Below, piece after piece: positions 1-60,228 of a DNA stretch of 60,228 bases. Every line of letters begins with the position of its first letter. Position 1 is the stretch's first letter. Both the position numbers and the translations under genes were made by a program. The stretch comes from Phascolarctobacterium sp. (lineage in GTDB: Bacteria; Bacillota; Negativicutes; Acidaminococcales; Acidaminococcaceae), in contig JAGAPX010000014.1 in the NCBI GenBank assembly GCA_017623055.1, positions 1 through 60,228 of the forward strand. The letters run 5' to 3'. Under the pieces are notes generated by a model. The model ran no database searches and was not told the DNA's origin. It worked only from the letters and a program-made list of their open reading frames with translations.

Positions 1-67
1 GACAAGGAAATTGTTCTTAACGTAGATAAATAATACATAGTGTCAAGAAATTGCCATATTTTTAGTT

Positions 68-73
68 TATAAT
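68..73 (+). promoter_or_regulatory. Candidate -10 box upstream of mlaE
   Basis: A perfect TATAAT lies about 40 bases before the mlaE start. No convincing -35 hexamer sits at the usual distance (TTGCCA at 51-56 is only 11 bases away), so this is a weak call. The mla genes may instead be transcribed from outside the window. Confidence 0.35.
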
Positions 74-111
74 TAGGATAGTAAAAAAGGCTCCCGTTGG
101 AGGGAAGATAG

Positions 112-882
112 ATGTTCCAAAAACTTTGTCAAGTAGTAGGTAAAAATATTATAGATGGTTGTGCTGCGGCAGGACGTATGAGCATTCTTTTTATGGAAAC
201 CATCAAACGCTTGAAGGATGCTGATATGAAGGAAGTGCTCCGTCAGATGGCGCTCCTTGGTGCAGATAGCCTGCCAATCGTGCTGATGACCATTCTTTGC
301 ACTGGTATGGTATTTTCCATACAAACTGCCAAAGAATTTGTACGCTTTGGTGCTGCTTCTTCCGTAGGTGGCATTGTTGCCATCGCCATGGGTCGCGAGC
401 TGGTGCCCGTACTTACAGGCGTTGTAGTTGCTGGTCGTATTGGCGCGGCGATAGCTGCAGAAATTGGTACAATGAAGGTTACTGAACAAATTGACGCACT
501 GCGGGTAATGGCGGCGAACCCTGTCAGTTTTCTCGTAGTTCCCCGCTTCATCGCTATTGTGCTGATGATGCCGGTGCTTGTTGTTTTTGCTAATCTTATT
601 GGTAATATTGGCGGTTGGATAGTAGCTCACTACTATGCAGGCATTGGTACCTTTACTTACGAAAACTCTATTAAAGTTTTGGCAGAAACCTACGATATGG
701 TAGGCGGTATGATTAAAAGCTCTGTTTTTGGTGCTATCATTGCTATTGTTGGCTGCTACAAAGGTTTGACTGCTCCCAACGGTGCAGAAGGCGTAGGCCT
801 TGCTACTACTGCATCCGTAGTGCTTTCCATCATCTTAATTTTTATTACTAATTATTTCTTGTCCATTATTTTGTACGTGTAA
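112..882 (+). CDS. mlaE: MlaE-family phospholipid ABC transporter permease
   Basis: This is the inner-membrane permease of the Mla lipid-transport system, which moves phospholipids between inner and outer membranes. The 256-residue length and several hydrophobic segments fit the family. The diagnostic cytoplasmic loop with GTMKVTEQIDAL is at residues 119-130, preceded by the conserved GRELVPVLTG stretch near 94-103. The ATG follows a GGAGGGA ribosome site. It is the first gene of a tight cluster with the ATPase (12-base gap) and the MCE protein. No mlaA, mlaB or mlaC is nearby, so this looks like the reduced MlaEFD system known from Negativicutes such as Veillonella. Family assignment is certain; the direction of lipid flow cannot be read from sequence. 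Confidence 0.95.
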   Translation: MFQKLCQVVGKNIIDGCAAAGRMSILFMETIKRLKDADMKEVLRQMALLGADSLPIVLMTILCTGMVFSIQTAKEFVRFGAASSVGGIVAIAMGRELVPVLTGVVVAGRIGAAIAAEIGTMKVTEQIDALRVMAANPVSFLVVPRFIAIVLMMPVLVVFANLIGNIGGWIVAHYYAGIGTFTYENSIKVLAETYDMVGGMIKSSVFGAIIAIVGCYKGLTAPNGAEGVGLATTASVVLSIILIFITNYFLSIILYV

Positions 883-894
883 GGAGTTTGCGCT

Positions 895-1653
895 ATGAAT
901 AACAAGGAACCGGTAATTAAAATACGCAAACTTAAAATAGCTTTTGGCAGTAAAGTAGTTCTTAATGAAATAGATTTAGATATTTTTCCCGGCGAAACCC
1001 TTGCGGTTATTGGCCCTTCCGGTACAGGCAAGAGTACTGTGCTGAAAGTTTTAACTGGTCTTTTGGCTCCTACTTCCGGCAGTGTTGTTATCGAGGGGCA
1101 AGAGACTAACAGCTTTGACGAAGTTCAGTGGGATGAACTGCGCAAGCATATGGGTGTGGTTTTCCAATACTCTGCTTTATTTGACTTCTTAACCGTGGGC
1201 GAAAACGTAGCCTTTGGTTTACGCAGGCACTTTAGCTTGCCGGAAGAAGAAATCCAAGAGCGAGTGGAAGAACTGCTGAAATTGGTAGGCTTACCAGATG
1301 CTAAGGATATGATGCCTGCAGAGCTTAGTGGTGGTATGAAAAAGCGTGTTGGCTTGGCAAGAGCTTTAGCAATGGAACCGCAAATAGTTTATTATGACGA
1401 ACCCACTGCTGGCTTAGACCCGGTTATGACTATGACCATCAGTCGTTTGATTAAAAAAACCCAACAAAAATTTAACGTAACATCTCTTTTAGTAACTCAC
1501 GATATGGAATCTGTATTTACTTGTGCAGATCGTGTCGCAATGCTATATAACGGCAAGATTGTTCAAATAGGAACAGTCGAGGAAATCAAGAATAGTACGA
1601 ATCCTGTGGTACGCGCATTTATTAGCGGGCAGGAACTGAAGAAGGAGGATTAA
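895..1653 (+). CDS. mlaF: MlaF-family ABC transporter ATPase
   Basis: This cytoplasmic ATPase powers the MlaE permease. All nucleotide-binding motifs are intact: Walker A GPSGTGKST (residues 40-48), Q-loop Q91, signature LSGGMKKR (144-151), Walker B IVYYDEP (164-170) and H-loop H202. LSGGMKKR is the signature variant typical of MlaF/Ttg2A-type ATPases. It is 252 residues, close to the usual size. It sits 12 bases after mlaE and 1 base before mlaD, so the three are surely one transcript. The start has a GGAG-type ribosome site in the intergenic gap. Confidence 0.95.
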   Translation: MNNKEPVIKIRKLKIAFGSKVVLNEIDLDIFPGETLAVIGPSGTGKSTVLKVLTGLLAPTSGSVVIEGQETNSFDEVQWDELRKHMGVVFQYSALFDFLTVGENVAFGLRRHFSLPEEEIQERVEELLKLVGLPDAKDMMPAELSGGMKKRVGLARALAMEPQIVYYDEPTAGLDPVMTMTISRLIKKTQQKFNVTSLLVTHDMESVFTCADRVAMLYNGKIVQIGTVEEIKNSTNPVVRAFISGQELKKED

Positions 1654-1654
1654 C

Positions 1655-2893
1655 ATGGGAAGCAGTGAAGTTAAGGTAGGCGCATTCACCTTAGGTGGTG
1701 CAGCAATTTTAGCTGGCATTATAACCTTTATGGGTGCGTTTACTTTTGGTAAAGAAGGCTACAAACTGCAAATTGATTATCCTCAAGTAAGCGGTTTGAT
1801 GCCTGGTCACGTAGTGCGTTACGCAGGCGTGCAGGTTGGTACTGTTAAGAATATTAACGTACAGCCTAATACTGTGGCGGTTATTGCAGAAATTAATGAC
1901 GATATTAAAATTCCTAAAGGAGCAATCTTCACTATTGGCTCCGATGGTATTTTAGGTGAAAAATTCGTTAACGTAGTACCGCCTAAAAAGTTCGAGCAAG
2001 GTCACATTACCGAAGGCAGTACTGTAAAAGGTGTACCCGGCGGTAGCATGGAAGAGTTTTTTGCCGCATCCGGTGATGCCATGCAAAACATCTTTGGTGA
2101 TGCCAATACTCAACTTGCCATGCGCGAGACCATTAAAAATATGAGTGAAATCTCTAAAAATATGGGTATCATTACTAAAACCATGGCAGATGTATCTGCT
2201 GCTAACCAACAAAATTTAGATACCATGGTTAAGCAAATGGCAGAGATGACTACCCGTATGAATGGTATCTCTGCTCATATGGAAAGCTTGATGGCTGGCG
2301 TAGATAACAAGGGGGCAACTGGTCAAAACATTGCTTCCATTGTAGAAAATATGAAAGATATTACCGAACGCTTCGATAATATGGTTAAGGTTTTAGAAAC
2401 AGTTGCTTCTGACCCGGTAACTGCAGAGGCTTTGAAAGACACTGTGGTTAATGTTAAGGAAGCAAGCGGCAGAGCCAATAAAATATTGGGCACTGTCAGC
2501 GATGCCAGGCTAAGCATGGACGTTTCTTCCACAGTTAAAGATAGTGATTGGCGTAGCAATTTTGGCGTAACCTTAACTCCTTCCAAGGATAGTACCATTT
2601 ATATGGGTGCTTATGATGTGGGTGATAAAAACAAATTTGACTTTATCGCCAATAAGTACAAGGGCAACCTTGGTATGAGCATGGGTGCTATGCAGGGTGA
2701 GTTTGGCGTAGGCTTAAGCTACGATTTTGGCAAAAGCTTTAGAGTTTATTCCCAACTGTATGATTTTGATGATTCCAAAGTGCGTTTAGGTGGGGAAGTG
2801 CGTGTAACCGATAATCTTTCTGTTTACGGCGAAAGCATGGACCTAAAGGGAAATAAGAGCGACACCTACGTGGGCGTACGCAGTTATTTCTAA
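1655..2893 (+). CDS. mlaD: MlaD-like MCE-domain protein with C-terminal barrel-like domain
   Basis: This is the lipid-binding MCE subunit of the Mla transporter. One N-terminal membrane helix (about residues 8-30) is followed by an MCE domain (about 38-110, with the SGLMPGHVVRYAGVQVG core) and then a long helical, coiled-coil-prone region (about 130-290). At 412 residues it is more than twice the length of the E. coli protein. The last 120 residues are rich in alternating short strands and end in Tyr-Phe, the usual last residue of outer-membrane barrels. That layout matches Veillonella parvula MlaD, reported to bridge inner and outer membranes by itself. The MCE part is certain; the barrel reading comes from strand pattern and the terminal Phe. 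Confidence 0.9.
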   Translation: MGSSEVKVGAFTLGGAAILAGIITFMGAFTFGKEGYKLQIDYPQVSGLMPGHVVRYAGVQVGTVKNINVQPNTVAVIAEINDDIKIPKGAIFTIGSDGILGEKFVNVVPPKKFEQGHITEGSTVKGVPGGSMEEFFAASGDAMQNIFGDANTQLAMRETIKNMSEISKNMGIITKTMADVSAANQQNLDTMVKQMAEMTTRMNGISAHMESLMAGVDNKGATGQNIASIVENMKDITERFDNMVKVLETVASDPVTAEALKDTVVNVKEASGRANKILGTVSDARLSMDVSSTVKDSDWRSNFGVTLTPSKDSTIYMGAYDVGDKNKFDFIANKYKGNLGMSMGAMQGEFGVGLSYDFGKSFRVYSQLYDFDDSKVRLGGEVRVTDNLSVYGESMDLKGNKSDTYVGVRSYF

Positions 2894-2901
2894 ATTTTCA
2901 T

Positions 2902-2931
2902 TTGACTTTTATAGTTGAAAAAATATATAAT
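2902..2931 (+). promoter_or_regulatory. Sigma-A type promoter of the tolC-like gene
   Basis: TTGACT at 2902-2907 and TATAAT at 2926-2931 are separated by 18 bases. Transcription should start near 2938-2940, exactly at the palindrome described next. The promoter lies directly after the mlaD stop codon, so the outer-membrane channel gene has its own control separate from mla. Confidence 0.75.
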
Positions 2932-2939
2932 CTTTTTAT

Positions 2940-2957
2940 ACTGACTGAACAGTCAGT
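2940..2957 (+). promoter_or_regulatory. Perfect palindrome at +1, TetR-type operator
   Basis: ACTGACTG-AA-CAGTCAGT is an uninterrupted palindrome with 8-base arms, placed at the expected transcription start between the -10 box and the ribosome site (GGAGG at 2964-2968). CTGACTG/CAGTCAG half-sites are typical of TetR-family repressors that control efflux systems. A protein bound here would block initiation or clearance. No TetR gene occurs in the window, so the repressor is encoded elsewhere. The operator role is inferred from position and symmetry. Confidence 0.7.
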
Positions 2958-2976
2958 TTGATTGGAGGTTAATAAA

Positions 2977-4371
2977 ATGTCTAGAAATAAATTAAGCAAA
3001 CGTTTACTGGTGTTATCCGCTGCTATTACCATGATGCTTTGCCAATCTGCCTTCGCTGCAGAAGACCAAGTTAAAGAAGAAGTAGCTGCTGCTAATGAAG
3101 CACCCGTAGTGCAAATGAATATGCAAGATGCAATGGTTCGTGCCTTTGCTACTAACCCTGCCATCAAAATTGCAGGCTTCGAAAAAGATGCTGCTCGTGC
3201 AAGCTTAAACGCAGCTCGTGCTGGTCGTGGTGTTAAAATTACTGGTAGTGCAAGTGCATCTCGTGGTGGTGCAAACGAAGATTTTGCTGATAAATATTTA
3301 CAAGGTGTAAAAGGTATAGATAATACCTATGGTAGTGTTATTGAAGCAAGTATTCCTTTATACACCGGTGGTCAACTGTCTGGTGCTATTAAAAGTGCTA
3401 AAGCAGGCTACAAATCTGCTCTCGTAGGAGTACAAAAATCTTACAACGATATGCGCTCCACCGTAACCAATGGTTACTTTATGGTTCTTCAAGCTGACGA
3501 TATGCAAGTGCTCAGCCGTGAATCTGTAGAGCGTCTTGCAGAACATCTTAAAAATGTAAAAGCTCAATACGACGTTGGCGTAGTTGCTAAGGTTGACGTA
3601 TTGCGCAGTGAAGTTGAACTTGCCAATGCTCAACAAAACCTTATCAAAGCAGAAAACGCTTACAAAATTGCAGAAGCTAACTTCAACAAGATTATCGGCT
3701 TGCCTTTGGCAACTAACCTGTTCTTGGAAGATACTCTGAACTACACTCCCTATGATAAAGATTTGGAATACTGCTTGGACTACGCTGCTAAAAACCGTCC
3801 TGAACTGGAACAAGCTAAACAAGGAGTAGAAGCTGCTCGTGGCCAAGTTAAGGTGGCTCGCAGTGGTTATCAACCGCAAATTGGTGCTTTCGCTAGACAA
3901 AATTGGACAAGTGGTAAAGATGGTAAAGGTAATTGGCCAGCTGATGAAGAATCTAACTGGACGGTTGGTGTAACTGCTTCTTTAAATATTTTCGATACTG
4001 GTGTTACCAGAGCAAAATCCCACGCTGCAGAAGCCAACTACTTCAGCGCTCAAGAAGCTTACCGTGACACAGTTGATGCTGTAATGCTAGATGTACGTAG
4101 CCAATACCTGAACCTGCGCGAAGCAGAAAAACGTATTAGCACCACCGAAGTTGCAGTATCCCAAGCAGAAGAAGATTACCGCATTGCACAACTGCGTTAC
4201 CAAGCAGGCGTTGGTACCAACACCGACGTTCTTGACGCGCAAGTTGCTTTGACCGATGCGCAAACCAACTATCTGCAATCTGTTTACGATTACAACATCT
4301 CTAAAACTAATTTGGAAACTGCTATTGGCGTGCCCATGGAGTTCCCTCATCAAGTAAAAGTTGAAAAATAA
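2977..4371 (+). CDS. tolC: TolC family outer-membrane efflux protein
   Basis: This is an outer-membrane channel with periplasmic coiled coils, the exit duct for efflux pumps or type I secretion. The 464-residue protein has a clean signal peptide (positive start, hydrophobic core, AFA-A cleavage near residue 27) and two repeated OEP domains. The second repeat has the typical AEANYFSAQEAYRD and LRYQAGVGTNTDVLDAQ stretches. I take the ATG at 2977 because GGAGG lies 8 bases upstream; the TTG 15 bases earlier overlaps that ribosome site. No inner-membrane pump or adaptor is adjacent, so the partner is unknown. An intrinsic terminator follows. The gene symbol is used in the family sense only. Confidence 0.92.
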   Translation: MSRNKLSKRLLVLSAAITMMLCQSAFAAEDQVKEEVAAANEAPVVQMNMQDAMVRAFATNPAIKIAGFEKDAARASLNAARAGRGVKITGSASASRGGANEDFADKYLQGVKGIDNTYGSVIEASIPLYTGGQLSGAIKSAKAGYKSALVGVQKSYNDMRSTVTNGYFMVLQADDMQVLSRESVERLAEHLKNVKAQYDVGVVAKVDVLRSEVELANAQQNLIKAENAYKIAEANFNKIIGLPLATNLFLEDTLNYTPYDKDLEYCLDYAAKNRPELEQAKQGVEAARGQVKVARSGYQPQIGAFARQNWTSGKDGKGNWPADEESNWTVGVTASLNIFDTGVTRAKSHAAEANYFSAQEAYRDTVDAVMLDVRSQYLNLREAEKRISTTEVAVSQAEEDYRIAQLRYQAGVGTNTDVLDAQVALTDAQTNYLQSVYDYNISKTNLETAIGVPMEFPHQVKVEK

Positions 4372-4388
4372 AAACACTTACTAATCAC

Positions 4389-4419
4389 AATCCCCGTTCG
4401 TTGCGAGCGGGGATTTTTT
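4389..4419 (+). terminator. Intrinsic terminator after tolC
   Basis: A GC-rich stem formed by TCCCCGTTCG and CGAGCGGGGA with a short TTG loop is followed by six T residues, 18 bases after the tolC stop codon. Confidence 0.9.
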
Positions 4420-4424
4420 AATTA

Positions 4425-4640
4425 CCACCCTTGTTCCCTATAGTTACTACTAACTTGGAGTTATATATTATTGTCGAAGAATTTTAAGACAGGCAATCAT
4501 GCGGACTGGCGTTGAGCAGTAGCCAATTGACCTCTAAATAAGAGGGCTGATCTAATAAAACGAACGTTGTATCCTTTCGAACAATAGTAAGTCGCTTCGC
4601 AACGTTGAGTAAAATTAAGGTGGATTCAAGAACGAAGCGT
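4425..4640 (+). other. Non-coding stretch with several possible RNA hairpins, unidentified
   Basis: About 215 bases between the tolC terminator and the promoter of the XRE gene contain no plausible reading frame. They do contain several short stems: CTGGC with GCCAA around 4510-4535, CCTCT-AAATA-AGAGG near 4533-4547, AACGTTG with CAACGTT near 4563-4606, and CGCTTCG with CGAAGCG near 4592-4640. I recognise no riboswitch, 6S, tmRNA, RNase P or SRP signature. It could be a small RNA, a protein-binding region or decayed DNA. Confidence 0.35.
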
Positions 4641-4641
4641 C

Positions 4642-4669
4642 TTTACGGGGGGGACAACCGTGCTATAAT
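4642..4669 (+). promoter_or_regulatory. Promoter of the XRE regulator
   Basis: TTTACG (4642-4647) and TATAAT (4664-4669) are spaced by 16 bases. The expected start near 4676 leaves a leader of about 45 bases before the ATG at 4720. Confidence 0.65.
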
Positions 4670-4719
4670 ACAAGTAATTGGTTGATTAAGTACTTTTGTG
4701 CATTGCAGGAGGTGTGTAC

Positions 4720-5025
4720 ATGGACAAAGATATGGCCCTTATCGGGCGTAGAGTAAAGTTTTTGAGAATGGAACGGAATATTCAGCAGACAAAGCTCGCT
4801 GAAATGATTGGTGTTTCGCAAACACATTTAAGCAATGTAGAAGGTGGAAAAGCTGGATTAACAATTCCAAACCTGATAAAGATACGACATGTTTTAGATT
4901 GTCCCATTAGTGAATTTTTTGTTGATATTGAGGATGGTGCACCTGTTAAGGCGGCAAATCCTGTAGAAGAAATATCGGTTGAAGATATTATAAAAATTGC
5001 CAAAGTAATTAAAGGCTTGAAGTAG
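4720..5025 (+). CDS. XRE-family helix-turn-helix regulator
   Basis: This is a small DNA-binding repressor-type protein of 101 residues. An HTH_3 domain covers about residues 8-65 (QTKLAEMIGVSQTHLSNVEGG is the helix-turn-helix core) and a short acidic tail follows. The ATG at 4720 is chosen because AGGAGGTG lies 5 bases upstream; an in-frame TTG at 4696 lies before that site. It precedes the large adhesin gene by only 57 bases with no terminator between them, so the two are probably co-transcribed. The simplest reading is that it controls the adhesin, perhaps together with its own promoter. Target and signal are unknown. Confidence 0.85.
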   Translation: MDKDMALIGRRVKFLRMERNIQQTKLAEMIGVSQTHLSNVEGGKAGLTIPNLIKIRHVLDCPISEFFVDIEDGAPVKAANPVEEISVEDIIKIAKVIKGLK

Positions 5026-5082
5026 TACTTTCCCACCAGTGACCTTTTTAGGCGGTGAGTTAAGCGTATAGGAGGTAGTATT

Positions 5083-8000
5083 ATGAACAAGATTTTTAAA
5101 GTTGTCTGGAGTAAAGTTAAGCACTGCTATGTAGTAGTGTCTGAAATCGCGAAGAACACTACAAGTGGTGGTGCTAGACGCTGTAGAATAGGTAAAGTTT
5201 CTTTGGCGGCAGCAATGGCGGCTGCTGTTTTGACTGGTAGCTTTGCTATGCCCAATAGTGCGTGGGCGGCGGATGGTGAAAGTGGCAGTAGTAGTGGAAT
5301 AGAAGAGTCAGAGGTCACTGAAACAAAAGTAGGTAATGAGAGTGCCGTTGAGTATAATGGTGTTACATACATTGAAAAAAATAACTCCATTTATTTTGCA
5401 ACAAATGGAGATATTATGACCAAAGCTAATGGTCAATGGATATATAGCCCTGTTGGGCAAATTGCAAGTGCTGGAAAGGTTATAACTGTTTCTGGTAGTA
5501 GTAATATTGATGTTGTAACCGATGACACTACAAACGCAGATATTCGAAATTATACTGTTTCATTGAAGAACCTTGTAGAACTAAAAAATGTGGCTGGAAC
5601 AACTACTATTACACTTAATGGCAATGATGGCTCTATGCAATCAAACAGCCTTACTATTGGTAGCGTCAATATAAATTCAGATGGCATCAATGCTGGTAAC
5701 AAAAAGATTACTAATGTTGAAGCCGGTGATAACGATTATGATGCAGTTAATGTTAAACAATTAAAAGATTATGTGGCGGATAATGACACTTATACCACAG
5801 AAGTAACAGCAAGTAAAAGTGTAGATAATAATAAAGATTTAATTAGTACAACTTATACTACAAATAGAACAGACCAAGATGGTAATGCTATTACCTATAC
5901 AGGACTTAGTTTTAAGGAAGGCGCTAATATTGATTTGGAACTTGATGGGAATGAAATTACCATCAGTTCCACCGCAACTGGTACAGGTAGTAACTATAGT
6001 TGGATTGCACAAGTAGAGGGTGATTCTGTGAAAACCGTTAAACCGGCTTCTGAAGATGATCCTACTGCAAATGTATTAAATTTTGTTGCAGGTAATGCAA
6101 ATGTAACTCTTGCTAATGTAAATGGCGCTATTGAAATTAGTGCAACAGATACCACATTAGATTCTACAGGTAATGGTATTCAAGGATATAGTGCTTTAAA
6201 AATTGATGATGATGGACAGTTAGTTGTCAGTGTATGGGACACTTCTGATAAAAATGTTACCGCATCTGTTGATTTAAAAGAGTATATTAAAAAAGTTGCC
6301 GGTGAAGGAACTTCTGTAAACAATACTACTATTAATGAACAAATTACTAATATAATTTCTAGTGTTGAAAATTTGCAAAAGAACGATATACATAGCATGG
6401 TAGTTAATGCTAATGCGAGTGATACTGGTGGTACCATTGAGTTATTGAGAAGTAATGGCGAAAATGGTACAGCAGGAACTGCTGTTGCAAGTACATTGAA
6501 TTTTGTTTCTGGCGGTGGCGCGGCAGTTACTTCTAGTGATGGAAACGGTGCTACAACTACTACTTATGAAGATACTTGGGTGAAAGTGTATAATGCCGAT
6601 AATACAGACGGATTTAAACTTTTTACAGGTTCTACTGTAAGAGCTAATGTAAATGATTTAAAAGAAGATGCAAGTCCATTAACTAATTTGCGTGTTAATG
6701 GTCAGGATTATAAATTATTTACTGGTTCTGATGTTGCGGCTAATAATAATTTAAGGGTTGAACAAGGTTATGAAAATAAAGAGTCTAACAGCGGTGATAC
6801 AACATTGCATGGCTGGGTTCTTGTAGATGATAGCCCAAAGGATGGTAATAATCCTAAAACCTATAGTGACACTACATTGAAAGCTGCTACATTTAGTCCT
6901 TCTGTTACCAATGAGAAAATTGGTGATGAAGAAGTCATTTACGGTGGTGACTACACAATAAGTGATACCGCAGGAAATAAAGTGACTTTGGAAGACGTCG
7001 CAAGTGCAAATGCACTGAAAGATGTTGCAGACAGGGTAACTGTTGTTGAAAATAGTATTGAAAACATTAATCAAAACATTGCAAATGCTAAAACGGAAGT
7101 AGTGGCGGGCAATAATGTTACAGTTAAGGAAACTAATTCTGGTGATACTAATCGTAATGGGAAAATAGATGATAACGAAACCAAAGGTCATACAATTTAT
7201 ACCGTTAGTTCAAAAGATACCGTTACTACTATTAATGCAGGAAATAATGTTACTGTTGAAGGTGGTTTAGATGAAGAGAGTGGCAATTATGCTTATACCA
7301 TCAGTGCAACTGATACTAATACCGTTAACCAACATATGAAAGGCACTGGTTGGATAGCTGGTGATGATGGTAATCCCACTGATAATTTGTTAATAAAAGT
7401 TAATGATAGCGATGGTAAGTTTGTAGAGGCAACTATCGAAGATGTTGCTAAGGCTAGTAATTTGAGAAAGGAAAGCGATGAACGAAAAGAAGCTGATGCT
7501 ACTTTAGCTCAAGCCATCATTAACAACCAGCAAAATGTTCAAAATCTTAATGCTGGTTTGAATAAACTTGGTAATCGTATGAACAAGGTTGGTGCAGGTT
7601 CTGCAGCTTTGGCAGCACTTCATCCTATGGACTTTGATCCTGATGACAAGTTGCAATTCAGTGCAGGTGTAGGTCATTATGGCGGCGAAAATGCAGCTGC
7701 GCTTGGTGCGTTCTATCGTCCTACTGAAAAAGTAATGTTCAGCGTGGCAGGAACCATGGGTAATGGTGAAGACATGGTAAATGCAGGCGTAACCTTTGCT
7801 CTTGATAAACCTAACAATGTTTCTAACAGCCGTGTTGCAATGGCTCGTGAAATTCAAGATTTGAGACAACAAGTTGCGGCTTTGACAATGTTGGTAATGC
7901 AAATGGCAAGCAGAGATAATGCTGCTCTTGCAGGAGTTGCAATGTTCCCGGATGTTCCGGAAAATCACTGGGCTTATGATTACATTGAAGGATTGCAAAA

Positions 8001-8280
8001 ACAAGGCATTATCGATGGTTATCCTGATGGCAACTTTGGCGGCGACCGTACCATGACTCGTTATGAGTATGCTGCAATGTTGTATCGTGCATTGGAAAAA
8101 GGGTTCCCTGTTGATAGCAGATTGTTGAATGAATTTAATGCGGAACTGGGACGTATTCGTGTTGACCGTATTAAAGGTGCTGACAATGATGCTAATAAAG
8201 TTGAACGTGTACGCGTAAATAATTACGAAGACCGTGACGATTATGGTAGCAAAATAGTTATGGTCAGTGCTGGCAAATAA
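5083..8280 (+). CDS. Trimeric autotransporter adhesin (YadA type) with C-terminal SLH domain
   Basis: This is a 1065-residue surface adhesin secreted by the type Vc route. The N terminus has the extended signal-peptide region found in large autotransporters (MNKIFKVVWSKVKHCYVVVSE) and a hydrophobic core ending in SAWA near residue 61. The passenger is Asn/Thr/Asp-rich with YadA-like stalk motifs such as DAVNVKQLKD. A coiled coil leads into the YadA membrane anchor at about 820-908 (KLGNRMNKVGAGSAALAAL at its start). The protein then continues with a second coiled coil (about 910-953), one SLH module (955-1004, FPDVPENHWAYDYIEGL...) and a charged tail. Canonical YadA proteins end at the anchor. 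The extra part would lie in the periplasm and could hold peptidoglycan. The domains are clear; the ligand is unknown. Confidence 0.93.
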   Translation: MNKIFKVVWSKVKHCYVVVSEIAKNTTSGGARRCRIGKVSLAAAMAAAVLTGSFAMPNSAWAADGESGSSSGIEESEVTETKVGNESAVEYNGVTYIEKNNSIYFATNGDIMTKANGQWIYSPVGQIASAGKVITVSGSSNIDVVTDDTTNADIRNYTVSLKNLVELKNVAGTTTITLNGNDGSMQSNSLTIGSVNINSDGINAGNKKITNVEAGDNDYDAVNVKQLKDYVADNDTYTTEVTASKSVDNNKDLISTTYTTNRTDQDGNAITYTGLSFKEGANIDLELDGNEITISSTATGTGSNYSWIAQVEGDSVKTVKPASEDDPTANVLNFVAGNANVTLANVNGAIEISATDTTLDSTGNGIQGYSALKIDDDGQLVVSVWDTSDKNVTASVDLKEYIKKVAGEGTSVNNTTINEQITNIISSVENLQKNDIHSMVVNANASDTGGTIELLRSNGENGTAGTAVASTLNFVSGGGAAVTSSDGNGATTTTYEDTWVKVYNADNTDGFKLFTGSTVRANVNDLKEDASPLTNLRVNGQDYKLFTGSDVAANNNLRVEQGYENKESNSGDTTLHGWVLVDDSPKDGNNPKTYSDTTLKAATFSPSVTNEKIGDEEVIYGGDYTISDTAGNKVTLEDVASANALKDVADRVTVVENSIENINQNIANAKTEVVAGNNVTVKETNSGDTNRNGKIDDNETKGHTIYTVSSKDTVTTINAGNNVTVEGGLDEESGNYAYTISATDTNTVNQHMKGTGWIAGDDGNPTDNLLIKVNDSDGKFVEATIEDVAKASNLRKESDERKEADATLAQAIINNQQNVQNLNAGLNKLGNRMNKVGAGSAALAALHPMDFDPDDKLQFSAGVGHYGGENAAALGAFYRPTEKVMFSVAGTMGNGEDMVNAGVTFALDKPNNVSNSRVAMAREIQDLRQQVAALTMLVMQMASRDNAALAGVAMFPDVPENHWAYDYIEGLQKQGIIDGYPDGNFGGDRTMTRYEYAAMLYRALEKGFPVDSRLLNEFNAELGRIRVDRIKGADNDANKVERVRVNNYEDRDDYGSKIVMVSAGK

Positions 8281-8313
8281 TGAGCGTTCATGTACAACAT
8301 TCATAAAAACAAC

Positions 8314-8344
8314 AAAGGCTCCCTCGCAATGAGGGAGCCTTTTG
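8314..8344 (+). terminator. Intrinsic terminator after the adhesin gene
   Basis: AAAGGCTCCCTC and GAGGGAGCCTTTT form a 12-bp perfect stem with a GCAAT loop and a T-rich tail, 34 bases after the stop codon. Confidence 0.92.
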
Positions 8345-8459
8345 TATGTGCAAGTAGTAGCTATTAAAGTTTCACGGGGATTTCACATCTTCACGAAAAA
8401 AATGAGGGTGTTTCAAAATTTGCGACGAATACCAATGTAGAGATTCCTGATAGTCGGTT

Positions 8460-8478
8460 CCTCCTCATGGGGAGGTGA
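8460..8478 (+). promoter_or_regulatory. Ribosome site of the toxin, sequestered in a hairpin
   Basis: The strong site GGGGAGGTGA (8469-8478) is partly paired with CCTCC at 8460-8464 across a TCATGG loop. This local stem would restrain toxin translation, a common safety device in type I toxin mRNAs. No clear -35/-10 pair for the toxin is visible upstream. Confidence 0.65.
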
Positions 8479-8483
8479 TAGCA

Positions 8484-8561
8484 ATGACTACCTATGAAGC
8501 ACTGTCTTTAATGATAACCTTTGGTATTCTCGTTGCTACCATTATTTCAATTCGTAAGTAA
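8484..8561 (+). CDS. Small holin-like toxin peptide (type I toxin)
   Basis: This 25-residue peptide reads MTTYEALSLMITFGILVATI then ISIRK. It has a polar start, a single hydrophobic membrane helix and a basic end. MTTYEALSLMI is the hallmark opening of the putative holin-like toxin family of Firmicutes (Hol_Tox, related to the TxpA/Fst membrane toxins). The ATG is 5 bases after GGGGAGGTGA. It is embedded in a type I toxin-antitoxin layout: hairpin-covered ribosome site, nested inverted repeats and an antisense RNA promoter on the other strand. Expected action is membrane depolarisation in its own host cell when unpaired. Family recognition is firm; toxicity has not been shown for this copy. 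Confidence 0.82.
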   Translation: MTTYEALSLMITFGILVATIISIRK

Positions 8562-8574
8562 TTTGCTTATAAAA

Positions 8575-8670
8575 TGAAATAAGACCGTCCACAACGGTTG
8601 TGAACAGCCTTTCTTTCAAATACTAGACAATGAGGAGAGAGCTGACGCACCAAATATCAGGAATCTCCCT
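8575..8670 (-). ncRNA. Predicted antisense antitoxin RNA (RatA/SR4-like)
   Basis: A strong minus-strand promoter should start an RNA near 8670 that runs left toward the toxin gene. It reads a stem formed by CTGTTCACAA and TTGTGGACGG (8588-8607) and then a T-rich stretch, so it likely ends around 8575-8580. The RNA would be about 95 nt, covering the 3' untranslated part of the toxin mRNA but not its reading frame. That placement resembles the TxpA/RatA and BsrG/SR4 pairs of Bacillus. Existence and ends are predicted, not measured. Confidence 0.7.
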
Positions 8671-8676
8671 GCAGTT

Positions 8677-8704
8677 ATTATAACACATCAGCAGATTTTT
8701 ACAA
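8677..8704 (-). promoter_or_regulatory. Promoter of the antitoxin RNA
   Basis: Read on the minus strand, TTGTAA (8699-8704) and a perfect TATAAT (8677-8682) are separated by 16 bases. This is much stronger than anything visible for the toxin, as expected when antitoxin must exceed toxin. Confidence 0.8.
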
Positions 8705-8714
8705 GTATGGGTAG

Positions 8715-8744
8715 GCACTCTCGGATTTCTGAGAGTGCTTTTTT
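8715..8744 (+). terminator. Intrinsic terminator of the toxin transcript
   Basis: GCACTCTC and GAGAGTGC form an 8-bp perfect stem followed by six T residues. It lies beyond the antitoxin promoter, so a toxin mRNA of about 300 nt would contain the whole antisense target. Confidence 0.85.
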
Positions 8745-8787
8745 ATGTGCATTTTTTCCATTTTGCCACACTAAGGCACAGTAAATT

Positions 8788-8796
8788 TGTTATAAT
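8788..8796 (+). promoter_or_regulatory. Extended -10 promoter of deoC
   Basis: TGT followed by TATAAT (8791-8796) is an extended -10 element about 55 bases before the deoC start. The only -35-like hexamer (TTGCCA at 8763) is 22 bases away. Confidence 0.55.
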
Positions 8797-8851
8797 AAAC
8801 ACAATGGAAAAGTGTTTAATGTTTCTACATAGATGAATGGGAGGTTTAAAG

Positions 8852-9532
8852 ATGAGTATTGCAAAATATTTAGAGCATACCTTGTTAAAACCGGAAGCTA
8901 CTGTTACGGATATCATTAAGCTCTGTGCAGAAGCTAAAGAATATAATTTAGGTGGCGTGTGCGTTAACACCTGTTATGCTGGCTTGGCACATCAGCTTCT
9001 TAAAGGTACTGGCGTTAAGGTTGTTACCGTTGTTGGCTTCCCTTTGGGTGCAGATAGAAGCGAAGTAAAAGCCTTAGCTACTAAGCTAGCGCTGGAAGAA
9101 GACCACGTTGACGAAGTGGATATGGTTATGAATATTGGCGCTTTGAAAAGTGGTAACTTCGATGCTGTGGTTGATGACATTGCTGCTGTGGTAGAAGCGG
9201 CGAAGCCTTGTGCAGTAAAGGTTATCATTGAAACCTGCCTTCTGACCGATGAAGAAAAGGTTGTGGCTTGCGGACTTGTTGCTAAAGGTGGTGCTGCCTT
9301 TGTAAAAACCAGTACTGGTTTTAGTAAGGGTGGTGCAACTCTTGGCGACGTAGAAATTTTAGCGCGCGAAGCTAAACGTCTTGGTATTAGCGTGAAGGCT
9401 GCTGGCGGTATTCGTGATTACGAAACTGCTAAGGCAATGGTGGAAGCTGGCGCAGATAGAATTGGTACCAGTGCGGGCGTTGCCATTTGCCTTGACGAAG
9501 CAAAGGCTATGGGCGGAGGACTGCCCAAGTGA
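8852..9532 (+). CDS. deoC: Deoxyribose-phosphate aldolase
   Basis: It cleaves 2-deoxyribose 5-phosphate to glyceraldehyde 3-phosphate and acetaldehyde in deoxynucleoside catabolism. The 226-residue class I aldolase barrel has the Schiff-base lysine K152 in VKTSTGF, the proton-relay lysine K182 in VKAAGGIR, and D90 in the EVDMVMN strand. The ATG at 8852 follows GGGAGG by 7 bases; an in-frame ATG 15 bases earlier overlaps that site and is rejected. No other deo genes are near. It overlaps the next gene by four bases (GTGA), so it is translationally coupled to a metallo-beta-lactamase-fold protein, which says nothing about nucleoside use. Confidence 0.96.
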   Translation: MSIAKYLEHTLLKPEATVTDIIKLCAEAKEYNLGGVCVNTCYAGLAHQLLKGTGVKVVTVVGFPLGADRSEVKALATKLALEEDHVDEVDMVMNIGALKSGNFDAVVDDIAAVVEAAKPCAVKVIIETCLLTDEEKVVACGLVAKGGAAFVKTSTGFSKGGATLGDVEILAREAKRLGISVKAAGGIRDYETAKAMVEAGADRIGTSAGVAICLDEAKAMGGGLPK

Positions 9533-10305
9533 GTGCGTTTAAGGTGACGATGCTGGCAAGTGGTAGTAAGGGCAACAGCGCTCTTATTAGCACTGGCAAG
9601 CAAAATTTTTTAATAGATATGGGTATTAGCTGCAGGATGCTTACCTCTCGATTGGGTGAGGTTGGTTTGTGCGTTGAGGATTTGGATGCTATCTTCCTTA
9701 CCCACGAGCACACTGACCACGTAAAAGGCTTGGGTACTTTTACTAAGAAGTATGCTGTGCCTATTTATAGTAGTGAGCTTACCTGGCGTGCCATTTTGAT
9801 TAAAGACCCTAAGATTGAACGTCGTAATTGTCGTATTATTGGTGGCGCGCTCCGTTGTGGCGAGGTAGAGGTTAATAGCTTCGAGATTCCCCATGATGCA
9901 GTTGACCCTCACGGTTACGTGTTAAAATGTAACGGTAGCAAGTGCGCCTATATTACGGATACTGGTTTTGTCACGGAAGCAGTGCGCCAAGCTGCGGAGG
10001 ATGCGGATACTTTGATTTTAGAGGCGAACCACGATGTGGAGATGCTTAAGAATGGAATTTACCCTCCTCATTTGAAACAGCGTATTTTGAGTACTCGTGG
10101 TCATCTCTCTAACGAAAGTGCTGGGTATCTGCTGGCGAATTTGCCACGCATTCCGGAGAATATTATTTTGGCGCATTTGAGTCAAGAAAATAATCTGCCC
10201 CGATTAGCATTAGATACAGTGCGTAATATTTTAAGTGAAGCATCTCTTTTCAACGATGCACGTATCTTTGTGGCGGCGCAGGATAAAATAGTTAAAGATT
10301 ATTAA
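9529..10305 (+). CDS. walJ: Metallo-beta-lactamase-fold hydrolase, YycJ/WalJ family
   Basis: This 258-residue hydrolase opens with the family signature MLASGSKGNSALI and carries the metal-binding THEHTDH motif (H59, H61, D63, H64); later ligands are in the PHDAVDPHGY and EANHD segments. In Bacilli, YycJ/WalJ lies with the WalKR cell-wall regulators and has been linked to double-strand DNA processing. No walK or walR is present here, but an HtrA protease and rlmH follow. That reproduces the tail of the Bacillus wal operon (walJ-htrA-rlmH), which strengthens the call. It starts with GTG inside the deoC stop. Confidence 0.88.
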   Translation: MSAFKVTMLASGSKGNSALISTGKQNFLIDMGISCRMLTSRLGEVGLCVEDLDAIFLTHEHTDHVKGLGTFTKKYAVPIYSSELTWRAILIKDPKIERRNCRIIGGALRCGEVEVNSFEIPHDAVDPHGYVLKCNGSKCAYITDTGFVTEAVRQAAEDADTLILEANHDVEMLKNGIYPPHLKQRILSTRGHLSNESAGYLLANLPRIPENIILAHLSQENNLPRLALDTVRNILSEASLFNDARIFVAAQDKIVKDY

Positions 10306-10322
10306 AGCGAGGAGTGATATAA

Positions 10323-11420
10323 ATGAACAAAAGCTTTTTGAAAAAGGGTTTACATATTTTTATGTGCGGTTTGCTGGGAGCAGCAGTGCTTATTGCTGCT
10401 GGTTGCGGAGATAACAAGACTACAGCAGCGCCTGTGAAAGATAAACCTGCAGCTGTGGAACAGCAAATTAGTAGTGCCCGCAATACCCCTATTGTGGCAG
10501 CTGCCAAGAAGGTTGGCCCTGCTGTCGTAGGTATTACCAACAAAGCTTACGTGCGTGATTTCTTTAATCGCGTAAAATTTGTAGAGCGTGGCACTGGTAG
10601 CGGTGTAATCTATGATGCTAAGAATGGTTTGATTGCAACTAACCACCACGTTGTTGAAGGTGCTACTGAAATCATTGTAGCCCTTACTGACGGGCGTACC
10701 GTTAAAGGCAAGGTGCTGGGCGAAGATGCGGCAACTGACCTTGCCGTTGTGCAAGTTGACGAAAAGAATTTACCCGTTGCTACCTTTGGTGACAGCGATA
10801 CCCTGCAAGTAGGCGAGCCTGCTATTGCCATCGGTAACCCGCTGGGCTTGGAGTTCCGTGGTAGCGTTACTGCAGGCGTAATCAGTGCTTTAAACCGTAG
10901 CATTGAACTGGGCGAGCGCAAGTTTAACCTGCTCCAAACGGATGCAGCTATTAACCCCGGTAACAGTGGCGGCGCCTTGGTAAATGCGGACGGCGAAGTA
11001 ATTGGTATTAACAGTGCCAAGATTGCGGTGAGTGGTGTTGAAGGCATCGGTTTTGCCATCCCCATTAATACTGCGAAGCCTATCTTAGACCAACTTGCTG
11101 ATAAGGGTCGCGTGGCTAGACCTTACTTAGGTGCTTCTTTGATTGATAAAGAGGTTGCTGACCGCTTCGGTTTTGATTTAGATTTGCATGGCGGTGTATT
11201 CATTGCTAAGGTTGTTAAGGACAGCCCTGCATCTAAGGCTGGTATTAGCTCCGGTGACGTAATCTTAGAATTTAATGGCGAAAAGGTTAGCACTATTAAA
11301 GGCTTGCGCGAATTGATTGCTAAGTGCGCAGTAGGTGACAAGGTTAAGGTTGTCATTATGCGTAGCGGTAGCGAAATTACTAAGACCGTAACCTTGCAGG
11401 AAGTGCCGAAAGGATATTGA
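10323..11420 (+). CDS. htrA: HtrA/DegP-type serine protease, lipoprotein form
   Basis: This is an envelope quality-control protease of 365 residues. The trypsin-like catalytic triad is complete: H109 in TNHHV, D139 in ATDLAVV, S215 in NPGNSGGAL. One PDZ domain (about 265-360) follows. Unlike usual HtrA proteins, which have a membrane helix or a cleaved signal, this one has a lipoprotein signal with lipobox IAAGC (C28) and a low-complexity linker. It would be lipid-anchored in the inner or outer membrane. It lies 17 bases after walJ and 1 base before rlmH. Confidence 0.94.
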   Translation: MNKSFLKKGLHIFMCGLLGAAVLIAAGCGDNKTTAAPVKDKPAAVEQQISSARNTPIVAAAKKVGPAVVGITNKAYVRDFFNRVKFVERGTGSGVIYDAKNGLIATNHHVVEGATEIIVALTDGRTVKGKVLGEDAATDLAVVQVDEKNLPVATFGDSDTLQVGEPAIAIGNPLGLEFRGSVTAGVISALNRSIELGERKFNLLQTDAAINPGNSGGALVNADGEVIGINSAKIAVSGVEGIGFAIPINTAKPILDQLADKGRVARPYLGASLIDKEVADRFGFDLDLHGGVFIAKVVKDSPASKAGISSGDVILEFNGEKVSTIKGLRELIAKCAVGDKVKVVIMRSGSEITKTVTLQEVPKGY

Positions 11421-11421
11421 T

Positions 11422-11901
11422 GTGAAGATAACCATTGCGTGTGTAGGAAAAATTAAAGAAAAGTATTTAACTGCGGGCATTGAGGAGTTTACCAAAAGGC
11501 TCACTCCCTTTTGCAAGCTGGAGACCGTAGCCATTAACGAAGAGAAGATGCCGGATAACCCTGCCCCTGCAGAAAAGGAACAGGTGCTGACAAAGGAGAC
11601 CAATCGACTTTTGGCAATCATTCCGGAAAACTCATATGTTATTTTGCTGGACGTTATTGGTAAGCAGCTTTCTTCTCCTGAACTGGCGAGCAAGATAGAT
11701 AGCCTTGCCCTTAGTGGACACAGCCATATAACTTTCGTGATTGGCGGTGCCTTTGGTTATACTGATGCCCTGCGTAAGCGCGCAGATTTTGCCCTAAGCT
11801 TTTCTAAAATGACCTTTACCCACCAGATGATTAGGTTGCTTTTGATTGAGCAGATTTATAGGGCGTTTAAGATTAGTCGTGGTGAAAAGTATCATTGGTA
11901 G
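11422..11901 (+). CDS. rlmH: 23S rRNA (pseudouridine-1915-N3) methyltransferase
   Basis: This SPOUT-class enzyme methylates pseudouridine 1915 in helix 69 of 23S rRNA. The 159-residue length and the family motifs KIKEKYL near the start, FVIGGAFGYTD (knot loop) and the terminal RGEKYHW are all present; the C-terminal residues are part of the active site. It starts with GTG one base after the htrA stop, preceded by AAAGGA inside htrA. The walJ-htrA-rlmH order is conserved in many Firmicutes. Confidence 0.96.
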   Translation: MKITIACVGKIKEKYLTAGIEEFTKRLTPFCKLETVAINEEKMPDNPAPAEKEQVLTKETNRLLAIIPENSYVILLDVIGKQLSSPELASKIDSLALSGHSHITFVIGGAFGYTDALRKRADFALSFSKMTFTHQMIRLLLIEQIYRAFKISRGEKYHW

Positions 11902-11912
11902 GAGGTGTACTG

Positions 11913-12452
11913 ATGAAAAAGATATTAGTATTTTTATGTAGCTTACTGCTCGTAATGAGCGTTATCGTAGGCTGTGGCGGGGACAAGAAGGAAGCAAAGA
12001 CTTCTGCTCCTGCTAAGGTTACTGCGCAGGTTGAAACTAAGGCGCAGGCAAACCAAAGTACCAAGAAGGTTGCTGCCCAAGATAATTATAAGGCGAACAG
12101 CCAGAAATTTAGCATTAGCGAAAGCGGTGCTTACACTGATAAGGTGCGTGTGGCTGCCTACATCAACCAATTTGCCAAGCTTCCCCACAACTACATTACC
12201 AAGGGCGAGGCTAAGAAGCTTGGCTGGCAAACTAAGGGCACTCTTGATAAAGTTGCACCGGGTAAGTCTATTGGCGGCGATAAATTTGGTAACTACGAAA
12301 AGATTTTGCCGGTTAAAAAAGGTCGCGTGTATCGCGAGTGCGATATTGATTACAAAAAAGGTAATCGTAACGCCAAGCGCATAGTCTATTCCAATGATGG
12401 TCTAATCTATTATACAGGTGACCATTATAAAACCTTTACCAAGTTGTATTAG
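11913..12452 (+). CDS. Barnase-type ribonuclease with lipoprotein signal
   Basis: This is a secreted guanyl-preferring RNase of the barnase (N1/T1) family. The C-terminal 100 residues match barnase closely, with segments such as KLPHNYITKGEA and APGKSIGGD. All catalytic positions are kept: K97, general base E142, R152, R156 and general acid H171 (barnase K27, E73, R83, R87, H102). The N terminus is a lipoprotein signal with lipobox VIVGC (C21), then an Ala/Lys/Thr-rich linker of about 45 residues. Classic barnase is freely secreted, so this copy would be tethered. The ATG at 11913 is preceded by AGGAGGTG. A barstar-like inhibitor follows 9 bases downstream. Confidence 0.93.
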   Translation: MKKILVFLCSLLLVMSVIVGCGGDKKEAKTSAPAKVTAQVETKAQANQSTKKVAAQDNYKANSQKFSISESGAYTDKVRVAAYINQFAKLPHNYITKGEAKKLGWQTKGTLDKVAPGKSIGGDKFGNYEKILPVKKGRVYRECDIDYKKGNRNAKRIVYSNDGLIYYTGDHYKTFTKLY

Positions 12453-12461
12453 GAGGAGCTT

Positions 12462-12731
12462 ATGCGTACTATTAAATTGGATTTGAATAAGATGACCAGC
12501 TTGCCGGCACTTCACAATTATCTGCACAAGGCATTGGAGCTTCCGGAATACTACGGTATGAACTTGGATGCTTTGCACGATTGTTTGACAGAGCTTGCCG
12601 TTCCGACGGAGCTTGTTATTTCTGCACAAGTTAAGGACGAAAAATATTTAGGCTGGTATGGTGCGCAGCTGCTTGAAGTTTTGCAGGACGCTGCGGAAGA
12701 AAACGAAGCCTTACAAGTGAAAATCCTTTAA
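12462..12731 (+). CDS. Barstar-family ribonuclease inhibitor
   Basis: This 89-residue cytoplasmic inhibitor would protect the cell from the barnase encoded just upstream. The inhibitory loop-helix LPEYYGMNLDALHDCLTEL (residues 27-45) aligns directly with barstar, keeping the tyrosines and the two key acids D36 and D40 (barstar D35, D39) that plug the RNase active site. The tryptophan before the second acid is replaced by histidine (H39), which may tune the interface to this partner. Its ribosome site AGGAGG lies in the 9-base gap, so toxin and inhibitor are made from one message. Confidence 0.93.
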   Translation: MRTIKLDLNKMTSLPALHNYLHKALELPEYYGMNLDALHDCLTELAVPTELVISAQVKDEKYLGWYGAQLLEVLQDAAEENEALQVKIL

Positions 12732-12737
12732 AACTTT

Positions 12738-12794
12738 AGCCTACTTTTTTCTTGTGGTATAATAAAAACATTACAAGAAGAAAGTAGGCTTTTT
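12738..12794 (+). promoter_or_regulatory. Promoter inside a terminator-like hairpin, before the ABC-F gene
   Basis: An 18-base inverted repeat with one mismatch (12738-12755 and 12773-12790) is followed directly by five T residues and then the ATG. As RNA from upstream it is a strong intrinsic terminator for the barnase-barstar message. Its loop holds an extended -10 element (TGG-TATAAT, -10 at 12758-12763) with TTTAGC 17 bases upstream as a weak -35. A transcript started there begins near 12770 and contains only the right arm, leaving a leader of about 25 bases without a clear GGAGG. Confidence 0.75.
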
Positions 12795-14678
12795 ATGATT
12801 TTAAGTGCTGAAAACTTGTCCTTCAGTTATGGGGACAGAGTTCTGTTTAAAAATATAAACTTCAATGTGGAAGAAGGGGACAAGGTTGGCGTTATCGGTG
12901 TCAATGGCACTGGTAAGAGTACCTTTTTGAAGATGATTGCCAATCGTGATGATGGGGGTGGAAAGCTGACCATTCCCGGCACTGTTGTAATGGAGTACTT
13001 GCCCCAAGACCCTCCCTTTGAACCGCAGGCTACAGTTTTGGAGCAAATCTTTAAAGGCGATTCTCCTTTGATGGTTTTATTGCGTCGCTACGAAACGGCG
13101 GTGGAGGAGGCAGTTGCTCATCCTGATGACGTTAAGCTGCAAAAGAATTTGTTAGACCTGCAGCAAGAAATGGATAACAAGTACGCTTGGCAATTAGAGA
13201 GTGAGGCGAAGGCTGTCCTTAATCAATTGGGTATTACCAATTTAGGCCAGAAGATGGAAGAATTAAGTGGCGGTCAACGTAAACGTGTTGCCCTCGCCGG
13301 TGTATTAGTACGCCCTTCTGATTTACTTATCTTGGACGAACCTACCAACCATATGGATAACAGCACCGTTGCTTGGCTGGAGCAACAGCTTTTAAAACGC
13401 AAGGGTGCCCTTTTGATGGTTACCCATGACCGTTATTTCTTCGATAGAGTCGTGAACCGCACTTTAGAAATAGACAACGGTCAAGGTTATTTGTATGTTG
13501 GTAACTACAGCTTGTTCTTGGAAAAACGTGAGGAGCGTCGCATTGCGGAGGCTTCTGCTGCCCAAAAGTTACGTAATATTTATCGTCGCGAGCTGGCGTG
13601 GATTAGCCGTGGTGCAGAAGCACGTCGCACCAAGAAGAAGGATCGTGTGGAACGCTTCGCCCAAATTAAGGCAGAGGTTGAAAACGTACAGGTGGAAGCT
13701 AATTTGGAGATGTCTTCCGTTAGCAGTCGCTTGGGTAAAACTACCATCGAGCTGAATAATATTGGTATGGTCTACGATGGTGTGGACTACATTAAAGATT
13801 TTAGTTATATTCTTTTGCGTAACGATAGAGTTGGCATTGTTGGACCTAACGGTGCGGGTAAGTCTACGCTTATGGATATTATCGCAGGTAAGTTGCAACC
13901 CACTAGTGGTAGTATGACTGTGGGGCAGACTGTAAAAATTGGTTATTTCTCCCAACACAGCGAGTTCCCCAATACTAATCAAAAGGTTTTAGAATATATC
14001 AAGGAAGTTAATAATTACATTGACACTGCTGATGGTATGCGCATTAGTGCAGCGCAAATGCTGGAACGTTTCTTGTTCCCTCCAGATTTGCAATGGGTAC
14101 CTGTGAATAAATTAAGTGGTGGCGAGCAAAGACGTCTTTATTTATTGCGTGTGTTGATGTCTGCGCCCAACGTACTCATTTTGGACGAACCTACCAATGA
14201 TTTAGATATTCCTACTCTTTCCGTACTGGAAGATTATCTGGACAGTTTTGCAGGCGCAGTTATTGCTGTTTCTCACGATAGGTATTTCTTAGATAGATTT
14301 GCCAATAAAATTTTCGCATTGCAAGCTGGCGGAACACTGCGCCAATACAATGGTGGTTACAGCGATTATGAAGCAGTGATGTTGGAAGAGCAGGCTACTG
14401 CCATCAAGGCTAATAAGTCTGTGGTGAAGGAAGAACCTAAGACTACCAATAAAAAGAAGATGACTTACAGCGAGCGCTTGGAATTGCAAAACATTGACCA
14501 AGAAATTGCTCGCACGGAAGCTGAAATAAAAATGCTAGGGCTGGAGATTAACAGCTGTGGCAGTGACTTTGTAAAATTAAATGAACTGACTAAGAAACAA
14601 GAGGAAGCTCAGACAAGATTGGACGCCTTGGTAGATAGATGGGCGTACTTATCAGAGCTGGCAGAGCAGGAAGATTAA
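12795..14678 (+). CDS. ABC-F family ATPase, Uup-like
   Basis: This soluble twin-ATPase acts on ribosomes or nucleic acids rather than in transport. Two nucleotide-binding domains carry Walker A GVNGTGKST (residues 35-43) and GPNGAGKST (about 351-359), signatures LSGGQRKRVAL and LSGGEQRRLYL, and Walker B LLILDEPTNHMD and VLILDEPTNDLD. A charged linker (about 240-320) joins them. A basic region and C-terminal coiled coil (about 545-627) give the Uup subgroup, whose members bind branched DNA and stalled ribosomes. The 627-residue length fits. Start is the ATG directly after the hairpin. A MATE pump follows after 15 bases. Confidence 0.9.
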   Translation: MILSAENLSFSYGDRVLFKNINFNVEEGDKVGVIGVNGTGKSTFLKMIANRDDGGGKLTIPGTVVMEYLPQDPPFEPQATVLEQIFKGDSPLMVLLRRYETAVEEAVAHPDDVKLQKNLLDLQQEMDNKYAWQLESEAKAVLNQLGITNLGQKMEELSGGQRKRVALAGVLVRPSDLLILDEPTNHMDNSTVAWLEQQLLKRKGALLMVTHDRYFFDRVVNRTLEIDNGQGYLYVGNYSLFLEKREERRIAEASAAQKLRNIYRRELAWISRGAEARRTKKKDRVERFAQIKAEVENVQVEANLEMSSVSSRLGKTTIELNNIGMVYDGVDYIKDFSYILLRNDRVGIVGPNGAGKSTLMDIIAGKLQPTSGSMTVGQTVKIGYFSQHSEFPNTNQKVLEYIKEVNNYIDTADGMRISAAQMLERFLFPPDLQWVPVNKLSGGEQRRLYLLRVLMSAPNVLILDEPTNDLDIPTLSVLEDYLDSFAGAVIAVSHDRYFLDRFANKIFALQAGGTLRQYNGGYSDYEAVMLEEQATAIKANKSVVKEEPKTTNKKKMTYSERLELQNIDQEIARTEAEIKMLGLEINSCGSDFVKLNELTKKQEEAQTRLDALVDRWAYLSELAEQED

Positions 14679-14693
14679 ACTAGGAAGATTGCA

Positions 14694-16061
14694 ATGTTGA
14701 AGCTGTTTCAAAAAGAGCAACGTGATAAAATTACGAGATTGTTAAGCGTGATGCTACCCATTATCGGTACACAGGTGGCGATTATTGGTATGTACTTTTT
14801 TGATGCTAGTATGTCAGGGCAGGCAGGGGACGTTGATTTGGCAGGGGCTGCCATTGGTGGTAACCTGTGGATGCCTATTCAAACTGGCTTCAACGGTGTA
14901 CTCTTTGCCGGTATGCCCTTGGTGGCTCATCTTTTGGGTGCAGGGGAAAAGGATAAGATTAAGGTTGTTATCCGTCATGGCTTGTTGCTTGGCGCAATCT
15001 TTTCCTTGTTGGTAATTTTAGGTGGACTGTTTGCTGTGCCCCTCGTTTTAGACCATATGGGTTTAGAGCCTGAGGTTGAGTACGTGGCAATAAGATATTT
15101 GTGGGGCGTTGCCTTGGGAATTTTGCCTTTCTTCCTCGTAACACCTTTACGTTGTTTGGTAGATACTTTAGGCTACACCCAGCTGAGCATGAAAATTTAT
15201 ATGCTTGCCTTACCAATTAACGCACTCTTAAATTACGTTTTGATTTTTGGTAAGCTTGGATTGCCACGCTTAGGTGGTATTGGCGCTGGCTTAGCAACAG
15301 GGCTGACCTTTTGGATTTTACTGGCAATGTTTGTGACTGCCATTACAAGGTTACCTAATTTTGAACAGTACCATATCTTCGCCAAGGTTAAGACGGCAAA
15401 AGAAGTGTTCAAGGAATATTTGAAGATAGGTGTGCCCATGGGCGTATCTATTTTTATGGAGACCAGTATCTTTGGCGTGGTGGCACTTTTCGTAGCTAAG
15501 TTTGGTACGGAAGTTATTGCTGCTCACCAAGCGGCGCTGAACTTTTCTTCCGTGGTGTATATGATTCCTTTGAGCTTTTCCATGGCTTTGACCATCGTCA
15601 TTGGCGTAGAAGCAGGAGCCAAGCGTTTTGAGATGGCGAAGGACTATATCATCATTGGTTTGCAGATGAGTCTTTTGTGTACCTGCTGTTACGTTACTTT
15701 GGAATACTTACTGCGAGAACAGGTAGCGCTTATTTACAGCAGTAACCCTCAGGTTGTAGATATCACCGTGCATTTTATAATGTATGCGATTTTGTGGGAG
15801 TTCTCTGACGCGGTGGCGGCGCCTATCCAAGGAATATTGCGTGGTTACAAGGACGTGAATGCAACCTTTTGGGCAGGCGTTTTTGCTTATTGGGGAGTTG
15901 CCCTACCTTTGGGCTTGTACCTTGATTACATTTGTGGTTATGGTCCTGATTCGTACTGGATAAGTTTAATCTTAGGTGTTACTGCCTGCGCGGTGGCACT
16001 TAGCTTACGTTTGTTGTGGGTACAACGTAAAATTAAAGAAGGCAAATTTATAATCGAGTAA
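14694..16061 (+). CDS. MATE family multidrug/sodium antiporter
   Basis: This is an inner-membrane exporter of 455 residues with about twelve hydrophobic helices in two related halves. The N-terminal half shows MATE features (MLPIIGTQVAIIGMYFFDAS, then MPIQTGFNGVLFAGMPLVAHLLGAG) and the C-terminal half has the matching AAHQAALNFSSVVYMIPLSFS stretch. It lies 15 bases after the ABC-F gene. Substrate cannot be predicted; cationic drugs or metabolites are usual. Confidence 0.92.
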   Translation: MLKLFQKEQRDKITRLLSVMLPIIGTQVAIIGMYFFDASMSGQAGDVDLAGAAIGGNLWMPIQTGFNGVLFAGMPLVAHLLGAGEKDKIKVVIRHGLLLGAIFSLLVILGGLFAVPLVLDHMGLEPEVEYVAIRYLWGVALGILPFFLVTPLRCLVDTLGYTQLSMKIYMLALPINALLNYVLIFGKLGLPRLGGIGAGLATGLTFWILLAMFVTAITRLPNFEQYHIFAKVKTAKEVFKEYLKIGVPMGVSIFMETSIFGVVALFVAKFGTEVIAAHQAALNFSSVVYMIPLSFSMALTIVIGVEAGAKRFEMAKDYIIIGLQMSLLCTCCYVTLEYLLREQVALIYSSNPQVVDITVHFIMYAILWEFSDAVAAPIQGILRGYKDVNATFWAGVFAYWGVALPLGLYLDYICGYGPDSYWISLILGVTACAVALSLRLLWVQRKIKEGKFIIE

Positions 16062-16089
16062 TTTTAATTAACGTGGGAAGAGGTGGAGT

Positions 16090-16830
16090 ATGCGAGAACG
16101 ATATCATTTATTAGATGCGTTACGTGGCTTTGCCATTTACCACGTTATTGTTTTTCACTTTTTATATGACGTGTATGTGGTTTATGGTTTGCAGCCTGAT
16201 TGGCCATACCAAACTTGGGTACAGCTGTGGCAAAGAAATGGTTGCGGTCTGTTCGTGTTGGTTTCTGGTATGGTTTTTTCTTTGGGACGCAACACCTTTA
16301 AGCGTGGCTTGCAGCTGCAAATTTTAGGACTCATTATTACGTTGGTAACGGTTTTCTTCGCACCCAGCGAAGCAATTTATTATGGCATACTTACCTTTTT
16401 CGGTAGTGTCATGTGGTTGACACTGTTGTTGAAAAAATTATTAGTGCGTGTTCCTGCAGTGGCAGGCATGTTTTCGAGCGTAGTGTGCTACATTCTAACT
16501 AAGGACATTGCTTCGGGCGTGGGGAGCTTCTTTGGAACAAAGCTTTTTACATTTCCAGAGTGGCTTTACCAAGACTGCTTTGCCATTTTAGGGTTTCACA
16601 GCAATAACTTCTATTCTTCAGACTACGTTCCACTGCTTCCCCACATCTTCGCCTTTTGGTTTGGTATGTACATGTTTGCATGGCTGCGTGAACATAACCT
16701 CACCCATCTCTTAACTGGTGGCAACTATAAAATTTTTACTTTTCCCGGTACTCACTCATTAGAGATTTATATTTTACACCAGCCTATTCTTATGGCTATC
16801 TGTTATGTAATTTTTGGATATACGTTATAA
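16090..16830 (+). CDS. DUF1624 / HGSNAT-type integral membrane protein
   Basis: This 246-residue polytopic membrane protein starts with RYHLLDALRGFAIYHVIVFHF, the opening of the DUF1624 family related to the membrane acetyltransferase HGSNAT; the DALRG and H residues in the first helix are the conserved part. A late segment GTHSLEIYILHQP is also typical (GRxSLxIYLxHQP in relatives). It could transfer an acetyl or acyl group to an envelope sugar, but no substrate is shown. It sits 28 bases after the MATE gene and probably closes that transcript. Confidence 0.75.
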   Translation: MRERYHLLDALRGFAIYHVIVFHFLYDVYVVYGLQPDWPYQTWVQLWQRNGCGLFVLVSGMVFSLGRNTFKRGLQLQILGLIITLVTVFFAPSEAIYYGILTFFGSVMWLTLLLKKLLVRVPAVAGMFSSVVCYILTKDIASGVGSFFGTKLFTFPEWLYQDCFAILGFHSNNFYSSDYVPLLPHIFAFWFGMYMFAWLREHNLTHLLTGGNYKIFTFPGTHSLEIYILHQPILMAICYVIFGYTL

Positions 16831-16956
16831 ATGTTATTTTTATAATTAAAATTCACCATAAGTTCACCGATAGAAAAAGGAAGTACTTATAACGTGTCGA
16901 AAGAATAAAAGTCGAACTGTTTTTATTTGCTAAACATCTTATGATTGGAGCACCTT

Positions 16957-19900
16957 ATGTTAAAAGGAAGAAATATAATAATCGCAATTTTGGTAGCGTT
17001 AGTAGCTGTATATTACAGCTTCGTAACCAGTATTGCTCCTAAATACATAAAGCAAATGATTCCCATGGCTGAAACTATGGCACAGGACTATATTAATGGT
17101 ACTGTGAAAATTGGTGATATCCGTTGGGGTGGCGGTCTTTCTGCAGAGATAAGCAATGTTATTGTTAAAGATAATAAGAAGCAGGATATTGCTATCTTAC
17201 CGCATACCGTTTTGCACTTGCGCCCGTGGCTGGCTTTAGGTGGAGTAGAGAAGGCTTTGAGCGGTATTGAACTGACTAAACCGGAGGCTTTCTTGTCCAT
17301 GGATATTGACCGGCAATGGAATATGCAGCATTTCCTGAAGCCTTCCGATTCTACGGAAACTCCTTTTTACGGGGTGCTACTGGTTAAGGATGGTTTGTTG
17401 CACGTAACTATGCCCGGCGGTCAATGGGATTTACCTGTTAATGGTGAAGTAAATGGCGGTGCTAATCCTAATTTCGCAGTCAATGCTACTGTTAATGCAG
17501 GAAGTGACGTTGTTAATTTGCAAGGCTTGATTACCACGGAAGGCATTGGTAGTTTGAGTTTGGAAACTGCTTCTGTAGATTTGGCAAATTATGCGGCAGC
17601 AGCTCAGTTTTTAGAAAATATAAAAGAAAATACTGGTCTAATTCAAGATTTACACTTGCGTTGGAATAATAATGGTGAACGCGTGCAGATAGACGGCGAA
17701 GGCAAGTTGAAGGCTGTTGCAGGGAAGATGCTTGTCAACAATACCTTCCACAGCTTCCAAATTGATGGTGCGGTTAGCGTTGTAGATAACGTAATTCAAT
17801 TGAAGCCTCTTGATTTAGATGTAGATGGACATAAATTAAGCGTGGTTGGAGAGGCTGACTTAGCTGATTTGAAAAATTTAGAAGCCATTCAAGCCAAAGG
17901 TACTCTTACTTATGGCGAAGGCAAGATAGCCTTTAACGGTGGCTATGATGAAACTGTAAAAGCCTTTTTAGCAGAAGCGGATTTCCAAAAGGTAGAAATC
18001 TGCTTACCCGGTATGCCTGACGACGCTGTAAGCTTAAATGGTGCAGTGGCTTTGCTGGCAGATGTTAAGGAAGATAGAGTTGATTTGCAGGCTGCGGCAG
18101 ATGCTTTTGATTTAAGCTGGCGTGCCTTGAAGGTACATAAGCTTGGTTTTGACGGTTCTTTTATTAATGGCGAATTGGATGTCAATCATTTCAGCGCGCT
18201 GTCTGGCGAAAATGGCAGTTTGATTTTAAAAGGTACTGTTGCCGTAGATAATTCTTTGAATTTAAGCGGACGTATGGCAGAATTCCCTATCGACCCGTTC
18301 TTAAGCTTTGCAGGGCAAGAGGGTAGTGGTTTGTGCTCTACCGGCTTTGATGTTACTGGTACTTTAGGTGCTCCCGAATTTGGCGGTATTGTCCAAGTCC
18401 GCAGAATTAATTTTATGAAACAAGATGTTGTCGAGGCTCATGGTCACGTTGCTATGAAGGATAATGTGCTTACCGTTACCAACTTCATTGCTAATATGAA
18501 ACAAGGGCAACATATTCTGAATGCTACTGTTAATTTGCAGACAAACGAGCCTGAGCTTGACGTTTCTTTGCAAACCATCGGCGTGCGTGCAGAACCTATT
18601 GTTGAATTGGTAGCACCGGAAGTGAAGCTTACTGGTAACGTGGATAATCTTGTGCGTGTTAAAGGTAGTGTGGCTAATCCTTCTGTAATTGGCAAGGTGT
18701 GCCTTACTGACGGCAGCGCTCAAGGTATTTTGATAGAGAAAATTCAAGGTAAATATGATTATCACAATGGTCAAGTAGACTTACGTGATGTTTTGGTAAA
18801 AGCGCTTTCTGCTGAAGTTATGCTTAATGGCACTATGACTAAGGAGCAGAATCTTGATTTCACCATGGAAGCTAATAATGTAAGTTTAGAACGCTTGCCT
18901 GTTATGGCTAGCGATTTGGATTTGCAAGGTCTTGTTAATTTGAATGGTCATTTGGGCGGCAATTTGCAATATCCTTTCTTCCAAGGTGAAGTTGATAGTG
19001 AGGAAATTTTAGTTAACGGCGAAAAGCTTACTGAAATTAGCGGTGGTTTGCAAAGTAACGGACGTGAAACTAACAAGCTTGATATCCGTTTTAAACAACC
19101 TTACGTGAATGATGAAAGCAACTATGGTTTGTTCACTGCTGATTTGAATTTGAACATTGAACAAAAATATATGCATGGTAAAGTACTGACCCTGTGGGGT
19201 AATTTAGGTGGCGTTTTGCGTATGGCAAAGCTTGATTATAATATTGATGGCACTGCCCAAGGTGAGCTGGTCTTTGCTCCTAATGGCAAGGGTAGTGGTG
19301 TTACCATGGCTATTAGTGCAGACGATGTACAAATTCACAATTTGAACTATCATCATATGCAATTTAATGGCAAGCTGCATCAAGGAATTCTCTACATTGA
19401 TGATGTGGAACTGCAGGAACAAGTGGATGTTAAAGATAAAGGCATCATCACCGCAGGAGGTTTGGTAAATTTAAAAGAAAAACATTACGATGTTTCCTTA
19501 AGTGCTGTTAAGGCTAATCCTGCCATTGCAGCTGCCTTTATGGCGGATCCGCCTGTGATTACAGGTGAGATGGATCTGAATATGTACTTAAATGGTACGT
19601 TCTCTGAGCCTACCGGCAAAGCTGACTTAGTTATTACTAATGGTAGCGTTTCTGGTGTAACCTTAGATAAGCTTACTGCTGAATTGACCATGGGTGATGA
19701 CAAGATTAAACTGGACGATTTCCAAGCTACTAAGGATATTTACGGGGTGCAAGCTTCTGGCGATATTCCTTTAGATTTGTTCCGTGATAAAGCTAATCGC
19801 CGTAATCCCAAGGCGCAAATGGATATTGAAATTGATTTGGCAAATGCTCGCTTAGCGATGTTGCCTGCTTTCACTAAGATGGTAGAGTGGGCTGATGGTG

Positions 19901-21159
19901 AAACTCACGGTAAGCTTACTTTGGCAGGCACATTGGAAGATCCTTTGGTGCTTGGCTCTGTAGAAATTCCTGAAGGTCGCGTTAAAGTAGTAGATCTTAA
20001 TACTGTTATTGATAAAATTCACGCTGACGTGGAATTCCAAGGTCGCAAGGTAGTTATGCACGATTTGTCCGCTGTGCTTGGTAAGGGTAAAGTGGTTGCT
20101 AATGGTAGCTATGCCCTGCGTGCCGACGTGGACGAACCTTATAGCTTAAATGTTGTGGCTGAAAACGCAGAACTTGCTTCTGAAATATTTAGCGGTGTTA
20201 TTAATAGTAATGTAGAGATTGTATCCCAGGAATATCGTGATATAGCTCGTAGGCAAGGTAATCAACCTGCGCCTTTAGCCCATCGTCCTTTGATTAAAGG
20301 CTTGGTAAAATTAGATGACGTTCTCATTAATTTGCCTACCGTACCTGAAATGAGCGAAGAAGAGGGCGGCAACTATGGCATGGATTTAAAAATTGAACTG
20401 GGTGATAAGATACATCTCTTCAATAAATATCTGTATGATATTTGGCTGAGCGGTGATATGCACATTAAAGGAAGCACTAACTTCCCGTTGATTGAAGGCA
20501 GAATTAATGCGGACAAGGGTACCATTACTTACTTGCGTACTCCCTTTAAGCTTAAGAATACTTCCATTAACTGGCTGACACCTGGTTCTTTCTTGCCAAA
20601 TGTTAATTTAGAATCTGAAGCACGCTTTAGCCGTTACGATATTTATATGCGTGTAACTGGTCCTTTGGAAGAAATGGATTTACAGTTGAGCAGTAATCCT
20701 CCGTTGAAGAAGGATACCATTATACGTATGCTTACCCTGCAACGCGATACTGCAGGTACCGACGACGTTACCAGCGAAGATATGCAAAACTTGATGACCG
20801 CTGGTTTGCAGATGACAGTTTTAGGTGACGTGGAAATGCTTTTGAAGCAATCCTTAGGTCTTGATCAGTTCCGTATTTATACTGGCAAGGTGCGTTCTGG
20901 TATAGGCTTTGAAAGCGCTAAGGATCGCAACCAAGAACTTACCCAAGATGAGCGTAACCAATATAATTTGTTGTTGAGTAAATATTTGGGCAGCCGCTTT
21001 ATGGCTGGCTATACTACTAGCTTTGACGGTATTGACAGGAGCTTCTTTGGGCAGTACGATATTAACAGGCGTCTGAACATTACCTACTCTAGAAGCTATG
21101 ATTTGTCCGACGAAGCAGAAGATTGGTTTGGCTTAGAATATAAGGTAGGTTTTAATTAG
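16957..21159 (+). CDS. tamB: TamB-like translocation and assembly protein
   Basis: This 1400-residue AsmA-like bridge protein is anchored by one N-terminal helix (about residues 4-24) and spans the periplasm as a long beta-rich groove; such proteins carry phospholipid to the outer membrane and, with TamA or BamA, help barrel insertion. Repeated Gly/Asp/Val strand patterns fill the middle, and the C-terminal DUF490 domain (about 1130-1395) includes the conserved INADKGTITY and SNPPLKKDTIIRML motifs. The ATG at 16957 follows TTGGAG by 6 bases. No TamA is adjacent; bamA lies 1.3 kb downstream, as in other diderms without TamA. Confidence 0.93.
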   Translation: MLKGRNIIIAILVALVAVYYSFVTSIAPKYIKQMIPMAETMAQDYINGTVKIGDIRWGGGLSAEISNVIVKDNKKQDIAILPHTVLHLRPWLALGGVEKALSGIELTKPEAFLSMDIDRQWNMQHFLKPSDSTETPFYGVLLVKDGLLHVTMPGGQWDLPVNGEVNGGANPNFAVNATVNAGSDVVNLQGLITTEGIGSLSLETASVDLANYAAAAQFLENIKENTGLIQDLHLRWNNNGERVQIDGEGKLKAVAGKMLVNNTFHSFQIDGAVSVVDNVIQLKPLDLDVDGHKLSVVGEADLADLKNLEAIQAKGTLTYGEGKIAFNGGYDETVKAFLAEADFQKVEICLPGMPDDAVSLNGAVALLADVKEDRVDLQAAADAFDLSWRALKVHKLGFDGSFINGELDVNHFSALSGENGSLILKGTVAVDNSLNLSGRMAEFPIDPFLSFAGQEGSGLCSTGFDVTGTLGAPEFGGIVQVRRINFMKQDVVEAHGHVAMKDNVLTVTNFIANMKQGQHILNATVNLQTNEPELDVSLQTIGVRAEPIVELVAPEVKLTGNVDNLVRVKGSVANPSVIGKVCLTDGSAQGILIEKIQGKYDYHNGQVDLRDVLVKALSAEVMLNGTMTKEQNLDFTMEANNVSLERLPVMASDLDLQGLVNLNGHLGGNLQYPFFQGEVDSEEILVNGEKLTEISGGLQSNGRETNKLDIRFKQPYVNDESNYGLFTADLNLNIEQKYMHGKVLTLWGNLGGVLRMAKLDYNIDGTAQGELVFAPNGKGSGVTMAISADDVQIHNLNYHHMQFNGKLHQGILYIDDVELQEQVDVKDKGIITAGGLVNLKEKHYDVSLSAVKANPAIAAAFMADPPVITGEMDLNMYLNGTFSEPTGKADLVITNGSVSGVTLDKLTAELTMGDDKIKLDDFQATKDIYGVQASGDIPLDLFRDKANRRNPKAQMDIEIDLANARLAMLPAFTKMVEWADGETHGKLTLAGTLEDPLVLGSVEIPEGRVKVVDLNTVIDKIHADVEFQGRKVVMHDLSAVLGKGKVVANGSYALRADVDEPYSLNVVAENAELASEIFSGVINSNVEIVSQEYRDIARRQGNQPAPLAHRPLIKGLVKLDDVLINLPTVPEMSEEEGGNYGMDLKIELGDKIHLFNKYLYDIWLSGDMHIKGSTNFPLIEGRINADKGTITYLRTPFKLKNTSINWLTPGSFLPNVNLESEARFSRYDIYMRVTGPLEEMDLQLSSNPPLKKDTIIRMLTLQRDTAGTDDVTSEDMQNLMTAGLQMTVLGDVEMLLKQSLGLDQFRIYTGKVRSGIGFESAKDRNQELTQDERNQYNLLLSKYLGSRFMAGYTTSFDGIDRSFFGQYDINRRLNITYSRSYDLSDEAEDWFGLEYKVGFN

Positions 21160-21182
21160 AATTTTACAGGAAAGGAGGGCGA

Positions 21183-21818
21183 ATGATGCTAAAAGGCTAT
21201 TTGGAAGAATTGCGCAAGACAAAACTTTTGGAACCAGCGGAAGAGCTTGCTTTGTGGGAACGCGTTGCTCAAGGCGATTTAAAGGCACATCAAAAATTGA
21301 TGAGCGCTTATCAGCCGTTGGTATTCAAATTGGCAATCAGCTTCCAGCTTCCTGAGGCAGATACCATGGAGCTTATCCAAGAAGGTATGGTTGGGCTTTT
21401 GGAAGCAGCAGAAAACTACGATTACACTCGTGGCGTAGCCTTTAGTGTATTTGCTTCCTTCCGTATTAAAGGCAGTATGCTCGATTATCTGAAAAAATCT
21501 AATAGCAATGCCCTCTATCTTGAAGGTGATTTAGGAAGCGGTCTTACTTTAGGTGAGACTTTAGCTTCTGTACAAGCGTCACCTACCGAGGTAGCGGAGC
21601 GTCATCTTTTGCGCGAGAAAGTTACTCAAGCTTTGGGACGTCTTCCAGAAAAAGAACAGCAAGTAATTACGGGTATGTACTTGGAGGATAAGACTGCCCA
21701 ATCCATGGCAGCTGCCATCGATATAAGCCTTGGTCACGTCTATCACTTGCAAAAGAAAGGTGTAAGGCGTATTAGGGGAATGCTGTCTAGATTTATTCAT
21801 GACTTTAATAAAAGTTAA
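21183..21818 (+). CDS. Sigma-70 family alternative sigma factor
   Basis: This 211-residue RNA polymerase sigma factor has region 2 at about 45-103 (LVFKLAISF..., DTMELIQEGMVGLLEA, YDYTRGVAFSVFASFRIKGSMLDYL) and region 4 at about 150-200 (LPEKEQQVITGMYLEDKTAQSMA then the helix-turn-helix). No region 1.1 is present, so it is not the housekeeping factor. The shape resembles the SigB/SigF/FliA group. Two overlapping ATG codons (21183 and 21186) follow GGAGGG. It is sandwiched between tamB (23-base gap) and the bamA block, which suggests a role in envelope gene control. No anti-sigma factor is visible. Confidence 0.88.
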   Translation: MMLKGYLEELRKTKLLEPAEELALWERVAQGDLKAHQKLMSAYQPLVFKLAISFQLPEADTMELIQEGMVGLLEAAENYDYTRGVAFSVFASFRIKGSMLDYLKKSNSNALYLEGDLGSGLTLGETLASVQASPTEVAERHLLREKVTQALGRLPEKEQQVITGMYLEDKTAQSMAAAIDISLGHVYHLQKKGVRRIRGMLSRFIHDFNKS

Positions 21819-21831
21819 AAATAGATTTTGC

Positions 21832-21861
21832 TTTACAAAAATAATATATAAATAGTATCAT
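21832..21861 (+). promoter_or_regulatory. Candidate promoter of the bamA block
   Basis: TTTACA (21832-21837) and TATCAT (21856-21861) are spaced by 18 bases in an A+T-rich gap of 173 bases before the small membrane-protein gene. Confidence 0.5.
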
Positions 21862-21991
21862 TATGTAGATATACGTAGAATTGTGTACTATTTTGCCTGA
21901 AAATGAATTTAATCGCCTAAAACAAGGTGTGAAACCATAATTCTTTATAGGATTGTGATTGTATGTATCTTTGTAGAAAGGGGTTAGTGGC

Positions 21992-22486
21992 GTGGCACAA
22001 AAGAAACGTTCTGTGTTTCAACGTATTCATAGCGTTAAAGCCAGCTTAGAAAATGCTGAACAAAGCTTTTTAGATAATAATGGCATGCGTGGCGAACTGG
22101 ATTTGATGCTGGCAGAAGCAGAATTAAAAAACTTGCGTCGTAAACAGGATGTTCCCTGGAGTTGGAACAGACACGTTTTAGCTATGTGCGTGGCTGCGGC
22201 GTTGGCACTGGCTGGACTTGGTGGTTGGTATTATGCTCACGATAGTATTGCTGTGGCAGGCAAGAACCAAGAACCTGTTAACGTAACTCCAAGCTCTAAA
22301 ATGCAAGTACAAGAGAATGTTTCTGCTCAAAAAGAGAACACTATAGTTATACCGGTTTTCGGAGAAAGAATTATAAATAATATACCTGCTACTGGGCAAG
22401 CAGATTATAAGCAGGTTACCATAACCGAAGCAGACAGACGTCGTTTAGTACAGTCTGCTAGGGTAGAGCTTAGTAATTCCAAATAA
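21992..22486 (+). CDS. Small bitopic membrane protein, unknown function
   Basis: I do not recognise this 164-residue protein. A charged, helical cytoplasmic part (1-65) is followed by one clear membrane helix (about 63-83, LAMCVAAALALAGLGGWYY) and a Ser/Asn/Val-rich outer part. It starts with GTG after an AAAGGGG site. It lies 17 bases before bamA with no terminator, so it is made with the barrel-assembly machine. The topology (short inner-membrane anchor, periplasmic tail) would suit an accessory or regulatory role, but this is inference from position only. Confidence 0.7.
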   Translation: MAQKKRSVFQRIHSVKASLENAEQSFLDNNGMRGELDLMLAEAELKNLRRKQDVPWSWNRHVLAMCVAAALALAGLGGWYYAHDSIAVAGKNQEPVNVTPSSKMQVQENVSAQKENTIVIPVFGERIINNIPATGQADYKQVTITEADRRRLVQSARVELSNSK

Positions 22487-22503
22487 ACTTTAGGAGGTCC
22501 TAA

Positions 22504-24423
22504 ATGAAGAAAAGATTTTTGTTACAGCCTCTCACGATAGGTTTGGCAGCTGCATTGTTTGCAGTACCTGTTTTTGCAGAAGAGCAATCTGAGATTGCTC
22601 AAAATGCTGCGGTTTTAGTAGAGGCTGCGAATGCAGTTACTCCGCAGGCTGAACCTGTTGAAGAAGTTGCTCAAGCACAGCCGGAAAACAGACTCGCTCA
22701 ATATTTAGGTAAAACCATTACTAAACAAATGGTAACTGGTAGTACTGTGCTTAGCGAAGAAGAAGTTCTCGCTGTTTTGAAAACTAAACCCGGTATGGAA
22801 CTTACCGAGATTGGCTTAAGTGAAGACTTGGGTGCTATCTATGATATGGGTTGGTTCTATGACTTGCGTCCGGAATTCAAAGAAGTTCCTGAAGGCGTGC
22901 AAGTTATCTACCACGTACTGGAAAATCCCACTTATAGCAAACTGAACCTTGTGGGTAATACTGTAATTGATAAGCAAAAAATCAACGCCCTTTTCAATTT
23001 GGAAGAAGGCTCCGTTGTTAACTTAAAAGATATTAATCGTCGCGTACTCAAATTGGAAGAAGAATATCGTCAAGCTGGTTATATCCTTGCTCGTGTAACT
23101 GACGTACATATGGATCAAGACGGCACTTTGAATTTAACTGTTAATGAAGGTACTGTTGAAGATTTCAAAGTTAAAGGTAATGTGAAAACTAAAGATTACG
23201 TTATCACCCGCGAAATGCGTCTGAAAAAAGGTCAACCCTTTAATGCAAAAGACGCACGTCGTAGTATGCAACGTATTTACAACTTAGGTTATTTTGAAGA
23301 CGTTAACGTTAAGCTGAACCCTGGTAAAGAACCTAACTCTGTTGAAGTAGAAATTTCCGTAGTAGAAATGAATACTGGTACCTTTGGTATTGGTGCAGGT
23401 TACTCCAGTGCTGACGGTTTCGTTGGTATGATTTCCATTGGCGATAAGAATTTCCGTGGTATTGGTGATAGAATCAATATCCGTTGGGAATTTGGTGGCG
23501 AAGATAATAAGAACTATGACTTCAGCTATACTCGTCCTTGGTTAGATGACAAGGAAACTATGGCAACCATCCAGTTGTACGATATCACCAACGAATATGC
23601 TGACTACAATATTGATGGTGACGAAATTGCTCGCTACGACAAAAAACGTCGTGGGCAAGAATTGACCTTGAGTCGTAGAACTGAAGATGAGTTCATCAGC
23701 AACTACATTACTATTAAGAACCGTGACGACATCTACAAAGGTGAAGCAGACGGTTACGAAGGCGATGTAGACCAATACTATGAACCGCAATTTAATAAAG
23801 AAAGTACAACAAATGGACCTTCTGGATATATGGAATCTTATTATCCTAAAGATTACAAGGAACGTCGTAAAGAAAACTTTGGCGTAACTCGTTCTATTAC
23901 ATTAGGACGCGTACTTGATTCTCGCGATAATATTTACGATCCTCATGAAGGTAAACGTATTTCTTATAGCATTGAACACGCTGGCTTTATGGGTGGCGAT
24001 TTCGACTTTACTAAGTTCACTGCTGACTATCGCTATTACTACCGTGCTGGCGGCGAAAGTGTTTGGGCATTGAACTTGGGTGCAGGCTACGCTGATGGCG
24101 ATATGCCTTTGAGCCAACGCTTCTCCATGGGTGGCAGTGATACCTTGCGTGGTTACGAAGATGATCAATTCCGTGGTAACAGTATGGTGAAGGCTACTTT
24201 GGAATACCGCTTCCCGATTGTTAAGAAGGTACAAGGCGTACTTTTCACAGATAATGGTTATGCTTGGGACAAACGTCATGAAGATGACTTTGACTTTGGC
24301 TTAATTAAAAACAGCTTTGGTGTGGGCTTGCGTATCAATTCTCCGCTTGGTCCTGTTAAACTTGACTATGGCTATGGCGATGATGGCGGTAAATTCCACT
24401 TCAGCTTTGGTGGACAATTCTAA
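22504..24423 (+). CDS. bamA: Outer-membrane protein assembly factor BamA
   Basis: This is the essential insertase of outer-membrane beta barrels. The 639-residue protein has a signal peptide (cleavage after VFA near residue 25), an Ala/Glu/Val-rich linker, then three POTRA repeats (about 63-140, 141-215, 216-293) and a 16-strand barrel. The barrel includes the RGY motif in DTLRGYEDDQFRGN and ends with FSFGGQF, a C-terminal Phe. E. coli BamA has five POTRA domains; three is the reduced number seen in several Negativicutes. AGGAGG lies just upstream of the ATG. The neighbours, Skp homologues and lipid A genes, fit the role. Confidence 0.96.
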   Translation: MKKRFLLQPLTIGLAAALFAVPVFAEEQSEIAQNAAVLVEAANAVTPQAEPVEEVAQAQPENRLAQYLGKTITKQMVTGSTVLSEEEVLAVLKTKPGMELTEIGLSEDLGAIYDMGWFYDLRPEFKEVPEGVQVIYHVLENPTYSKLNLVGNTVIDKQKINALFNLEEGSVVNLKDINRRVLKLEEEYRQAGYILARVTDVHMDQDGTLNLTVNEGTVEDFKVKGNVKTKDYVITREMRLKKGQPFNAKDARRSMQRIYNLGYFEDVNVKLNPGKEPNSVEVEISVVEMNTGTFGIGAGYSSADGFVGMISIGDKNFRGIGDRINIRWEFGGEDNKNYDFSYTRPWLDDKETMATIQLYDITNEYADYNIDGDEIARYDKKRRGQELTLSRRTEDEFISNYITIKNRDDIYKGEADGYEGDVDQYYEPQFNKESTTNGPSGYMESYYPKDYKERRKENFGVTRSITLGRVLDSRDNIYDPHEGKRISYSIEHAGFMGGDFDFTKFTADYRYYYRAGGESVWALNLGAGYADGDMPLSQRFSMGGSDTLRGYEDDQFRGNSMVKATLEYRFPIVKKVQGVLFTDNGYAWDKRHEDDFDFGLIKNSFGVGLRINSPLGPVKLDYGYGDDGGKFHFSFGGQF

Positions 24424-24438
24424 TATTTGGAGTTTGTT

Positions 24439-25710
24439 ATGAAGTCCAAAATAATTTTAACTCTTGCTGCAATGACAAGCTTTTTGCCATTGCAGCAAGC
24501 TTTTTCTATGCCAATAGAACATGTTTATGTACAGGTAATTGATGTGACTGGCGGGACAAGTGCGCCCTTGCTCAACAAGATGAGCAATAGTATGCAGCTT
24601 GTTGCTCAGCAGCTTTTACTGGATAGGGATACGAAAGCCATATTGCCTGCTCAGCAGGAATATGCAACGCTTTTGTCCGATATTGCCGATAGAGTATTAA
24701 CGGGATATTATCTGCAAAGTACACAGTTGACTGTTGACAAAGAGTCTGAACTTATTTTACAGGTTAGACCTTGGAATACAGCTATAAGGAATGTGCAAGT
24801 CGATTTGCAATTTTCTGGTATTGAGGAACAAACATCAGAACTTTTGGAAAGTAAACTCCCTACCTTAAAAAAGCAGCTTAGAGATACTATTAAGGGTGCA
24901 TCCATTGATGCTAGCGATTGGGCTGATGGCGTTTTACGTAAAATAGTTCGTCAACAGGTGGAAGAAGCTTTGCCAGAATTTAAGGTTGCCGTTGACTTAG
25001 TTAATGAAGCTGATAAAACTGTGGTGCAAGTTATCATTTACCCTGTTGGGCAGTTGGTGCGTAATGTGGATTACTGTATGCGCTCTGATACGATACCCAA
25101 TATCTTGTTGATGAAGCTAAAACATAAATACGCTGATGAGTGCAATAAGTTGCGTGGATTGCCAGTAAATTATGTAGAGCGTCAAAAGCAAGAGATAGAA
25201 GAGCTTCTGCTTAACAAATTACGCAACGAACCAGAAATAATTAAATATAACCTTCAACCCTTCGTAAATGTTTTACCTGATACTGATATGGGAGTTGAAT
25301 TTACAATCGGTTCTGATAAGTACAAAATATGGTTTGAGGGCTATGGTGATATTGGTAGGGGGAAAGATAATTTGTCCGGTAAGGCACATTTCGGTAAATT
25401 TGTTTCTCCTAAAGAAGAAGTGTTTGGAGAAGTAGAGTTTATAACAGAGGATGTAGACTGGAATTTTGGTATTGGATATACTCGTTATTGGGGAAAGAGT
25501 GGTTGGTCTTATATCAGAAGAATTCCGGATGGAGAAAACAATTATAAGCTCGAATATAATTTAGATCCTAAATGGCGTTTGCGTGCTGAACATTTTGCCC
25601 AAAAGAATCGTAATGAATATGGTGTACGTTATCGTATTCATGAATTCTTAAGCGCAGAATACGTGTATGGTGGCGATGAATTTTATTTGAGAATTATCGG
25701 AAATTTGTAG
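24439..25710 (+). CDS. Secreted beta-rich envelope protein, unknown function
   Basis: I do not recognise this family. The 423-residue protein has a signal peptide (about 1-23, ending AFS), two alpha/beta modules (about 25-120 and 125-270) with Val/Ile-rich strands, and a C-terminal 140 residues of alternating strands rich in Tyr, Gly and Trp, ending in GNL. The end looks like a small outer-membrane barrel or a beta sandwich. I chose the ATG at 24439, 6 bases after TTGGAG, over an in-frame TTG at 24427. It follows bamA by 15 bases with no terminator, so a role in barrel assembly or as a dedicated BamA partner is plausible but unproven. Confidence 0.75.
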   Translation: MKSKIILTLAAMTSFLPLQQAFSMPIEHVYVQVIDVTGGTSAPLLNKMSNSMQLVAQQLLLDRDTKAILPAQQEYATLLSDIADRVLTGYYLQSTQLTVDKESELILQVRPWNTAIRNVQVDLQFSGIEEQTSELLESKLPTLKKQLRDTIKGASIDASDWADGVLRKIVRQQVEEALPEFKVAVDLVNEADKTVVQVIIYPVGQLVRNVDYCMRSDTIPNILLMKLKHKYADECNKLRGLPVNYVERQKQEIEELLLNKLRNEPEIIKYNLQPFVNVLPDTDMGVEFTIGSDKYKIWFEGYGDIGRGKDNLSGKAHFGKFVSPKEEVFGEVEFITEDVDWNFGIGYTRYWGKSGWSYIRRIPDGENNYKLEYNLDPKWRLRAEHFAQKNRNEYGVRYRIHEFLSAEYVYGGDEFYLRIIGNL

Positions 25711-25716
25711 CTTTTA

Positions 25717-25745
25717 TTGAAAGAATGGCTGTAGACTGATATAAT
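25717..25745 (+). promoter_or_regulatory. Strong promoter of the skp block
   Basis: TTGAAA (25717-25722) and TATAAT (25740-25745) are spaced by exactly 17 bases, starting 7 bases after the previous stop codon. This gives the Skp-type chaperone its own supply besides read-through from bamA. Confidence 0.8.
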
Positions 25746-25782
25746 AGACTATATATTTATGTAAGAAAGCAGGTATTTTATT

Positions 25783-26265
25783 ATGATGCAGCATTTGCGT
25801 AATCCTAAAAATGTTAAATTGGTTTCTTTGTTTGTAGCAGCAATCTTCGTATTAGGTTGCTTTGCATTGACTTTGACTCAAAGTGGTTTTGGCAGCACTG
25901 CTTCCGCAGCTGCTAAGGAATCTGCGATTGGTGTAGTAAATTACCAAATGTTGGTATCTCAAAGCCCTGAATTGGCAAACGTAAGAACTGCTATGCAAAA
26001 TGAAATTGCAACTGCTCAAAAAGATTTTGATGAAAAAAGCAAAGCTATGAGTGATGCTGAAAAGCAACGTTACTACAAACAATTACAAGAACGTCTCGGC
26101 AATAAAGAGAAAGAATTGATGGATCCTGTTCTTAAAAACATCGAGTTGAACATTCAAAAAATTGCTGATAAAAAAGGTCTCTCTGTAGTTGTTCATAAAG
26201 ATACTGTTGTTTTTGGCGGTGTTGATATTACCGACGAAGTAATTAGAGCTTTACAAAAAGGTTAA
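25783..26265 (+). CDS. skp: OmpH/Skp-family periplasmic chaperone
   Basis: This 160-residue chaperone holds unfolded outer-membrane proteins in the periplasm. An N-terminal membrane segment (about 12-32) acts as signal or anchor. It is followed by IGVVNYQMLVSQSPEL, the opening strand of the family, a long charged helical hairpin (about 63-125), and the closing core strand LSVVVHKDTVVFGGVDITDEVI. This is the OmpH fold: a small core with protruding coiled-coil arms. A second, lipid-anchored copy follows two genes downstream. Confidence 0.92.
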   Translation: MMQHLRNPKNVKLVSLFVAAIFVLGCFALTLTQSGFGSTASAAAKESAIGVVNYQMLVSQSPELANVRTAMQNEIATAQKDFDEKSKAMSDAEKQRYYKQLQERLGNKEKELMDPVLKNIELNIQKIADKKGLSVVVHKDTVVFGGVDITDEVIRALQKG

Positions 26266-26280
26266 TAAGTTATTGCCATA

Positions 26281-26299
26281 GAGGCCCTTTTTGGGCCTC
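26281..26299 (+). terminator. Hairpin after skp, weak terminator
   Basis: GAGGCCC-TTTTT-GGGCCTC is a perfect 7-bp GC-rich stem, but only ATTTGCT follows, so termination is probably partial. No promoter appears between it and the next gene, so it may set the ratio of Skp to downstream proteins or protect the message end. Confidence 0.6.
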
Positions 26300-26328
26300 A
26301 TTTGCTATTGATGCAGGAGGAATGAGTT

Positions 26329-26871
26329 ATGGGCAAAGGTTTGCTGATAATGTTTGTTTTGGGTACGTTATGTGTATCTGCCTGCGGTGATGTACATAAA
26401 AAAGATAGCAAGAGTGTTCCTGTGAAACAGGAGAAAATAGTTTTCAACGAAACTAAGGTTGAAACAATTGCTAGGCTACAGGAATTAAGAAAGCTTAGCG
26501 AAGAAAACTATATGGTTGCTGATGCTAATACTCGTATGGTTGAATTACGTGGTAGAGAAATGGCTCAGTTAAAGAAGTACCGTATTCAGGTTGAACAAGA
26601 GGCTGAAGAATATATCTCAACCCAGAAGAAGCAGCTTGAAGAAGAGTACCAGTTAAGAATGTTCAATTTGCGAATGCAGTTGGACTCCTTAAAGATGCGC
26701 TCTAAAAATCGTGAGCAGTTGGAAAATGAAATCGAAGATTTGCGCTTAGAAAGAGAAGCTAAATTGGCCATATTAGAGGAGCGCAAACAAAATTATGTGA
26801 ATTTGAAAATTAAGGTGTATAAGCAAGCTATGCAAGAAAGATTGGATGCGGAAGCTGCTAAATTGCCTTGA
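26329..26871 (+). CDS. Coiled-coil lipoprotein, unknown function
   Basis: This 180-residue protein has a lipoprotein signal (lipobox CVSAC, lipidated C19) followed by almost continuous charged helix (about 40-178) with heptad patterns rich in Glu, Lys, Arg and Leu. No enzyme motif is present. It lies between two Skp/OmpH-family genes, and its arm-like coiled coil resembles the Skp tentacles without the beta core. A periplasmic scaffold or chaperone helper for outer-membrane proteins is a reasonable guess. AGGAGG precedes the ATG. Confidence 0.72.
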   Translation: MGKGLLIMFVLGTLCVSACGDVHKKDSKSVPVKQEKIVFNETKVETIARLQELRKLSEENYMVADANTRMVELRGREMAQLKKYRIQVEQEAEEYISTQKKQLEEEYQLRMFNLRMQLDSLKMRSKNREQLENEIEDLRLEREAKLAILEERKQNYVNLKIKVYKQAMQERLDAEAAKLP

Positions 26872-26916
26872 ATATATTTGTGTATTAAAAAGATTAACTA
26901 AGTGAGGTCATTGATT

Positions 26917-27324
26917 ATGAAGAAAATTGTTGCTGGTTTATTAATTACTGCTTCTATGCTTACTTTTGGCTGCAGTGGTCGCAATGCAGAGTTTGGTACT
27001 GTAGATATGCGTAAGATTGAAAGTGAAGCTGTATTTGTAAAAACAACTCAAAGTGAAGTTGCTAAACGTATGGAAGAGTTACAAGTGGAAATGGAAAAAG
27101 CATTGGAAGGTAAATCTACTGAAGAGCAACAAAAAGTTATGAGTGAGTACTCTGCTAAAGCACAATTGTTGCAAAGTGAAGCTCAAAATAAATTGAAATC
27201 CAGCTTGGATAATGCTTTGCATCAAGTTGCTAAAGAAAAAGGTTTAGGTGCTATTTTGTATAAAGATGCTGTTCCCCAAGGTGGCACTGACGTAACCCAA
27301 GCAGTTATCGACAAAATGAAATAA
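26917..27324 (+). CDS. Second OmpH/Skp-family protein, lipoprotein form
   Basis: This 135-residue Skp-like protein has a lipoprotein signal (lipobox LTFGC, C19 counted from the ATG at 26917). The core opens with FGTVDMRKIESEA, then come helical arms (about 40-105), and it closes with LGAILYKDAVPQGGTDVTQAVI, parallel to the first Skp gene. Lipidation is unusual for this family and would tether the chaperone to a membrane. The ATG at 26917 is preferred to GTG 26902 because GAGG lies in between. A terminator-like hairpin follows. Confidence 0.85.
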   Translation: MKKIVAGLLITASMLTFGCSGRNAEFGTVDMRKIESEAVFVKTTQSEVAKRMEELQVEMEKALEGKSTEEQQKVMSEYSAKAQLLQSEAQNKLKSSLDNALHQVAKEKGLGAILYKDAVPQGGTDVTQAVIDKMK

Positions 27325-27331
27325 ATTATAC

Positions 27332-27358
27332 AAGCGGATGACCCATTTATCCGCTTTT
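27332..27358 (+). terminator. Intrinsic terminator between the skp block and lpxD
   Basis: AAGCGGAT and ATCCGCTT form an 8-bp perfect stem followed by a short T run. The lpxD ribosome site starts only a few bases later, leaving no room for a promoter, so lpxD must be reached by read-through. Confidence 0.8.
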
Positions 27359-27374
27359 ACTTATGGAGGTTTAG

Positions 27375-28403
27375 ATGATGGAAAAGAGCGTACAAGAGTT
27401 AGCAGAGTTTTTGCATGGTACTGTTGAAAATGATAATCCTGCTTTAGTTGTTACCGGTGTTGCTGGTTTGGTAGAAGCTGGTCCGCAAGACATTTCTTTT
27501 GCAGTACCTCCCCATGTTGAACATTGTCACTTGAGCAAAGCTGGTGTTATGGTATTGAGTCCGGCTGATCCCCAATTAGATAGTAGACCTGTTATCCGTG
27601 TAGAAAATCCCCGTGCGGCTTTCGCAGCACTGTTAGAGTTGTTCCGTGCCCCGGAAGAAGTGGAACGAGTAATCAGCCATTTGGCATATGTTGCACCTAC
27701 TGCTAAGATTGGTGCTAATGTTGCAATTCAACCTTTTGCCGTTGTTGAAGACGGTGCAGAAATTGGTGATGGCACTGTCATTTATCCTAATGCTTATATT
27801 GGCAAGCGTGTTAAGGTTGGCAAAGAGTGTACTGTGTATCCCAATGTAACCGTTCGTGAAGATTGCGTATTAGGTGACAGAGTTATTCTGCAAGCTGGTG
27901 CTGTTATTGGTGGTGATGGTTTTGGTTACATTACTCAAAATGGCAAGCACAGCAAAGTTTTGCAAACTGGCAACGTTATTTTGCATGATGATGTAGAAAT
28001 TGGCAATAATACCTGTATTGACCGTGCTACTGCAAATAGCACCATCGTTGGCAAAGGAACTAAGATTGATAACTTGGTACACTTGGGTCACAACGATATT
28101 CTGGGTGAAAACTGCTTGGTTGTTGCTCATGTAGGTATCTCTGGTAGTGTTACCGTAGGTAACAACGTAACCTTTGCTGGTCAAGTTGGTACTGTAGGTC
28201 ATATTACTATTGGTGATAATTGCGTGTTTGGTGGCAGAACTGGTATTACTAATAACATTCCGTCCAACTCCTTTATGGCAGGCTTCCCTGCAATGCCTCA
28301 TAAAGAATGGCTCCGTCAAGAAGCTAATATCCGTAAATTAGGTGATATGTTAAAACGAGTTAAATCCCTTGAGAAAGAACTGCAAAAATTACAAGAAAAG
28401 TAA
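27375..28403 (+). CDS. lpxD: UDP-3-O-(3-hydroxyacyl)glucosamine N-acyltransferase
   Basis: This adds the N-linked hydroxyacyl chain in the third step of lipid A synthesis. The 342-residue protein has an N-terminal uridine-binding domain (about 1-95) and a left-handed parallel beta helix of hexapeptide repeats (about 100-315, for example IGDGTVIYPNAYIGKRVKVG), then a C-terminal helix. The catalytic histidine lies in NLVHLGHNDILG. Two ATG codons in a row follow TGGAGG. It opens the lpx run. Confidence 0.96.
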   Translation: MMEKSVQELAEFLHGTVENDNPALVVTGVAGLVEAGPQDISFAVPPHVEHCHLSKAGVMVLSPADPQLDSRPVIRVENPRAAFAALLELFRAPEEVERVISHLAYVAPTAKIGANVAIQPFAVVEDGAEIGDGTVIYPNAYIGKRVKVGKECTVYPNVTVREDCVLGDRVILQAGAVIGGDGFGYITQNGKHSKVLQTGNVILHDDVEIGNNTCIDRATANSTIVGKGTKIDNLVHLGHNDILGENCLVVAHVGISGSVTVGNNVTFAGQVGTVGHITIGDNCVFGGRTGITNNIPSNSFMAGFPAMPHKEWLRQEANIRKLGDMLKRVKSLEKELQKLQEK

Positions 28404-28424
28404 TTTTGCAAAGTGGTGTAATTA

Positions 28425-29321
28425 GTGTTAGGTTATTATATAGTTAAATTGTTTAGCAAGTTAATGTGCGTTTCTCCTAAATGGTTGCGTAATTTAGTAG
28501 CTGGCTTGCTGGGTAGTATTGCTTGTGCTTTCATTCCTAAGTGGCGTATGGACATGGCAACAGCCAATGTAATGGAATGCTTAGGTGTAGATGAAACTCG
28601 TGCGAAGCAAATTGCAGACGGTAGTTTGAGAAGATTTGGTCGTATGATTGTGGAAGTAATGCGCTTTCCTCTGTTGAAGGCTGAGAATATTAACGAACTT
28701 GTAAAAGTAGAAGGCTTAGAATATTTAGAGGCTGCTTATAAGGAAAATAAAGGCGTTATTATGGCAACCGGTCATTATGGCAATTGGGAACTTTTAGGCG
28801 CTACTGTTGCGTTGCACGGTTATCCGATGCTTTCAATTGCAAGAAAGCAAAATAATAGTCACATGGATAAATTCATCAATGAATATCGTGAGATTGTTGG
28901 TCAGAAAGTGGCTTATAACCATGGTGAGCGCGGATTGCTTGCTATTAGCAGAATGCTGAAAGAGAAAAATCTGCTTGGCATTTTATATGATCAAGATACA
29001 GGCGATAGTAGTTGTGAACTTGATTTGTTTGGCAAAGATAGTGGTATGCCTTTAGGACCTGCAGCTTTGTCAAGAATTTATGGTTCTCCGATTTTACCTA
29101 TTTTTATGCACAACAATGATGATGGAACGTGTACTGCGAAGATTCATCCGCCTTTGTATACTCCCAAAACAAAAGATAAAGAAAATGATTTTTATGTTGT
29201 TACTAGACAGCTTACTAATATTTTAGAACACGAGATTATTAGTGACCCGGAAATGTGGTTCTGGGTTCATGATAGATGGAAAGATGGTCGCCGTCGTTTT
29301 GGCGGAAAGAAAAGAAGATAG
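28425..29321 (+). CDS. lpxL: Lipid A late acyltransferase (LpxL/HtrB family), copy 1
   Basis: This inner-membrane acyltransferase adds a secondary acyl chain to the Kdo2-lipid A precursor. The 298-residue protein has an N-terminal hydrophobic helix and the catalytic HX4E motif at H117-E122 (TGHYGNWE), followed by the MDKFINEYRE and DQDTGDSSCELDLFG segments typical of the family. It starts with GTG at 28425 after a weak ribosome site. A second family member is at 41.1 kb; which one acts first cannot be told from sequence. Confidence 0.9.
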   Translation: MLGYYIVKLFSKLMCVSPKWLRNLVAGLLGSIACAFIPKWRMDMATANVMECLGVDETRAKQIADGSLRRFGRMIVEVMRFPLLKAENINELVKVEGLEYLEAAYKENKGVIMATGHYGNWELLGATVALHGYPMLSIARKQNNSHMDKFINEYREIVGQKVAYNHGERGLLAISRMLKEKNLLGILYDQDTGDSSCELDLFGKDSGMPLGPAALSRIYGSPILPIFMHNNDDGTCTAKIHPPLYTPKTKDKENDFYVVTRQLTNILEHEIISDPEMWFWVHDRWKDGRRRFGGKKRR

Positions 29322-29333
29322 AGGAGGAGAGCG

Positions 29334-30179
29334 ATGTCTGCTAAAAATATGCAACATACTATTTGCAAAGAGATTTCTTATTCAGGTATCGGTTTGCATT
29401 CTGGTAAAGATGTGTTAATGACTTTTAAGCCTGCAGCAGTAAATACTGGTATCGTTTATGTTCGTACGGATTTGCCTGGTCGTCCTGAAATTAAAGCTTT
29501 AGCTGAAAATGTAAGCTCTACCGTCAAGGCAACTACAATTAGTGCCAATGGAGCAGAAGTTTTTACTGTAGAACATTTAATGGCAGCTTTGTCCATGATG
29601 GGCGTTGATAATATTTATATCGAAATGTCTTCTCCCGAACCGCCTGTTACTGATGGCAGCGCTAAAGTGTTTTGCGAATTGATTGCGGAAGCAGGTTTAC
29701 TGGAGCAAGAGGAAGAACGTCAGGTTTATGCTGTTGACAAAGCTTTTCACGTTCACGATGGTGATCGTTATATTGTTATTCTTCCGTATGATGGCTATAG
29801 AATTTCTTTTACTTCCATCAATAAACATCCGTTACTTGGAACTCAGTATTTTGACATTGAGCTTAATAGAGAAACCTTTGAAAAAGAAATTATGGCTGCT
29901 AGAACTGTTGCCTTTACCGAGGAACTGGAAATGCTTAAGAAACTTGGACTTGGACTTGGCGGTAGCTTAGAAAACGTAGTAGTTTTTGATAAGGATAAAA
30001 TTTTATCCGTTCCTCGTTTTGACGATGAACTTATTCGTCATAAAATCCTTGACGTAATTGGAGATTTGTATTTGTTGGGACATATTAAAGGACATGTGAT
30101 TGCAGTGAAAACTGGCCATGCCTTTAATTCTCAAATTGCAAAACAAATTCAAGCCTATAGAACAAAGGAGGAGAAATAA
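29334..30179 (+). CDS. lpxC: UDP-3-O-acyl-N-acetylglucosamine deacetylase
   Basis: This zinc enzyme makes the first committed step of lipid A synthesis. The 281-residue protein shows two linked halves, with the first zinc ligand H81 in TVEHLMAAL, the later ligands in HKILDVIGD (His near 236, Asp near 240), and the catalytic histidine in the KTGHAFN segment. GGAGGAG precedes the ATG. The stop codon is immediately followed by the fabZ start, as in many diderms where the two are adjacent or fused. Confidence 0.96.
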   Translation: MSAKNMQHTICKEISYSGIGLHSGKDVLMTFKPAAVNTGIVYVRTDLPGRPEIKALAENVSSTVKATTISANGAEVFTVEHLMAALSMMGVDNIYIEMSSPEPPVTDGSAKVFCELIAEAGLLEQEEERQVYAVDKAFHVHDGDRYIVILPYDGYRISFTSINKHPLLGTQYFDIELNRETFEKEIMAARTVAFTEELEMLKKLGLGLGGSLENVVVFDKDKILSVPRFDDELIRHKILDVIGDLYLLGHIKGHVIAVKTGHAFNSQIAKQIQAYRTKEEK

Positions 30180-30623
30180 ATGCCTGTATTAGATATCAAT
30201 GAGATTAAAAAGATTCTGCCACATCGTTATCCGCTATTATTAGTTGATCGTATTTTAGAAGTTGAACCTATGAAACGTGCTGTTGGTATTAAAAATATTA
30301 CTGCCAACGAAGTGCAATTTCTTGGTCATTTCCCTAATGAACCCATTATGCCCGGTGTATTGTTGATTGAAGCAATGGCTCAAGTTGGCGGCGTAGCCAT
30401 GCTTTATCCGGAAGAAAACCGTGGCAAAATTGCTATGTTTGTAAAAATTGATAATGTACGTTTCCGTAAACAAGTAGTGCCTGGTGATCAAGTAGTTACT
30501 ACTGCTGAAGTTATTAAAACTATGCGTGGTAGTATGGGTATCATTCATTGCGAAGGCAAGGTTGATGGAGTTGTTGCCTGCGAATGTGATTGTACTTTTG
30601 TAATTAAGGATCCAGTAGAATAA
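30180..30623 (+). CDS. fabZ: (3R)-hydroxyacyl-ACP dehydratase
   Basis: This hot-dog-fold dehydratase draws hydroxyacyl-ACP into fatty acid elongation, competing with LpxA for the same substrate. The 147-residue protein carries LPHRYPLLLVDR, catalytic H50 in LGHFPNEPIMPGV and E64 in LIEAMAQ. It starts on the base after the lpxC stop. Co-transcription with lpxC keeps the balance between phospholipid and lipid A synthesis. Confidence 0.96.
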   Translation: MPVLDINEIKKILPHRYPLLLVDRILEVEPMKRAVGIKNITANEVQFLGHFPNEPIMPGVLLIEAMAQVGGVAMLYPEENRGKIAMFVKIDNVRFRKQVVPGDQVVTTAEVIKTMRGSMGIIHCEGKVDGVVACECDCTFVIKDPVE

Positions 30624-30763
30624 ATAATTTGGATTTGGCTCTAATACAAAGAAAAAGAAAGAAAAAGTTAATATTAAAGCTATAAATCCTAAAAATAAAA
30701 CAATTTGAAATACGAAATTTTTTCCAAAATAGTGATTGTACTTCTATATTTGTGTTTGGTCGT

Positions 30764-30779
30764 TTAATCAAACGATTAA
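30764..30779. promoter_or_regulatory. Near-palindrome upstream of lpxA
   Basis: TTAATCA-AA-CGATTAA is a palindrome with one mismatch, 19 bases before the lpxA ATG, in an A+T-rich gap of 174 bases. A weak promoter (TTTCCA 30721-30726, TATATT 30745-30750) lies just upstream, so a bound protein would sit near +1 to +25. The same 16-mer with one change occurs at 47761-47776. Confidence 0.45.
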
Positions 30780-30797
30780 CTTTGAGGAGTGAAAAGA

Positions 30798-31604
30798 ATG
30801 TGTTCGGTAGAAATGCCTGAAAATAAGATTCATGAGACTGCTATAATTCATCCTACTGCGGTATTGGGCAAAGGAATTGAAGTTGGTCCTTATGCAATTA
30901 TTGATGAAGAAACTGTAATTGGTGATGGCTGCAAGATTGGTCCTCATGCGGTTATCCATAAATATACTACTGTAGGGAAAAATTGCATCTTTTTCCCTGG
31001 TTGTTCCATTGGTGCGGATCCGCAAGATTTGAAATTTGAGAATGAAAAGTCCTATACCATTATTGGTGATGGTTGTACTTTCCGTGAATGCTGCACTGTT
31101 AATAGAGCAACTGGCGAAGGTAATGAAACTCGTATTGGCAATAATATTTTAATGATGGCTTATACTCACGTTGCGCATAACTGCATAGTTGGCAATAATG
31201 TAATTATGTCTAACGTTGCTACTTTGGCTGGACATGTAATAGTTGAAGACCGTGCTGTAATCGGTGGACTTTCTGCAGTTCATCAGTTCTGTAAAATCGG
31301 TCGCAATGTAATGATTGGTGGTATGGCACGTGTAACTCAAGACCTGCCTCCCTTTATGATTGCTGCTGGGGATCCGGCATTTGTTTCTGGCTTGAACAGT
31401 GTAGGTCTTGCTCGTGCAGGCATGCCTGCAGAACATCGCAGTGAACTGAAAAAAGCTTTCCGTATTCTGTATCGTAGCGGTTTGACTTTGCAAGAAGCAA
31501 TCGCAACTATGGAACAAGAATTGGAAAGCAATGAGCCCATTGAACATTTGCTGCGTTTCTTGCGCACTGTTGATCGTGGCATCATTCGTACCCGCAGAGG
31601 ATAA
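30798..31604 (+). CDS. lpxA: UDP-N-acetylglucosamine O-acyltransferase
   Basis: This starts lipid A synthesis by moving a 3-hydroxyacyl chain from ACP to UDP-GlcNAc. The 268-residue protein has hexapeptide repeats of a left-handed beta helix (about 12-190), the catalytic histidine in MAYTHVAHNC, and the LpxA-specific C-terminal helical domain. I take the ATG at 30798, about 8 bases after GAGGAG, rather than the GTG at 30789 that overlaps it. lpxI follows after 3 bases. Confidence 0.96.
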   Translation: MCSVEMPENKIHETAIIHPTAVLGKGIEVGPYAIIDEETVIGDGCKIGPHAVIHKYTTVGKNCIFFPGCSIGADPQDLKFENEKSYTIIGDGCTFRECCTVNRATGEGNETRIGNNILMMAYTHVAHNCIVGNNVIMSNVATLAGHVIVEDRAVIGGLSAVHQFCKIGRNVMIGGMARVTQDLPPFMIAAGDPAFVSGLNSVGLARAGMPAEHRSELKKAFRILYRSGLTLQEAIATMEQELESNEPIEHLLRFLRTVDRGIIRTRRG

Positions 31605-31607
31605 GCA

Positions 31608-32414
31608 ATGGAAGTTTTAGGTGTACTTTCTGGTATCGGCCATTTGCCTGTAGAAGTTGCTAGGTCTGCAAAAAGTTTGGGATATGAGGTTATTGCAGTT
31701 GGTGTGGTACCTGATATTGATCCTGAATTGGCAGAAAGCGTAGACAAATACTACGACATTAATATTGGCAAGATTGGAAAGATTATCTCTACATTAAAGA
31801 AACATAAAGTTACTAAAGTAACTATGATTGGCAAGGTTACTAAAGAAGTTTTGTACAAAGCGGGAGCCATTGTTCCTGATTTGCGTGCCATTAAGATTTT
31901 GGCAAGCATTCCTGATCGCAAAGATGATACCATAATGAATGCTATCGTTAAAGAAATTGAAAGCGAAGGTATTGTTGTTATGGATCAAACTGAGCTCATC
32001 AAACCTTTGTTGCCCAAACCTGGCGTTTTAACTAAACGTCATCCTACTGAAGCTGAACTTGCAGATATGGAGTTTGGTTTTACTATGGCAAAGGCTATTG
32101 GGGGCTTAGATATTGGGCAAACTGTAGTTGTAAAGAATTGTGCGGTTATGGCGGTTGAAGCTATTGAGGGAACTGATGCCTGCATTTTACGTGGCGGCTT
32201 CTTAGGTAAAGGTGGCGTTATTGTTGCTAAAACAGCTAAGCCTTCTCAAGACCAACGCTTTGATATACCCGGCTTTGGTACAAAAACGATGGAGTCTATG
32301 ATTCACGCTGGTGCTACTGGTATTGTAATTGAGGCTGGGAATACTTTAGTGGTAGATCGAGAGAAAACTATTGCCATGGCAGACGAACACAATATAACTA
32401 TTCTGGTTAAATAA
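31608..32414 (+). CDS. lpxI: UDP-2,3-diacylglucosamine pyrophosphatase, LpxI type
   Basis: It hydrolyses UDP-2,3-diacylglucosamine to lipid X. The 268-residue protein belongs to the DUF1009/LpxI family, not to the LpxH calcineurin-like family. It has the N-terminal Rossmann-like part (GVLSGIGHLPVEVARSAK) and the C-terminal catalytic part with TVVVKNCAVMAVEAIEGTDA, followed by the GPGFGT-like segment IPGFGTKT. The terminator after it closes this part of the transcript. Confidence 0.93.
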   Translation: MEVLGVLSGIGHLPVEVARSAKSLGYEVIAVGVVPDIDPELAESVDKYYDINIGKIGKIISTLKKHKVTKVTMIGKVTKEVLYKAGAIVPDLRAIKILASIPDRKDDTIMNAIVKEIESEGIVVMDQTELIKPLLPKPGVLTKRHPTEAELADMEFGFTMAKAIGGLDIGQTVVVKNCAVMAVEAIEGTDACILRGGFLGKGGVIVAKTAKPSQDQRFDIPGFGTKTMESMIHAGATGIVIEAGNTLVVDREKTIAMADEHNITILVK

Positions 32415-32438
32415 AAATTTGAAAAAATTTATTTTCTT

Positions 32439-32469
32439 AGCGAGCGACATCGTTTGTTGCTCGCTTTTT
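32439..32469 (+). terminator. Intrinsic terminator after lpxI
   Basis: AGCGAGCGACA and TGTTGCTCGCT form an 11-bp stem (one G-U pair) with a short loop and five T residues. Confidence 0.9.
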
Positions 32470-32470
32470 G

Positions 32471-32479
32471 TGTTATAAT
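32471..32479 (+). promoter_or_regulatory. Extended -10 promoter of lpxB
   Basis: TGT-TATAAT (-10 at 32474-32479) directly after the terminator T run gives an extended -10 element. No strong -35 is visible. Transcription would begin about 55 bases before the lpxB ATG. Confidence 0.6.
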
Positions 32480-32541
32480 ATAGATTGAAATCTTGTGAAC
32501 ATTTTTATTTCGAAGCAAAGGTGCGTAATAGAGGAGTTTTT

Positions 32542-33678
32542 ATGACTAAAATTTTAATTTCAGCAGGAGAAGTGTCCGGTGATCTTCATGCGGCCGCTGT
32601 GACTGCAGCTATTAAAAAAATAGATCCTACAGTAGAGGTTTTTGGTATGGGTGGCGACGCTTTACGCGATGCTGGCGGTGAGGTGCTGTTTGATATCAAA
32701 GATCATGGCGTAATGGGATTTGTAGAAGTTGTAAAAAAGCTTCCTAACTTATTTAAACTACGTGACGATTTTGCTAAAGTGATGGATGAACGTCAGCCTG
32801 ATTGTTTAGTTACCGTGGATTATCCCGGATTTAATATGAAGCTGGCAAAATTAGCTCATGAAAAAGGAATTCCTGTAGTTTCTTATATTGCACCTTCTGC
32901 ATGGGCTTGGCATAAGAGTAGAGCGAAAAATGTTGCGAAGATTGTCGATAAAGTTGCTAGCATCTTTCCTTTTGAATATGATGTGTATAAGGAAGCAGGT
33001 GCTAATGTAGAATTTGTCGGTCATCCATTGGTGGATATTGTAAGGCCAAAGATGACTGAAGCAGAAGCTAATACTTTTGCAGGCAAACAGGATGATAGAA
33101 AGTTAATTCTAATTATTCCTGGTAGTCGCCTAATGGAAATAGAAAAAATGTTGCCAACACTTCTGGAAGCTGCAAAGCTTATCAAAAAGCAGTTGCCTGA
33201 GGTGGATTTTGTTATGCCCAGAGCTGGATCTATTCCACTACAAATGTTGGAAGAAAAAATCAAGGTTTCTGGAATTTCTGTGAAGATTACTGAAGGTAAC
33301 AATTATGATTTGTTTAGTGTTGCTGACCTTGCCTTGGCAACAAGCGGAACCGTAACTTTAGAAGCGGCTTTATGTGGGCTTGGTAGCGTTATAGTTTATA
33401 GAACCAATCCTTTGACCTATTTCATAGCAAAGCTAGTGGTTAATATTCCGCATATTGGTTTGCCAAATATAGTTGCTGGTAAAAGTGTTTTGCCTGAATT
33501 GATACAAGACGACTTCACTCCTGAAAAGGTTGCCAAAGAGGCAATAAGTTTGCTGGAGCGTGAACGTAATGCCAAAATGAAAGAAGATTTGGCGTATGTT
33601 AAAGAAAGATTAGGAAAGCCAGGGGCTGTTGGGCGTGTGGCTGAATTAGTATTGAAAATTGCTGGGGAGAAAAAATGA
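32542..33678 (+). CDS. lpxB: Lipid A disaccharide synthase
   Basis: This GT19 glycosyltransferase joins lipid X and UDP-diacylglucosamine to form the lipid A disaccharide. The 378-residue protein starts with ISAGEVSGDLHAA, then GMGGDALRDAG and VTVDYPGFN, and has the sugar-nucleotide-binding region around LATSGTVTLEAAL. The ATG at 32542 follows GAGGAG; upstream in-frame codons lack a ribosome site. It overlaps the msbA start by four bases (ATGA). Confidence 0.96.
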   Translation: MTKILISAGEVSGDLHAAAVTAAIKKIDPTVEVFGMGGDALRDAGGEVLFDIKDHGVMGFVEVVKKLPNLFKLRDDFAKVMDERQPDCLVTVDYPGFNMKLAKLAHEKGIPVVSYIAPSAWAWHKSRAKNVAKIVDKVASIFPFEYDVYKEAGANVEFVGHPLVDIVRPKMTEAEANTFAGKQDDRKLILIIPGSRLMEIEKMLPTLLEAAKLIKKQLPEVDFVMPRAGSIPLQMLEEKIKVSGISVKITEGNNYDLFSVADLALATSGTVTLEAALCGLGSVIVYRTNPLTYFIAKLVVNIPHIGLPNIVAGKSVLPELIQDDFTPEKVAKEAISLLERERNAKMKEDLAYVKERLGKPGAVGRVAELVLKIAGEKK

Positions 33679-35408
33679 AACAATATATAAGGCTTTTAGA
33701 GCATCTTGGACCATATAAATTACGCTTGTTTTTTGCTGCCGTTTGCACTGCAATGGCATCTGCTGGTACGGTAGTTTTACCTTGGATTATCAAGGATTTG
33801 GTTGACCAAGTGCTTTCCGAAAAGGATGCTGAAAAATTAACATATATTGCATTAAGTGTAGTAGTAATATTTTTATTCCGTGGATTTTTCTTTTATGGAC
33901 AAAGCTATTTAATAAGCTACGTTGGTCAAAGAGTGGTCATTGATATTCGTAGGGAAGTTTTCAAGAAAATTCAGCGATTGAGCATGGCTTTTTATGATAA
34001 AAATAAAACTGGTACTATAATGAGCTATGTAACCAATGATGTAAGTGCGTTACAGTCTGGCTTAGTAGATAATATTGTGGATATGATTACAGAGGGTGTA
34101 ATTTTAGTTGCATCTATTGTTGCCATGATTTATTTGGACTGGAAATTATTCTTGTTCTCTTTGTGTACTTTCCCTGTGGTAATTTTATTTATTGATTTCT
34201 TCGGGAAAAGAATTCGTGCTTCTGGTAGCAGAATTCAAGGTGCTACTGCAGATTTGACTTCTATTTTACAAGAAGTAGTATCGTCTGCTCGTGTTATTAA
34301 ATCCTTTGTAAGAGAAAACTATGAAATAGATAGATTTGAAGCACAGAATATGCACAATTTTCGTGCGCAGATGAAATATGTGAAACTTTCTGCTACTTTG
34401 ACACCCACTATTGAATTTGTAGCTGCTCTTGGCGTGACTATGATTCTTTGGTATGGTGGCAATAGTGTTATCGATGGGGATATTACTGCAGGTGCTTTGG
34501 TTGCCTTTTTAACATATGCAGTAAACATTTCTAATCCCATTAAACGTTTAAGTAAAGTTATTGCTAATATTCAAAGGGCTCTTGCGGCAGCAGATCGTGT
34601 GTTTGACGTTTTAGATTTGCCTGAGCTTATTCAAAACGTTCCTAATGCTAAAGAGTTACCCCCTGTTAAGGGCAATGTAGCTTTTGAAAATGTTTCTTTT
34701 GCTTATAACAACGATGAACCGATTTTAGACGATGTTAGCTTCAGTGCTACTCCTGGTCAGGTTGTAGCTTTGGTTGGCCCTTCAGGTGCAGGCAAGTCTA
34801 CAGTAGCAAGTTTGTTGCCTCGCTTCTATGAAGTTACAGATGGTAGAATTGTTATTGATGGTTGCGATATTAGGGAAGTTACCATGGAATCCTTGCGTGA
34901 ACAGGTTGGTATTGTTCCGCAAGAGACATTGCTTTTTAATGGTACTGTCTATGACAACATTCTTTATGGACGTTTAGATGCTACCGAAGAAGAAGTATTG
35001 AATGCTGCGAAAGCTGCTAATGCTCATAATTTCATTTTGGAATTGCCTAATGGTTATGAAACCCAGCTAGGTGACCGTGGTGTAAATATTTCTGGTGGGC
35101 AACGACAACGTATTGCTATTGCCCGGGCAATATTAAAGAATCCGCAAATTCTTATTTTGGACGAAGCGACTTCTGCATTGGATACAGAAAGTGAACGAGT
35201 AGTACAAGAAGCGCTAGATCGTCTTATGGTGGGTAGAACATCTTTTGTAATTGCGCATAGACTTTCTACTATTAAGAATGCGGATAAAATCCTTGTTATG
35301 GAAAAGGGTAAAATTGTCGAAGAAGGAAATCATGATGAGTTGATGGCTCAAGATGGCTTGTATGCTCATCTGTATCAAATACAGTATCGAACCAAGGAAG
35401 CTAAGTGA
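33675..35408 (+). CDS. msbA: MsbA-type lipid flippase, ABC transporter
   Basis: This half-transporter flips core lipid A across the inner membrane. The 577-residue protein has six membrane helices (about 1-310) fused to an ATPase with Walker A GPSGAGKST, Q-loop in VPQET, signature ISGGQRQRIAIARA, Walker B ILILDEATSALD and H-loop in VIAHRLST. Its place between lpxB and the Kdo transferase supports MsbA rather than a drug exporter. Confidence 0.93.
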   Translation: MKQYIRLLEHLGPYKLRLFFAAVCTAMASAGTVVLPWIIKDLVDQVLSEKDAEKLTYIALSVVVIFLFRGFFFYGQSYLISYVGQRVVIDIRREVFKKIQRLSMAFYDKNKTGTIMSYVTNDVSALQSGLVDNIVDMITEGVILVASIVAMIYLDWKLFLFSLCTFPVVILFIDFFGKRIRASGSRIQGATADLTSILQEVVSSARVIKSFVRENYEIDRFEAQNMHNFRAQMKYVKLSATLTPTIEFVAALGVTMILWYGGNSVIDGDITAGALVAFLTYAVNISNPIKRLSKVIANIQRALAAADRVFDVLDLPELIQNVPNAKELPPVKGNVAFENVSFAYNNDEPILDDVSFSATPGQVVALVGPSGAGKSTVASLLPRFYEVTDGRIVIDGCDIREVTMESLREQVGIVPQETLLFNGTVYDNILYGRLDATEEEVLNAAKAANAHNFILELPNGYETQLGDRGVNISGGQRQRIAIARAILKNPQILILDEATSALDTESERVVQEALDRLMVGRTSFVIAHRLSTIKNADKILVMEKGKIVEEGNHDELMAQDGLYAHLYQIQYRTKEAK

Positions 35409-35417
35409 GGACTCTAA

Positions 35418-37946
35418 ATGTATATAATTTATAATTTATTGCTCATAGTAGTATTTGTAGTTTTTGTTTTACCATACTACACCTACCGCCTATTTACAGA
35501 AAAAGGTTTTAGCAGACGTTTTCGTCAAAGTCTAGGTAGAGTACATAATAAAGAAATTGAAAAAGTAATGCGTAAGGATTGCATTTGGATTCACGGTGCT
35601 TCTGTCGGTGAAATCGTAGCAACCAGTCCTCTGGTTAAACAGATTCGTAAAGAAATGCCAGATCGTCCTATTTTGGTTTCCGCTTTTACTGTTGGTGGCT
35701 ATAATATGGCGAAACAAATTATTCCCGAAGCTGACGCTATTATTTTCTTCCCATTAGATTTGCCTTTTGTAGCGGAATCTATGGTAAAACGTATTCATCC
35801 TGGTATTTTTATGCCTGTTGAAACAGAACTGTGGCCTAATTTCTTGCGTGCTATCCGCGAACGTCATATTCCTGTAATGATGGTTAATGGTCGTATTTCT
35901 GAAAAATCCGTAAAGACTTATCGTTATTTGTATGGTATTTGGGATGATATGCTTAACACTGTTAGCCGTTTTTGCATGCAATCCAGTATTGACGCTGATT
36001 ATATTTTTAGCTTAGGTGCTGATAAAAATAAAATCTTTGTAACTGGTAATACTAAGTTTGACCAAACTTATGCAGAAGTTACTCCCGAAGACTATGCACG
36101 CTATAAAGAAGAATTGGGATTAGGTGAAAGCTATCCTGTTATTATGGCTGGCTCTACTCATCCTGGTGAAGAAAAAGCACTTTTCGATGCTTTCAAAAAG
36201 GTTAGAGATAAATATTCCGATGCTCGTTTGGTGATTGCTCCTCGTAAAACTAATCGTGCTGATGAAATTGCTAAATTGGCAGCTTCTTATGGCTATGAAA
36301 CTGGATATCGTTCCAAGATGTTAGAGCATCCTGATATGCGTAAAGCATATCCAGTAGTATTGATAGATACTATTGGCGAGTTGGGACGCATCTATGCAGT
36401 TGGTGACGTTGTTTACGTTGGTGGTTCTTTAAGTAAAACCGGCGGTCACAACGTCTTAGAGCCTGCGGCTCATGCCAAACCTATTATTGTTGGTCCTAAT
36501 ATGCAAAACTTTAAGGATTCCTATTCCTTGCTTAGCAAGGTAGGCGCCTGCAAAATGATCAACAATACTACTGAACTTGCTAATGAAATGCTAGACATCA
36601 TTAGTAATGATGAGCGTCGTGCAAAAATGGGTGCTGCATCTTTGCAAGTAATCAAAGAAAATCGCGGTGCTGATATTCGTAGTATCCATTATTTAAAAGA
36701 ACTTTTGGAATTGACTAGTGTTCCGTCTCGTGAATACGCAAGCTATCCCATTAATACCCGTGGTCTTAATGATGAAGGTGGCGGTGGCTTACGTCATAGT
36801 GATGCGCTTATTCAATATATTTACCAAATTGCTTATGGTCCGGAAACACCCTTTTATGGTTGGCTTATCTTAGGCTTCTTGCGTGGATGTTCTTATTTAT
36901 ACGAATTTGGCGTAAGATTGAAGCTTTCCGTTTTCAAAATGGGTTTACAAAAGCGAGTTAAACTTCCCTGCTGCGTAATTTCCATTGGTAATATTACCGT
37001 TGGCGGTACTGGTAAGACTCCTACTGCCCAAAAAATGGCTGATTTAATCAAGCGTATGGGATATAGAGTTGTTATTTTGAATCGTGGTTATCGTTCTCAT
37101 TGGGATAGAGATATTGGCGTTGTTTCTGATGGCAATAAGATTTTTATGACTGCGTATGAAGCTGGTGACGAAGCATACTTGATGGCAAAAACTTTGCCCG
37201 GCATTCCTGTTGTTATCGGTAAGAATCGTGCTGTAACCGGTAAATATGCTGTAGAAAAACTTGGCGCAGAAGTAATCATTATGGACGATGGTTATCAACA
37301 TTGGCATTTGGAACGCGATTTGGACGTAGTTCTTGTTGATACCCTGAATATGTTTGGTAATGGCTGTGTATTGCCGCGTGGTATGTTACGTGAACCTTTG
37401 GAAAACTTGGACCGTGGTGATCTGTTCCTGCTCACTAAAACTGATCAAAGCAGTATTTTAAGTCGTATGCAATTGCGTAAGACCATTGAAAAATACAATT
37501 CTAAGGCTCCCGTTGTAGAAAGTGTTCATCATCCTAAAAACTTTGTGGAAATTGCAGACTGGTATAAAGGTATTACCCAAAACCATATGAATTTGTCTGA
37601 GCTTGAGGGTAAAAATGTTATGGTGTTTTCTGCGATTGGTAACCCGTCTTCTTTTGAACAAACCTTATCCAGTATTGGTTTGAATATTAAAGAAGCAGTA
37701 CGTTATCCTGACCATCATGATTATGGTATGTTGGAAATGCAATATATTAGTGAACGGGCTAGCAGTCAAAAGGCTGTTGCTATGATTACTACTTCCAAGG
37801 ACGCAGTAAAAATTCCCACAGAATTTATTTACTCTGCCCGTGAAATTCCCCTGTATATTTTGAATATGGATATTCAAGTTACAGACGGCTTTGATAAATT
37901 TAAAGAATGCGTATTGAACGCTATTCAAAAGGAGCAAGATAAATAA
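35418..37946 (+). CDS. waaA-lpxK: Fused Kdo transferase (WaaA) and lipid A 4'-kinase (LpxK)
   Basis: This single 842-residue protein joins two enzymes that act next to each other on lipid A. The N-terminal part (about 1-430) is a GT30 Kdo transferase: membrane helix, IWIHGASVGEIVATSPL, MPVETELWPNF, GGSLSKTGGHNVLEPAA. After a Gly-rich linker (about 445-460) comes LpxK, with the P-loop GNITVGGTGKTPT (about 522-534), DDGYQHWHLERDLDVVLVD and MLREPLENL. The frame is open throughout, so this is a true fusion. LpxK normally acts before WaaA, and the fusion places both at the same membrane site. kdsB starts inside its stop codon. Confidence 0.95.
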   Translation: MYIIYNLLLIVVFVVFVLPYYTYRLFTEKGFSRRFRQSLGRVHNKEIEKVMRKDCIWIHGASVGEIVATSPLVKQIRKEMPDRPILVSAFTVGGYNMAKQIIPEADAIIFFPLDLPFVAESMVKRIHPGIFMPVETELWPNFLRAIRERHIPVMMVNGRISEKSVKTYRYLYGIWDDMLNTVSRFCMQSSIDADYIFSLGADKNKIFVTGNTKFDQTYAEVTPEDYARYKEELGLGESYPVIMAGSTHPGEEKALFDAFKKVRDKYSDARLVIAPRKTNRADEIAKLAASYGYETGYRSKMLEHPDMRKAYPVVLIDTIGELGRIYAVGDVVYVGGSLSKTGGHNVLEPAAHAKPIIVGPNMQNFKDSYSLLSKVGACKMINNTTELANEMLDIISNDERRAKMGAASLQVIKENRGADIRSIHYLKELLELTSVPSREYASYPINTRGLNDEGGGGLRHSDALIQYIYQIAYGPETPFYGWLILGFLRGCSYLYEFGVRLKLSVFKMGLQKRVKLPCCVISIGNITVGGTGKTPTAQKMADLIKRMGYRVVILNRGYRSHWDRDIGVVSDGNKIFMTAYEAGDEAYLMAKTLPGIPVVIGKNRAVTGKYAVEKLGAEVIIMDDGYQHWHLERDLDVVLVDTLNMFGNGCVLPRGMLREPLENLDRGDLFLLTKTDQSSILSRMQLRKTIEKYNSKAPVVESVHHPKNFVEIADWYKGITQNHMNLSELEGKNVMVFSAIGNPSSFEQTLSSIGLNIKEAVRYPDHHDYGMLEMQYISERASSQKAVAMITTSKDAVKIPTEFIYSAREIPLYILNMDIQVTDGFDKFKECVLNAIQKEQDK

Positions 37947-38680
37947 TGAAAGTTCTTTGTGTTATTCCTGCCCGTTATGCTTCTACACGTTTACCTGGCA
38001 AACCCTTGTCTATGATTGCAGGCAAACCGATGATTCAACATGTGTATGAACGTGCTTGCCAGACAGAAATTCCAGATGAAGTTGTTGTTGCTACTGACAA
38101 TGAATTGGTAGAACAAGCAGTACTTGAATTTGGTGGTAAAGCTGTTATGACTTCTCCTGATCATCCCAGTGGCACTGATCGTTTGGCTGAAGTTGCATTG
38201 ATGTATCCTGATGTTGATGTGATTGTTAACGTTCAAGGTGATGAACCTATGATTCCACCGGAAGTAATTGATCGTTTGGCTGAAACTTTTGAGGATGATG
38301 CTGAACTGAATATGGCAACTATGAAAGTTGTGATGGATGAAGAAGATTATAATAATCCTGCAGCTGTTAAAGTCGTAACTGACTTAAATGGTTATGCGCT
38401 TTACTTCTCTCGTAGCTTGATGCCGTATCCGCGTAATAAACCGGAAGGCTATAAAGTGTTCAAGCATGTTGGCATTTATGCTTATCGTCGTAACTTCTTA
38501 TTAAAATATGCTGCTCTTACTCCTACTCCGTTGGAAAGAGCGGAAAGCTTAGAACAGTTGCGTGCCTTAGAAAATGGCTACAAAATTAAAGTTTTAGAAA
38601 GTGATTTTCAAGGTATTGGTGTAGATACTCCGGAAGATTTGGCAGCGGTTAACGCATTATTTGAAAAAATGAAAAAGTAA
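37946..38680 (+). CDS. kdsB: CMP-Kdo synthetase
   Basis: It activates Kdo with CTP for WaaA. The 244-residue protein shows the nucleotidyltransferase opening [15 protein letters not shown], the [12 protein letters not shown] motif, NVQGDEPMI, and the C-terminal [13 protein letters not shown] and GVDTPEDL stretches. It starts with TAATG coupling to waaA-lpxK and is followed by kdsA after 20 bases. Confidence 0.96.
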
Positions 38681-38700
38681 GATTACAAGGAGGTTTTGTA

Positions 38701-39519
38701 ATGCATATAGTTAAAGTTGGTGATTATCTTGTAGGTCAAGGTAATCCTCTGATGTTAATGGCTGGTCCCTGCGTATTGGAAGGCTACGAACGTAGCTTGA
38801 TGATTGGCCAAAAAGCAAAAGCAATTTGTGATGAGTTGGGTATTCCCTATGTGTTTAAAGCATCTTTTGATAAAGCTAACAGATCCTCCATTAAATCTTT
38901 TAGAGGTCCTGGCATTGAAGAAGGCTTGAAAATTTTGGCTCAAATCAAAAAAGATTTGGGTGTCCCCGTTGTAACTGATATTCATGAACCTTGGCATGCA
39001 GAGAAGGCTGCAGAAGTTGTAGATATCCTGCAAATTCCTGCTTTTTTGTGCCGTCAAACTGATTTGGTTTATGCTGCGGCTAAAACTGGCAGAACTGTTA
39101 ACGTGAAGAAAGCACAATTCCTTGCTCCTTGGGATATGAAAAATGTTATTACCAAGGTAGAGGAAGCTGGCAACCAAAATCTTATGCTTACTGAACGTGG
39201 TTCTAGCTTTGGTTATAACACTTTGGTAACCGATATGCGCGGCTTAGCGGTTATGCGTGAATTGGGTTATCCTGTGGTAATGGACGCTACTCATAGCGTA
39301 CAAATTCCTGGCGGTCAAGGCACTTCCAGTGGTGGTCAAAGCCAATATGTTCCTCATATGGCACGTGCTGCTGCTGCTATTGGCATTGATGCCCTGTTCC
39401 TTGAAGTTCATGACAATCCTGTAGAAGCATTGTCCGATGGCCCTAATATGGTGCAATTGGATAATCTGAAAAAATTATTACAAGACGTAATCACTATCGA
39501 TAAACTTGTACGTGGTTAA
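38701..39519 (+). CDS. kdsA: 3-deoxy-8-phosphooctulonate synthase
   Basis: It condenses phosphoenolpyruvate with arabinose 5-phosphate to Kdo 8-phosphate. The 272-residue barrel carries [20 protein letters not shown], the DIHEPWHAE strand, the NVKKAQF PEP-binding segment and [13 protein letters not shown] cysteine in GPCVLE at the usual metal site suggests the metal-dependent type, though I have not checked all ligands. GGAGG precedes the ATG. Confidence 0.96.
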
Positions 39520-39539
39520 GAAGAAAGGTGGCTGCTGAA

Positions 39540-40514
39540 ATGGAAGCAATGCTCAAGCATGCGCAAGAGGTTTTGCGTATGGAAGCGGAAGCAATTTTAG
39601 AATTAGTTCCTCGTGTTGACGCCAATTTTGCGGCGGCAATCTCCTTAATTTTAGAATGTCCCGGTCGAACCGTAATTACCGGTATGGGTAAATCCGGTAT
39701 CATTGGTCGTAAGATGGCGGCAACTTTTGCCAGCACCGGTACTCCTTCTTTTTACTTGCATCCTGCAGAAGGTATTCATGGTGACTTAGGTATGGTTACT
39801 GCTGCTGATGTAGTCATTGCTTTGTCCAATAGTGGCGAAACTGGCGAAATTTTAAACATTTTGCCCTCTCTTCGTCGTATTGGCGCAAAAATTATCGCTA
39901 TGGTTGGCAATGCTAATTCTACTTTGGCAAGAAATGCTGATGTTGTTTTGGACGTAGGTGTGCAAAAGGAAGCTTGCCCCTTAGGCTTAGCTCCTACCAG
40001 TAGTACTACTGCTGCCCTGGCTTATGGTGACGCTATTGCTTTGGCTCTTTTGCAAAAACGCAACTTTACTGCCAGCCAATTTGCAGTATTCCATCCTGGT
40101 GGCTCCCTTGGTCGTAAACTGCTGCTTACCGTTGGTAACATTATGCACGCTGGTAATGAAAATCCCTTGGTTTCTGCAGATACTACTGTTCAAGAGGCTC
40201 TTTTTGTTATTACAGACAAAGGCTTGGGTGCAGTTTCTGTTGTGGACGAAGCAGGCAAAATGCTTGGCGTATTGACTGATGGCGATATTCGTCGTGGCTT
40301 GAGTAAAGGCGTAGACTTCTTGCAACATCCTGTTGCTGAGCTTATGACCAAAGCTCCCAAATATATTACTGCCGATAAATTGGCAGCTCAAGCTTTGCAT
40401 CTGATGGAAAGCAATCAACCTAAACCTATTACCGTGCTTCCTGTTGTAAATGAAGAAATGGTAGTAATCGGTTTACTGCATATGACAGACTTGGTAAGAC
40501 AAGGTGTGGTATAG
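39540..40514 (+). CDS. kdsD: Arabinose-5-phosphate isomerase
   Basis: It supplies arabinose 5-phosphate for Kdo. The 324-residue KpsF/GutQ-type protein has a SIS domain (about 30-185: TGMGKSGIIGRKMAATFASTG, HGDLGM, LSNSGETGE) and two CBS domains (about 200-320). The start is uncertain: ATG 39540 follows AAAGGTGG by 9 bases; GTG 39528 lies within that site and would add four residues. It overlaps kdsC by one base. Confidence 0.93.
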   Translation: MEAMLKHAQEVLRMEAEAILELVPRVDANFAAAISLILECPGRTVITGMGKSGIIGRKMAATFASTGTPSFYLHPAEGIHGDLGMVTAADVVIALSNSGETGEILNILPSLRRIGAKIIAMVGNANSTLARNADVVLDVGVQKEACPLGLAPTSSTTAALAYGDAIALALLQKRNFTASQFAVFHPGGSLGRKLLLTVGNIMHAGNENPLVSADTTVQEALFVITDKGLGAVSVVDEAGKMLGVLTDGDIRRGLSKGVDFLQHPVAELMTKAPKYITADKLAAQALHLMESNQPKPITVLPVVNEEMVVIGLLHMTDLVRQGVV

Positions 40515-41050
40515 TGCAAGATAAATTAAGTAAAATAAAATTATTAGCTCTTGATGTTGATGGTGTCCTTACTGATGGCACCATTAACATCAGTGATAAT
40601 GGTGAACTTTTTAAAGGCTTTAATGCAAAGGATGGGTTAGGAATAAGCTGTGCTTTGCGTAGTGGTTTAAAGGTAGCAATTATTACTGGGCGTAAAAGCG
40701 AGATTATCCATAAACGTTCAGCAGAGTTAGGGATAACCTTGCTCTGCGAAGGTGTTAAGGATAAATACGCTGAACTGATAAAACTAACCAAAGAATTAGC
40801 CTTAACCAAAGAAGAAGTTGCCTATATGGGTGATGACTTAAATGATTTGCCTGCCTTTAGAGCAGCAGGCTTTTCCTTTGCACCTCAAGATGCAGTTAGA
40901 GAAGTAGCTAACAATGCAGATTGTGTGGTGCAAAAAGATGGTGGACGTGGTGCTGTACGTGCTGCTATTGAAATGATTTTGAAAGCTCAAGATAAATGGG
41001 AAGGTTTAATGGCCTCTTATTTATTATCAGGGCAGGGGGATAAACAGTAA
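40514..41050 (+). CDS. kdsC: Kdo 8-phosphate phosphatase
   Basis: This HAD-superfamily phosphatase makes free Kdo. The 178-residue protein has the nucleophile motif ALDVDGVLTDG, the conserved ITGRKSEII threonine/serine region and the acidic motif AYMGDDLNDLPAF. Without a large cap domain it fits the tetrameric KdsC type. It starts with GTG inside the kdsD stop (TAGTG) and ends in a TAATG overlap with the next gene. Confidence 0.95.
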   Translation: MQDKLSKIKLLALDVDGVLTDGTINISDNGELFKGFNAKDGLGISCALRSGLKVAIITGRKSEIIHKRSAELGITLLCEGVKDKYAELIKLTKELALTKEEVAYMGDDLNDLPAFRAAGFSFAPQDAVREVANNADCVVQKDGGRGAVRAAIEMILKAQDKWEGLMASYLLSGQGDKQ

Positions 41051-41946
41051 TGTGGTTATACTATGTATTACATACAATTAGTACGGTAGTATCTTGGTTA
41101 CCCTATAAATTAGTGGTAATCCTTGGCAAGGGTGTTGGTCATTTGTACCATAAGATTGCAAAGAAACAAAGAATTCGTGCTGAAGAAACAATTAAAGAAC
41201 GTTTAGGCTATGATGATGAAAAAGCTTATGCTACCATCAAGCGTTTGTTTATCAACTTGGGCATTACCTTTATGGAAATTATGTATATGCCTGCTCTGAA
41301 CAAAGACAATATTCGTGGTCTGGTAACTTTTGACAGACCGGAAGTGTTGTGGGAAACCTTGGACGAAAAGAAAGGCGTAGTTATGCTTGCCTGCCATCTT
41401 GATAACTGGGAATGGCTTGGTGCTGCTTTAGCTTTGAACGGCTTTCCCATTAGTGCTGTACAAAAACCTCAACCTAACAGAGTGTACAGCGATTTCATGA
41501 ATGAATTGCGTGAAGGCGTTGGTCAAGAGATTTTTTCCCGTGGTACTAACGAAATTTTAGGTTGTGCAAGAGCTATGAAAAAGGGTCGTATGTTAGGGCT
41601 TATTGCTGACCAAGACGGCGGTTATGATGGTATCTTTGTGCCGTTCTTAGGGAAGATGGCTTCTACTCCTAATGGACCTGCCTATTTCTCTCGCAAATTT
41701 AAAGCGCCAATTATTCCGATTTTTATTGTGCGCAAACCTGATGGCTATGGTCATTTGGCTATAGTTAAAGACCCTATTAGATATGAATTTACCGGTAATC
41801 AAGAAACCGATGATTATAATGTAACTTTGAAGATGACCCAAGAGGTCGAAAAAATTATTAAAGAGTATCCGGATAACTGGCTGTGGTTCCAACATCGTTG
41901 GAACACTCCGTATACTCCGCCACAGGAGGAAAAGGATGAACAATAA
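41050..41946 (+). CDS. Lipid A late acyltransferase (LpxL/HtrB family), copy 2
   Basis: This 298-residue family member has HX4E at H116-E121 (ACHLDNWE). It differs clearly from copy 1 (copy 1 has TGHYGNWE and a different C terminus), so it is an old paralogue rather than a recent duplication. It lies between kdsC and lptC with coupled starts, so it probably adds the second late acyl chain after Kdo transfer. The acyl-chain choice is unknown. Confidence 0.88.
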   Translation: MWLYYVLHTISTVVSWLPYKLVVILGKGVGHLYHKIAKKQRIRAEETIKERLGYDDEKAYATIKRLFINLGITFMEIMYMPALNKDNIRGLVTFDRPEVLWETLDEKKGVVMLACHLDNWEWLGAALALNGFPISAVQKPQPNRVYSDFMNELREGVGQEIFSRGTNEILGCARAMKKGRMLGLIADQDGGYDGIFVPFLGKMASTPNGPAYFSRKFKAPIIPIFIVRKPDGYGHLAIVKDPIRYEFTGNQETDDYNVTLKMTQEVEKIIKEYPDNWLWFQHRWNTPYTPPQEEKDEQ

Positions 41947-42496
41947 AAATGTAATTCTTGCTGTTCTTGGCGGACTTGCTGTAGCTGGAGCAATAATTTG
42001 CTGGCTTGTTTTTGGTGGTTCTGCTCCTAAAAATGTAGAACTTGGTGAGGGCGTTAAAGCTAAGTTCAATGCTTCTTTGAAAAACAGTGTTATTCAAAGA
42101 GAAAAAGACGGCAAGAAAATGTGGGAGTTTACCATTGGTGAAATAATCAATGATAAAATTACCAAGATGGCAATCTTAAAAGGCATCAAAGGTAAGGTTT
42201 ATCGTAGTGATGGGAACTATATTGACATTGATGCTGAAAAAGGATCCATGAAAATGGGTACTAACAATTTTGCTTTAGAAGGCAATGTCAAAGCTATTGC
42301 TTCTGACGGTGGCAAGCTGTTGGCTGATAAAGTACAATGGATTCAAAAAGGTGAAAAAATCATTGCAACTGGCAATGTAAAGCTGTATAAAGATGAATGG
42401 TTTGCCAGCGCAGATAAGGCAGAAACTACTAGTAGTTTTAAGAGCCTGAAACTGAAAGGCAATGCCATGGTTGAGAAAGGTGGCGACAATCAATGA
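41936..42496 (+). CDS. lptC: LptC-like LPS export protein
   Basis: This bitopic inner-membrane protein with a periplasmic beta-jellyroll receives LPS from the LptBFG complex. The 186-residue protein has an N-terminal helix (about 6-25) and a strand-rich domain with WEFTIGEII, GNYIDIDAEKG and ALEGNVKAIASDGGKLLADKVQW, the LptC/OstA pattern. Its start lies within the end of the acyltransferase gene after GGAGG, and it overlaps lptA by four bases. Confidence 0.88.
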   Translation: MNNKNVILAVLGGLAVAGAIICWLVFGGSAPKNVELGEGVKAKFNASLKNSVIQREKDGKKMWEFTIGEIINDKITKMAILKGIKGKVYRSDGNYIDIDAEKGSMKMGTNNFALEGNVKAIASDGGKLLADKVQWIQKGEKIIATGNVKLYKDEWFASADKAETTSSFKSLKLKGNAMVEKGGDNQ

Positions 42497-43248
42497 TAGA
42501 TAAAAAGAAAGTATTGTTAATGTTGGCTACTGCTGCTATTAGCTGTAGTGTTGCTGCAACTGCTTTCGCTGCTCTTGGGAAATTTAATGTTAAAGCAGAT
42601 GAACTGGAATACGATATGCAAACTGGTCAAGGCAAAGGCAAAGGCCATGTTGTTATTGTTCAAGATGATGGCAAGGCAACTGCTAATTATGCTACCTTTA
42701 ATAGCAAAACTAAAACTGGTACCTTGATTGGCAATGTAATGGTTTACAAAGAAGATGTTCAAATTACTTGTGGAGAATTCACAATGAATAATGAGGATCA
42801 TATGTCTGCTTTGGGTGGCGTTATTGTCATTAAAGAAGGTAAAAAGTTGGAAGCCGACAAAGTGGACTATTATAAATCTACTGAGTTTGCAGAAACTATG
42901 GGTAACTGGGCTCGCTTGACTGATACTGACGGTAGCACCTTAAATGCAGGTAAAATCGATTATGATATGAAAAACGGCATTGCTAATGCATATAATGGTG
43001 TGAATATTGATAGTCCTGCTCGCAAGCTGACTGCAACTGCGGATAAAGCTATCTATGAAACTAAAGCTAATGGTTACGTTGAGCTGATTGGCAATGCACA
43101 CGCAACTCAAGATGGCAATTCTGTAACTGGTGATAAATTGCGCTTAACTAATTCCAATGTAGCCGTTGCTGATGGTAACGTAAAAATTATTTATGTTCCT
43201 GAAGAACAACCTACCAAAGCTACTGAAGAAAAACAAGATTTGGCGTAA
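42493..43248 (+). CDS. lptA: LptA-like periplasmic LPS bridge protein
   Basis: This OstA-like protein stacks head to tail to form the LPS bridge across the periplasm. The 251-residue protein has a signal peptide (cleavage after AFA near residue 25) and repeated strand units such as DELEYDMQTGQGKGKGHVVI, KADKVDY-like and LTATADKAIYETKANGYVELIGNA. It is longer than the E. coli protein (about 185), so one copy would span more of the periplasm. Confidence 0.9.
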   Translation: MIDKKKVLLMLATAAISCSVAATAFAALGKFNVKADELEYDMQTGQGKGKGHVVIVQDDGKATANYATFNSKTKTGTLIGNVMVYKEDVQITCGEFTMNNEDHMSALGGVIVIKEGKKLEADKVDYYKSTEFAETMGNWARLTDTDGSTLNAGKIDYDMKNGIANAYNGVNIDSPARKLTATADKAIYETKANGYVELIGNAHATQDGNSVTGDKLRLTNSNVAVADGNVKIIYVPEEQPTKATEEKQDLA

Positions 43249-43277
43249 GCCTCAAAAAATGATGGAGGGCTAACCCA

Positions 43278-43997
43278 TTGATTATTAAAACTGATAATTT
43301 AGTAAAAACATATGGTGAAAGAAACGTTGTTAACGGTGTCAGCATTGAAGTGGAGCAAGGTACTATTGTAGGTTTGCTTGGACCTAATGGCGCCGGTAAG
43401 ACGACTACTTTCTATATGATTGTTGGCATCGAAAAGCCTGATGCAGGCATTGTTACCCTTGATGGACAGGATATTTCTACTTTGGCAATGTTTGAACGTG
43501 CTCGCGCAGGCATTGGTTATCTTCCTCAAGAAGCTTCTATTTTTAGTAAGCTTACTGTTGAAGAAAACATCATGGCTATTTTGGAAACTACAAGCTTAAG
43601 TGATGAAGAACGTGTGGCGAAAATGAATGCTCTCATTGATGAGTTTCACATTGGTCATATTCGCAAGAGCAATGGCAGCGCTCTTTCTGGTGGTGAACGC
43701 CGTCGTGTAGAAATTGCTCGTGCGCTTGCTACTGACCCTGCCTTCATTCTTTTGGACGAACCTTTTGCGGGTATTGACCCCATTGCCGTTGCAGATATTC
43801 AAGGAATGATTGCTCACCTTGCTAGACGTGGCATCGGTATTCTCATTACTGACCATAACGTGCGTGAAACCTTAAGTATCGTAGACAAAGCGTACATCTT
43901 GGCAGATGGCAGAATCTTGCTGCATGGTGACAGCGAAACTATTTACAATGATCCCATGGCCCGCAAGTATTATTTGGGCGATAACTTTACTATGTAG
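43278..43997 (+). CDS. lptB: LPS export ABC transporter ATPase
   Basis: This cytoplasmic ATPase drives LPS extraction. The 239-residue protein has Walker A GPNGAGKTT, the LptB-type Q-loop region GYLPQEASIFSKLTVEENI, signature LSGGERRRVEIARAL and Walker B FILLDEPFAGIDPIAV. The start is TTG at 43278, 7 bases after GGAGGGC; no ATG is available nearby. It is 11 bases from the permease gene. Confidence 0.95.
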   Translation: MIIKTDNLVKTYGERNVVNGVSIEVEQGTIVGLLGPNGAGKTTTFYMIVGIEKPDAGIVTLDGQDISTLAMFERARAGIGYLPQEASIFSKLTVEENIMAILETTSLSDEERVAKMNALIDEFHIGHIRKSNGSALSGGERRRVEIARALATDPAFILLDEPFAGIDPIAVADIQGMIAHLARRGIGILITDHNVRETLSIVDKAYILADGRILLHGDSETIYNDPMARKYYLGDNFTM

Positions 43998-44008
43998 GAG
44001 GAAGAAAA

Positions 44009-45103
44009 GTGCGTTTACGTTTATTAGACCGTTATGTATTAGCGGAACTTTTGTATCCGTTTGTATTTGGCATTGCTGCTTTCTCCAGTATTTTTATTGC
44101 CAGTACCATGCTCTTTAGAATTACAAAGTATATTACCCAATATGGTGCATCTTTGGAATCTGTAGCAAGATTGTTCTTTTATAGCTTGCCGGAAGTTATT
44201 AACTATACCTTCCCTATGTCTATGCTCTTGGCAGCGTTGATGGCATTTGGTAAGCTTTCCGGTAGCAGTGAAATTACTGCTATGAAAGCTGGCGGTGTTA
44301 GCTATTATCGTATTGTTGCTCCCGTGCTGGTAGTGGGCTTCTTGGTAAGCATGTTTTCTTTGGTGTGGGCAGAAAAGGTTGTGCCTGCAGCTAAAGCAAG
44401 ATGTGCAGAGATTGTTGATTACGAAATCAAGAATAGTACTAAACCTACTGGTGAATCTGAACATATCGTTATCAAAAGCTTAAAAGGTAGTACTCAACGT
44501 ATTACCTACGCTAATAAATTTGATGAAAAAGAAGGCAAGATGACTGGTATCACTATCGAAGAATTTGAGAAAGGTCAAATTGTCCGTATTCAAACCGCTA
44601 AAGAAGGCTTCTGGGAAAACGGTACATGGCGTATGGTTAATGGTAACGTATTTGCTTTGGATGATGAAGAAGGTGTAACCAGTACAGCTCGTTTCGCTGA
44701 GCAAATTATTCCCATTGATATGTCTCCTAAACAAATTGCTTGGGAACAAAAAGAACCGGAAGAAATGACCATTGCGGAATTGCGCGAGTATATTCGTTTG
44801 CTGGAAGAACGTAAGGAATCTGCTGCTAAGCAATTGTGCGAGATTTATATGCGTATTTCTATTCCATTGGCAAGTTTCTTTTTTGCTATGATTGGTGCTG
44901 CGCTTGGTACTCAAAAGCAAAGAACAAGTTCTTCCATTGGCTTGGGCATCAGTATTATCGTAATCTTTATTTATTATGCTGTTATGACATTTACTACAGG
45001 CTTGGGCAAAGGCGGCGCAATGCCTCCTTTCTTAGCTTGTATGTTGCCGAATATTTTATGTTTAGGCATTGGCATTAAACTTTTAAAGGAAAAGAATGCC
45101 TAA
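44009..45103 (+). CDS. LptF/LptG-family LPS export permease
   Basis: This inner-membrane YjgP/YjgQ-type permease has 364 residues. Helices lie at both ends (about 10-120 and 280-360) around a periplasmic jellyroll (about 130-260). The opening LLDRYVLAELLYPFVFGI is typical. Only one such gene is found here, whereas E. coli has separate lptF and lptG. It could act as a homodimer or with a partner elsewhere. The start is GTG after GGAGGAAG. Confidence 0.9.
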   Translation: MRLRLLDRYVLAELLYPFVFGIAAFSSIFIASTMLFRITKYITQYGASLESVARLFFYSLPEVINYTFPMSMLLAALMAFGKLSGSSEITAMKAGGVSYYRIVAPVLVVGFLVSMFSLVWAEKVVPAAKARCAEIVDYEIKNSTKPTGESEHIVIKSLKGSTQRITYANKFDEKEGKMTGITIEEFEKGQIVRIQTAKEGFWENGTWRMVNGNVFALDDEEGVTSTARFAEQIIPIDMSPKQIAWEQKEPEEMTIAELREYIRLLEERKESAAKQLCEIYMRISIPLASFFFAMIGAALGTQKQRTSSSIGLGISIIVIFIYYAVMTFTTGLGKGGAMPPFLACMLPNILCLGIGIKLLKEKNA

Positions 45104-45133
45104 TAGTTAAAAATAAATTTAGGAGGTGAGTGT

Positions 45134-46288
45134 TTGGTTGGCATAAGAATGATTGTCGTTATGGCGATTGTTGGTGGATTGATTGCTTACATTGCTGATA
45201 ATATGGGTAGTAAAATTGGCAAGAAGCGTATGTCTGTTTTTGGCTTACGTCCCAAACACACTTCCATTTTACTTACCGTATTAAGTGGTATGCTCATTTC
45301 TGTTCTCACCATTGGCGTTATGGCTATTTCTTCTGAAAGTGCTCGTACAGCTTTGTTTGGCATGGAGCAAATTAAAGCTGAAGTAAAGATGCTTGAAAAA
45401 GAAAAAAGCATAGCCCAAGATGCTCTTGCTAAGGCAAAGGTTGAGGTTGAAGAAAAGAATAGTATCATTAGTTCATTAGACGAAAAAATTAGGGAAAGCA
45501 CTCGTGCCAATAATGAGATGGAATCTAAATTGGCAGAAGTGAATACTAAATATACGGACGCTCAAAAAGCTGTTGCTGATTTGAGTGCATCAAAAGAAAC
45601 ATTGACTTCTGAAGTTGCTGCTTTGGAAGAATCTACTGCGCTCCTTCGTCAAGGCATTATCTCTATGCGCGAAGGACAAGTTTTTTACCGTGCTGGCGAA
45701 GTGGTTTACGCTGCGGTTATGCGTGGTGGACTGGATCACGAACAAAACGTAGCGCAAGTAAATTGGCTTTTGGATAGCGCTAATGAAGCGGTCCTTAACC
45801 GTTTGGGCGTGGAAGAAAAGGACGAACGCTTGCAAGCTATTTGGTTGTCTAAACGTATTGTTGATAATGCTGTTGCCGTATTGAATAACAGCAAAGGCAA
45901 TATGTTCTTCCGCGTGCGTACTATCGCTAATATTATTGTAGGCGAGCTTGTTGCCTGCGATATCGAAATGACGGATAACCAATTTATTTATCCTGACAAC
46001 ACTTTGATTTTGAGCGAAAAGGTTGATTTGAAAAAGCTTGAAGGCGGACAGGATGCTGTTCTGATGAGCTTCCTTAATAAGGTAAATCATAAGGCAGTTG
46101 AAGCTGGCGTACTTCCTGACCCTATTACTGGCAAGGTTGGCAATATGGATGCTACTACCATGATTGAAGCAAGCAATGATATGCGCAAGCTTGGTGGTAA
46201 GATTATCTTGAAGGCTTACGCTCGTGGTGACATTACTACGGCAGGACCTGTAAGAATACGCTTGGAAGTAGTTGATGATAATGAATAA
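45134..46288 (+). CDS. DUF3084 coiled-coil membrane protein
   Basis: This 384-residue protein of the DUF3084 family has two N-terminal membrane helices (about 5-22 and 45-65, around the conserved GKKRMSVFGLRPKHTS), a long coiled coil (about 75-175) and a C-terminal alpha/beta domain. Function is unknown in the literature I know. Its steady linkage to envelope genes in diderm Firmicutes and Cyanobacteria suggests envelope work. It starts with TTG at 45134, seven bases after AGGAGGTGAG. Confidence 0.83.
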   Translation: MVGIRMIVVMAIVGGLIAYIADNMGSKIGKKRMSVFGLRPKHTSILLTVLSGMLISVLTIGVMAISSESARTALFGMEQIKAEVKMLEKEKSIAQDALAKAKVEVEEKNSIISSLDEKIRESTRANNEMESKLAEVNTKYTDAQKAVADLSASKETLTSEVAALEESTALLRQGIISMREGQVFYRAGEVVYAAVMRGGLDHEQNVAQVNWLLDSANEAVLNRLGVEEKDERLQAIWLSKRIVDNAVAVLNNSKGNMFFRVRTIANIIVGELVACDIEMTDNQFIYPDNTLILSEKVDLKKLEGGQDAVLMSFLNKVNHKAVEAGVLPDPITGKVGNMDATTMIEASNDMRKLGGKIILKAYARGDITTAGPVRIRLEVVDDNE

Positions 46289-46688
46289 GTTTTACTTGGG
46301 GATTGACCCTGGTAGAAGTAAAACAGGTTTGGCATTGGTAGATGGAGCAGGGAAGATTTTGAAACTGCACATCGCTGATAGCCAAAATATCGACAAAGAG
46401 ATAGTGGAATTTATACAAAATAGTTGCCCGGTACAAATTGTACTGGGCAACGGTACTAATAGCAGGAATATTGGCGAAGCTGTGCAGAAAGTTTTGCCAA
46501 ATGTGGAGATTGCTGTGGTGGAAGAAGCTCATAGTACGGAAGAAGCACGTGCCCTGTATTGGCAAGAGAATCCTCCTCAAGGTTGGCGTAAGTTGGTGCC
46601 CTTGGGAATGCTTGTTCCAGATGTACCATTAGATGCTTACGCGGCAGTAATTTTAGTGCGACGTTTTTTGGAGGGCAAAGATGAGTGA
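46275..46688 (+). CDS. YqgF/RuvC-fold nuclease-like protein
   Basis: This 137-residue protein of the RNase H-like YqgF fold has FYLGIDPGRSKTGLALVD as its first catalytic strand, then VLGNGTNSR, EEAHSTEEARALY (second acid) and a final DVPLDAYAAV (third acid). All three acidic positions are present. Relatives process pre-16S rRNA or act on DNA junctions; which applies here is not clear. It overlaps DUF3084 by 14 bases and fchA-like by 8 bases; ATG 46275 is chosen for its spacing from GGAAG. Confidence 0.8.
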   Translation: MIMNKFYLGIDPGRSKTGLALVDGAGKILKLHIADSQNIDKEIVEFIQNSCPVQIVLGNGTNSRNIGEAVQKVLPNVEIAVVEEAHSTEEARALYWQENPPQGWRKLVPLGMLVPDVPLDAYAAVILVRRFLEGKDE

Positions 46689-47313
46689 TTTAACAAAATT
46701 AAGTTGCCAAGAATTTTTAGAAAAACTTGCTTCCAATGCACCTACTCCTGGTGGTGGTGGCGGCGCTGCTATGGCAGGAGCTTTAGCAGTGGCACTTACT
46801 TCCATGGTAGGGAACTTGACTGTTGGTAAGGAAAAGTTTGCTCAACATGAAGCAGAAGTTCAGGAACTTTTGGCTAAAGCAGAAGCATTGCGTATGAAAA
46901 TGTTTTTGCTTGTTAATGCTGATGCGGAAGTGTTCGATAGCTTTATGACGTGTTATAGACTGCCGAAGAATACCGATGAAGAGAAGCAGGCTCGCAACCA
47001 AGCAATCCAAAACGCAGCGAAAGAAGCGGCAGAAGTTCCCCTGAAAATTGCAGAAGCTTGCTTAGAAATAATGAAACTTGCTGAACGAATTGCTATTATT
47101 GGCAACCCTGGTGCTATTACGGATGCAGCAGTAAGTGCCATTATGGCAAGAGCTGCCCTGCGAAGTGCGGTATATAATGTTGTAGTAAACTTGAAGCTGA
47201 TAAAAGACGAAGCCTACAACCAAGCCATGTATGCTACGATTGAAGCAATGCAAAAAGAAGCAGAAGTCTTGGAAAAAGCAACCCTCATTACTGCGGACGA
47301 GGTGCTTGGCTAA
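46681..47313 (+). CDS. Cyclodeaminase/cyclohydrolase family protein (FchA-like)
   Basis: This 210-residue all-helical protein is similar to formimidoyltetrahydrofolate cyclodeaminase, used in histidine or purine breakdown. The folate-binding motif NAPTPGGGGGAAMAGALAVA is near residue 19. No glutamate formiminotransferase is adjacent, so the exact reaction (cyclodeaminase or methenyl-THF cyclohydrolase) is open. It is coupled to the YqgF-like gene and is the last host protein gene before the tRNAs. Confidence 0.88.
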   Translation: MSDLTKLSCQEFLEKLASNAPTPGGGGGAAMAGALAVALTSMVGNLTVGKEKFAQHEAEVQELLAKAEALRMKMFLLVNADAEVFDSFMTCYRLPKNTDEEKQARNQAIQNAAKEAAEVPLKIAEACLEIMKLAERIAIIGNPGAITDAAVSAIMARAALRSAVYNVVVNLKLIKDEAYNQAMYATIEAMQKEAEVLEKATLITADEVLG

Positions 47314-47317
47314 AGTA

Positions 47318-47346
47318 TTGACGAAGCGCTTTATTTAGCATATAAT
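47318..47346 (+). promoter_or_regulatory. Promoter of tRNA-Ser(UGA)
   Basis: TTGACG (47318-47323) and TATAAT (47341-47346) are spaced by exactly 17 bases, placing the start just before the tRNA. Confidence 0.85.
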
Positions 47347-47357
47347 TAAACTCTAAT

Positions 47358-47445
47358 GGAAAGGTGGTCGAGTGGTTTAAGGCTCTGGTCTTGAAAACCA
47401 GCGAGGTGCAAGCCTCCGTGGGTTCGAATCCCACCCTTTCCGCCA
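47358..47445 (+). tRNA. tRNA-Ser(UGA)
   Basis: A class II tRNA of 88 bases including encoded CCA. The acceptor GGAAAGG pairs with CCTTTCC, the anticodon stem CTGGT/ACCAG encloses CTTGAAA (anticodon TGA at 47392-47394), a long variable arm follows, and the T loop GGTTCGAATCC is canonical. It reads UCA and other UCN serine codons. Confidence 0.97.
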
Positions 47446-47463
47446 TATTTTTTGTAAATAGTA

Positions 47464-47492
47464 TTGCAAAAGTGGAGTTTATCAGTTATAAT
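47464..47492 (+). promoter_or_regulatory. Promoter of tRNA-Ser(GCU)
   Basis: TTGCAA (47464-47469) and TATAAT (47487-47492) are spaced by 17 bases. Confidence 0.8.
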
Positions 47493-47508
47493 ATCATAGT
47501 AACCTAAC

Positions 47509-47599
47509 GGAGTGGTACTCAAGTGGCTGAAGAGGACGGTTTGCTAAATCGTTAGACGGTTTACCCCGTGCGTGGGTTCGAAACCCACCCACTCCGCCA
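47509..47599 (+). tRNA. tRNA-Ser(GCU), integration target of the element
   Basis: A class II tRNA of 91 bases including CCA. The acceptor GGAGTGG pairs with CCACTCC, the loop TTGCTAA carries anticodon GCT, and a long variable arm and canonical T loop follow. It reads AGC/AGU serine codons. The integrase gene lies 174 bases downstream, so the 3' end of this tRNA or the DNA just after it is the likely attachment site. The tRNA is intact. Confidence 0.97.
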
Positions 47600-47611
47600 A
47601 TAAGCGGTTTT

Positions 47612-47646
47612 CAGGACTTAGAATTTTCTAAGTCCTGTATTTTTTT
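47612..47646 (+). terminator. Intrinsic terminator after the tRNA genes
   Basis: CAGGACTTAGAA and TTCTAAGTCCTG form a 12-bp perfect stem followed by TATTTTTTT. Confidence 0.9.
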
Positions 47647-47652
47647 ATCCAA

Positions 47653-47673
47653 GGATGACAACGAGGATGACAA
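47653..47673. repeat. Tandem GGATGACAA repeats at the element's left edge
   Basis: GGATGACAA occurs twice, at 47653-47661 and 47665-47673, spaced 12 bases start to start. Short direct repeats beside an attachment site are typical arm-binding sites for tyrosine integrases. The matching right end is outside the window. Confidence 0.45.
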
Positions 47674-47690
47674 TTACATTTTAAACATCA

Positions 47691-47739
47691 AAAAAGCGAT
47701 GCTTTTGGGACATAATAAGTGCCAGAAACATCGCTTTTT
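47691..47739 (-). terminator. Terminator of the integrase operon, bidirectional in form
   Basis: AAAAAGCGATG and CATCGCTTTTT are perfect 11-base arms; the inner sequences TTTTGGGAC and GTGCCAGAAA extend the stem with a mismatch. The A/T runs on both sides suit either direction. It lies 34 bases past the integrase stop. Confidence 0.85.
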
Positions 47740-47760
47740 ATATTTTTGTAGGAAAGAGTT

Positions 47761-47776
47761 TTAATCGAACGATTAA
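47761..47776. promoter_or_regulatory. Perfect palindrome at the integrase 3' end
   Basis: TTAATCG-AA-CGATTAA is a perfect palindrome overlapping the integrase stop codon. It resembles a repressor operator but no promoter is seen beside it. It differs in one base from the site upstream of lpxA (30764-30779). Confidence 0.4.
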
Positions 47777-49038
47777 CTATTCTCTGAAGCATTTTCAATA
47801 ACTGTATTTAATAATGTGGGGACGCTATAATGAGGAGTTTGATTAGCTATAGTAACAGGAGTGGATAAGAGTTTGTAGCCGTCTAGAGCGTTTATAGCAG
47901 TGTCCTGCATGCCTTTGATGGCATGTGCATAGGTATCTAATGTAATCCGTATAGAAGCGTGCCCTAAACGCTCAGAGACGACTTTCACATTAACACCAGA
48001 TGATAAGAGCCAAGTAGCATGACAATGACGTAAGTCGTGAAATCTAAGCGTTGGAGGAAGGCTACTGACGGTTTGAACGACCTTTTTAAAGTAATGGTAT
48101 GAAAAAGAGGCAGGATGCCTTACATCTCCATATTGATTAGCAAAAACAAAGTTGTTATCAATATAGGTGCTGGAGTTTATTACCTTATAGAAAGTGTCTT
48201 GCCAGTACTTGTATTCTTTAAGAGTTTTGACAACGAATTCTGGTATTGGAATTGTTCTTCTGCTACCATTAGTTTTTAAATCTTTTTGTATTACGGTACC
48301 ATGATTAGTTTTTACAGCACTTTGCATGATGTGTATTACATTCTTACTAAGGTTAATATTGTCCCATGTTAGACCGAAAATTTCACCAAGCCTCATACCT
48401 GTTCCTAATGCGAGAACTATGGCTAAAAAGCTAATCATACTATGTGCTTTTGCTGCAACAATTAGTTCTAAAGCCTGTTCGTGAGAAAGGATTAGTATTT
48501 CGGGTTTAGGAGCTTTGACTGTCTTTGTTTTATCAGCAGGATTTTTAGGGATGTAACCTAAGTCGATGGCATCGTTTAAGGATTGAATAAGAACACGTCT
48601 AGTTGCATTTACTGTACGTGGTGCAAGACCTTTTTCTGATTCACCACCAAATTTTAAAAGAAACATTAGATGCTGTTGTAAGTTGTCGGTAGTTAAAGAA
48701 TTTAAGGGCATATTGCCTATGTAAGGAACTATATGTTTGTTGATTGCTAAGGCGTACCTTTCGTATGTTTTTATACGAATCTCGGGTTGTTTATAATTAG
48801 TAAGCCAATGTTGAAGCCATTCACCAAGGGTTTGTTGACTTTTTACTATATCAACATTCTCCTTAATAAGTTTATTGAAGGCAGTTGCCTTTTTCATAGC
48901 GTCTTTTGCACTCTTTTTACTAGTAAAGACTTTGCGCTTAGTCTTATTTTCGCTTGAATCGTAGTAGCTTATATAATATTCAAAACGATTACGTTTTTTG
49001 TTGTATTGAGGACAACCTTCACCATTAGAACGTTTCAT
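47773..49038 (-). CDS. int: Tyrosine-type site-specific integrase
   Basis: This 421-residue phage/Tn916-type integrase inserts and excises the element. The N-terminal AP2-like arm-binding part (about 1-60) and a SAM-like core-binding domain (about 68-165) precede the catalytic domain (about 185-385). The catalytic residues are R216 (GTGMRLGEI), H334 and R337 (FHDLRHCHATWLL), H360 (LGHASI) and nucleophile Y370. The ATG is 7 bases after GGAGG. It is the last gene of a minus-strand operon with xis and mob genes and lies beside tRNA-Ser(GCU). Confidence 0.96.
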   Translation of the reverse strand: MKRSNGEGCPQYNKKRNRFEYYISYYDSSENKTKRKVFTSKKSAKDAMKKATAFNKLIKENVDIVKSQQTLGEWLQHWLTNYKQPEIRIKTYERYALAINKHIVPYIGNMPLNSLTTDNLQQHLMFLLKFGGESEKGLAPRTVNATRRVLIQSLNDAIDLGYIPKNPADKTKTVKAPKPEILILSHEQALELIVAAKAHSMISFLAIVLALGTGMRLGEIFGLTWDNINLSKNVIHIMQSAVKTNHGTVIQKDLKTNGSRRTIPIPEFVVKTLKEYKYWQDTFYKVINSSTYIDNNFVFANQYGDVRHPASFSYHYFKKVVQTVSSLPPTLRFHDLRHCHATWLLSSGVNVKVVSERLGHASIRITLDTYAHAIKGMQDTAINALDGYKLLSTPVTIANQTPHYSVPTLLNTVIENASENS

Positions 49039-49053
49039 AAATTTGCCTCCTAA

Positions 49054-49075
49054 CTAAACAAAGCCCTTACGGGCT
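49054..49075 (-). terminator. Short hairpin between xis and int
   Basis: AGCCC-GTAA-GGGCT on the minus strand followed by TTGTTT is a weak terminator or attenuator that may lower integrase expression relative to the genes before it. Confidence 0.45.
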
Positions 49076-49080
49076 CTGTT

Positions 49081-49269
49081 TTATGCAATGCTTTTTTTAT
49101 TGAGTAATTCTTCAATATACCAGCTTGGAATTAGTTTACGTGTTCCGATGGTTACGGAAGGGATGCTTCCGTTTCTGATGCCTGCGTAAACACAAGACAA
49201 ACTTATGGGTAGCGGACCTCCGTTTTTAGTAATTACATCTTTTGCGTTGTAGAGTGTTTGCGGTTTCAC
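49081..49269 (-). CDS. xis: Excisionase-like helix-turn-helix protein
   Basis: This 62-residue MerR-type helix-turn-helix protein resembles excisionases of Tn916-like elements and IMEs. It has AKDVITKNGGPLPISLSCVYAGIRNGSIPSVTIGTRKL in one domain and an IPSWYIEELL end typical of the group. It starts with GTG, 10 bases after GGAGG. Its position directly before int supports a role in the direction of recombination. Confidence 0.82.
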   Translation of the reverse strand: MKPQTLYNAKDVITKNGGPLPISLSCVYAGIRNGSIPSVTIGTRKLIPSWYIEELLNKKSIA

Positions 49270-49288
49270 GATATATATACCTCCTTGT

Positions 49289-50491
49289 CTAAATTAATTT
49301 ATATTTTCTAAGGACTTTTTCTGCTGGGACGTAGAAATTGGTTTCGGTAATTATCTCGTCAATGATACGTTCTGAAATTTTTTCTCCAAGTTTGGGTAAA
49401 TCGTTTACCCCAAAAAATGGAGTTGTTGGTTGCTTTTCTATATAATCGTGAGGTATTGTTGCTGAACCGTTACGTACAGATTCTTGGCATTCGATACAGA
49501 GTGGTGCGTTGAAGTGTTTGATTGAGAAATCTAGCACATTGGCACGGATTTTTTTATTACAAATAGTACAGCAAGGATCATAAACAGGTGGCTTCAAGGG
49601 CGGTAAGAGGGAGTTTTCTCTGAACGGATTGTCACGAGGAGTGGGAGTGGATATAGCTGCGTTCGTTGCCACGTTAGCAGTAATGGATTTGTTGGTGTTT
49701 TGAGGGTGAGATGCAAAAGGATTCGGCATAAAGGTTACAGGATTTCCATAACCAGCTTGTTGCATAACGGGTACAGGATTTCCATAACCAGCTTGTTGCA
49801 TAACGGGTACAGGATTTCCATAATCAGCTTGTTGCATAATGGGTACAGGTGTTCCATAGTAAGCTACTTGTTGTGAGTAGTTAGAATTGTTACATTGTTC
49901 ATAGTTTTGCTTTTCTTGGAAATCAAGCAAAATTGCGACATATGGACTAATTTCGTTGCAATCATGCTCTTCGATTACATCGGGGAGTATAGCTTTTTCA
50001 GAAACTTTTTTTCTTAAAGGAAGTCCGTATTTTGAGAAGATGCGGTCTACTAAATCACGTTGCATAACGAGATCGGTGTTGCTAAGTTGTAAGCGTTTAC
50101 CGGTCAGAACGTCGATGGTGGAGCCAACGATATGTACATGTGGATGCTTGGTGTTGGAATGAACTGCAGCGATTATTTGGTATGTACCTTTTTTAGCAAA
50201 AAATTCAGTAATAAAATCTTTAGTGCCATTAAGCAAATCAGTATGGGTGATGCCACCGGAAGCAGAGATTACAGAATGAAATGCAATTCTACCGCCTTTT
50301 TGAGAAAATTTATCCAATACGATGTTGGTTTCTTTTTCCCATTCGTTTTCGGAAAGATTGTGATAAAAGGATGCGGCAACTTTGTCAGGGTTCAGGACAT
50401 AAGCAACGTTCTTGAAAATGGGGTTGCTGCTTGCGTTGATAGCTTTTGAGTTGAAGTTACGGAAAATAATGGTATTGCTAGATTTGGCCAT
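49289..50491 (-). CDS. Relaxase (MobA/MobP type) with internal repeats and a zinc ribbon
   Basis: This 400-residue DNA-nicking relaxase for conjugal mobilization has a candidate catalytic tyrosine Y31 in AYVLNPDK and the metal-binding histidines in HSNTKHPHVH (H111, H116, H118, H120). After the relaxase domain (about 1-160) comes a linker with 12-residue repeats (about 212-251, YGNPVPVMQQAG) and then a four-cysteine zinc ribbon (C308, C311, C332, C335). The zinc ribbon and repeats are not standard for the family. GGAGG lies 9 bases before the ATG. It overlaps the upstream ribbon-helix-helix gene by 14 bases. Confidence 0.88.
   Translation of the reverse strand: MAKSSNTIIFRNFNSKAINASSNPIFKNVAYVLNPDKVAASFYHNLSENEWEKETNIVLDKFSQKGGRIAFHSVISASGGITHTDLLNGTKDFITEFFAKKGTYQIIAAVHSNTKHPHVHIVGSTIDVLTGKRLQLSNTDLVMQRDLVDRIFSKYGLPLRKKVSEKAILPDVIEEHDCNEISPYVAILLDFQEKQNYEQCNNSNYSQQVAYYGTPVPIMQQADYGNPVPVMQQAGYGNPVPVMQQAGYGNPVTFMPNPFASHPQNTNKSITANVATNAAISTPTPRDNPFRENSLLPPLKPPVYDPCCTICNKKIRANVLDFSIKHFNAPLCIECQESVRNGSATIPHDYIEKQPTTPFFGVNDLPKLGEKISERIIDEIITETNFYVPAEKVLRKYKLI
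49740..49847. repeat. 36-bp tandem repeats inside the relaxase gene
   Basis: Three 36-base units run head to tail (49740-49775, 49776-49811, 49812-49847); the first two are identical and the third has two changes. A partial, diverged unit continues to about 49877. They encode the 12-residue YGNPVPVMQQAG-type repeat in frame, so copy number can change without breaking the protein. Confidence 0.9.
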
Positions 50492-50753
50492 GGAAAAGTT
50501 CCTCCTTAAAATTATTCAAGATTTTTTTGCCTGTTTCGTCTGTGTGGGAAACGAGCAAGGTTAATAAGTAACGCAAATAATTTTCTTGATTGGCACGAAG
50601 TTGGTCGGCTGTTAGGTCACTGGTGTTGTAAAAGCTGGAAATTGCTTTTCGAATAGCATCGGATCTATTGGGAGAGTAGCCGTTTTTTACTACACCATCG
50701 AGGAGCATAAGCTCCTCGTTGGTGAGACGAATGGTGATGCTTAATGACTTCAT
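50478..50753 (-). CDS. Ribbon-helix-helix relaxosome accessory protein
   Basis: This 91-residue protein has an N-terminal ribbon-helix-helix DNA-binding fold (SLSITIRLTNEELMLLDGVVKNGYSPNRSDAIRKAI, about 3-42) and a helical tail. Such CopG/MobC-like proteins bind the transfer origin and guide the relaxase. It overlaps both neighbours (ATGA with the helicase stop, 14 bases with the relaxase), a sign of coupled synthesis. Confidence 0.82.
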   Translation of the reverse strand: MKSLSITIRLTNEELMLLDGVVKNGYSPNRSDAIRKAISSFYNTSDLTADQLRANQENYLRYLLTLLVSHTDETGKKILNNFKEELFHGQI

Positions 50754-52096
50754 TCAGTTGCCTCCTCGTTTTGGGGGGAGATAACAGACAAGCCTTTATA
50801 TCCATATGCCGGAGCGCTTCCGTCAATGCGAAATTTAGAGTACAGAACCCCTGGTAATGTACCGATTGCCGATTTCAGTTCTTGATCGGACTGAGGCTGA
50901 ACTGCATTTCTGAGGCAAAAAGCGTGGTAGAGACTCAAAAGAGTTTTTGTGTGGAGCTTTTTATTGGTATCTTCTTCGATGCGGATGCAGTCTTTGAGGA
51001 ATTTACTAACGGAGTTAACTTCTATCGCATAGCGTTCAAGGTAATCATTCGCAATTTGCGGAGTTGCAAATTGAAACTTTGATTTCACAAGTCTAGGTAC
51101 GCTAGCTAGTGCCCAAGAAACGATAGTGTCCTTTTCAGCCAGCAATTTTTCTAGAAGGTAAGGGTCGCGTCTATCGGCAGTAATAGAATTTCCGAAGTAA
51201 AGCAGCTTTATGCGTTCTAAAATTGCAAGGGGGTCTGCATCAGCCAAGGGGGGGAGGAAGTTGCCACAGTACAAAAGGTGAGCGGTTGAGATGAAGGTTT
51301 CTGGTTCAGCATTTTTTCTCTCGATAATGATGCTATCTCCAGAGCTTATACGTTTAAACACATCAAAACCAGTAACTTTGTTGGAGCTAATCTCCTCACA
51401 AATGTTTGCGGAAGCATTCTTAAGCATTGCCAAACGGAATTTGTCTGAGAGCTCCTGCAGGGATAAGGCGGATGTATTCGGAAGCACAGCTCGTAAAAAT
51501 CTTGCGAGTACGCTCTTGCCAGCACCGGATACCCCAATTAGAAAAAACGCGCCCTTGAAGGTGCGAATGTTTGTGAGGGTAAATCCTAGAATTTGTTGTA
51601 ATAAAAGGATGCTGTCTTCGTCAGCTTGAAAAGTATCCTTTAAAAAATTAGAAAAAACAGGAGCTGTTTCTAATGTTGCGTTTGGATCAAATTTCGCATC
51701 TATCTTGAAAGAAAAAAACTTACGTTCATCGCTAACAGAAGAATGAAGCTGACCGTCATGCACACTAAAAAGACCATTTTGCAGGCAAATGTAGTCTGGA
51801 GGATTTAATTCCTTAATGTTCAAGCACGGAAGCTCGGATAAAGTTTTAATGGTATCTTTCAAGAGGCCATTAGTTATGATAACGTTATCATCGTTGGAAA
51901 AGTGTTTGCGCAGTAAGAGAGTAGCCTTGCTACCACAAAGAGGAGAAACGAAGCAATCATCATCAAGAATGTACAAAGTACCTTGAAAATTTACGAAAAG
52001 GTTGGAGTTAACTAATGCTTCAAGGAAGCGAATGCGATTTAATTTTTTGGTGCCGTCGTGTTTGATGTCAACAGCTGTGTCAATGTTCAGTAACAT
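50750..52096 (-). CDS. SF3 helicase (D5/P4-type replication protein)
   Basis: This 448-residue phage/plasmid-type replicative helicase has a D5-like N-terminal part (about 105-175), then the SF3 ATPase with Walker A GVSGAGKS (188-195), an acidic Walker B region (NICEEIS) and the LLYCGNFLPPL sensor strand. A C-terminal winged-helix-like part follows. No primase active site is visible, so primase function may come from the host. I take ATG 52096, after GGAGA, and discard the longer frame that lacks a ribosome site. It heads the mob-int operon. Confidence 0.87.
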   Translation of the reverse strand: MLLNIDTAVDIKHDGTKKLNRIRFLEALVNSNLFVNFQGTLYILDDDCFVSPLCGSKATLLLRKHFSNDDNVIITNGLLKDTIKTLSELPCLNIKELNPPDYICLQNGLFSVHDGQLHSSVSDERKFFSFKIDAKFDPNATLETAPVFSNFLKDTFQADEDSILLLQQILGFTLTNIRTFKGAFFLIGVSGAGKSVLARFLRAVLPNTSALSLQELSDKFRLAMLKNASANICEEISSNKVTGFDVFKRISSGDSIIIERKNAEPETFISTAHLLYCGNFLPPLADADPLAILERIKLLYFGNSITADRRDPYLLEKLLAEKDTIVSWALASVPRLVKSKFQFATPQIANDYLERYAIEVNSVSKFLKDCIRIEEDTNKKLHTKTLLSLYHAFCLRNAVQPQSDQELKSAIGTLPGVLYSKFRIDGSAPAYGYKGLSVISPQNEEATE

Positions 52097-52331
52097 ACTA
52101 GATCTCCTTTCGGTATAAAAAATGATACAGCAAGGATAACACATAGTTTGTATTTTTACAACACACAAAAAGGAATCCAAAAACGTGAGAATAAAATAAA
52201 TAGTAACAAAAACAACTAATTGACAACAAAATAAGTGGCATAATTACAAAGAAAGGATTTATAAAAACGACAAAAGATGAATAAAGTTAGAAAAAGCGGA
52301 TGTGGGAATAAAGCTGAAAACTGATGAGAAT
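52097..52331 (-). promoter_or_regulatory. A+T-rich gap upstream of the helicase: promoter and possible origin
   Basis: This holds the leader of the mobilization operon. Minus-strand promoter candidates are TTGTAA-17-TATCCT (about 52134-52162) and TTGTCA-18-TATTTA further upstream. I found no clear iterons or long inverted repeat. By position between an SF3 helicase and a mob operon it may hold oriT or a replication origin, but nothing in the sequence proves it. Confidence 0.4.
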
Positions 52332-52364
52332 AAAAACGCCCGGAACTTTAGTGTTCCGGGCGTT
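52332..52364 (-). terminator. Intrinsic terminator after the 572-residue gene
   Basis: CGCCCGGAAC and GTTCCGGGCG form a 10-bp perfect, GC-rich stem; read on the minus strand it is followed by TTTTTATT. It begins 13 bases past the stop codon. Confidence 0.9.
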
Positions 52365-52376
52365 CCAGTGTTCCAA

Positions 52377-54095
52377 TCATTCTTTCTTTAGATAAAATAA
52401 ATTGATGATATCATTCAAGAGGTTGGAACGATTTTGGTCTTCGTATGCTAATTTGCTAACTTGATTTAGTGTTGAGAGAAGTGCTGTGTTTATTTTGCCA
52501 GTACGTTCATAAACTTGAAAATCTGGTAAATTTGATTTGACATAGTAGGATTTGTTTGTTGATTTTTCTCTTACGTTATTTATTATTTGTAAGATTAGGG
52601 TCAGCTCTTTTTCGCTTACACCTTTTAAAATCTCATGCCTAAAGTGTTTAATAAGTCCTGAATCCATATATGAAAACGGTCGAGATAAAACTAATGACAT
52701 AGAAGAAGGATCCTTTGACTCAGTATAAATAGCATCCATAAATTCGCAATATCTAAATTTAGGATAGATGTATAGTATTCGCTGATATTTTTCGGGAACT
52801 AACGAAGTTAAATAGTCGATAGTGATTTGCAGTTTTTCTTCAATAAGTGATATGGTTGAAGAACTAATACTACCCTTAGTTTGGTTATTGGTTATTCTAG
52901 AGTAAAGTGAGTCATCTATGCCATATGTTTTTAGAAAGGCTGTAATATTTGGGAAATTATAACTTTTAATTTCAGCTTTTAATCTTGCTTGAAATTGGTT
53001 ACGATCACGATTGGCCTTATCTTCAAAATTTAATTGCCTATGATGATGTAAATCCAATTTGAAATGCTTATAAGGATGAGACTCTTTAAGAAGGTAGTCG
53101 ATACTAAAAATTTTAAAGGTATAGAATGTATGTTCCAAGAAGAAATTGGAGAGATGTAATATTTGGTTCGGATGGGTGGATAATATGTAGAAAAAAGTTT
53201 TTAACATATTTTCATAGATTGCGGATTTATCTTTACAAATGCTGAATGGAGATATTTGAAGATTTTTTGCGATAGTGAATAGTAAGGATTTTGTGATGGA
53301 TATGCTCGTGTTTGCAAAACTAAGAATAAATTTTTCTAATTGTGACTTTTTAATGACTATATTATCAGATGTTTTGGCACTGTTACAGAATTCGGTAATA
53401 TGTTTATATTCCAATTCCCTTTGTTCTTTTAGTTCAAAAGCTGGTCTAAGTAAAGAGATAAAACTTAGAGTGTCTATTGTAAAAGGACGAACGGGTGCAT
53501 AAGATGGGTGCGAGATTTTACAAAAGAACTTTATTGCTTCTGAGATATTTGATTTTAGTTTATTGGAGTTTTGTATTATATCTGATAAATCATACATATC
53601 AATCGCGATATGTGTGGTACTTTCAGCAAAATTTTCAATTTTTTTCAATACTGATTTTTGAGAGATGTTTTCGTCGCTATACACAGTTTCTAATGGGGAT
53701 GTAAGACTATAAAAGCTTTGGACAAAGGATGACAATGTACTAGATTTAAACTCATACTCGGTTATCGTTGAAGAGTTCAAAATATGAATAAGGTTATTTA
53801 TTGACACATCAATTAAATCATTATCACAGGATTTAATGAATTTGGTATGAAAATCTTCTCTTATCATGGAAAGGAACATTTTTTTTGCTCGGTAGGTGAA
53901 TGGCTCTATTTTTTCGAGATCATATGGAGTCTTAAAGTAAGTGTAAAGTAGAGTGTCTTCTTCGGCATCTGCTGCTTCTCTAATTCTATTTAGGAAATGT
54001 TTAGGAGTAGTAGAAAATTTACATTCTGAAACCTTAGAAAAAGACAATATGGGGGAGAGGGCATCTTTATCGTAGATACGTTCATAGATATTCAT
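52377..54095 (-). CDS. Unknown 572-residue protein with internal helix-turn-helix-like segment
   Basis: I do not recognise this protein. It is largely helical, rich in Ile, Leu, Ser, Lys and Phe, and has no signal peptide or membrane segment. Around residues 385-435 a stretch (FLKTYGIDDSLYSRITNNQT then ISSSTISLIEEKLQITIDYL) resembles an XRE-type helix-turn-helix embedded in a larger protein. It is a single-gene unit, with its own promoter overlapped by a palindrome and its own terminator. Low G+C sets it apart from the host genes. This layout (regulated, monocistronic, inside an element) is typical of cargo such as defence or stress modules, but no such function is shown. Confidence 0.75.
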   Translation of the reverse strand: MNIYERIYDKDALSPILSFSKVSECKFSTTPKHFLNRIREAADAEEDTLLYTYFKTPYDLEKIEPFTYRAKKMFLSMIREDFHTKFIKSCDNDLIDVSINNLIHILNSSTITEYEFKSSTLSSFVQSFYSLTSPLETVYSDENISQKSVLKKIENFAESTTHIAIDMYDLSDIIQNSNKLKSNISEAIKFFCKISHPSYAPVRPFTIDTLSFISLLRPAFELKEQRELEYKHITEFCNSAKTSDNIVIKKSQLEKFILSFANTSISITKSLLFTIAKNLQISPFSICKDKSAIYENMLKTFFYILSTHPNQILHLSNFFLEHTFYTFKIFSIDYLLKESHPYKHFKLDLHHHRQLNFEDKANRDRNQFQARLKAEIKSYNFPNITAFLKTYGIDDSLYSRITNNQTKGSISSSTISLIEEKLQITIDYLTSLVPEKYQRILYIYPKFRYCEFMDAIYTESKDPSSMSLVLSRPFSYMDSGLIKHFRHEILKGVSEKELTLILQIINNVREKSTNKSYYVKSNLPDFQVYERTGKINTALLSTLNQVSKLAYEDQNRSNLLNDIINLFYLKKE

Positions 54096-54123
54096 ATAAT
54101 TATCTCCTTTCTATTACAACTTC

Positions 54124-54152
54124 ATACTATAATAGTATATTTAAACCGTCAA
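54124..54152 (-). promoter_or_regulatory. Promoter with operator-like palindrome, 572-residue gene
   Basis: On the minus strand TTGACG (54147-54152) and TAGTAT (54124-54129) are spaced by 17 bases. The -10 box lies inside a perfect palindrome ATACTATAATAGTAT (54124-54138). A repressor bound there would shut the promoter; the small XRE protein of the element or the internal helix-turn-helix of the gene product itself are candidates. Confidence 0.7.
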
Positions 54153-54282
54153 GTTTTACCACTAGGTGTGTAAAAATACTGATTTAGAGAAAGGCTAGAG
54201 AAAGGGGACAATATTTTCAAATTCATAATGATTAATTATTCTTAAAGCAATGATACTTAATTAAGTAAGGTGTAATAAACCA

Positions 54283-54318
54283 AAATAAAAATACCCACAA
54301 CGATTTTATTCGTTGTGG
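54283..54318 (-). terminator. Intrinsic terminator after the 727-residue gene
   Basis: CCACAACGA and TCGTTGTGG form a 9-bp perfect stem with a TTTTAT loop; on the minus strand a run GTATTTTTATTTT follows. Confidence 0.88.
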
Positions 54319-54339
54319 ATATTTTGGTAGTAACATTAT

Positions 54340-56523
54340 TCAAATCCAACTTTGGCTCATTTCTTCTAGTGTTGAAGTAGAAATGTATTCATCACCTTCT
54401 GCCATTTTTATTAACCTAACTTTACGTAATTTCTTCACCCTTCTCTTAAGGCGAATAAAGCAGAACGCTAGATAAACAAGGCCGAACCAACCTAATGCAA
54501 ATGCGATGGCAATACCTATAAAAGATTTCAGATATGTATGATTATCTCTATATTTACGGTCATCATACATTTTGCTCCATTTTTCATAATTGCCCAATTC
54601 TTCTTTAGCGGCAGCGATATCTAATGCTTTAGCTTGTTCAATACATTCAGTTTTCTCAGCTTCATCTTCTGCTTTGGCTGAAGGATCCATGTCCTTCTCT
54701 TTTTGCTCTTTTAAAGAAAGAGGTTGAGAACTTTTTGCTTCTGCTTGTTTAGTGCTAAATAATATTTTAAACTCTTCTGCGGTGTTCGCATCGGTATCTT
54801 CTGGTAAGCTCGAACGATTCCATACACTATATAGATCCCTAATGGTATAGACTGTTGTCAATACATTGCTCTTGAAAATAGTTTCATCATCAGTAAACTT
54901 CTTAGCAAGGCAGACTCTGACGCTGTTGATAAAAATATCTGCACCATACCAGCGGAATTCACATTTTATGGCTTTTATGTCTGATAAATTTAAATGAATC
55001 AATTTGTTGTCATCATCATAAAAATATAAACCGTTTGAACACAATAAACAGTTAGATTTTAAATAAACATAGGGTTCGTAGTTTATAGCGTCCGGAAATT
55101 CGTTATACATATTTCTGGGGAATAAATCACCAATATATAAATCGTAATAACTTCTTGCGTTACGTGCAGCGATTAATCTTAAATTTGCGTCTGCTGACAA
55201 AAAACCTAAAGTAATATTTTCTTTACTAGCTTCTTTACAAAACAGCTCATTAACCGTATTTATGTATGTATTATAAAATGTACTTTTTTTCGATTCGAAG
55301 ATTTGCAATGTTTTAGTTAAATGATTATATATGACAGTATCTTTACTATCGACTTTATCTAACAAATCCATAGTACAACGAATGCACCAATTAATAGCGG
55401 TAAGGTTATATTGTAAATCATAAGATGATATCAATTCATTGTAATCATTGTCATTATATTTCCCATCTAATTTGTTAATGAGATTAAGCTTAGAATTAAT
55501 AGTGCGAACTAAAATTTCATTATAGGATGATATTGTGATTGTATCACTTCTGTTACTATATTCAGTATCATTACATTTAAAATGCGCCGAGATATCAATC
55601 CCAAAATAATTCGCTATATCCTTAATTCCATTGAGAATCTTATCGGAATATAATAGTATCTGTTTATGAGTTTCTAAATTGTCAGGCTCATTTTTAAACG
55701 CATTACTTGCAGATTTGTCAGCATATTTGATATAAGTTTCATAAGCAGATACATTATATGGATCTAACTTCATTGCCTCTAAAATAGCCTTTTGTTCGGC
55801 TTCTGCATCAGTTAGTTTACCATTATTAACATTTGTTAAAATTGCAGTTGCTTTCCTGCTGTCAAAATCAACTTTTATTTCCAGTTGATTAATTACAGCC
55901 GTAAAAATATTAACCATGGTTTCTTCGAAACCAATATACAGAGCAAGGCGACTTTGGGTACGTAAATCTTCCTTTAAATCGTTTATCCTATCATCTGTCT
56001 TCATCTTATTGAAAACATTAAGACCATTATAGGCTAAGCCTGTAACAGTATTAATGGCACTAGCTGTAATAATTCCTTTTGCTGCACCACTTAATCCAAA
56101 GCCTCCACCTACAACTTGTGCTCTATTTAATTTAGCTAGTTGTCTATTAATTGCTTCTTTCTTACCATATACCTTTATTTCATGTATTCCTGATACAAAT
56201 TCGAAATACGGTTCCATAAATGGATTTATTACTTCATGAAAGAGATCATCATTGCTTGTTAAATAATCAGCAGAAAAATCTATGTATCCTTTATTTAAAT
56301 ATAAATCTTCGAAGGAATGATAAAGTTGTGCAAAGTATTTTAATGCTGTATCAAGAACTGTTTTTTCAAGTTCATCAGCGGTAGAAACATTAACTAAATA
56401 TCTAAAAAAACATTCGCCATAATAAGATTGTTCTTTTAGAAATCTAGAATACACATTATTATATTCTTCTATATCCCCTTCAAATATAATGGTATTATCA
56501 CCTAAAACAAATTGTTTACTCAT
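54340..56523 (-). CDS. Unknown 727-residue protein with a glycine-rich hydrophobic hairpin and C-terminal membrane helix
   Basis: I do not recognise this protein. It is mostly helical. Residues about 136-166 form a glycine- and alanine-rich hydrophobic stretch (VVGGGFGLSGAAKGIITASA) like a membrane-inserting hairpin. A strand-rich segment near 495-570 (YVYLKSNCLLCSNGLYFY, then a Trp-Tyr strand) looks like a small PH-like domain. A charged linker leads to a clear membrane helix (about 664-686) and a basic tail. The start is the ATG at 56523, 6 bases after AAGGAGTGG. It stands alone with its own terminator. A membrane-targeted effector is imaginable; nothing proves it. Confidence 0.75.
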   Translation of the reverse strand: MSKQFVLGDNTIIFEGDIEEYNNVYSRFLKEQSYYGECFFRYLVNVSTADELEKTVLDTALKYFAQLYHSFEDLYLNKGYIDFSADYLTSNDDLFHEVINPFMEPYFEFVSGIHEIKVYGKKEAINRQLAKLNRAQVVGGGFGLSGAAKGIITASAINTVTGLAYNGLNVFNKMKTDDRINDLKEDLRTQSRLALYIGFEETMVNIFTAVINQLEIKVDFDSRKATAILTNVNNGKLTDAEAEQKAILEAMKLDPYNVSAYETYIKYADKSASNAFKNEPDNLETHKQILLYSDKILNGIKDIANYFGIDISAHFKCNDTEYSNRSDTITISSYNEILVRTINSKLNLINKLDGKYNDNDYNELISSYDLQYNLTAINWCIRCTMDLLDKVDSKDTVIYNHLTKTLQIFESKKSTFYNTYINTVNELFCKEASKENITLGFLSADANLRLIAARNARSYYDLYIGDLFPRNMYNEFPDAINYEPYVYLKSNCLLCSNGLYFYDDDNKLIHLNLSDIKAIKCEFRWYGADIFINSVRVCLAKKFTDDETIFKSNVLTTVYTIRDLYSVWNRSSLPEDTDANTAEEFKILFSTKQAEAKSSQPLSLKEQKEKDMDPSAKAEDEAEKTECIEQAKALDIAAAKEELGNYEKWSKMYDDRKYRDNHTYLKSFIGIAIAFALGWFGLVYLAFCFIRLKRRVKKLRKVRLIKMAEGDEYISTSTLEEMSQSWI

Positions 56524-56697
56524 AAAAACCACTCCTTATATATCGTAATGTTTTTAGTGACTAATTATTTTACAATAAATTGCACATTTCTATATCAAAA
56601 CACAGTATTTCCCGTTTGCAACAGGACACAATAAATTTTTTACATACCTATTTCAATTGTGATATCTGCCCAATTAACAACTTATATGTCAAAGAAG

Positions 56698-56913
56698 TTA
56701 TTCTTTCAACAGTTCATTTGAATCTATTCCCAAAGCTGCGGCAATAATCCATAGTGTGGTCAATGGTAAATTAGAATACAAACCATGCTCTATCTTTGAT
56801 AAATATGATGGCGAGATATTTGCCTTCTCTGCAAGCTGTTCTTGAGTAAGACCTTGTAATCGTCGATTATATAAAATTTTTGCACCAATTTTCTTATATC
56901 TTGTAGCAAACAT
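56698..56913 (-). CDS. Small XRE-family repressor
   Basis: This 71-residue protein consists of little but a helix-turn-helix domain (KILYNRRLQGLTQEQLAEKA, then SPSYLSKIEHG), similar to SinR/Cro-type repressors of mobile elements. ATG 56913 has AGGAGAG 7 bases upstream. A minus-strand promoter TTGCCT-17-TATTTA lies just upstream, its -35 box overlapping one arm of the large inverted repeat, which fits autoregulation. It sits between the unknown 727-residue gene and the recombination module and may control either. Confidence 0.85.
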   Translation of the reverse strand: MFATRYKKIGAKILYNRRLQGLTQEQLAEKANISPSYLSKIEHGLYSNLPLTTLWIIAAALGIDSNELLKE

Positions 56914-56952
56914 ATTCACACTCTCCTATAAATATTATGCTACTAAAAGAAA

Positions 56953-57004
56953 GGCAATATATTGACCGATAGGAATATAATTTCCTGTTAGTCAATATAT
57001 TGCC
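56953..57004. repeat. Inverted repeat with 14-bp arms upstream of the XRE gene
   Basis: GGCAATATATTGAC (56953-56966) and GTCAATATATTGCC (56991-57004) are exact inverted copies around a 24-base centre that is itself partly symmetric (TAGGAA/TTTCCT). Each arm also contains the smaller palindrome CAATATATTG. It lies after the recombination module and before the XRE gene, so it may be both operator and transcript end. Confidence 0.85.
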
Positions 57005-57027
57005 CATTTGTTAGATTTTTTGATAAA

Positions 57028-57306
57028 TCAAGATAGAAATTTCAGTATTGTTTTACCCAATAATCGTTTCTCCGCTATTCGCATCTTCCTTAAAGAGGTT
57101 AATTCTTTTGTAAGCTCCAAAATTTCCTTTTCATCCATAGTTCTTAAGAACCTACGCAACCTTGAAATCATGATGTTGGCAATACGTTCTATAACCACTA
57201 TGTTTCGTATGTCGTTGTTCTCTTTCAATAGCTCTGATATAAGCTTATCACTCGTATTCATCATATCCCTTAACATATGCTTGTCTAAAGCTGATAATTG
57301 TTTCAT
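57028..57306 (-). CDS. Small helical protein, unknown function
   Basis: This 92-residue charged helical protein (MKQLSALDKHMLRDMMNTSD at the start, basic C terminus) has no motif I know. The ATG at 57306 follows GGAGG; upstream in-frame codons overlap the ERF gene end and lack such a site. It is the last gene of the recombination module, 10 bases from the ERF gene, so an accessory part in DNA processing is possible. Confidence 0.65.
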   Translation of the reverse strand: MKQLSALDKHMLRDMMNTSDKLISELLKENNDIRNIVVIERIANIMISRLRRFLRTMDEKEILELTKELTSLRKMRIAEKRLLGKTILKFLS

Positions 57307-57316
57307 AACAATCCTC

Positions 57317-57919
57317 CTATGCAGCTTTATTAGCAAGTTTTTGGCAATCCCTACACAATACACGTCCGTATCTATTGCTTGAGAAACTTATCACTCTAGC
57401 ATCAGTGATAATCGTCCCGCAATCTACACAAGTTTTAGAATTACCAGTTGCCTTTGGTTGGGTAGTAGGATTGGCTTTTTCAGAAGTTGCTTCATCAGTA
57501 CCCGTATCCGCTTCTGGATCATCACCAGTAGCAATACAGAGACTAAGCATAAAAGCATATTTAATGGCAGCTGTTTGAGCCTTCATAACGGCTTTATCAC
57601 CTGCATCTTGTCCAGAGCCGATACCAAATAAATCTACTGATTCTCCTGTGTCGCTATCAATAAGATGTACTTGAACACTGACAGTAGCAAGGTGTTCTTT
57701 CTTTTCATTTCGGTTCAATACTTCAAGCATAGATTCAAGAGTAGGAGATACAATGCTTGCAATGTTGTACTTAGTAAGAGAAGCATTTACTTTTTGAAGC
57801 ACATCTTCTGCAGTAGCATATTTGTAATTATGGTAATCATTTTGACCGTTCTTTATTACATGACTACATTCACTCATAACCTTTACCAATTTCTTTGCAA
57901 TATTTTTATTTTCCAACAT
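57317..57919 (-). CDS. erf: ERF-family single-strand annealing protein with zinc finger
   Basis: This 200-residue phage-type recombinase anneals single strands. The ERF core (about 1-140) shows YHNYKYATAEDVLQKVNASL and the conserved GSGQDAGDKAVMKAQTAAIKYA segment ending in CIATGDDPEAD. A linker leads to a four-cysteine zinc finger at the end (C164, C167, C189, C192). The ATG follows AGGAGG. With the nearby Cas4/AddB-like nuclease it makes an exonuclease-annealase pair like lambda Exo-Bet. Confidence 0.92.
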   Translation of the reverse strand: MLENKNIAKKLVKVMSECSHVIKNGQNDYHNYKYATAEDVLQKVNASLTKYNIASIVSPTLESMLEVLNRNEKKEHLATVSVQVHLIDSDTGESVDLFGIGSGQDAGDKAVMKAQTAAIKYAFMLSLCIATGDDPEADTGTDEATSEKANPTTQPKATGNSKTCVDCGTIITDARVISFSSNRYGRVLCRDCQKLANKAA

Positions 57920-57928
57920 AGTTCCTCC

Positions 57929-58219
57929 TTAATTATCACTAGGGAAAAGTATGGTTATAACTGTATATTCAACTTTGTTTTCACTTTCTGCCATAATCCA
58001 AATCTTTCCCTTGGTCGTTTCATAAACTGCTAATACTCTATCTTTATATTTAAGAGCATCATTATTTACTACAATATCTTCTGGCGAAGTCTCACCAAAG
58101 TCTAAACGTAAAAACTTAGATGTAGCAGTCATTACTTCCTGACTAAAAGTTTTAGATTCTTTAGTTGCTAAATCAATAGTTTCTGTCTTACAAATTCTTG
58201 CCTTATCAAATGGTCTCAC
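57929..58219 (-). CDS. Small protein between the ERF and bS6-like genes, unknown
   Basis: This protein of about 96 residues has no family I recognise. The first third is polar, followed by an alternating strand pattern (DRVLAVYETTKGKIWIMAES, then YTVITILF). The start is probably GTG 58219, 7 bases after AAAGGG; GTG 58228 is also possible and would overlap the bS6-like gene. Its place directly after an S6 gene is where ssb lies in host chromosomes, but it shows no OB-fold signature I can identify. Confidence 0.6.
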   Translation of the reverse strand: MRPFDKARICKTETIDLATKESKTFSQEVMTATSKFLRLDFGETSPEDIVVNNDALKYKDRVLAVYETTKGKIWIMAESENKVEYTVITILFPSDN

Positions 58220-58220
58220 G

Positions 58221-58508
58221 CTATTCACCCTTTCGGATAATCATATGTCGAAGAACTTCATCGGTGCTAATCTTCATAACTCTGTCAAGCTCATGCACGC
58301 ACTTCGATTCAGCCAAAAATGTTACAAGCACATACAATCCTTCCTTTAAATTTTGAATCTCATAGGCAAGACGTTTCCTGCCCCAGCGGTCTACTTTTTC
58401 GATGATACCGCCATTATTAGTTATCAGTGTGTTGAATTTGCTGACGATTGTTTCAAACGCATCATCTTCCATAGGTTTGACGATATACATGATTTCATAA
58501 CTTTTCAT
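58221..58508 (-). CDS. Ribosomal protein bS6 homologue on the mobile element
   Basis: This 95-residue protein has the full bS6 pattern: YEIMYIVKP first strand, then a helix, EKVDRWGRKRLAYEIQNLKEGLYVLVTF with the conserved WGRxxLAYxI core, and a final MKISTDEVLRHMIIRK. The length equals a standard bacterial S6. Normal rpsF is followed by ssb and rpsR; here the neighbours are an unknown small gene, ERF and a nuclease, so this is a second, element-borne copy. The ATG at 58508 has GGAGG 8 bases upstream. It could replace host bS6, or it could have been recruited to bind RNA or single-stranded DNA. Confidence 0.9.
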   Translation of the reverse strand: MKSYEIMYIVKPMEDDAFETIVSKFNTLITNNGGIIEKVDRWGRKRLAYEIQNLKEGLYVLVTFLAESKCVHELDRVMKISTDEVLRHMIIRKGE

Positions 58509-58523
58509 TACATTTACCTCCAT

Positions 58524-58554
58524 AATAAAATAACCGAAAGCATTATGCTTTCGG
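58524..58554 (-). terminator. Hairpin upstream of the bS6-like gene, partial terminator
   Basis: CCGAAAGC-ATTAT-GCTTTCGG is an 8-bp perfect stem; on the minus strand TTATTTTATT follows. It separates the nuclease gene from the bS6-like gene without an evident new promoter. Confidence 0.7.
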
Positions 58555-58577
58555 CTATCTTGTAGTCTATTTCTAAT

Positions 58578-59468
58578 TCACGCAGCATTCAGAGTAATTT
58601 CTTTAAGCTTTTTACCATACTCACAATTATCTGCGACTGCACAATAATCTAAGCACTTACGATTCTTCCAACGTTCTTTTACAGTGCATACTGGTGGCAG
58701 CTCCTTTGTTTCCAAGGCTCTTTTCAGGCGTTTTGCTTTAGTTTCCATATAAAGCTTAATCCAGTAGTCGGAGATTTTGTTAATGTTGATGATATACAAG
58801 GGGCTAGTAATATTTCGTTCAGCAGCAATACGTAAGCTAAAGTCTCTACAAAACGCTTGTATCTTCATATCCTTAACCTCAAAACCTCTTTGCTCCAACA
58901 GAATACGGTAATAGTTGAGCTGGATTGCCCAGTCTAAAATATGGCGTACACCATCTGTACGCCATTCTTTTTTAGTTTTAGGCTGACCTTTTTTCAATCC
59001 TGTTTTGTATACTTCACCAGTAGGAACATCAACCTTGTAATATCCTAACGCTCTCATAAGCTTATAGGAACTGGTGATTTTATAATCACCGAGAGTATTA
59101 TCTCCATAACTAATTATTTGCCCATATAGGTCGAACTTACCACTGGTTATATCATCGGCCAATCGTTCTTCGCTTAGTATATTCCCATCAGTAAAGCCTT
59201 CATTAATGGTATGCACAGCACTACCATGTAAGGCATAGAGTTGTTGTACTGGATTAACTGCATAATCAGTCGTCTTCTTTAAATATGTTTCCCTCGTACC
59301 ACAAAGAAGTTCAGTAACGGTAGGTTCCTTAATCTTTCGGTCTAAAGATTTTGCTACAGCTCTAAGGGTTGGGAGAAACATACATCTTTCGCTACCAATA
59401 CAGTTTTCAAGGCATAAACCTATAGGTATCTTATTGCCACTAGGACAGATAAATTCTGTTGCACCCAT
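58578..59468 (-). CDS. PD-(D/E)XK nuclease with Cas4/AddB-like cysteine cluster
   Basis: This 296-residue nuclease of the RecB/Cas4 superfamily has an HGSAVH segment (H81, H86), active-site D113 (KFDLYG) and D128-Y-K130 (LGDYK), and the QxxxY motif Q183-Y187 in QLNYY. Four cysteines at the C terminus (C261, C272, C276, C282) plus an N-terminal set (C8, C19, C23, C29) suggest an iron-sulfur cluster as in Cas4 and AddB. ATG 59468 follows AAAGGAAG by 7 bases. No cas genes or CRISPR array are nearby, so the partner is the ERF annealase. Confidence 0.85.
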   Translation of the reverse strand: MGATEFICPSGNKIPIGLCLENCIGSERCMFLPTLRAVAKSLDRKIKEPTVTELLCGTRETYLKKTTDYAVNPVQQLYALHGSAVHTINEGFTDGNILSEERLADDITSGKFDLYGQIISYGDNTLGDYKITSSYKLMRALGYYKVDVPTGEVYKTGLKKGQPKTKKEWRTDGVRHILDWAIQLNYYRILLEQRGFEVKDMKIQAFCRDFSLRIAAERNITSPLYIININKISDYWIKLYMETKAKRLKRALETKELPPVCTVKERWKNRKCLDYCAVADNCEYGKKLKEITLNAA

Positions 59469-59482
59469 ACTAATACTTCCTT

Positions 59483-60070
59483 TCATTCTTCACTATATTC
59501 GTACAGATTGAAATAATCATCTGGTTTATCTATAAGCCAGTTCTGCACTCTATCGTTTATTTCGTCAACAGAATCATAGTTAGAAAATTCCATTTCCGGA
59601 ATCTTTTCTCTAAGCACCTCTACAACTTCTTTGAATATTGAATAGTATTCCATAACGTACTCACCATTGATGCAGAAGTCTAAATGATACTGATCTGAAA
59701 AGAATCTTCCATTTGTATCTGTGTTGACATAAATTTCAGATCCAGGTTCAACAGAACAATATACAAAATCTATTTGGTTACTGTAACGTTCCTCTAATAT
59801 TTTGCTGAATGCTTCAACATTTGGTGTCCCAGCAGACTCTGTTTGAATGATGAAATAATATGAAGTATCATCTCTGTTCACGACGTCGGAAACTTCAACG
59901 AAAGTATCTCTGCCGTCTGTAAATCTAAAGGTTTCCTCTTCTGAGTAACCACACTTCATAGCAAAATCACGAATGAACTCACACTTATCATCCATTAGCG
60001 TTCTAAAATTCTCTAATTTATCTAAATCATTGCCATAAAAAGCAATGCAGTTACTACAATGATTAGCCAT
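59483..60070 (-). CDS. Hypothetical protein with Api92/YubB-like ferredoxin-fold start
   Basis: This 195-residue acidic protein opens with MANHCSNCIAFYGNDLDKLE, like the phage and plasmid family that begins MANWCxNxLxxxG (Api92/YubB, ferredoxin-like fold), whose function is unknown. The rest alternates strands and acidic helices. GAGGTGG lies before the ATG. Its stop is separated from the nuclease start by 14 bases, so it belongs to the same transcript. Confidence 0.7.
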   Translation of the reverse strand: MANHCSNCIAFYGNDLDKLENFRTLMDDKCEFIRDFAMKCGYSEEETFRFTDGRDTFVEVSDVVNRDDTSYYFIIQTESAGTPNVEAFSKILEERYSNQIDFVYCSVEPGSEIYVNTDTNGRFFSDQYHLDFCINGEYVMEYYSIFKEVVEVLREKIPEMEFSNYDSVDEINDRVQNWLIDKPDDYFNLYEYSEE

Positions 60071-60083
60071 ATATCCACCTCAC

Positions 60084-60228
60084 TTATGCAACAAATATGT
60101 TAGTAGTTTCTGCCATTTCAATTACCTTACCGTAAGAAGTACAGTTTCCGTGCTTGGCTTCATCGAAACATCTTTCAGTAATCTGCATTTCGTTCTGCAA
60201 AGCATCCACTGCCATCTGAGCAGTAGTC
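60084..60228 (-). CDS. 3' end of another element gene (cut by the window edge)
   Basis: An open frame runs in from the right edge and ends at TAA (60084-60086), 13 bases before the next start. The visible 47 residues (QMAVDALQNEMQITERCFDE, then HGNCTSYGKVIEMAETTNIF at the end) are too few to assign. The tight spacing makes it part of the same operon. Confidence 0.6.
   Translation of the reverse strand, partial: TTAQMAVDALQNEMQITERCFDEAKHGNCTSYGKVIEMAETTNIFVA

Follow-up and report, generated by a model that had tools for sequence, protein, structure and literature searches.

An additional bS6 gene in a Phascolarctobacterium genome

What does a gene for ribosomal protein bS6 do among the recombination genes of a mobile element? 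We addressed this question for a window of 60,228 nucleotides (contig JAGAPX010000014.1, assembly GCA_017623055.1) from Phascolarctobacterium, a roe-deer-gut genus; this genome is termed G000 and other members of the genus G001–G003. The gene is located as follows:

58221–58508, − strand: element-borne ribosomal protein bS6, 95 amino acids, starting at ATG 58508 (PF01250, E = 8.8e-30; TIGR00166; purifying selection)

As the original prediction had it, the open reading frame encodes a full-length canonical bS6, which can be aligned over its full length to solved structures of ribosomal S6 and scores 87 bits against the TIGR00166 equivalog model (cut-off 43). The cut-off was exceeded in all four element copies scored, the other three coming from further loci (L041, 62 bits; L069, 67 bits; L036, 78 bits). 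A GGAGG Shine–Dalgarno sequence lies about 9 nt upstream of ATG 58508, and as a further in-frame ATG at 58523 overlaps it, 58508 is the likely start. The AlphaFold model, calculated for the divergent copy L041 and not for the window copy, displays the β-α-β-β-α-β fold of S6 with a pLDDT of 91, and its top PDB matches are ribosome-bound S6 chains. Of 20 residues that are near-invariant in host S6, the window protein keeps 18, and L041 and L069, the two most divergent copies, keep 12–13, with the LAYE and RHMI motifs invariant in all aligned element copies. The element proteins are still recognisable as S6.

PF01250 matched twice in G000, once in the window and once in an rpsF-ssb-rpsR operon on another contig (C29:7798–8751), making the window S6 an additional copy. 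A relocated host gene, the explanation foreseen for a genome holding no other rpsF, is ruled out by this operon. The two proteins share 78% identity, and the genes are identical at 203 of 285 nt with a longest identical run of 13 nt; together with saturated synonymous sites these values rule out a recent duplicate of the host gene, and for the same reasons a homology arm for recombination with host rpsF is unlikely. In the tree with host copies the element gene is neither identical nor nearly identical to host S6, as it would be after the recent accident considered at the outset.

The element gene does not share the linkage of the chromosomal gene to ssb, rpsR and the rpsF leader; its neighbours differ, in line with the initial placement outside the rpsF-ssb-rpsR context. 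We found no SSB in the window module nor in the S6-bearing elements of G001–G003, where the only SSB is a chromosomal one in G001. The suggestion that the element captured the rpsF end of an rpsF-ssb pair is not borne out, as the search of the module yielded no SSB and the leader of host rpsF is missing. Throughout the class, host rpsF genes exhibit a conserved leader overlapping the Shine–Dalgarno sequence, which by its position and conserved CC(A/G) we tentatively read as the known S6:S18-responsive regulatory element (PMC4647458, PMC10931766). Rfam gave no rpsF leader match in the loci searched, and a model was therefore built from the host leaders. It matched in the six host loci searched, loci already represented in its training set, and in 0 of 10 element loci.

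A conserved leader on the host operon that is absent from the element copies is what a regulatory role would call for: the extra S6 together with host S18 would repress rpsF-ssb-rpsR via the leader, lowering SSB and S18, with the element copy immune. However, repression in E. coli needs both S6 and S18 overexpressed (PMC4647458), and no S18 was found beyond the chromosomal one, nor any in the elements. We regard such a regulator as distinctly improbable.

The gene lies within an integrative element

The element is delimited by two 34-bp repeats and comprises the following features besides bS6:

47567–47600, + strand: attL, 34-bp repeat at the 3′ end of tRNA-Ser (tRNA-Ser at 47509–47599)
47773–49038, − strand: tyrosine integrase (phrog_1, 2.8e-86)
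49289–50491, − strand: MobA/VirD2-like relaxase (PF03432, 3.2e-16)
50750–52180, − strand: D5_N/DUF5906 primase-helicase (PF19263, PF08706)
52377–54095, − strand: 572-aa protein, no family assigned
54340–56532, − strand: 730-aa protein, no family assigned, 98% identical in L033 and L042
56698–56919, − strand: small HTH repressor-like protein (PF01381, 1.3e-16)
57028–57363, − strand: 111-aa protein, no family assigned, conserved in the module
57317–57919, − strand: ERF-family single-strand annealase with C-terminal zinc ribbon (PF04404, 1.4e-14; phrog_155)
57929–58228, − strand: 99-aa protein, no family assigned, start overlapping the S6 stop, also conserved in S6-less modules
58534–58554, − strand: terminator-like hairpin (9 pairs) separating exonuclease from S6; T-rich tract on this strand
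58578–59486, − strand: RecB/Cas4-like PD-(D/E)XK exonuclease, 302 aa, eight invariant Cys (phrog_2139, 9.4e-21; alignment)
59483–60070, − strand: 195-aa protein, no family assigned, conserved upstream partner of the exonuclease
Contig G000:C44, about 67942–67980: attR, second copy of the 34-bp repeat, without tRNA

The att repeats, integrase and relaxase place the window S6 inside a mobile element, as had been proposed, and the gene order from tRNA-Ser into the module is integrase, relaxase, primase. The relaxase contains a repeated QQAGYGNPVPVM-type segment mid-protein. The window end (60088–60228) overlaps the end of contig C44 by 141 bases, indicating that the element spans 47567–60228 and continues for about 7 kb on C44, giving a length of roughly 19.6 kb; this join is based on the overlap and the att repeat rather than on reads. 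The C44 part (G000:C44:67942–75016, L092) encodes a DUF932 protein, two HTH_17 proteins, D12-class and N6/N4 DNA methylases and a 680-aa protein without Pfam match; this gene set resembles a restriction-modification locus. Phage structural or packaging genes were not found among the proteins scanned, which cover part of the islands' ORFs.

S6 follows the exonuclease of a Red-like module

The original prediction had placed S6 between a Cas4/AddB-like nuclease and an ERF annealase. Both neighbours are present, the exonuclease directly upstream, but the 99-aa ORF between S6 and ERF had been omitted. In our reading, the exonuclease alignment combines motifs of RecB type with eight invariant cysteines, a Cas4/AddB-like feature; the predicted structure (pLDDT 38) was too poor for use. 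With an exonuclease next to a single-strand annealase, the genes correspond to a Red-like module of predicted enzymatic activity; a recombination module had been assigned originally. In sister modules a Rad52-like annealase takes the place of ERF (PF04098 in L033 and L036), so that S6 modules carry ERF in some cases and the Rad52-like protein in others. In the window's group, S6 comes after the terminator-like hairpin, which is present in L033, has altered pairs in L035 and is broken in L034 and L045; the number of terminator-like sites in its region is within chance. In the divergent group, S6 starts 14–20 nt past the exonuclease stop.

Element-borne S6 genes are confined to one genus and one viral-database contig

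We surveyed PF01250 in two overlapping sets, 380 genomes from the class and 398 from the phylum, which amount to about 760 different Bacillota genomes. Multiple matches were restricted to the window's genus: G000 has two; G001 has six, namely four element copies and a host gene broken into two parts on C23 and C28; and G002 has three, all element copies. The single match in G003, the fourth member, is likewise an element copy. These three further genomes thus contribute eight element S6 genes, 42–98% identical, seven of which lie directly beside the exonuclease; the arrangement recurs in other elements, as the original prediction had suggested looking for. The host operon is absent from the G002 and G003 assemblies, where ssb and rpsR are missing as well, and for this reason we do not conclude that an element S6 is the sole S6 there or has replaced the host protein.

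Scanning with the exonuclease yielded 25 loci, mostly from Negativicutes, and one independent IMG/VR contig (L069). S6 directly follows the exonuclease in 6 of the 25 and in L069. Most exonuclease modules of other Negativicutes lack S6, several having exonuclease and ERF side by side, and in S6-less loci the position after the exonuclease is taken directly by ERF, by the 99-aa protein or by other genes. The exonucleases accompanied by S6 fall in two clades, a single clade not being formally rejected (AU p = 0.109).

Several local peculiarities were observed. At G002:C9:16204–41372 (L076, L077) about 23 kb with chromosomal genes separate the exonuclease half from the S6–99-aa–ERF half, reflecting either rearrangement or misassembly; an IS200-type transposase lies beside this S6, which is intact. 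In the slot, L049 (6449–7043) has a YefM/RelE-type pair and L050 (10991–13151) an HTH-HipA-type pair, both called by eye from sequence resemblance and not by family search. L069 also encodes a serpin-like protein, again recognised by eye, a short distance downstream of its S6 module (L069:13474–14144).

Assembly artefact or contamination is unlikely, the same arrangement being present in several separate assemblies and the IMG/VR contig, with the caveat on independence that two of the related genomes belong, by their names, to a single series of roe-deer-gut MAGs. The IMG/VR contig has no visible phage structural genes, and viral contigs contained no close relative of the window S6. Of the phage-database S6 hits, the one examined (L071; MT835476.1, 114 kb, "Bacteriophage sp.") is apparently a piece of bacterial chromosome, which holds rpsF-ssb-rpsR alongside further bacterial genes. 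The analogy to phage-borne ribosomal proteins drawn originally is therefore loose, no phage structural genes having been seen in the annotated parts of the elements either.

The repeated position bears on a second explanation, in which S6 would be a nucleic-acid-binding helper of the exonuclease/annealase pair, replacing a single-strand DNA-binding protein or guiding annealing. S6 directly adjoins the exonuclease in both exonuclease clades and with two annealase types, no SSB accompanies it in the elements of G001–G003, and the spacing in the divergent group is tight. On the other side stand the many S6-less modules, including those with exonuclease and ERF adjacent, and the ribosomal signature kept in the element proteins; we consider this role unlikely, though ahead of the regulator.

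The slot likewise invites an interpretation as protective cargo, S6 serving as a decoy or as a resistant form of the target where some factor (from host or phage, or a toxin) acts on S6 or the 30S platform. The toxin-antitoxin-like pairs of L049 and L050 occupy the same slot, restriction-type genes occur on the islands, and S6 is a phosphorylation target of T7-like kinases during infection (cited in PMC6375957). However, those pairs were recognised by eye and no S6-directed toxin or defence factor was identified in this analysis, leaving protective cargo a rather improbable explanation.

The element S6 lineage is under purifying selection

In the tree, nine distinct element S6 proteins fall on one side of a branch separating them from host S6 (94/91; 92% of bootstraps), with host-family S6 proteins as their nearest relatives. 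Adding a distant Thermus outgroup lowers the support to 45/90, and a topology that pairs the window group with its own host S6 is not rejected by the AU test (p = 0.21); because of these two results a single origin of the element S6 proteins is favoured but not proved. If both the S6 and the exonuclease trees are right, either S6 has been transferred from module to module or exonucleases have been swapped among modules.

Between element copies dN/dS ranges from 0.05 to 0.19, indicating purifying selection. Relative to the host gene, synonymous sites are saturated, and the element copies are nonetheless intact. Evolution is faster than in host S6 for the more divergent copies, those with 42–48% identity to the window protein. 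The element S6 is selectively maintained and not an accident. A passive hitch-hiker or recent accident of no benefit to the element would agree with the confinement to one genus and one contig; given intact copies at saturated synonymous distance, the low dN/dS and the occurrence in many modules, we consider it very improbable.

A broader interpretation is that mobile bS6 has become a standing partner of exonuclease and annealase that passes between modules and has moved beyond ribosomal constraint, acting as a recombination or establishment factor or forming element-specific ribosomes. We put this forward tentatively, as possible but well short of an even chance.

A variant S6 may enter host ribosomes

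Ranking the specific roles, we place ribosome substitution first and the recombination helper second. In the former, to which we give an even chance, the element would supply a functional variant of S6 that escapes host feedback and is taken up into host 30S subunits upon module expression. S6 would have been captured from an Acidaminococcaceae-type chromosomal rpsF and long maintained as a functional lineage by integrative or mobilisable elements of Phascolarctobacterium, where it occupies the position immediately 3′ of the RecB/Cas4-like exonuclease. With the conserved host leader lost, S6 would be made with the exonuclease/annealase module upon its expression and not on host S6 demand. It would then pair with host S18 and replace host S6 in new 30S subunits, so that translation may be adjusted or protected during establishment or mobilisation of the element. 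Expression timing, ribosome incorporation and the benefit to the element are what we infer from the genes.

This ribosomal role is supported by the equivalog scores, the S6 fold of L041, the retained residues and purifying selection, as well as by one lineage nearest to host-family S6 proteins, the repeated slot and the missing leader. A precedent is given by phage bS21 and bL12, which enter 70S ribosomes (PMC6375957). Against this role, S6 is not listed among the readily exchangeable ribosomal proteins in that work, suggesting that incorporation would affect mainly newly assembled subunits. Further points against it are the faster evolution of the divergent copies, two of which keep only 12–13 of the 20 host-near-invariant residues, and the fixed place in a recombination module, which is not required of a general ribosome-tuning gene.

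Comparison with known systems

Virus-encoded ribosomal proteins comprise bS21, bL12, bL9 and, rarely, bS6 in uncultivated phages (PMC6375957, PMC9723584). The element S6 resembles them as a single captured gene under purifying selection with plausible ribosome substitution. In contrast to them, it resides in relaxase/integrase islands, in whose annotated parts no phage structural genes were seen, within an exonuclease-annealase module, and with several diverging paralogues in one genus. With the chromosomal rpsF-ssb-rpsR of Bacillota it shares protein family, fold and length, but it differs in sequence, lacks ssb, rpsR and the leader, and is part of an integrative element. The module itself, a RecB/Cas4-like exonuclease with an ERF or Rad52-like annealase, matches the Red-like, ERF or Rad52 modules of phages and plasmids, apart from the bS6 gene inserted directly after the exonuclease.

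Our search of the open-licence literature turned up no account of bS6 carried by integrative elements or located next to recombination genes, and a bS6 lineage fixed in their recombination module appears to be undescribed. Ribosomal proteins of mobile elements have so far been mostly from phages and mostly bS21 or bL12; here, bS6 is kept and diversified in integrative elements, beside recombination enzymes and free of its autoregulatory leader. It thereby offers a test case for either a non-phage mobile element re-equipping host ribosomes or a ribosomal protein converted into a recombination partner.
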